Shown: one piece after another, positions 1 to 24,145 of the stretch
Layout of the letters: every line of letters starts with the position of its first letter
How positions within the stretch are numbered: the first letter of the stretch is position 1
Virus record (IMG/VR): IMGVR_UViG_3300030419_006581
Coordinates: 608 to 24,752 of that record
Direction: 5' to 3' (one strand)
Source: a virus
DNA: 24,145 nt
Notes under the pieces: generated by a model
Database searches by the model: none
What the model saw: the letters and a program-made list of their open reading frames with translations, nothing else
Told to the model about the DNA's origin: nothing
Translations under genes and position numbers: made by a program

Positions 1-1030
1 GTAAGGGGTTAAGGTTTATTCTTCCTGTTGCCTTAGACTCTATGTTTACATTCTCACCTACTATATTTACATCACCACCAGATTTTATATCAATTCCTTT
101 ATCTGAATATAGATGAATTTTATTATTACTTCTAACTTGGAAGGACGCTCCAGTGGTTGCTGGGTCACCATTATCTATGCAATCAATAAAAACTCCGTTA
201 CCTTGGCTCCTGATTCTAATATCACCCGCAGCGGTAGTGATATTTATATTACCCGCCTCTCTTGCAGCGAATTGTGGTGCCAACGGTGTCTTCTTGCTAC
301 CTGTTGAAGTATTCATTATATCTATGTTCTTACCATCGACAACCGTTAGACCCATCCCACCATTTGTTGCAAGAATATCGACATTATTTGATGCGTGTAA
401 GTAAGCAGAGTGAGGAGACTTTCCTTGCATCACATGCTCGTCATAACCAGTAATCTCCAATCCTGCTCTCTCCCCCGCTCCTGCTAGTCTCAGCATACTA
501 GTATTCTTGGAGTCTGACATTTCAATTTTATGGCCTTTAGAGGTTTGTAAGTAAATCCCTTTTTGGTCTCGAACTAAGTCTCGACCCTCTCGTATCACCA
601 TTTGATTACCCATAGGTGTTCTAATTCCATAGGAAGTAGATTGATTATTAAAAGCATAATCGTGATCATCGTGAGGCATGGATAAAGGTCTCACTCCCGT
701 CGATTCTGTTTTATTTGGCGCAACCAAAGGCCCAACAAAAGCCTGTTCTTGTATTATGTCATATTCAGGATCAATAATTGAACCTAAGTAGTAATATTCT
801 TGATCCGCATCATTCTCCGCAAGACAATACAATATTTGAGTTCCTGCCTCTGGTATCATTACCTGCCCCGCTGTGGGGCCACCTGCGTAAGGTGATACAT
901 ATTTAACATTTACAGTTCCCGTTTTATCTCTAGGGTCATCAGGACGAGAAGTTTTATCAGGCCAAACCACCAGCACAGGACTATGACCTAAATTTCTTTT
1001 TGTATCTACAGTTCCCTTTAGTATTTTCAT
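1..1030 (-). CDS. gp5/VgrG-like baseplate spike protein, 3' end off the window
   Basis: The frame is open from an ATG at 1030 to the left edge, giving 343 visible residues without a stop. I translated this by hand. Residues 1-100 look like the gp5/VgrG OB-fold domain: a VLVVWPDKT strand, then YVSPYAGGPTAGQ, then IPEAGTQILYC and YYYLGSI. From about 150 onward there are short repetitive beta strands (GIYLQTSKGHKIEMSD, GNINITTAAGDIRIRS, GGDVNIVGENVNIES), as in trimeric beta-prism or beta-helix spikes. No lysozyme domain is visible in this part. The role is inferred from the family: the membrane-puncturing spike under the baseplate hub. The start overlaps the stop of the 66-aa gene (ATGA), and AAGGTGA inside that gene is a plausible Shine-Dalgarno site. 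The spike fold is well supported; exact gp5 orthology is less sure. Confidence 0.75.
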   Translation of the reverse strand, partial: MKILKGTVDTKRNLGHSPVLVVWPDKTSRPDDPRDKTGTVNVKYVSPYAGGPTAGQVMIPEAGTQILYCLAENDADQEYYYLGSIIDPEYDIIQEQAFVGPLVAPNKTESTGVRPLSMPHDDHDYAFNNQSTSYGIRTPMGNQMVIREGRDLVRDQKGIYLQTSKGHKIEMSDSKNTSMLRLAGAGERAGLEITGYDEHVMQGKSPHSAYLHASNNVDILATNGGMGLTVVDGKNIDIMNTSTGSKKTPLAPQFAAREAGNINITTAAGDIRIRSQGNGVFIDCIDNGDPATTGASFQVRSNNKIHLYSDKGIDIKSGGDVNIVGENVNIESKATGRINLNPL

Positions 1031-1227
1031 ACATCACCTTTCCTAAGTTTATACCGTCTTCTTCTATCTCTTTGCCTCGCCGTTAAATTTGCGGTGGAAT
1101 AAGCGTTTGATACTCTTTTTTCTGGTTTAAGTTTTGTGGTTTTAGAGGTTTTATATTTAGGAGTAGTAATATTTCTAGATAATAAAAACTCATTTGAATC
1201 CACTGAATCTAATCTAATCTTCCGCAT
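1027..1227 (-). CDS. small basic protein of the baseplate operon, unknown function
   Basis: The protein has 66 residues and is rich in Lys and Arg, with an arginine cluster near the C terminus (RQRDRRRRYKLRK). No domain is recognised. Reality is supported by context: its ATG lies 14 nt inside the end of the 1032-aa gene, a GGAG box sits 8 nt upstream, and its stop overlaps the spike start as ATGA. It lies between a hub-like protein and the spike, so a small baseplate or assembly factor is possible, but that is inference only. It lacks the M-x-W-Q-x-K N terminus of the other small basic proteins. Confidence 0.6.
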   Translation of the reverse strand: MRKIRLDSVDSNEFLLSRNITTPKYKTSKTTKLKPEKRVSNAYSTANLTARQRDRRRRYKLRKGDV

Positions 1228-4200
1228 TTGTTAGCTCCGCTGTTATGTCTTTGAATAAGTTAAACTCTGAGTAAGCCTCTTTAGCTGTTATTCTATGTGT
1301 AAAACCAATCATCCTATAAATGCCACTTAAAAAATCAGTTATTGGATTATCATCTTCAAAAGTGTTTCCTCCTGGTTTAATGCGTCTAACAGGTTTGAGC
1401 ATAACTAAGCACTGCTGTAGCAAATCTGAATGTTTTGATAAGTGAAACATAGGTAATGTCTTAATGGTGCCTTCGTAGGTCTGAGACATAATATTCATGA
1501 ACAATTGTGCGAAAGCCACTATGGAGGATCCTTTTCCTTTTCTTATTTTAGTAGAAATGCCAGTAGTTTCTAATAATATAAGATCAGCTAACAAATCAGC
1601 CATCTCATCTATATTAACTTTTCTGCTAATTCCAAAGGTAGGGGTAAGTCTACTCCCTAGTCCTGCTGATTTACTTGCCATTAAGTCCAAAACCTCTACC
1701 ATCTTCTCTTGAACCTCTTCCACTGTCATTCCTGGCTCTAGTATTGGGTTGTCTGCGCTATAGTATCTTTTTGCAACAGTAGAATAAACCTCTCTTATTG
1801 ATCCAAATAGTTGAGAGTATATAAATTTATTAGTATCAAAAGAATACCCTAAAACATTAGCATTTGCTGTGTTTGCTAAAAACATAGGAAAAGCAGTTTC
1901 ATAAATGTACTTTCTTAACTTTTTCCTGTCCTCCTCCACTACAGCCTCTTTAGCAGGATCTAAAGAAAACTCATCAGGAAGAAGCATAGGCAGCTTATCA
2001 GGACTATCAAGTATGTCTAGGTAATAGCCTAGATTGTACCCTGGGGTGTGATGAAGCGCCTTATAAGTTCTTTCAAAGTAATTGTTAGGATTGTTGCTAA
2101 GAACATAATCAATAGAAACTTTTAACCTATTCCAACAAGGATCTTGAATTGAACCCTTCGTATTTAAAATACCCACTGGAGCGCCAGCAAACTCAATTAA
2201 CTGATCCGTGCCATCGAACAACCATGGACAGTTATCTTTTAAGGGAAAAAGACCGCCATATAAAAATAGTCTAATTAGTTCTCTATCCCCAAAGATAAAG
2301 TATGGATCATCGTCAACAGGTTTGTTTTTTATACTAAAAGAATTCATATACTGGGTGGTGTAACCAGCGAATGTTCCTCCACCGAAAGTTTCTATAAGCA
2401 ATTCTTTAGTTTTTATATCGCCTACAAAATAGTCTTCGTATGTTATGGTCTGATTTGCTGAGATAGCATTCAAAGATCTAACCATTTCCTTAAGAGGATC
2501 TTGCCAACTAAATTCCTCAGCATCCTCTACCTCACCATATTTTGGACCTAACTGAATACTTAATATTTTTTCTGCCGTGATAGCCCCTGGAACATTTCCT
2601 GAATAGGGATCCTTTGATGCTGCATATGTTGACGCTTTTAAACCTTTAGGAGGTGTTCCTTCTTTAAATGGATCTAACATAGTAACATCGACCCACCAAT
2701 CAGGGTCACGAACCGTGGAAGCACCTAACAAACTAAGGTTTAACCCAAGAGGATCCTTAGTTTTTGTGCCGTATGTTCTTTGTTGTGTGTTAAGTAAAAC
2801 AGGAAGTCCCTCATCGCTAGATGGTTCGGCGGTTGCTCCTTTTAATCCTATAGTTTTGAATATCTTAAAGAAAACAGTATCAATAAATTTATGAATAGTT
2901 TGCTTTCTTGCCTTATCACCTAAATTTTGATAAAGGTTACTGAATAGCTGTCCTGCTGTAGGGCTACTGATGGCTGGACCTCCATCAGGTGGGGTCACAG
3001 CCCTAGAAACCCACTGACCCCTAGTAAAGTTTGCATCATTTAGTTTACCAGGAACTAAAGTATCAAGAAGTGTTACAATGTCAGAATCAAAAAGAGATTT
3101 TGCTACAGTGGAGACTAACGATAGTCTTTCACTTCCTGGGGCTCCTGTTAAGACGCTGTTGTAATTACTCCACGCCGCCGCGCCTGTTTTGGCTAGGGCG
3201 GGGCTCTGCAACGCTGCCATTGGATCATCAGGATCATATAAAGCACCAGCAGCTAACCCCAATTCTGGTAGGGACTCAACTACACATCTTTCTATCACCC
3301 CAGCTAACATAAGATCTAAATACGGAAGAAAAATTATATGATTCTTTATACCTACCTTAAACAAATAGTTTGATAATAATTTAACTATTACATCATGGAA
3401 AGTGTATGATTTTGTCGCAAAATCATTTTTATCTTTATGCGTAGAATTTTTAGATTGGTTATTGAATACTAGGACTGGTATCTGATCTGTTGAGAATAAG
3501 TTACTTTTTGTTCCTATTTTATTTACATCTACAGAGAACTGATTACTAAGGTAGTCCACCACTAATTCATATTCTACAGTTTCTTGTTTACCATTATTTT
3601 TATGTTTAATGTCACCCAAATAAGTTTCAAATGGCCCAGCCCAATCCTTTAGATCATTTCCTATCCCATACATAACATAGACCTTGGGCATTGTTCTCTT
3701 ACCTATTACTTTTTGTATTTCTTCTATGATGGGTGCTTGCTCGTCCTGTTTTTCTTTAAGTCGGTTTTTTGCTTCGCTAAGTCCTTCCTGAGCGTGGCTT
3801 TTTAATTTCGCCCACCGTGGTTCAGACATCTTTTGCCAAACTCCAGCAATTTTTTGAAGACCTCCTGACTTCAAAACATCTTGCAAATTTTGAGCCCTCT
3901 CCTCCACATACTCCTCTGCCGTTAGGATTTCACTCGATAGTCTGTTAAATTCTGAAAAATACTCTCGCATTTGTTTTTCTTCAGAATCTTTTCTTTCCGT
4001 AATATTTCTTAATGATTTTTGTGTAAACTCAAAAAATAAATCGTTGAGAAACTTGAGCCCTGGATCAAAGGTGTTAATGTTTATAGTTGAACCAGAGTTA
4101 GATTTTTTATTTGTGAAATCATGCCGAAACTCTATAAAATTTGAATCTCCAGCGTTGAATACGGTGCTGAACCTAGAATTTCTTATTTCATCAAATAAAA

Positions 4201-4312
4201 ACTTGGTTGAGTTAGATCTCTCCTTCAGGGCATCGACAACAAAAGGGTCAAGACTAAGAAGTATCTGATAACTACCAATCTTATTGGATCTATTGTTAGT
4301 AAAAGTGGTCAT
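1214..4312 (-). CDS. large baseplate protein with hub-like C-terminal part
   Basis: This is the largest protein in the window, 1032 residues. Residues about 90-200 are charged and probably helical or coiled-coil, with many Glu, Lys and Gln. The middle has no motif I recognise. The last 120 residues or so resemble hub-type proteins: IKTLPMFHLSK, then LLQQCLVML, then DFLSGIYRMIGFTHRI and AYSEFNLFKD. That pattern recalls the C-terminal barrel of gp27- or gpD-like hubs, which end in a 'SG-Y-x-I-x-x-x-x-H' type strand. The gene lies between the gp53-like gene (4-nt overlap) and the small basic and spike genes, where a hub protein would be expected. I infer a baseplate hub or hub-wedge protein, unusually long compared with T4 gp27 (391 residues). 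Its start is coupled to the gp53-like stop and has no clear Shine-Dalgarno site of its own. Confidence 0.6.
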   Translation of the reverse strand: MTTFTNNRSNKIGSYQILLSLDPFVVDALKERSNSTKFLFDEIRNSRFSTVFNAGDSNFIEFRHDFTNKKSNSGSTININTFDPGLKFLNDLFFEFTQKSLRNITERKDSEEKQMREYFSEFNRLSSEILTAEEYVEERAQNLQDVLKSGGLQKIAGVWQKMSEPRWAKLKSHAQEGLSEAKNRLKEKQDEQAPIIEEIQKVIGKRTMPKVYVMYGIGNDLKDWAGPFETYLGDIKHKNNGKQETVEYELVVDYLSNQFSVDVNKIGTKSNLFSTDQIPVLVFNNQSKNSTHKDKNDFATKSYTFHDVIVKLLSNYLFKVGIKNHIIFLPYLDLMLAGVIERCVVESLPELGLAAGALYDPDDPMAALQSPALAKTGAAAWSNYNSVLTGAPGSERLSLVSTVAKSLFDSDIVTLLDTLVPGKLNDANFTRGQWVSRAVTPPDGGPAISSPTAGQLFSNLYQNLGDKARKQTIHKFIDTVFFKIFKTIGLKGATAEPSSDEGLPVLLNTQQRTYGTKTKDPLGLNLSLLGASTVRDPDWWVDVTMLDPFKEGTPPKGLKASTYAASKDPYSGNVPGAITAEKILSIQLGPKYGEVEDAEEFSWQDPLKEMVRSLNAISANQTITYEDYFVGDIKTKELLIETFGGGTFAGYTTQYMNSFSIKNKPVDDDPYFIFGDRELIRLFLYGGLFPLKDNCPWLFDGTDQLIEFAGAPVGILNTKGSIQDPCWNRLKVSIDYVLSNNPNNYFERTYKALHHTPGYNLGYYLDILDSPDKLPMLLPDEFSLDPAKEAVVEEDRKKLRKYIYETAFPMFLANTANANVLGYSFDTNKFIYSQLFGSIREVYSTVAKRYYSADNPILEPGMTVEEVQEKMVEVLDLMASKSAGLGSRLTPTFGISRKVNIDEMADLLADLILLETTGISTKIRKGKGSSIVAFAQLFMNIMSQTYEGTIKTLPMFHLSKHSDLLQQCLVMLKPVRRIKPGGNTFEDDNPITDFLSGIYRMIGFTHRITAKEAYSEFNLFKDITAELTNAED

Positions 4313-4614
4313 AGTTCAGGGATAAAGATATCATCGCCAGGATTTAATTGTTCAAAAGGATCAGTGATGCCGTTGTATGCCATAATGTACCACCAATATC
4401 CTGGAGTATCATAAAAAATATTCGATATCAAATCTGGTCTATGCTCAACGAAAGCGGGAACTCTTCCTTTCTTTGAAGCATTTAAAACATTTCTTCTTAG
4501 AAAATCATCATACGAGCTACCTACGGATGTGGTTACAAACTTATCTTTATGATTTAGTACAACAGAACCATATGAGTATCTGCTTAAACTTGGTCTTTCG
4601 TCAATTGATGTCAT
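4309..4614 (-). CDS. gp53-like baseplate wedge protein with LysM-like domain
   Basis: The protein has 101 residues. The C-terminal half fits the LysM-like fold shared by T4 gp53 and many myovirus baseplate proteins: DTPGYWWYIMAYNGI at about 69-83, then DPFEQLNPGDDIFIP at 85-99. The N-terminal half is short and carries RYSYGSVVLNHKDK. T4 gp53 joins neighbouring baseplate wedges. This version is shorter than T4 gp53 (196 residues), so it may be only the core module. AGGA lies 8 nt before the ATG. It overlaps the upstream 288-aa gene by ATGA and the downstream 1032-aa gene by 4 nt, indicating translational coupling in one baseplate operon. Confidence 0.72.
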   Translation of the reverse strand: MTSIDERPSLSRYSYGSVVLNHKDKFVTTSVGSSYDDFLRRNVLNASKKGRVPAFVEHRPDLISNIFYDTPGYWWYIMAYNGITDPFEQLNPGDDIFIPEL

Positions 4615-5477
4615 ACGCTGGTCCTAGGGTCTTTTCTACCAACCACTCGCTCCCAACCAGAAATTCTATCAGGATTAAGTGCTTTTCCAAACTCAAAGCT
4701 CATATCTCCGTTAGACTGAACTTCATGCAAAGTTAAAGAAACTTCGATTCTTCGTGGCAATAAAGTAACTCTGTCATAACCAAACTTATCGTCCACTGTT
4801 ATATTATACCTACTTGCCACAGTTGCAATGTTTCTATATAAAGAACCGTGTGTAAACCTAATTATGGGGGGACCCACGGAGGGATTAGGAGCATAAGTTA
4901 GTGTGCTACTTCTTATTAGATTTACCCAATATAGAATAAGATCATGACCCGCAGCGGTGGTCGAATCCAAAGGAACTCCCAAAGGGTCCTCGCCATTAGT
5001 AAAAGGATTGTAATTTTCTTCTAAAAAAGTCCTCTCTGGGCTTCCCGCAGGTGCGACTCTATTAATATACTTCGATGCGTTTTTATTATAACTATTTTGA
5101 GTCCTCTCTTTTTGAAAATCTGTGTTGTCTGCCTGAAGCACGAAAAATGCATCTTTTTGCTCCTCTTTGGACAAGTCGGAAGGCGCTCTACCAGAGTCAG
5201 CTAAACCTCTAGAAAGCTCAAGAATCAAGGGTAAAGTAATGAAAAAGGTAACAGAAAAGCTCCTAGATTTGGCTCCCGTATACCCAAAAATATTACCTGT
5301 TCTTCCGATAACATCATACTTAATTAAGTTTGAATTTTGGTCCTCTTTTATTATTGGGTTTTCAAAAAAAGGACATGTTCTTGTAAAAGGCGCTCTTCCA
5401 TTTTCTGGATTAGGAAACTTAAAAACTAATTTAGCATCATCCTCTAACCTTTGATCTATTCTTGTCTCTAGTGCCAT
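4611..5477 (-). CDS. probable tail-tube cap or baseplate protein
   Basis: The protein has 288 residues. Two patches are typical of tube-cap or LysM-associated baseplate proteins of myoviruses: DVIGRTGNIFGYTGAKSRSF near 55-74, followed by a hydrophobic VTFFITLP strand, and a C-terminal LLPRRIEVSLTLHEV strand followed by GDMSFEFG. The gene lies directly after the tape-measure-like gene and before the gp53-like gene, the place held by gp48/gp54 in T4. I therefore infer a tail-tube cap or tube-initiating role, but I cannot assign it to gp48 or gp54. The gap to the tape-measure stop is only 6 nt. No strong Shine-Dalgarno site is visible, so coupling is likely. Confidence 0.5.
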   Translation of the reverse strand: MALETRIDQRLEDDAKLVFKFPNPENGRAPFTRTCPFFENPIIKEDQNSNLIKYDVIGRTGNIFGYTGAKSRSFSVTFFITLPLILELSRGLADSGRAPSDLSKEEQKDAFFVLQADNTDFQKERTQNSYNKNASKYINRVAPAGSPERTFLEENYNPFTNGEDPLGVPLDSTTAAGHDLILYWVNLIRSSTLTYAPNPSVGPPIIRFTHGSLYRNIATVASRYNITVDDKFGYDRVTLLPRRIEVSLTLHEVQSNGDMSFEFGKALNPDRISGWERVVGRKDPRTSV

Positions 5478-5483
5478 TGTTTA

Positions 5484-7076
5484 TTATCTTACCGTTAATG
5501 GATCAGGTATTAAACCTTGATCAACTAATGTTTGAAGCAACTCTGCTTGGGTTGCAAACCCTTGTGTAATTGCTTTGGTGGAGACTGCTTCTGATAAGGC
5601 AACTCTGAATATATTGTCCTGTAAGGCCTTATTGGCTAGTCTTTCAAATCTAGATGTTCCAAAGGGATCCCTAGTTTTCTTTCTTTCTATTTCTACCAAT
5701 GCAGCAGTGTTTTCTGCTGTCTTTCTTGCTGATTCCTCTGCGTTTTCATTAAAAGATTTAATCAACTTTAGCGCACCGAAAATTGACGCTACAGCAGCAG
5801 CTATAATGATAATTTTAGCAAAAACAGCACCAATACCAATCTTAGCCAAACCCGCTACCATGCCTTTACCTATAGCTTTTGGGAGTATAAATTTAGCAAG
5901 AAGGCCTCCGCCTACAAACGAGGCGGCTAGGTCACCTTTTGCTTCTGGTGATACTTCTGGTAAAATTTTGCCTAGGTGAGTGATAAACTTACCCACTTGT
6001 ATTGTTGCGTCTGCTATACCTCTAGCAAAAGGCTCAAAAGCTGTTTTTAATGTAATACCTAAATCAGAAAATAGTTTATCTGTCTCCGATAACTTATTCG
6101 CTGTATTACTTAAAGCATCATCTAACTGAATTGCCAGGACACCTAAATCACCAATAATATTTTTAATGGCTCTTTGTGCAAAAGGACCTGCATTTTTAAA
6201 GTTTTCGGCAAATGCTCTAGCCCTCGCAGCAGTTTGCGATATGATTCCTCTTAAACCTTCAGCACTATCTATTTGTCCTGAGGTAATTCTTCCTAGGTTG
6301 TTTAAACCGCCTAAGATGCCTAACTGTCCGACATCAGCAGTAACAAACTGCTCTGTAAATCTTCCTATATCTTTAGATAAAATAGGGAACTGCGCTGTTA
6401 GCCCTTTAATTGCTGTTTGAGTGCCTCCTAAAGTACCAGCTAAAGACAAAACACCGAGTGATGTGTTTAGCTCGGACATACCCTCAAGTAGTTTCTCTGT
6501 TGAAACTTGATATCTTATAGATAAATTAGCTAAGTTTTTATTAAACTTATCAATCTGACTTTGCTGTAGTCTGCCTCGAATAAGTAGAGTTTTATTAGCT
6601 TCTATTAATCCTTGAATATTCTGCCCTGTTATCTTCATTCGGCCAGCGAGACTGGCTGTGGCTGCGCCCACATTTGTAAAGCCCTCTCTCTGGAATGCGA
6701 ATAAAGTTGTAAGTTTAGACTCAAGATCTCCAGGCATTGCATTGAGTTGCTTAGAGTTCTCAGCGAATACCTGTGGTAGAGTTTTATTTAGCGATAAGAA
6801 TATTTTGTTTTGTTGATTTGCAAGGTCTATGTTTTTTTCTATAGATCTAGCTAATCTATCAATGGGAATAGCAAAGGTTTTTCCTAAGGCTCTCCTGTCC
6901 CCCTTTGTGAATGCTTCTGCGGCTATATCTTCTAAAACATCTGCGATAGCAAACCTAACGCTAACGAATTCCTCCCGTGTTCTTTCAAACGGAACTTTCT
7001 TCCCACCAGGTCCTTGGGGGTTTCCATCACCTTGTTGTTGATAGGTGTAATTGTGTATCAAACTATCCCAACGCAT
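5484..7076 (-). CDS. probable tail tape measure protein (gp29-like position)
   Basis: The protein has 530 residues. It is largely helical in appearance and rich in Ala, Leu, Lys and Asn from about 35 to 380. A Gly/Ala-rich hydrophobic stretch follows at 386-440, including GLLAKFILP, GMVAGLAKIGIGAVFAKIII and AAAVASIFGAL. Long helical proteins with internal hydrophobic segments are the hallmark of tape measures, which set tail length and enter the cell with DNA. T4 gp29 has 590 residues, so a tail slightly shorter than T4's would be expected. The next gene resembles a tube-cap protein, as in T4 (29-48-54). The start overlaps the preceding stop by one base (TAATG), with GAGGT about 9 nt upstream. 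The assignment rests on composition and gene order, not on a catalytic motif. Confidence 0.6.
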   Translation of the reverse strand: MRWDSLIHNYTYQQQGDGNPQGPGGKKVPFERTREEFVSVRFAIADVLEDIAAEAFTKGDRRALGKTFAIPIDRLARSIEKNIDLANQQNKIFLSLNKTLPQVFAENSKQLNAMPGDLESKLTTLFAFQREGFTNVGAATASLAGRMKITGQNIQGLIEANKTLLIRGRLQQSQIDKFNKNLANLSIRYQVSTEKLLEGMSELNTSLGVLSLAGTLGGTQTAIKGLTAQFPILSKDIGRFTEQFVTADVGQLGILGGLNNLGRITSGQIDSAEGLRGIISQTAARARAFAENFKNAGPFAQRAIKNIIGDLGVLAIQLDDALSNTANKLSETDKLFSDLGITLKTAFEPFARGIADATIQVGKFITHLGKILPEVSPEAKGDLAASFVGGGLLAKFILPKAIGKGMVAGLAKIGIGAVFAKIIIIAAAVASIFGALKLIKSFNENAEESARKTAENTAALVEIERKKTRDPFGTSRFERLANKALQDNIFRVALSEAVSTKAITQGFATQAELLQTLVDQGLIPDPLTVR

Positions 7077-7693
7077 TAAATTGTTACCTCATACATACTT
7101 TTCATGCCTGTTTCAAGTCTAAATGTCCTAAACTCATTGGTGGGAAACAAAGCTTTTAGCCCATTTTTACTAACTCCAGATCTTTCTTCAACATTATTGA
7201 AGGGGCCATAACCAACAGGGTTTCGATCTTTTGTCAGGGCAGAAAAAGTTTTGTTACTATTACTCATAACTCTGTCTCTTAGCACATCAGCTACAAGTGC
7301 CAAGGTATTTAGGTTAGTTGTAGAAGTAACTAAAAAACAGGACATAAGAGTGTTTTTTGTGTTAGCATTGTAGTATACCCCATTACCCCTTTTTGTTCCG
7401 ACAATCATGGCTAAGTATGATTTACTATTACCGTTTAAAGCTTGGTAGCTAAAAGCAACAAATTTTCCTGAAACTAAGGTCCCATAACTTTTTTGTATAT
7501 CCTGGGTAAATTCTTTAAGTAAGTCTTCCTCCCTTCTCTCTGGGTCTAAACCTAATCTATCTGCCCTAGAAGAAAACTCATTCCATATTTTTCCTGGTCT
7601 TTCCTTAAGCCCATAGTACAACTCGACTAAATTAGCAATCGCACCACGAACATCAAAAATTTCTCGGTTTTTTTGTTGAAAAATACTAAACAT
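7076..7693 (-). CDS. unassigned protein at the head of the tail operon
   Basis: The protein has 205 residues. The N-terminal 70 residues look helical (ANLVELYYGLKERPGKIW, then DLLKEFTQDIQ). A mixed alpha/beta part follows, with KFVAFSYQAL, SYLAMIVGTKRG and NTLMSCFLVTS. No family is recognised, and there is no signal peptide or membrane segment. It is the first gene of the continuous minus-strand run down to the spike, overlapping the tape-measure start by one base, so a tail-assembly or hub-accessory role is possible. There is no Shine-Dalgarno site before its ATG. The only spacer upstream is 35 nt, shared with the divergent 98-aa gene. Confidence 0.6.
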   Translation of the reverse strand: MFSIFQQKNREIFDVRGAIANLVELYYGLKERPGKIWNEFSSRADRLGLDPERREEDLLKEFTQDIQKSYGTLVSGKFVAFSYQALNGNSKSYLAMIVGTKRGNGVYYNANTKNTLMSCFLVTSTTNLNTLALVADVLRDRVMSNSNKTFSALTKDRNPVGYGPFNNVEERSGVSKNGLKALFPTNEFRTFRLETGMKSMYEVTI

Positions 7694-7728
7694 TGGGGTC
7701 TAATTAGATATATTAAGGATTAATATTT

Positions 7729-8025
7729 ATGGATAGTAATGCGGATATTGAATTTATAGATTTTATTGATTTAATCAATACTACATTAAGTAATGAATTT
7801 GTAGAAAAATGGAGACATAGATTTAGTGAAAGGTTTATTAAACACTTTCAAATAAAGCTATTAAATTCATTGAACAAGAAGAAAGTTATTAAACTAGATA
7901 CACTTTATAATTACTTAACAAAGAAGTGTAAGTATTCTGATGAACAGGTTGATAACTTTTTTAGAGCCATAGACATAAGTATTTATCACCCTTTGATCCA
8001 AGGGACGCAAAAATACCTAGACTAG
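7729..8025 (+). CDS. 98-aa AT-rich hypothetical protein
   Basis: A small plus-strand gene. AAGGA lies 9 nt before the ATG, and the stop overlaps that of the convergent nuclease gene in the tetramer CTAG. The protein begins acidic (DIEFIDFIDL), then becomes basic and aromatic (WRHRFSERFIKHFQIKLL), and ends with a helical part (TLYNYLTKKCKYSDEQVDNFFRAI). I recognise no family. It is one of the most AT-rich stretches here (about 20% GC in the first 60 coding bases I counted), in sharp contrast to the following nuclease and primase genes. A regulatory or accessory protein is possible but unproven. Confidence 0.6.
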   Translation: MDSNADIEFIDFIDLINTTLSNEFVEKWRHRFSERFIKHFQIKLLNSLNKKKVIKLDTLYNYLTKKCKYSDEQVDNFFRAIDISIYHPLIQGTQKYLD

Positions 8026-8789
8026 TCTTTCTTTTTTGCTTCTTCTAGTCGCTGCTCAATCAAACAATGCTCTGTGAACTCAGGGCATAGTGATTTGTAT
8101 GAGCACCAGTTACAGAACTGATTTCTCATAGGAACTAGGTCTACCTTCTTACTCTTTCGGATCTTCCATACATCATCAACGACTGCTCTAATGTGTGAGT
8201 GTATTTGGTTGACGGTATACTGAACGGTCACTAGATTGTCCGTTAGAGGGTAGTAGTGGGCCGCAGTAATCTTGTTCAAAGGCACTTCATACAGCTTATG
8301 TACCGCATAAACATAACCTTTTAATTGTGGATCCTGATAAAGCTCTACTTTGCTTTTCTCTCTTTTTGATGTCTTGTAGTCAATAACAAGATACCCTCCT
8401 TCACTACCCTTCACAACCCTATCAATGTAACCGTTGATATTTATACCTTCTGCAACCTCTAAATCGAAGTGCTGTTCTGTAATACCTCTCTCTGGTAGTG
8501 AAGCATTCAAGCGTAAAAAATTATCCAGACAAGGCTGAACCTTAGGGTCGTAAGACTTTGAAAAGGTATAATTATCTTTGCACTGTTCAGCCAACTGCTG
8601 TAACTGCGACATCTCGGTCGATTCTACTCCGTCCTCAAATATTTTGTGAATATATGAGCCAAAATGGAGCGCATCGGTGTTTGATATGTCGTAGTCATCA
8701 ATGCGATCAACATACCGATAACGGTACTTCAGTTTGCATTGGTTAAATGTATCTCGTTTTGAATTACTAATTGTATTTATAAAAACCAT
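8022..8789 (-). CDS. PD-(D/E)XK nuclease with Fe-S cluster (Cas4/RecB-like)
   Basis: The protein has 255 residues and a complete RecB/Cas4-type nuclease signature. H48 lies in FGSYIHKIF, D123 in NGYIDRV, D137-x-K139 in YLVIDYKTSK, and Q155 and Y159 in QDPQLKGYVYA. Four cysteines match the iron-sulphur arrangement of Cas4 and AddB: C18 near the N terminus and C226-x2-C229-x5-C235 near the C terminus. Such enzymes cut or resect DNA ends, and phage copies are thought to act in recombination or replication. The gene is alone on the minus strand between a plus-strand primase and a plus-strand 98-aa gene. Its GAGGA Shine-Dalgarno site, about 8 nt before the ATG, lies inside the primase coding region. 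The nuclease call is firm; the physiological substrate is unknown. Confidence 0.85.
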   Translation of the reverse strand: MVFINTISNSKRDTFNQCKLKYRYRYVDRIDDYDISNTDALHFGSYIHKIFEDGVESTEMSQLQQLAEQCKDNYTFSKSYDPKVQPCLDNFLRLNASLPERGITEQHFDLEVAEGININGYIDRVVKGSEGGYLVIDYKTSKREKSKVELYQDPQLKGYVYAVHKLYEVPLNKITAAHYYPLTDNLVTVQYTVNQIHSHIRAVVDDVWKIRKSKKVDLVPMRNQFCNWCSYKSLCPEFTEHCLIEQRLEEAKKKD

Positions 8790-9786
8790 GTTTAGTCCTC
8801 AGTTTATTAAAGACTATGTGATCGAAAAGTTGAAGTGCGATTATCGTATATCTTCAACCGAGAGAGAATTGATCATCCCCTCTGTATTTATAGAGCATGA
8901 CTACAAAAGGCACATGAGCATCAACCTTGAAACAGGGTTGTGGCAGTGCTTTAAAACAGGATCCACAGGAAACTTCATAAAGCTGTACTCGATTCTAGAG
9001 GGCATACCGTACAAAGCCGCACAATCAAAACTACTGTTTCAAGGCGTTGAGACAGGAATGTGGGACTTATGGGAGGATCAAAAGCCTGATCCAGTCACGC
9101 ATGTCGTTCAATCTAAACTTATTACAGATGGGTTCAAGCCTGTAAATATCGACAGCTATGATTCAGATGATGATCTTGTTGTGAAAGCTTGGACCTTTCT
9201 TATGGATCGCAGTTTGTTTAACATCACCACAACTGAGCGGGATCCTTACTATGTGGCTACAAAAGGCAAGTACAGAGGTAGGTTGATAATTCCGTTCAAA
9301 GACTACGACGGTGATATCTTTTTTCTACAAGCACGAAGCCTCTCACCAAACCTACAACCCAAGTACCTTAATCCTAGGGTAGAAGATGGCGTAAAATCCA
9401 GCAATATTCTTTACCCCTTCGACTTTGACGCTGATTTCCTCTGTATATGCGAAGGGCCGTTAGATGCCATCTCGCTCAAATTAAACGGCTTAAACGCGAC
9501 ATGCACGGTCGGTAGCTCCATCTCACATGTTCAGATGCAAGCCCTAAAGGAATTTGAGGGTAAAATTATCTTAGCTTACGACAATGATGAAGCTGGTGCT
9601 AGAGGGATAGAGAAGTTTGAGTCACTCCGCAAACAACATCTAATGCCTACTTTCAGCGTGTGTACACCTCCTGCAAACTACAAGGATTGGAACGAGGCCC
9701 ATGCAAAGGGCGAAGATCTCTACGGCTGGATGACCGAGAAGACTTACGAGTACAATTTTGAGAATAGAAGCCTAAATCTTATTTAA
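8788..9786 (+). CDS. TOPRIM DNA primase, gp61-like
   Basis: Starting at 8788, the protein has 332 residues, close to T4 gp61 (342). The TOPRIM domain is clear: E222 in CICEGPLDAISL, and D265 and D267 in ILAYDNDEAGA, which would bind the catalytic metals. The N-terminal part (30-65) has the layout of a primase zinc domain (IIPSVFIEHD, LETGLWQCFKTGSTGNFIKL), but only one Cys remains of the usual four. The role is RNA primer synthesis with the replicative helicase, inferred from the family. I prefer the ATG at 8788 to an upstream ATG at 8734: the longer form would add 18 residues read antisense to the nuclease N terminus. The 8788 start has no Shine-Dalgarno site, and TATAAA lies 4 nt before it. 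It overlaps the convergent 332-aa virion-like gene by 8 nt. Confidence 0.85.
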   Translation: MFSPQFIKDYVIEKLKCDYRISSTERELIIPSVFIEHDYKRHMSINLETGLWQCFKTGSTGNFIKLYSILEGIPYKAAQSKLLFQGVETGMWDLWEDQKPDPVTHVVQSKLITDGFKPVNIDSYDSDDDLVVKAWTFLMDRSLFNITTTERDPYYVATKGKYRGRLIIPFKDYDGDIFFLQARSLSPNLQPKYLNPRVEDGVKSSNILYPFDFDADFLCICEGPLDAISLKLNGLNATCTVGSSISHVQMQALKEFEGKIILAYDNDEAGARGIEKFESLRKQHLMPTFSVCTPPANYKDWNEAHAKGEDLYGWMTEKTYEYNFENRSLNLI

Positions 9787-10777
9787 CTACGAAATACATC
9801 AAAGGGCTTACTATTTTCTCTGCTAGAACAGTGTAGGTAACTTGCAAGGAGTAAGTGCCTCTTCTAGTGCCTAACTCATCAGAGTCTAAAGTTACTCCGT
9901 TTCCGCTTACCAAATCGGTATCTGTATCGAACGAGTAGATGATGGTGTTGTCTGATGTAATATCAACATCTGTTGAACTTACCGCTGTCACTCTCGCAGG
10001 TAAACTAGAGTCCTCGTTCAGTTTTTTAATCACCACTGTAGCACTAGTAACAACAGAGTCTTTAAATATATTCTTAACTGACTCATCAATCTTATCATTC
10101 TCTACAGTGACCTCAGTGCCGACCTTCAAGTCTGTCTTTGATCCCAATACGACCTGTCTATTAAATAGTTTACTCTTTGTTCTTAAAAGCAGCGGCTCAG
10201 TTATAGAGATGAAGGAGTCATCGAATAACTCAAAGTAGTTAATAAAGGTTTTAAAATCACTACCTTCAACTAACTTTACAGTCCATATGTCTATGTACTC
10301 TCTTGCAGCAGTGGCAGTGTTAGCCATAACAGTTCCGTTCTGGTCTACACCTGATAGTGTTCCTGCCAACACTCCATCAAGAACACACGCAAACTCACCG
10401 TTTGCTAACTTATAAACGCCACTCAAAGCAGAACATGACTGCACAGTCCCTGCGGGGTTAGGGACTATTGTTGTCGCTCCTGCGGCACCACTGTAGTTAG
10501 TAGCGTTAAATGAGGTGTCACTGCCTAATATACCTGTTCCCGAGGGACCGAAGACCATCGCTGCTGAAGAGGTCGATCCACTTGCGACAGTGCCTGACGA
10601 GTTCAGTACAGTGCTAGGGGATAGGTTTTGAGACCTTTGAAATACATGAACCGAACTAATTTGATATGGGTCGGTATACTCTCCATCATTGATGAAGAAT
10701 GTTCTAATCATCACCCTGGTGTTGGCTCCAGGACGATTATTACGGTCAACTACCTCAGTTGTGTTTATTAATGGCAT
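9779..10777 (-). CDS. unassigned beta-rich protein, possible virion component
   Basis: The protein has 332 residues. It is rich in Ser, Thr, Gly and Val with short alternating strands, and carries a Ser/Gly low-complexity part at about 60-110 (SSGTVASGSTSSAAMV, GSDTSFNATNYSGAAGATT). The C terminus ends in GTYSLQVTYTVLAEKIVSPL. This is typical of phage surface or structural proteins, but I recognise no family. Its start lies 23 nt inside the -1 frame extension of the gp26-like gene, with GGAG about 11 nt upstream, so it is probably co-translated with that gene. It may be a tail- or baseplate-associated protein. It is GC-richer in places than the flanking virion genes. Confidence 0.55.
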   Translation of the reverse strand: MPLINTTEVVDRNNRPGANTRVMIRTFFINDGEYTDPYQISSVHVFQRSQNLSPSTVLNSSGTVASGSTSSAAMVFGPSGTGILGSDTSFNATNYSGAAGATTIVPNPAGTVQSCSALSGVYKLANGEFACVLDGVLAGTLSGVDQNGTVMANTATAAREYIDIWTVKLVEGSDFKTFINYFELFDDSFISITEPLLLRTKSKLFNRQVVLGSKTDLKVGTEVTVENDKIDESVKNIFKDSVVTSATVVIKKLNEDSSLPARVTAVSSTDVDITSDNTIIYSFDTDTDLVSGNGVTLDSDELGTRRGTYSLQVTYTVLAEKIVSPLMYFVVK

Positions 10778-11677
10778 TATTCTGTCGCTCCAAGTCTTGC
10801 GCTAAAATATCTAAAAACATTGTTCTTTCCGTTCTAGTTAATGTTTTTACATCAGAATAGGTAAAACCTACCTGTTTTACAAGTATATAGGCTTCTTGGA
10901 TGAGGTCTTTTAAATCTAAAGACCTCTTTAATTCACTGAGAAAAAATTTTCGTCAATTGGCAGTGAAATTACATTAGTATGGTTGCAAGAATCACAAGAA
11001 AACTTCACTGTCGATTGCACACCATATTGTTCTAAACTAAAGGCTTTGACGATTGTATGTATATCAATAATTGGTAGTTGCTTAACAACTTTTGATATCA
11101 CTGTTTTGCTATCATTTCCATCAATTGATTTAATGAAACGCCATAAGTTCTGATCAATTTCATTGTTTAGAAACTGCTCCTCTGCTCCTATGGGCGTAGA
11201 GATAACTGCTGGCTTTTTAATGCCACTTAAATCCACGGGGATCTCGAATACATTCAGGTCTTCTGGAACATGTTTTACTGGCAATTCATCTAATGCAACA
11301 GTTAGATTATTTACAAAACCACAGTTCTGACAGCCTACACCAACCGAGTAATCTTTGCCGTACGATAATTCTCGTATCTTTAATAAGAGAAATAATTTAT
11401 CTATGAGAATAAGATTACTACCCTCAACTCCATCAACACACTTGTCAATCAAGTAGTTAGTAGGGTTGTAATCTCTAGCGTTAGATGCTGTTGCCATGTG
11501 CTTTTCGTCCTCGAAAAGAATAGGCCTAACTCTCACCAAAGTTTCCTTGCCAAAATAAGGAATTCCTCTGGAAGGTAATAATACATCAACCTCTGTTTCC
11601 ACGGGAAGATTTTCTAGGATTGATGCAACTTGTTCGTCTTCTGAATCTACGGGTGTTTGTGGAATTTCATTACTCAT
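10755..11677 (-). CDS. predicted -1 frameshift fusion of the gp26-like protein
   Basis: If the ribosome slips back one base at the heptamer at 10946-10940, translation leaves the 0 frame after Phe246 and continues for 61 residues to a TGA at 10755, giving about 307 residues. The extension starts LSELKRSLDLKDLIQEAY and continues VGFTYSDVKTLTRTERT and FLDILAQDLERQ. It looks helical and well behaved, not like random sequence. The -1 frame opens with a TGA only four codons upstream of the slip point and has no ATG, GTG or TTG until near its end, so it cannot easily be a separate gene. This is the arrangement of the tail assembly chaperones G/GT of lambda and E/E' of P2. The frameshift is inferred from sequence only. 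Confidence 0.6.
10902..10926 (-). other. hairpin downstream of the slippery site, possible frameshift stimulator
   Basis: On the minus strand GAGGTCTTT (10926-10918) and AAAGACCTC (10910-10902) form a perfect 9-bp stem around a 7-nt loop. The stem starts 13 nt after the heptamer. That is a little longer than the usual 5-9 nt spacing, but it lies within the -1 coding extension. There is no T-run after it, so it does not look like a terminator. Confidence 0.5.
10928..11677 (-). CDS. gp26-like baseplate hub assembly protein, short product
   Basis: From the ATG at 11677 the protein has 249 residues. It resembles the T4 gp26-type baseplate protein family: DVLLPSRGIPYFGKE at 31-45, VRVRPILFEDEKHM at 48-61, then IDKLFLLLKIRELSYGKDY at 92-110. 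It also has two zinc-ribbon-like pairs, C116-x2-C119 and C228-x2-C231, and ends LPIDENFFSVN. In T4, gp26 takes part in building the central hub. A longer GTG start at 11719 was rejected: it adds 14 residues and would run into uvsW, while the ATG has AGAGGT about 8 nt upstream. A slippery heptamer lies four codons before the stop, so this is probably the shorter of two products. Confidence 0.7.
   Translation of the reverse strand: MSNEIPQTPVDSEDEQVASILENLPVETEVDVLLPSRGIPYFGKETLVRVRPILFEDEKHMATASNARDYNPTNYLIDKCVDGVEGSNLILIDKLFLLLKIRELSYGKDYSVGVGCQNCGFVNNLTVALDELPVKHVPEDLNVFEIPVDLSGIKKPAVISTPIGAEEQFLNNEIDQNLWRFIKSIDGNDSKTVISKVVKQLPIIDIHTIVKAFSLEQYGVQSTVKFSCDSCNHTNVISLPIDENFFSVN
10940..10946 (-). 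other. slippery heptamer T_TTT_TTC
   Basis: Read on the minus strand in the frame of the gp26-like gene, the codons are AAT TTT TTC TCA GTG AAT TAA. The heptamer T TTT TTC fits the X XXY YYZ rule for -1 slippage. The 0-frame stop follows three codons later at 10930-10928. Confidence 0.65.
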
Positions 11678-11692
11678 GGAATATACCTCTAA

Positions 11693-11702
11693 TCTATAAT
11701 AG
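11693..11702 (+). promoter_or_regulatory. candidate -10 element for uvsW
   Basis: TATAAT at 11695-11700 lies 7 nt before the uvsW ATG, in the 30-nt gap between divergent start codons. The 10-mer TCTATAATAG also occurs, on the minus strand, upstream of hsp20 (23192-23183). No good -35 box is visible. If used, the transcript would start almost at the ATG. Confidence 0.3.
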
Positions 11703-11707
11703 TATGT

Positions 11708-13069
11708 ATGGAACTCCACATAAATACAATAAATTGCAAACTACACACAGACAACCCAAAGCTTTTAAGTGCTTTGGAAGAGTTGTATTCATTTAAGGTT
11801 CCTGGTGCTGAGTATTCTCCACAATACAGAAACAGAGTTTGGGATGGTAAGAAAAAGTTTTTCTCAAAAAAAGGCACATTCAAAACAGGACTTCTACAAA
11901 AAGTTCTAGCAGATCTCGATAAAGTTGATGCCAATCCAAAGATAATAGATAGTAGAACATTCAACAAAGATATAGTTGATCATCATTTTGATAACATCAC
12001 ATATTATGATTATCAAGAAAAAACAATAACAGAAATGTTAGAGATCAGGCGAGGTGTAATCAAAGCACCCACAGCAGCAGGTAAAACCCTTATCATGGCT
12101 GGCCTCGTAAAAGCATTGCATGGAAGAAAAATGATTCTCCTTTTCAATGCAAAACAGCTACTAACGCAAACATATGAGTTTCTTAAGTCTTTAAATATCA
12201 AGGATTTAGGATTATGTTTTAGTGAGGGCTATATACAAGGAAACATCATGCTTTGTACAGTTCAAAGCATTGAAAAAGTTTTAGACACTCATCTAGACTC
12301 TGAAGTTTTAATGGTTGATGAGTGTCATGAGTTTAGTAATGGAAAAACCACTGTTGCGGCTATTCAGTCGTTTCCTGAAGCTAACTACAGGTTTGGATTT
12401 ACAGCGACACCCCCTAATCAAAAGATAAGCAAATATAACTTAGAGGGTGGGCTAGGACCTGTATACTCGGTCGCAACAACAGAAGAATTAGTAGACAAAG
12501 GAAAATTAACCAAACCAATCATCCAAATAATAAATAGACCATACACGGCAAACTATCAAGATGAACACTTAAGTTATTTGGATGTCTACGAAAGCTACAT
12601 AGTTCAAAATTTAGAGAGGAACAACATCATAAAGGAGATCGTTGATGACATCAAAAGTAAAAACAAAAAAGCCCGTATACTTATACTTACCAAATCACTT
12701 GACCACGGAAGAACCTTGGAAAACCTACTTGGAGGGAATTGTGAGTTCCTCCAAGGGTGTGATTCGATTGGAGAAAGGTATGAAGCTATATCTCGATTCA
12801 GAGGACATAGAGAACCTAGCGTCCTCATTGGTACTAAAATACTCCAAACAGGGGTTAACATTGAAGAAATCACCCACTTCATAAACGCCAGAGGCATGAA
12901 GTCTGAGATAGCAACCTTACAAGCTTTGGGTAGAGCCTTAAGAAAACATGAAACAAAAGAAAAAGTATTTGTTTATGATTTTTATGATCAAGAAAAGTAT
13001 TTAAAGGAACACTCTGAAGAGAGAAGAAAACACTATGAAACGGAGGGACATGAAGTTAAACTAATATGA
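11708..13069 (+). CDS. uvsW: UvsW-like superfamily 2 DNA/RNA helicase
   Basis: The protein has 453 residues with all main superfamily 2 motifs in order. Walker A is KAPTAAGKT at 119-127, the DEAH-type Walker B is MVDECHEF at 202-209, motif III is FTATP at 231-235, and motif VI is QALGRALR at 405-412. The N-terminal 100 residues hold a small domain with YSPQYRNRVWDGKKKFF, a pattern typical of the UvsW N terminus. T4 UvsW (503 residues) unwinds branched DNA and R-loops and helps switch from origin- to recombination-dependent replication; the same role is inferred here. The gene has no Shine-Dalgarno site. It overlaps the next plus-strand gene by ATGA. Confidence 0.88.
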   Translation: MELHINTINCKLHTDNPKLLSALEELYSFKVPGAEYSPQYRNRVWDGKKKFFSKKGTFKTGLLQKVLADLDKVDANPKIIDSRTFNKDIVDHHFDNITYYDYQEKTITEMLEIRRGVIKAPTAAGKTLIMAGLVKALHGRKMILLFNAKQLLTQTYEFLKSLNIKDLGLCFSEGYIQGNIMLCTVQSIEKVLDTHLDSEVLMVDECHEFSNGKTTVAAIQSFPEANYRFGFTATPPNQKISKYNLEGGLGPVYSVATTEELVDKGKLTKPIIQIINRPYTANYQDEHLSYLDVYESYIVQNLERNNIIKEIVDDIKSKNKKARILILTKSLDHGRTLENLLGGNCEFLQGCDSIGERYEAISRFRGHREPSVLIGTKILQTGVNIEEITHFINARGMKSEIATLQALGRALRKHETKEKVFVYDFYDQEKYLKEHSEERRKHYETEGHEVKLI

Positions 13070-13293
13070 AAACAGAAAAAGATATAAAACTAATGCTTTC
13101 AAAGCTAAATGATCTAGATAAGCAAAAGGTGAAGGAGATATCAGCCGCATTCAATGAATTCAGCAAAAAATCTGAGATATCAACCGCAGGACTAAAAACC
13201 TTATACAATATACAAACAAGTATACAGACTCTAACGGAGCAGTATACAGACAAGCTTCTACATCTTATGAAGCAAAATCATATGCTAGACTAG
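13066..13293 (+). CDS. 75-aa protein coupled to uvsW
   Basis: A short, helical-looking and highly charged protein (EKDIKLMLSKLNDLDKQKVK, then SIQTLTEQYTDKLLHLM). Its ATG overlaps the uvsW stop as ATGA, and its stop overlaps that of the convergent 79-aa gene in CTAG. T4 also has a small gene of about this length (uvsW.1, 76 residues) directly after uvsW. The positional match is suggestive, but I could not confirm similarity by sequence, so no symbol is given. Confidence 0.6.
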   Translation: MKTEKDIKLMLSKLNDLDKQKVKEISAAFNEFSKKSEISTAGLKTLYNIQTSIQTLTEQYTDKLLHLMKQNHMLD

Positions 13294-13529
13294 TTCTCTA
13301 AGCTAGGAATTTCAATTTCGGGGTTATTAAGTTTTAGTTTTAGACCCCAGTTCTCCATATCCCGCTTTGTCCACTGTTCTTCTAGACTAGATTCAAGTAA
13401 CTCTAGTTTGTTGTGTATGGAACTTAGCTGATCACTGATCCAAACCACACCTCCACAGAGCATGATTACCATGCCCAGTGGCATTAATGTTTCTTTAGAT
13501 ATTGTGTATTTTTTGTCTTGTGTGGTCAT
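13290..13529 (-). CDS. one-pass membrane protein, holin-like size
   Basis: The protein has 79 residues. A short polar N terminus precedes one hydrophobic segment at about 15-33 (LMPLGMVIMLCGGVVWI). A short coiled-coil-like stretch follows (LSSIHNKLELLESSLEEQW), then WTKRDMENWGLKLKLNNPEI at the C terminus. Small phage proteins with one membrane span, a coiled coil and such a Trp- and Asn-Pro-containing tail are common near fibre or lysis genes. A holin or other lysis role is possible but unproven, and no endolysin is in the window. The start overlaps the fibre-like gene stop by one base, with AAGG about 9 nt upstream. Confidence 0.6.
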   Translation of the reverse strand: MTTQDKKYTISKETLMPLGMVIMLCGGVVWISDQLSSIHNKLELLESSLEEQWTKRDMENWGLKLKLNNPEIEIPSLEN

Positions 13530-14428
13530 TATTTTAGCCTTTTTACGGTCATTGTTGATCCAGTGATTGCTTTCACTGTATTTGAGGATGTAGCATCATA
13601 AGTGATATTAATATTATCTCCTGACGCCGCAGTAAACACTGCCCTAATTGTATGTTCTAAAGGATCAACCGTGCTGTGAACTCTAGGTTGTCCTGCTAGT
13701 ACATCAGAATTGTTTTTCCTTACAGTTAAATCCACCAGCGTTGAGCCACCCTCTAAAATAACCACACCTAAACATTCATAAGTTCCTGCTGCGCTTACCT
13801 CAAACTGTTTCAAGGAATCATTCCAACTAATATCATTAGTGTTTGAAACAATTGTGCCTGGAGTGTTAGAGTAACCTAACTTCTTTTCATCAGCAGAAGC
13901 TGTATCGTCAGAATTTAACTGCATATATCCAAAAGGAGGTGGATAAGGCATTCCATTAACATCACCTGTGATCGTTACACCAGTATCAATTGTTTCCAGC
14001 TTTAAACTGTTATTGTAGTATAACTCAACCTCTCCATTACCGCCTGACTCATTTAAGCGCATAAACTTTTCACCTGCATTAGATAAAAAGTGAATATCAT
14101 CTTCTGATTGGATTGTTATGGTGCCTTCATCGGATTTAATTAAGTTTTCATAAGTAGCACCGTTTTCACGCTTCATGAAAAACTTCTCTCCGTCTAAGCC
14201 CATGCAATTGAAAGCACCTGCATCAGGAGTAAAAAAATTGACCGATGATACAGCGTTAGCAGAGACATTTGTTTGCGATAAACTTGTCCCAAAATCAGCT
14301 AACGAGGAGGCACCTGTACCACCATTGCTTACGCCTACAACATCAGAAGCAGTGAACTCCGCTAAAGCTGATGGAGCGTTGTTACTGTCAAAATCAAATC
14401 TAAGGGGTATTTTGTCTCCAACGGTCAT
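13529..14428 (-). CDS. tail-fibre-like or receptor-binding-like virion protein
   Basis: The protein has 299 residues. Near the N terminus is the phage fibre hallmark VGVSNGGTGASSLADF (31-46). The middle carries a repeat typical of marine phage fibres, VELYYNNSLKLETIDTGVTI, followed by TGDVNG. The last 130 residues look like a C1q/TNF-type jelly roll ending in TMTVKRLK, with AGTYECLGVVIL and HTIRAVFTAASGDNINITY strands. The role would be host recognition or a short fibre; this is inferred from the architecture. Its start directly follows the stop of the 156-aa gene (TAA then ATG), so it belongs to the operon running down from the portal. Confidence 0.65.
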   Translation of the reverse strand: MTVGDKIPLRFDFDSNNAPSALAEFTASDVVGVSNGGTGASSLADFGTSLSQTNVSANAVSSVNFFTPDAGAFNCMGLDGEKFFMKRENGATYENLIKSDEGTITIQSEDDIHFLSNAGEKFMRLNESGGNGEVELYYNNSLKLETIDTGVTITGDVNGMPYPPPFGYMQLNSDDTASADEKKLGYSNTPGTIVSNTNDISWNDSLKQFEVSAAGTYECLGVVILEGGSTLVDLTVRKNNSDVLAGQPRVHSTVDPLEHTIRAVFTAASGDNINITYDATSSNTVKAITGSTMTVKRLK

Positions 14429-14899
14429 TTAACCTCTCCCCCCTTTGAGAGGACTCGCATCAGCAAAGTTAATGTTAGCAGCGTTGGTAAATTCTTGGTT
14501 TGTAAAATTATTAATCATCTCAGCTTCAAGCCATGTATTCATAACGGTATTATTTATCTTATACACAATAGCTTCCACTGTAGTGGCACCAATGCCTGTT
14601 ATACCTGCTGTACTAACATTACCATCAAGTTTATCTTGATCATCTTCAAATAATGTTATGATGTAGCGAGTTCCTGCCTGTCTGTACACACCTAGGTTCA
14701 ACATATTACCCTTAGCTCCAGCGTAAGGACCTTTCGGTTTAGCTCTTACAACGAAAGCTCGCTTACCTTTGCCAAAACTAATAGATGCTGATACCTTACG
14801 CGAAGAGTTTGATTTACCTGGATTAATCTCATTAGTCTTCCCTGATGTCATTCCTGCGATTGCAGGTCTGACTGTGTTACCTAAAGAAACTATGTTCAT
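14429..14899 (-). CDS. 156-aa unassigned probable virion protein
   Basis: The N-terminal half is basic and Gly/Ser-rich (SGKTNEINPGKSNSSRKVS, GKGKRAFVVRAKPKGPYAG). The second half is mixed (RYIITLFEDDQDKL, TVEAIVYKINNTVMNTWLE). No family is recognised. It overlaps the 259-aa gene by ATGA and abuts the fibre-like gene, so it is probably made with them. A fibre-attachment or head-decoration role is possible, with no direct evidence. Confidence 0.55.
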   Translation of the reverse strand: MNIVSLGNTVRPAIAGMTSGKTNEINPGKSNSSRKVSASISFGKGKRAFVVRAKPKGPYAGAKGNMLNLGVYRQAGTRYIITLFEDDQDKLDGNVSTAGITGIGATTVEAIVYKINNTVMNTWLEAEMINNFTNQEFTNAANINFADASPLKGGRG

Positions 14900-15675
14900 G
14901 TCACATCTCTAGTAGAGTTGTCTATAATCATGTTACCTTGTTTTACAACTCCATAATTGATAGCAAAGACACCGCTACTCGCAGTCTCTGTTAGGTTTTG
15001 AATGGTAATGCGATCCACATTTCTAGGTAGAGTTAAGGTGACGGTAGTTCCCGCCGCACCTACAATTCCTGGAGAGGCAGAAACATCACCAAAAACATTA
15101 CTAGTTTGGAAACCACTATTAAAAGCATCAGGTGTTTTTATTGGGTTACCACCTAAGGTTTTACTTACAGTTGCGCTAGGATTAGCATAAACCACATCAA
15201 TATTTGGATCATCTGTGCCTGACAGTCCTGCCATAACCCTAAAGAATCCAGTGTCACCACTAAGGTCTGTAACTGTCACATAAGGGACATTAGCCATCAC
15301 AGGACTAGCTGTTAGCACAGCGTTAACTGAATATCCTGCTGCTCCATCATCATGATTGTCGATTAGACCAAATCCAGTATCAGCGCCTGTGTACGCACCT
15401 CCATCTCGAACATGTGCTCCAACGACATCCCCACCTGCAACTCTAATAATAACTGAGCCTGAAGTAATCGTACCTCCTGCGTTACCACTAACAAAGAAAG
15501 TTTGATTACCTTCTGCTAATCCACTAGCTGTTGTAGTTTGGTTAAAGTTTTCGTTAGTAACCTCAACATTAGTGATTTTAACCGCAGTATTACTTAGGTG
15601 AACACTGCCTGTAGTTCCGCTTGCAACGGCAACTACTTTACATACAGGAATTAAGGTGTCTCTGGTATTACTCAT
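14896..15675 (-). CDS. 259-aa beta-rich probable virion protein
   Basis: The protein is rich in Thr, Val, Gly, Ala and Asn, with repeated short strands (VCKVVAVASGTTGSVHLSN, KITNVEVTNENF, GTTVTLTLPRNVDRITIQN). It has almost no Lys and few Cys, like many phage surface or decoration proteins. I recognise no family. The start lies in a 4-nt overlap with the 572-aa gene, and its stop overlaps the 156-aa gene by ATGA. A capsid-decorating or tail-surface role is a guess from composition and position. Confidence 0.55.
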   Translation of the reverse strand: MSNTRDTLIPVCKVVAVASGTTGSVHLSNTAVKITNVEVTNENFNQTTTASGLAEGNQTFFVSGNAGGTITSGSVIIRVAGGDVVGAHVRDGGAYTGADTGFGLIDNHDDGAAGYSVNAVLTASPVMANVPYVTVTDLSGDTGFFRVMAGLSGTDDPNIDVVYANPSATVSKTLGGNPIKTPDAFNSGFQTSNVFGDVSASPGIVGAAGTTVTLTLPRNVDRITIQNLTETASSGVFAINYGVVKQGNMIIDNSTRDVT

Positions 15676-17390
15676 TCTTCAGTTTCCTCCTCAGCGGCGT
15701 CCTCTTCGGCCTCCTCAGGCTCTTCGTCAGGGTCTTCTTCCTCTTCATCTCCAGGGTCATCCATAATATCTTCAAAGTTAATTGAGTTTAAAATATCTTC
15801 AAAGTCCTTGAAGGATGACATTATCTCATCGGAAGAAGGAGTTTTGGACTCCTCAGGCTCTTTTTCTGCAACTTCTTTCTCTTGAGTTTCTTGCTCCTCA
15901 AGCTCTTCAACGGCTTCTACTGTTTCAGTTTGTTGCTCTTCGGAATCCTCTTCAATCTTAGGTTCTTCCTCTTCAACCTCTGTTTCAGCTTTGATAACGC
16001 CACGACCAACAAGAATGTCAGCTTTTGTCACCTCTCCATCTTTATTTAAATCAGGAAAGCTTTTCTTTTTCTTTGTTGCTTTAGCTTTTTCTAGAATAAC
16101 ATCAACCAACTCCTCTATTGAATCCATTTCAGAGAAAGTTTCTTTGATTGAGATGTTTTCAATCAAAGGCTCATCTAGGTCTTGGCTTTGGTATCCTGCT
16201 TTTTCAAACAGAAGCTCAATAAAGTGATTAACATCAATTGATTCAACACCATTTTTATTTTTAAGCATTGAAGCAGTTTCAACAAGAACATCTTTTTGCA
16301 CGGAGCCTTTGGGGCTTAATTTTGCCAAAGCTTCAAAAATTAAAACTTGCGTGTTGAGCAAGCTTTTGAAAGTTGGAATATCCTTTAGGTTTTGGACGCT
16401 AATCCCGTACTTTTCATTTAGCATGGAAACAAAAAGATTCTTCAAGGGCTTTTTGTACTCAAATAAGGCGCTGCTGTAGGCCTTAATATCCTTTAAATTA
16501 ACCTTGATTGATTCATTCAATTCAAGGTTACTCATTAAGGTTTCTGTGATTTGTCTCTTTGTTGCTAACGCTAGATAAGGAACCTCACAGACTGCTTCAA
16601 CTAAAGCCTTAACAATAGCACTCTCGTCGCTCTCATATACTAAAGCAGCTAGGTTTGAAACTTTTTCATTGTTTAACCAAACCAAATCAAAGCTGTTTTT
16701 TGATTCAACTAACTCTTTTCTAATTAGCTCTTGCTTGCAGATCATATCGTAGACACTGTGGTTTACGGTATCTGGTATGCAGTAAGTAGCTTCATTTAAA
16801 GAATCATAAGAAATCTTAGGTAAAGCAAAAGCCTTAGAGACAGACGAGGAAAGCTTAACCATGTTTTTAATTTCAGGAATATTAACTAAAGTTTCGTTTT
16901 CTTTTAAGAAGTTAACAAGCTGTGGGGCTATCTCTACGACCTTTTGGAATTCCTCACTTTCAATAATTCTGTTTGAACCATTAAACTTCTGAGACTTTTC
17001 GTAAAGCTTTTTCTTAACAGAAGAGAACTTAACTCTGCTCTCCCAAAGCTGAAGGACTTTGCTAAAACTAGTATCGGCTTCAACAAAGTCCTCTTCAAAT
17101 ATATTGTGTACAAAGTTTGATATTTTATAATTTACAAAATCATCAAACCTTTGATCGTCTTCAAAAAGCTCACCTTCTTCTATTTGAATATTACGAAGTT
17201 CTACACTGTCATCAAAGTTGTAAGAACCTGCAATAATTTTACCGCTCTCGGTAACAAAAGTAGCTTTATTTTCTGTATCATCAATGGAGAATACTTCAAC
17301 ATTCTCTCTTAATGATCTTCCAAGATAATCAGATAACTTGACGATATTAGTTATCTTTCTGTCTCTATTCTCAAAGATATGGTCAAACAT
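15672..17390 (-). CDS. acidic-tailed EF-hand/dockerin-like protein, possible head-core component
   Basis: The protein has 572 residues. The first 430 or so are helical-looking, with many Glu, Lys, Leu and Ser. A lysine run (KAKATKKKK) precedes a dockerin/EF-hand-type calcium loop at about 446-470: PDLNKDGEVTKADILVGRGV, with D-x-N-x-D-G spacing. The last 100 residues are extremely acidic, with long Glu/Asp runs. It lies directly after the portal gene, where T4 has the prohead protease and scaffold genes (21, 22). It shows no protease signature. An internal core, scaffold or portal-associated role is possible, but a tail or neck structural role cannot be excluded. AAGGAG lies about 11 nt before the ATG, giving this gene its own good ribosome site after a 44-nt gap. 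Confidence 0.55.
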   Translation of the reverse strand: MFDHIFENRDRKITNIVKLSDYLGRSLRENVEVFSIDDTENKATFVTESGKIIAGSYNFDDSVELRNIQIEEGELFEDDQRFDDFVNYKISNFVHNIFEEDFVEADTSFSKVLQLWESRVKFSSVKKKLYEKSQKFNGSNRIIESEEFQKVVEIAPQLVNFLKENETLVNIPEIKNMVKLSSSVSKAFALPKISYDSLNEATYCIPDTVNHSVYDMICKQELIRKELVESKNSFDLVWLNNEKVSNLAALVYESDESAIVKALVEAVCEVPYLALATKRQITETLMSNLELNESIKVNLKDIKAYSSALFEYKKPLKNLFVSMLNEKYGISVQNLKDIPTFKSLLNTQVLIFEALAKLSPKGSVQKDVLVETASMLKNKNGVESIDVNHFIELLFEKAGYQSQDLDEPLIENISIKETFSEMDSIEELVDVILEKAKATKKKKSFPDLNKDGEVTKADILVGRGVIKAETEVEEEEPKIEEDSEEQQTETVEAVEELEEQETQEKEVAEKEPEESKTPSSDEIMSSFKDFEDILNSINFEDIMDDPGDEEEEDPDEEPEEAEEDAAEEETEE

Positions 17391-17434
17391 AATTAAAATT
17401 GCTCCTTAGTGCTAAATCTATATACTAAAACAGA

Positions 17435-19204
17435 TTAAGCCTTTTTTTGAGTTTCTGGTATTTTTTGTAAAATTCTTTTCCAAACTTTTTGCTCTTCAGG
17501 CCTATACCCGTTCTCTTCAACGAGTTTTGACCTCAAAAGATCTAATTCAGAAAAATCTTCCTCTGCCTGTTGAGGAGGAACTGCCTCCTGTCCACCAGGA
17601 GTATTACCTTGTGGGCGATCCCCCGCCCCTGGAGATATCTGATTTAACTCTTGCTGCTGGTATGCAGCCTCCTCAGCCTCCTGCCGTAGTTGCTCTTTAA
17701 CTACGCTAATCTCCCCTTCACTCATTTCGTAATATTCTTTGTAAATATGATCTTTTGGGAATAATTGAGTTTGAGTGACCCCTTGGATAATTCTTAGTCT
17801 CATTTCATCAATCTCTAATTTTCTCTTTGTAAATTTATCAGAAGGATCGGGGAGTTGAATCCTCAAAGAATTAATTAGTGTTATTGGGTAGTTTTTAAGA
17901 GCTAAGTGTCTTTTTGCCACTACCTCTAACCCAGCCTCTATTTGATGCTGTACTCTCCCCACTGCGCGAGCAAACTTAACATCTAACTCTGATAAATTAG
18001 CTTTCTTTTCAGCTTGCTGGTTTTTGTCCTGGCTAATAAAGTCTTTTGGAACTTTTAGTGCTGCAAGGAGTTTATCTCTAAAGTATGACACATCTGTAAC
18101 TTCACCTAAGTTTTGTGCCCCAGGTAAAGTCTCAATTCTAGTGTTTTGATTACCTTTTAGTGGGACAAAGTAATCTTCATCGGCAGCCAAAGGGTTGTAT
18201 CGAGCATCAACGCCCTTATTTCTAAAATACTTCTCTTTTTTGAACTTTTCTTTTATTCTCTCCATGAAAAGCTCTGCTTTACTGGAGGGTAGGTTTCCTA
18301 CATCAATATAAAATATTCTTCTCTCTGGCGCTCTTGCAAGCCTGTAAATAAGCATTGCATCCTCCATTAGCTTCAATGATCTAAAGGTATGAACGCCATA
18401 AGCGGCAACCGACTTGCCATATGGGTAAAATTTAGGATCAGAGGTGAATAACCTGAAGTGAACAATCTGATTTTTGTCTAGTTCGATATACTCACTATTT
18501 TTACTGCCTACCTGAATTGGAGATTGATAACTGGCATCAATAGTGGTATTGTCAGGTATTTGTTGTAGGAAAGTTTTTAAGTAGCCGTAATTATCTTCAA
18601 CTCGAATTAAATAGTTAGGATTAAGTATTTTTATCCTTTGAACCCCTGCTGCGGGATTATTTATATCTGCAATAAGCTCTAAGAAACAATCTCCAAATTT
18701 AACCGTGTTTCTAACGACATCATAGTAAAATCTGTCTAATTGAATTGTTTCAAAAAGACGCTCTATCTCTTTTACTACCTCAGGACTGTCAGACTTTACA
18801 GACCAACGCCTATGCTGTGTATCTTTTTGTGTTGAATCATCGGCATACATATCAAAAGCACTACCGACCTCTGGGTACTCGTCCATAGCCTCATAGTCTT
18901 TGTAGCGTTCTTTTCTTGATCTTTCAATTTCCGAGTATACAGGAGTGGTTCTATTAATTGTAAACGCCGCTACTCCCGTGTTATCTGTTGGATCAGAGCT
19001 TTTTACCTTAGTATCACCAGTTAAATTAGCAGTCTCAACATCTGTAACTGCCTGAATAACGGCATCTTGAGCTTTGGTAGCAAAAAATCTAGCGAAAAAC
19101 CTACCTAGAGCACCTCTAGGGTAAAAATAAGGTCCTTTTGTGGCATAGTTTGCCCATGTTGATTGTCCATCCTCAACAATCTGGTTTTTTACTTCATCAG
19201 CCAT
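17435..19204 (-). CDS. portal protein, gp20-like
   Basis: The protein has 589 residues. It carries the diagnostic gp20 block IYRLARAPERRIFYIDVGNL at 286-305, plus YEAMDEYPEVGSAFDMYADD at 104-123, NTVKFGDCFLELI at 166-178 and VSYFRDKLLAALKVPKDFIS. T4 gp20 has 524 residues. The portal forms a dodecameric ring at one capsid vertex through which terminase packs DNA, and on which head assembly starts. The C-terminal 60 residues are Gln/Glu/Pro-rich and probably flexible. The start lies 16 nt inside the terminase gene with GAGG about 8 nt upstream. Terminase-portal adjacency further supports the call. Confidence 0.93.
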   Translation of the reverse strand: MADEVKNQIVEDGQSTWANYATKGPYFYPRGALGRFFARFFATKAQDAVIQAVTDVETANLTGDTKVKSSDPTDNTGVAAFTINRTTPVYSEIERSRKERYKDYEAMDEYPEVGSAFDMYADDSTQKDTQHRRWSVKSDSPEVVKEIERLFETIQLDRFYYDVVRNTVKFGDCFLELIADINNPAAGVQRIKILNPNYLIRVEDNYGYLKTFLQQIPDNTTIDASYQSPIQVGSKNSEYIELDKNQIVHFRLFTSDPKFYPYGKSVAAYGVHTFRSLKLMEDAMLIYRLARAPERRIFYIDVGNLPSSKAELFMERIKEKFKKEKYFRNKGVDARYNPLAADEDYFVPLKGNQNTRIETLPGAQNLGEVTDVSYFRDKLLAALKVPKDFISQDKNQQAEKKANLSELDVKFARAVGRVQHQIEAGLEVVAKRHLALKNYPITLINSLRIQLPDPSDKFTKRKLEIDEMRLRIIQGVTQTQLFPKDHIYKEYYEMSEGEISVVKEQLRQEAEEAAYQQQELNQISPGAGDRPQGNTPGGQEAVPPQQAEEDFSELDLLRSKLVEENGYRPEEQKVWKRILQKIPETQKKA

Positions 19205-20730
19205 TCAATGTCCTCTACTACTTGCTTACCTTTTGATATTAAAGGTATTTTTGTGCTTTTAGGGTAAAGTTTTGTCTCTTTAAAAGCATTTTCTTTAGTA
19301 AACTCAATAAAGGAGTTCTCTCTAGTGGTCTTCATGATGTGATTAGCTAGTGTTAAACTCATAATTAGATCATCATGCTTACCATTATCAGCAGTTATTT
19401 TCCCTGAGTTTGTTATTACAAAGGTATTTAGCTCATTTAAAGTGCGTTCAGAATTAATTTTTAGAACATTAGTCCTAATACTTTCCTCTAACTCAGATAA
19501 AATGGTCTCTCTATTCTTGACAGTTACCTGAAAGCCAGCTAAACCTCTCTGATCATGCCATAAGTTTTCATACTCAAACTTATTATAGAGCAAATCAATG
19601 ACATGATTTCCCACGGTGTTGCGTTCTACGATGATATTTGCAACATTATAATAATTACCCTCTTTATTTAAAATGGAAGCAAACTCATCTATGGGTGTCT
19701 TGTTGCTATAAAACTCTGCCACAACCTCTCCATTGTAAAGATTTACGATTTGCGCTGCTGAATAATCTCTACCTCGCCCCAAAGCTGTGTCTACACCGAT
19801 GATATAATCGTAGAAAGGCTCAGGATCCTTCCAAACACGCATTCGATTGTTGTATTTTGTGTAATAAGAGGTATTTACGCCTTCTGATAGGTGTGAGAGT
19901 AAAGATCCATCAATAAAGGTATCCCCTGTGCCTAAGAACTCACACTCATACTCTTGAAGCCATTGCTTTCTAGGCATGTTTGATTTTGTGACTGCTACCC
20001 AGTCATCAACATTCATTGGAGGAACCCGTTTCTCCATCTCCTCGTACAAATCCTCAAAGCCTTTTACTCTGTAATACTCTGGGTGCTCCTTCCATGTGAT
20101 GTCTATTGCATTAAATGAGTTTGCTTTTTCCACCGCTTTGTAGTAAGTTTCATAAAACCAGTTACCCACACCATTTACAGTTGATAGAATAAACGCCCTA
20201 CCCCCTGTAGAGATAATTGGATACACTGCTGCCCAAATAGTGTCGATAGATTCTACGAACGCTGCCTCATCAATAATCAAGAAAGACCCAGCCAACGACC
20301 GTCCTGATTGTTTTCCTGAGGGTCGGGATTTAATAACAGAGCGATTTTTTAGCTTTAGCGTGTGTTTATTGTCTTCTGTTATCCCTGGTTGAAGGAAGGC
20401 AGGTAACTCTTCGTACATGATTTTAATTCTATCCAACACTTCAGTCGCTTCAGTGTCCCCTTTTGATAGAATAACGATAGACTGATGTCTTTCAAAGACA
20501 GCTAACCATAATGCATACGCTGCTGCTATAGTGGTGCAACCAGCCTGTCTAAATTTCCGCAAGATATTGAATCTATTATCTTGAAGTTCTGATACTATTC
20601 TTTCTTGAAACGGGTATAATTTAAAGGGGACTAACCCACGAACAGGGTGTGTAACACGAACATATTCAGACATAAAATGCGTAGGATCATCCTTACAGCG
20701 TTTAAACTCTTTTAAAACATCAGCTTCCAT
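19189..20730 (-). CDS. terL: terminase large subunit, gp17-like
   Basis: The protein has 513 residues with both terminase domains. In the ATPase domain the Walker A region is ILRKFRQAGCTT at 56-67, Walker B is SFLIIDEAAF at 149-158 (D154, E155), and motif III is ILSTVNG at 181-187. The nuclease domain has D314 in IIGVDTALGRGRDYS, E369 in IIVERNTVGN, and D453/D454 in GKHDDLIMSL. The protein cuts concatemeric DNA and pumps it through the portal. It is shorter than T4 gp17 (610). The usual Walker A lysine is not in its standard place; RKFRQ-type variants exist in other phages. AAGGA about 10 nt before the ATG lies inside the divergent glycosyltransferase gene. No small terminase subunit is seen. 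Confidence 0.95.
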   Translation of the reverse strand: MEADVLKEFKRCKDDPTHFMSEYVRVTHPVRGLVPFKLYPFQERIVSELQDNRFNILRKFRQAGCTTIAAAYALWLAVFERHQSIVILSKGDTEATEVLDRIKIMYEELPAFLQPGITEDNKHTLKLKNRSVIKSRPSGKQSGRSLAGSFLIIDEAAFVESIDTIWAAVYPIISTGGRAFILSTVNGVGNWFYETYYKAVEKANSFNAIDITWKEHPEYYRVKGFEDLYEEMEKRVPPMNVDDWVAVTKSNMPRKQWLQEYECEFLGTGDTFIDGSLLSHLSEGVNTSYYTKYNNRMRVWKDPEPFYDYIIGVDTALGRGRDYSAAQIVNLYNGEVVAEFYSNKTPIDEFASILNKEGNYYNVANIIVERNTVGNHVIDLLYNKFEYENLWHDQRGLAGFQVTVKNRETILSELEESIRTNVLKINSERTLNELNTFVITNSGKITADNGKHDDLIMSLTLANHIMKTTRENSFIEFTKENAFKETKLYPKSTKIPLISKGKQVVEDIEWLMK

Positions 20731-21418
20731 GAAAATTTATTCCTTAACTTGTACTAGAGGTGGAGAGATGTCAGAAACGACATCTAATCTATTAGAGTAT
20801 CTTAAAAGATGTGACATTGAATCAAAAATGCTTGTAGACAAGACATCAATCTTTGATGCCTATGAAAACGGCATAGACGAACTTCAAGCCGATCCAGACG
20901 ATATTATCATTCTTTGTCACGATGATATAAAGATTCTTACAGATCCATTAGTATTTACCTCGCTGCTAAAAGAAAAACTAAGAAAACCTAAAGTTGGTTT
21001 TGTTGGAGTGGCAGGAACAAAAATACTAAGTAGAGATGCCGTCTGGTGGGACAAAGACTTGTGGGAAAGAGGATTTCACAGTGGGCATGTCTTTCATGGA
21101 TCAGACATAACAAAAGCTGACGATACACATTTTGGAAAACTTGGTAAGGTAACTGTTCTTGATGGTTTGTTTCTAGCAGCAACTAAAAAAACGCTAAGAT
21201 CCATTCAAATAACAAAACCTAAATCTTTTGAAGGTGAGTGGGACTTTTACGATATATTTTACACCACACAAACATTTCTAAAACAAAAAGAGAATTACAC
21301 TCTTCCTATACAGATAATGCACGAATCAAAAGGTGAGTTGGCAGGAAGAGATTCTTGGCACAAAAACAGAGAAGCTTATATTCGCTTATTTAACGATCAC
21401 TTACCGTTAAGGGCGTGA
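20729..21418 (+). CDS. glycosyltransferase family 2-like protein
   Basis: The protein has 229 residues and matches the short GT-A family often found in phages (Pfam Glyco_tranf_2_5 type). It shows IILCHDDIKIL with the metal-binding D65-D66, VGFVGVAGTKIL at 89-100, WW at 106-107, VLDGLFLAATKK at 143-154 and DFYDIFYT at 172-179. The family transfers sugars to proteins, DNA bases or cell-surface glycans; the target here cannot be told. It is a single plus-strand gene divergent from terminase with overlapping start codons and no Shine-Dalgarno site. An internal Met14 has GGAG upstream, but starting there would lose the first strand (KIYSLT). Its 3' end overlaps the convergent 75-aa gene by 12 nt. 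Confidence 0.8.
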   Translation: MKIYSLTCTRGGEMSETTSNLLEYLKRCDIESKMLVDKTSIFDAYENGIDELQADPDDIIILCHDDIKILTDPLVFTSLLKEKLRKPKVGFVGVAGTKILSRDAVWWDKDLWERGFHSGHVFHGSDITKADDTHFGKLGKVTVLDGLFLAATKKTLRSIQITKPKSFEGEWDFYDIFYTTQTFLKQKENYTLPIQIMHESKGELAGRDSWHKNREAYIRLFNDHLPLRA

Positions 21419-21634
21419 TTTTTTAGGGTTAGATTTCATTAATCTACCTTTTGTGATTAGCTTCATTGTATCTGTCTTCAATTGTTGAACTTCAGGAGAT
21501 AGAGGCCCCACTTTCTTTTTGCCACCTAATGCTCCTAACTCTCTTAGACGCTTAATGTTTTTCGAGACTTGATCCTCGGCTGATTCTTTGTCAGCCTCAC
21601 AAATAACGCTGTATACTTTATCTTGCCACTTCAT
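21407..21634 (-). CDS. small basic protein with M-x-W-Q-x-K N terminus
   Basis: The protein has 75 residues and begins MKWQDKVYSVICEADK. This N terminus is shared with the proteins at 23473 and 23863. After residue 13 the protein has about 16 Lys/Arg against about 7 acidic residues. The ICE-A junction at 11-14 matches the (L/I)-x-E rule for T4 prohead protease cleavage, so a capsid-targeted internal head protein is possible; this is inference. The gene lies just after a strong terminator and has no Shine-Dalgarno site, but TATACT is 6 nt before the ATG. Its reading runs toward the glycosyltransferase stop, with 12 nt of overlap. Confidence 0.6.
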   Translation of the reverse strand: MKWQDKVYSVICEADKESAEDQVSKNIKRLRELGALGGKKKVGPLSPEVQQLKTDTMKLITKGRLMKSNPKKSRP

Positions 21635-21650
21635 GCTATCAGTATATAGT

Positions 21651-21688
21651 AAAAAAGCCGATCAAAGGTAACTCTGATCGGCTTTTTT
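21651..21688. terminator. bidirectional rho-independent terminator
   Basis: A perfect 14-bp stem (AAAAAAGCCGATCA with TGATCGGCTTTTTT) closes a 10-nt loop and has T-runs in both directions. On the minus strand it ends the 296-aa gene; on the plus strand it would stop transcripts from the glycosyltransferase gene. Confidence 0.9.
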
Positions 21689-21704
21689 TATTATTTTTTA
21701 GTTA

Positions 21705-22595
21705 TTAGTAACCCGTGTAGTCATGTCTATTTGGATCATACTCAGGAATGCCTTGATTTTCAAGAACGAGGCTTGGATTAGCTGAATCAGGTTCAGGTGG
21801 AACTGAAATTAAAGTAGCGTTTTTTATCTTGTGAGCCCTTCCATGAATATAACTTAATATGCCTGTTAGTGTTTCTTGAGCTATATTATATGGTCCTTGA
21901 AGCTCATAAGCTCCACCAGAGTTTTGGCCTTCCTGGTGGTCAAACCTAGCTAGGTGAGTGAACGGTGCATACTCTGGGATAAAGAAAGACTTGTATAATT
22001 TAGCAATACTTTGGGTTTGATTAGGCAATACCCAGGCATCAACGACTGGGCTTTGAGTGGCAGAAACGAAGAAATCAGCACATTCTACATACCTTTCAAC
22101 TTCACTGTCAACATTATCATCCCAAGGCCTTCTGTAATAAAAAGGTTGTGTAGTGTAAATCGTTCCAGCAGGACCTAAGGTGCTTGCATTAAGTGTACCA
22201 TAACTTACTCCATCAACAGCACTTACAGCGTTCCATCCAAATCGTTGGTTCTGCATGTATGGGGTGCCTTGATTAGTGTATGTTTTCTTTCTACTGTAAG
22301 ATGCTCTTATTATTGCAATCAAGTAAGTATTATCAATGCTGTAAGTTGCTGAGGCTGAACTTAAATTTAATTCAACTCCATAATATTCATTTACTGAACC
22401 TTTAGGCATTCTTTTGTATTCAATAGTAAGATCTTGATATTCTTCAAGCATGTAGGCAGAAGCTGAGACTACACCACTAGCTGCGGTGTATCCTCCTGCA
22501 CTTGCATAGAATGTGTTTCCTGGTGTAGCTATTAGTCTATCATCAGGTGTTACTGGGTTTGGGTTTAATGGTACTGGTACTGCTGGCGTTGCCAT
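21705..22595 (-). CDS. 296-aa probable virion structural protein, single-gene unit
   Basis: I recognise no family. The N terminus is Pro/Val-rich (MATPAVPVPLNPNPVTP). The rest is mixed beta with many Tyr, Ser and Asn (YASAGGYTAASGVVSASAYM, YYGVELNLSSASATYSI, IIRASYSRKKTY), and the end is acidic and aromatic (PEYDPNRHDYTGY). There is no signal peptide or membrane span. A strong AAGGAG lies 6 nt before the ATG, and terminators flank the gene on both sides, so it is a separately expressed unit, a style typical of an abundant virion protein. It could be a head-decoration, neck or tail-surface protein. It is too short for a T4-type major capsid protein (about 500 residues) and too long for a T4 tail tube (163). 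Confidence 0.6.
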   Translation of the reverse strand: MATPAVPVPLNPNPVTPDDRLIATPGNTFYASAGGYTAASGVVSASAYMLEEYQDLTIEYKRMPKGSVNEYYGVELNLSSASATYSIDNTYLIAIIRASYSRKKTYTNQGTPYMQNQRFGWNAVSAVDGVSYGTLNASTLGPAGTIYTTQPFYYRRPWDDNVDSEVERYVECADFFVSATQSPVVDAWVLPNQTQSIAKLYKSFFIPEYAPFTHLARFDHQEGQNSGGAYELQGPYNIAQETLTGILSYIHGRAHKIKNATLISVPPEPDSANPSLVLENQGIPEYDPNRHDYTGY

Positions 22596-22640
22596 ATTGT
22601 TCTCCTTTTATAGGTATTATCTATGTTTATATAGAGTATA
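22596..22640 (-). promoter_or_regulatory. leader and candidate promoter of the 296-aa gene
   Basis: On the minus strand this holds TATATAAA, GATAAT and TATAAAA elements followed by AAGGAG 6 nt before the ATG. A promoter is expected because a terminator lies just upstream. TATATAAAC is reminiscent of the T4 late consensus TATAAATA but is not a match. Confidence 0.4.
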
Positions 22641-22684
22641 AAAAATAAGAACCCCCATAAAATAATACGAGAGTTCTTATTTTT
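22641..22684. terminator. bidirectional AT-rich terminator after hsp20
   Basis: A perfect 12-bp inverted repeat (AAAAATAAGAAC with GTTCTTATTTTT) surrounds a 20-nt loop, with T-rich tails on both strands. It lies 17 nt after the hsp20 stop. It is AT-rich with a long loop, so it may be leaky. Confidence 0.6.
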
Positions 22685-22700
22685 ACTAAGGAGCAAAAAA

Positions 22701-23126
22701 TTACATCAGTTCAACCAGTTCTGCCTCCTTTGCCCTTGGGATGACGATGGTTAAGAGACCATCAACAAAATCTGTTTTAGCTTTCTTTAGATCAAAAGCC
22801 TCGTCAATATTCAACGAAAAGTCCACATCTTTCTTGCTGATTCCGTGATGAACAAATTTAACGCCCTGCTCAACCTCACCTTTTGCAGTGATTCGTAGAA
22901 CATTTTTACTGGCTTTTACGCTAATATTTTCCTTTGCATATCCAGCAAGTGCAAACCGTAATGACAGCTTATTGCAATCATCATCTACCCAACAATCAGA
23001 GTGGGGGTAATTTGGAAGAGAAGCTAACTGCTTTTTTGGCTCAACGACCATGCGGTGCCAGTCTCGGAGGACAAGATCGAGATCATTCCAAATATAATCA
23101 AAATTAGTCCAATAGAAGTTTCCCAT
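22701..23126 (-). CDS. hsp20: small heat shock protein (Hsp20/IbpA-like)
   Basis: From the ATG at 23126 the protein has 141 residues. It contains a full alpha-crystallin domain: KLSLRFALAGYAKENISVKA, then VLRITAKGE, HHGISKKDVDFSLNID, and the closing VDGLLTIVIPR strand, with the A-G-x-x-K-E-N and G-L-L signatures. The family holds unfolding proteins in solution, and phage copies are common in T4-like marine phages, where they are thought to help virion assembly or protect the host machinery. I chose 23126 because AAGGAG sits 7 nt upstream; the ATG at 23150 would translate through that site. The gene stands alone, with a terminator on each side. Confidence 0.9.
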   Translation of the reverse strand: MGNFYWTNFDYIWNDLDLVLRDWHRMVVEPKKQLASLPNYPHSDCWVDDDCNKLSLRFALAGYAKENISVKASKNVLRITAKGEVEQGVKFVHHGISKKDVDFSLNIDEAFDLKKAKTDFVDGLLTIVIPRAKEAELVELM

Positions 23127-23192
23127 TGTTTTTCTCCTTTCTTTCGACAAGGGTTAAAGAGTCCCTAACGGCAACTCTCTTTCTATTATAGA
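23127..23192 (-). promoter_or_regulatory. hsp20 promoter and leader, possible RNA thermometer
   Basis: On the minus strand TATAAT lies at 23190-23185, within TCTATAATAG. About 45-50 nt of leader follow, with a strong Shine-Dalgarno site. CTCTTT (23161-23156) can pair with AAAGGAG (23140-23134), leaving one bulged G, which would cover the ribosome site. A competing hairpin AGAGT/ACTCT is also possible. The -35 box is not obvious. Confidence 0.4.
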
Positions 23193-23206
23193 TAGGTTAC
23201 TTAAAT

Positions 23207-23243
23207 AAAAAACTTCCCCTAAAACACAGGAATTAGGGGAAGT
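23207..23243 (-). terminator. strong terminator of the small basic gene block
   Basis: On the minus strand ACTTCCCCTAA (23243-23233) pairs with TTAGGGGAAGT (23222-23212), a perfect 11-bp stem with a 10-nt loop, followed by TTTTTT (23212-23207). It ends transcription from the genes at 23288 and above before hsp20. Confidence 0.88.
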
Positions 23244-23246
23244 CAG

Positions 23247-23286
23247 CGAAGTTCCAACACGAAATGCGTAATCACTTCGGAGTTGG
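23247..23286 (-). other. structured 3' region with crossing complementary segments
   Basis: On the minus strand the order is CCAAC, CGAAGT, then GTTGG, ACTTCG. The first pairs with the third and the second with the fourth, giving a crossed (pseudoknot-type) or mutually exclusive pairing. It lies between the stop of the 61-aa gene and the terminator. Confidence 0.35.
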
Positions 23287-23287
23287 T

Positions 23288-23473
23288 CTATTTTGAGCCT
23301 AATCTACCTAGTTCTTTTGTTCCACCGCCTTGTAACGCCTTACGAGCCATGGCTATGGCTCTTAGTCTAGGGGGTAGTTTAGCAAAAGGATCACCTTTTT
23401 TTACGACAGGCTTTTTACCCTTTGTGCTTCCAGGGTCAATTACTGATTCTAGAATCTTTTCTTGCCATTTCAT
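23288..23473 (-). CDS. small basic protein with M-x-W-Q-x-K N terminus
   Basis: The protein has 61 residues and begins MKWQEKILESVIDPGS, sharing its N terminus with the genes at 21634 and 23863. The remainder is strongly basic, with about 13 Lys/Arg against 2 acidic residues (TKGKKPVVKKGD, LPPRLRAIAMARKALQ). AAGGA is about 11 nt upstream of the ATG, inside the 60-aa gene, which it overlaps by 38 nt in another frame. It is the last gene before the strong terminator. A DNA-binding or internal head protein is possible; the protease-like junction (VID) is a weaker fit than in the two paralogues. Confidence 0.55.
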   Translation of the reverse strand: MKWQEKILESVIDPGSTKGKKPVVKKGDPFAKLPPRLRAIAMARKALQGGGTKELGRLGSK

Positions 23474-23618
23474 ATTTTAATATTTCCTTTGCTAATTCAA
23501 CTGATTGCTCACGATACTCTTCGTAAAGAATCTCTGCCGCTACCTTAGGTTTTGCTTTAAATGTACAGGCAAAGGTGTGAACATAAGTGTTATCATGAGG
23601 TACATGCTTACTTGTCAT
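23436..23618 (-). CDS. 60-aa hypothetical protein in the small-gene block
   Basis: The sequence begins MTSKHVPHDNTYVHTFACTF and continues as a charged amphipathic helix (AAEILYEEYREQSVELAKEI). No family is recognised. It starts 2 nt after the stop of the upstream gene (TGA TC ATG), which supports coupled translation, and its end overlaps the 61-aa gene by 38 nt. It is neutral to acidic in the helical part, unlike its basic neighbours, so it may be a partner protein rather than another paralogue. Confidence 0.5.
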   Translation of the reverse strand: MTSKHVPHDNTYVHTFACTFKAKPKVAAEILYEEYREQSVELAKEILKYEMARKDSRISN

Positions 23619-23620
23619 GA

Positions 23621-23863
23621 TCAGGAATATCTCTTGAACTTAGGTTTCTTTGGAGGTTTAGCACTAATCACTTGTCTAGGCACACCTGACTTGGGATCGA
23701 CACCCTCAGGGTCCTTCATCGCTCTATTCTTAGCTGCTGCCGCTCTAGCTTGCTGTGCTCTGGGGTCGTGGAACCCACTGACCTTCATGCCTGATTTGGT
23801 TTTTTGCCTGGAGAACTGATGTTGCTCAGTTAAACTCTCATATAATTTGTTTTGCCAATTCAT
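23621..23863 (-). CDS. small basic protein with M-x-W-Q-x-K N terminus
   Basis: The protein has 80 residues and begins MNWQNKLYESLTEQHQ, the clearest form of the shared N-terminal peptide. SLTE followed by Q fits an L-x-E cleavage site as used by T4 prohead protease. The rest is Ala- and Lys/Arg-rich (RAQQARAAAAKNRAMKDPE, AKPPKKPKFKRYS), with about 17 basic against 4 acidic residues. An A/G-rich leader (AAAGAAAAAG) precedes the ATG. It lies 18 nt after the partial upstream gene and 2 nt before the 60-aa gene, in one operon. An internal head or DNA-binding protein is inferred. Confidence 0.58.
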   Translation of the reverse strand: MNWQNKLYESLTEQHQFSRQKTKSGMKVSGFHDPRAQQARAAAAKNRAMKDPEGVDPKSGVPRQVISAKPPKKPKFKRYS

Positions 23864-23881
23864 TTCTTTTTCTTTGTTGTT

Positions 23882-24145
23882 TTACCCTCTTTTCAAAGCA
23901 GAATAACCTGCTTCCCGTCTTTCCGGTTCAGGTTGTCCTGCTGTCCTAGCAACGGCTCTTCTAGCTGCTCTCGTTCCTCTATTCTTCTCAGAGGCGGGTC
24001 TTTCTCCTGGACTGTCCAATTTGAATTTCATAAAGCTAGGAATACGCTCTGCGGGGATACCTTTTCCACCACCTTGTCTAGGTTTCATAGCGCCAATCTT
24101 TTTTAAGAGTTTAGCTCTTTTTGCTAAAGGCCCTCCTCTTCCTGG
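23882..24145 (-). CDS. very basic protein, 5' end off the window
   Basis: The frame is open from the right edge to a TAA at 23882, giving 87 visible residues. An internal Met near 24088 is not the likely start, since the codons upstream (GGPLAKRAKLLKKIGA) read on without a stop. It is dominated by Arg, Lys, Gly and Ala (KPRQGGGKGIPAERIP, RGTRAARRAVARTAGQPEP). No family is recognised. By position and composition it may be another member of the small basic group, but its N terminus is not in view. Confidence 0.55.
   Translation of the reverse strand, partial: PGRGGPLAKRAKLLKKIGAMKPRQGGGKGIPAERIPSFMKFKLDSPGERPASEKNRGTRAARRAVARTAGQPEPERREAGYSALKRG

Follow-up and report, generated by a model that had tools for sequence, protein, structure and literature searches.

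In phage T4, gp26 and gp51 are listed as hub assembly chaperones, and gp51 is essential, is not found in the particle and has an unknown function (PMC3004832). Cyanophage gp51 was described as lacking the first ~200 residues, and phage Aeh1 as lacking gp51 (Sullivan et al. 2010, PMC3037559). Tail assembly chaperones of T4-like phages were the subject of Vladimirov, Gautam and Davidson (Virology 2022, 566:9), as cited in PMC10885494 and PMC12846349. According to these citing papers, some T4-like phages do not frameshift but carry a short gene and, separately, a fused one (PMC10885494), and poly-T frameshift signals occur in TAC-N genes of T4-like phages (PMC12846349). The link between T4 hub assembly proteins and the chaperone class that was drawn in a preliminary description of the locus studied here holds, but as represented in the same two papers it had already been made in 2022. 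The gene described below is a new, divergent member of an already known chaperone concept.

The DNA analysed, referred to as the window, is a stretch of 24,145 nt (positions 608 to 24,752) that makes up most of a linear virus record of 24,752 bases [IMG/VR record IMGVR_UViG_3300030419_006581]. A gp26-like gene on the minus strand (11677-10928) predicts a 249 aa protein, the short product (TAC-N), that matches Pfam PF12322 (T4_baseplate; 1.1e-16, 61.6 bits with a curated cut-off of 24.5) and the baseplate hub family phrog_150 (2.5e-20). Its AF2 model (pLDDT 85) matched the SP-15 'baseplate hub subunit' at a TM of 0.71. The closest matches in published phage records are remote, with three tblastn matches at 26-27%. 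The name T4-like, used previously for this phage, applies only loosely, as the phage encodes a T4-type portal and a UvsW-like helicase, yet is far from T4. Elsewhere in the window, a phage-encoded small heat-shock protein Hsp20 (phrog_432, 5e-16) is predicted at 22701-23150 on the minus strand, and a glycosyltransferase-like protein (PF13712, 2.7e-11) at 20729-21418 on the plus strand, adjoining the terminase gene. Three small ORFs on the minus strand (21407-21634, 23288-23473 and 23621-23863) predict products with similar N-termini (MKWQDKVY, MKWQEKIL and MNWQNKLYES), possibly a repeated N-terminal tag or a gene family.

The gp26-like gene ends in GAA AAT TTT TTC TCA GTG AAT TAA. The slippery heptamer T_TTT_TTC (10946-10940, minus strand) is in frame, specifying Phe-Phe in the 0 frame, and the TAA stop codon of the short product lies four codons farther on, at 10930-10928. 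The last stop before the heptamer in the -1 frame is a TGA at 10955-10953, where the overlap opens. From there the frame runs uninterrupted through the heptamer and 61 codons beyond it, terminating in a stop whose last base is 10755 (extension at 10940-10755). The first ATG, GTG or TTG in this ORF lies 107 nt beyond the gp26 stop. The ORF fills the 150-base gap between that stop and the start, at 10777, of the next gene on the same strand (9779-10777), which predicts a 332 aa protein with no family match. It also overlaps this gene by 23 nt, a detail absent from the preliminary description. A perfect 9-bp hairpin, a candidate frameshift stimulator, is located at 10926-10902, 13 nt downstream of the heptamer. 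The heptamer, the open -1 frame, the lack of a usable start and the hairpin were thus all recovered as first reported. Of the 24 window ORFs treated as genes, the gp26-like gene alone has both an in-frame A/T-type heptamer near its stop and a long -1 ORF that is not part of the next annotated gene, and the -1 frame was open over that 170 nt in only 0.8% of Markov resamples.

The sequence makes it very likely that this gene belongs to the T4 gp26/gp51 family of tail assembly chaperones and would produce two proteins via programmed -1 ribosomal frameshifting. We infer that the majority of ribosomes would end at the 0-frame stop to release the 249 aa gp26-like short form, and that a minority would slip by -1 on U_UUU_UUC, probably helped by the downstream hairpin, bypass the stop and add 61 residues. 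The predicted fusion of about 246+61 = 307 aa would be the equivalent of T4 gp51.

An alignment search yielded a cyanophage-type set of 80 gp26 genes. In 80/80, TTTTTTC starts 13 nt ahead of where the gp26 stop codon ends. Counts over homologues such as this one are not independent and overstate the number of events, but the gp26 proteins with a -1 site share only about 20-80% identity. The codon before the two Phe codons ends in T in all 80 (AGT in 39, TCT in 24, GCT in 10, AAT in 6 and GAT in 1), compared with 63% of Ser codons elsewhere in these genes, and the third base is therefore fixed though Ser, Ala, Asn and Asp all occupy this position. Without exception the first Phe codon is TTT and the second is TTC, whereas TTC makes up 24% elsewhere in the same genes; this second bias partly reflects the -1 frame being read, rather than slippage as such, because the C starts the next -1 codon. 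The site is also present in Sinorhizobium phage phiM7, Desulfovibrio phage 7757, Aeromonas phage Aeh1 and Rhizobium phage RHph_I34, and in pelagiphage HTVC008M the heptamer is T_TTT_TTT. In Aeh1 [GenBank accession number NC_005260], an unannotated -1 gp26 extension follows TTTTTTC at 3214-3384. Two Ackermannviridae (L017 and L018) have gp26 genes ending in ATT TTC ATT TAA with a gp51-like extension in the -1 frame, and include neither a standard heptamer nor a start within 28 nt of the stop.

The -1 ORF after cyanophage gp26 appears in databases as a gene of its own, 'gp51'. It could be a separate small gene reached by re-initiation or from an unusual start, the poly-T being incidental and coding for a required Phe-Phe, and an ATG does overlap or closely follow the gp26 stop in Cygsa01, Vibrio K362 and LR756511 and stands at +2 in many cyanophages. 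However, there is no start near the junction in the window, in contigs L003, L112 and L066, or in Desulfovibrio phage 7757, Aeh1 and HTVC008M. An ATG in the -1 frame near the junction is missing in 13/80 cyanophage-type loci, and a Shine-Dalgarno-like motif precedes the first such ATG in 0/80. The T fixed ahead of Phe-Phe across AGT, TCT, GCT, AAT and GAT is likewise at odds with a separate gene. As for an incidental poly-T, T4 gene 26, which needs no frameshift, has no heptamer and reads GAG TTC TTT GAG at the equivalent place. A separate gene is accordingly considered unlikely.

Relatives retain the arrangement predicted for a -1 frameshift. Contig L002 is identical to the window, and L003 and L004 are 81% identical. 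As these contigs come from other metagenome samples and all keep the same frames, a sequencing error at the junction is unlikely. Both the heptamer and the startless -1 ORF are conserved in L003/L004 and in L112, where gp26 is 36% identical to that of the window and the junction is GG T_TTT_TTT CAGTGAGCTAA. For the extension, comparison of the window with L003 gave a dN/dS of 0.11 in the -1 frame, and 6 of the 8 differences beyond the gp26 stop are synonymous in this frame, compared with at most one in either of the other frames. The window (about 10590-11000) and L003 are 93-95% identical over ~400 nt, a block that begins just upstream of the heptamer and extends into the downstream gene, but mostly 66-86% identical elsewhere. 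The block may be due to recombination or to unusual constraint. L112 is therefore the stronger comparison for selection. Its extension shares 26/55 aa with that of the window (pN 0.31, pS 0.77), and the differences fall 22/11/34 at the three codon positions, a third-position bias. Conservation in relatives, purifying selection and the absence of an error joining the frames were the comparative tests proposed in the preliminary description, and the programmed -1 frameshift passed every one. As T4 gp51 has the same domains in one frame, the extension could also be a decayed remnant of a formerly in-frame C-terminus, left as a pseudogene tail by a frameshift mutation. Such a remnant is scarcely credible, given that the extension is under purifying selection in the -1 frame, that the heptamer is invariant where the two frames join and that this junction recurs in several independent metagenome contigs and in cultured phages.

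The window hairpin has 9 perfect pairs and a loop of 7 (-12.3 kcal/mol), with z scores of -3.2 against dinucleotide shuffles and -2.6 against synonymous recoding. Its 13 nt spacer is longer than the usual 5-9 nt between a heptamer and a stimulatory structure. For the cyanophage set, the 45 nt after the heptamer have a mean z of -3.87 against synonymous recodings of the -1 frame, compared with 0.22 and -0.62 for control regions. The cyanophage hairpin has a covariation score of 0.175 against 0.102 when shuffled (0/500), and T-A, G-C and A-T interchange at one pair of the main helix. The hairpin is absent from L112 (z about 0) and HTVC008M, which leaves its role uncertain. A hairpin common to all family members was considered and rejected, the folding and covariation tests indicating a lineage-specific structure.

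Long T runs can induce RNA polymerase slippage, and polymerase stutter on the poly-T would lead to the same two proteins. HTVC008M and L112 have 8 consecutive T. However, the window has only 6 T in a precisely phased heptamer that ends in C, and in the cyanophage set the heptamer is followed by a selected hairpin, so that transcriptional slippage is very unlikely and ribosomal frameshifting is preferred.

PF12322 includes both T4 gp26 (208 aa) and gp51 (249 aa), and the phrog_150 profile reaches the C-terminal end of gp51. The phrog_634 family ('baseplate hub assembly catalyst') matches the gp51 C-terminus and a small 'gp51' ORF of HTVC008M (1.2e-13), which also aligns with the C-terminal part of phrog_150. 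In profile comparisons, the cyanophage extensions matched the T4 gp51 C-terminus with 90% probability, the window extension with 57% and the +1-type extensions described below with 85%. None of 150 column-shuffle controls reached the observed score in each of the cyanophage-T4, cyanophage-window, +1-window and +1-cyanophage comparisons. The window extension had no significant match to Pfam or PHROG profiles and was not significantly related to T4 gp51 directly (probability 0.14%), and hence the two are linked only through the intermediate cyanophage profile. The suggestion that the extension is the counterpart of gp51 thus stands for the C-terminal domain but not for the whole of gp51, which the profile links indicate is composed of a gp26-like domain and the extension. 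Because these links join the extensions to the gp51 C-terminus, T4 gp51 would be the counterpart of the frameshift fusion and T4 gp26 that of the unshifted product. T4 gene 51 is a separate gene with its own Shine-Dalgarno sequence AAAAGGAG, and T4 genes 26 and 51 would gain a concrete origin in a single frameshifted gene that was resolved into two. The 'truncated' cyanophage gp51 is explained in the same way, as its N-terminus would be gp26, and the 'missing' gp51 of Aeh1 by the extension in the -1 frame of gp26. Both are predicted to be gp26 frameshift products, and cyanophages are one of the most abundant marine phage groups. This family of gp26 is found in 785 phage records, and every annotated record inspected either listed the second ORF as a gene of its own or left it out.

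In Bacillus phage SP-15, Listeria phage LIS04 and Flavobacterium phage immuto, the gp26-like gene is flanked by tail tube/completion genes on one side and tape measure genes on the other, as is classic for a tail assembly chaperone, though the downstream gene of SP-15 carries no annotation beyond 'putative tail protein'. Profiles recognised no tape measure gene in the window, and none directly follows the gp26-like gene there. A 530 aa product encoded at 5484-7076 is a tape measure candidate by its long hydrophobic stretch only. A profile search of solved structures found no relative and no significant match to a tail assembly chaperone, and a fold search against the PDB gave nothing significant, chains of the HK97 chaperone 2OB9 being listed with E values of 3.8-5.1 (prob 0.13-0.21). 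On the model of lambda G/GT, we infer a chaperone function in which the short form would coat the tape measure protein while this is unfolded, and the few long copies would recruit tail tube or hub components during assembly.

A further group of distant relatives (L113-L190) have gp26-like products that end in FFWP followed within a few residues by the stop, with a homologous extension in the +1 (= -2) frame. Junctions were counted over 59 unique loci, and L191, L192 and L195 were also counted among the distant +1-frame genes. TTT TTT TGG CCT is present at the junction in 50/59, and in 56/59 a +1 ORF continues for 30 codons or more beyond the stop. The first possible start in 21 of these 56 is at least 60 nt past the stop, or absent. 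The junction is TTT TGG in RM378 and Mel-JY01 and CTT TGG in immuto, the latter resembling the E. coli RF2 site CUU UGA. L113 has TTC TTT CGT, and +1 re-pairing of tRNA-Phe on TTC fits this better than a -2 slip, though one sequence is not decisive. In SP-15, LIS04 and GXN1 (L193, L194 and L005), which have Gram-positive hosts, NCC_CGA is found near the end of the gp26-like gene with a +1 ORF beyond, and is possibly a third type of slip site. One +1-type extension matched PF20546 (DUF6760) below the cut-off (E 0.014). The group with a +1 (or -2) shift at TTT_TTT_TGG may be new.

Phages lambda (G/GT) and P2 (E/E′) make a short and a long form from one gene by a -1 slip near its 3′-end, as is predicted for the window gene and its TAC-N/TAC-NC counterparts in T4-like phages. 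In SP-15, LIS04 and immuto, relatives of the window gene also stand directly upstream of the tape measure gene, but no solved tail assembly chaperone is a significant profile match to the window protein. Cyanophages and pelagiphages (P-SSM2, HTVC008M and S-CAM22) share with the window T_TTT_TTC/T at the end of gp26 and a homologous -1 ORF domain, and most cyanophages also have a hairpin after the heptamer. However, their gp26 is about 20% identical to that of the window, which lacks the ATG seen at +2 in many cyanophages. Flavobacterium phage immuto, Microcystis phage Mel-JY01, Rhodothermus phage RM378 and L113-L190 have homologous gp26 and extension domains, but the extension is in the +1 frame with the consensus TTT_TTT_TGG_CCT, whereas that of the window is in the -1 frame. 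T4 gp26 and gp51 belong to the same family (PF12322, phrog_150) as the window gene, gp51 including both the gp26-like domain and the C-terminal extension, but T4 encodes the two forms separately, with gene 26 lacking a slippery site, whereas the window has one gene and a candidate frameshift. It is reasonably likely that one chaperone family has at least four ways of producing the same pair of proteins: a -1 frameshift (the window, cyanophages, pelagiphages and Aeh1), a +1 (or -2) frameshift at YTT_TGG (a large, mostly uncultured group), an overlapping stop-start (Cygsa01, Vibrio K362 and LR756511) and a separate gene for each form (T4). In that case, the direction of frameshifting would have switched in evolution while the Phe-Phe domain junction stayed, and this switch between -1 and +1 within one family would constitute a natural experiment on the evolution of recoding signals.
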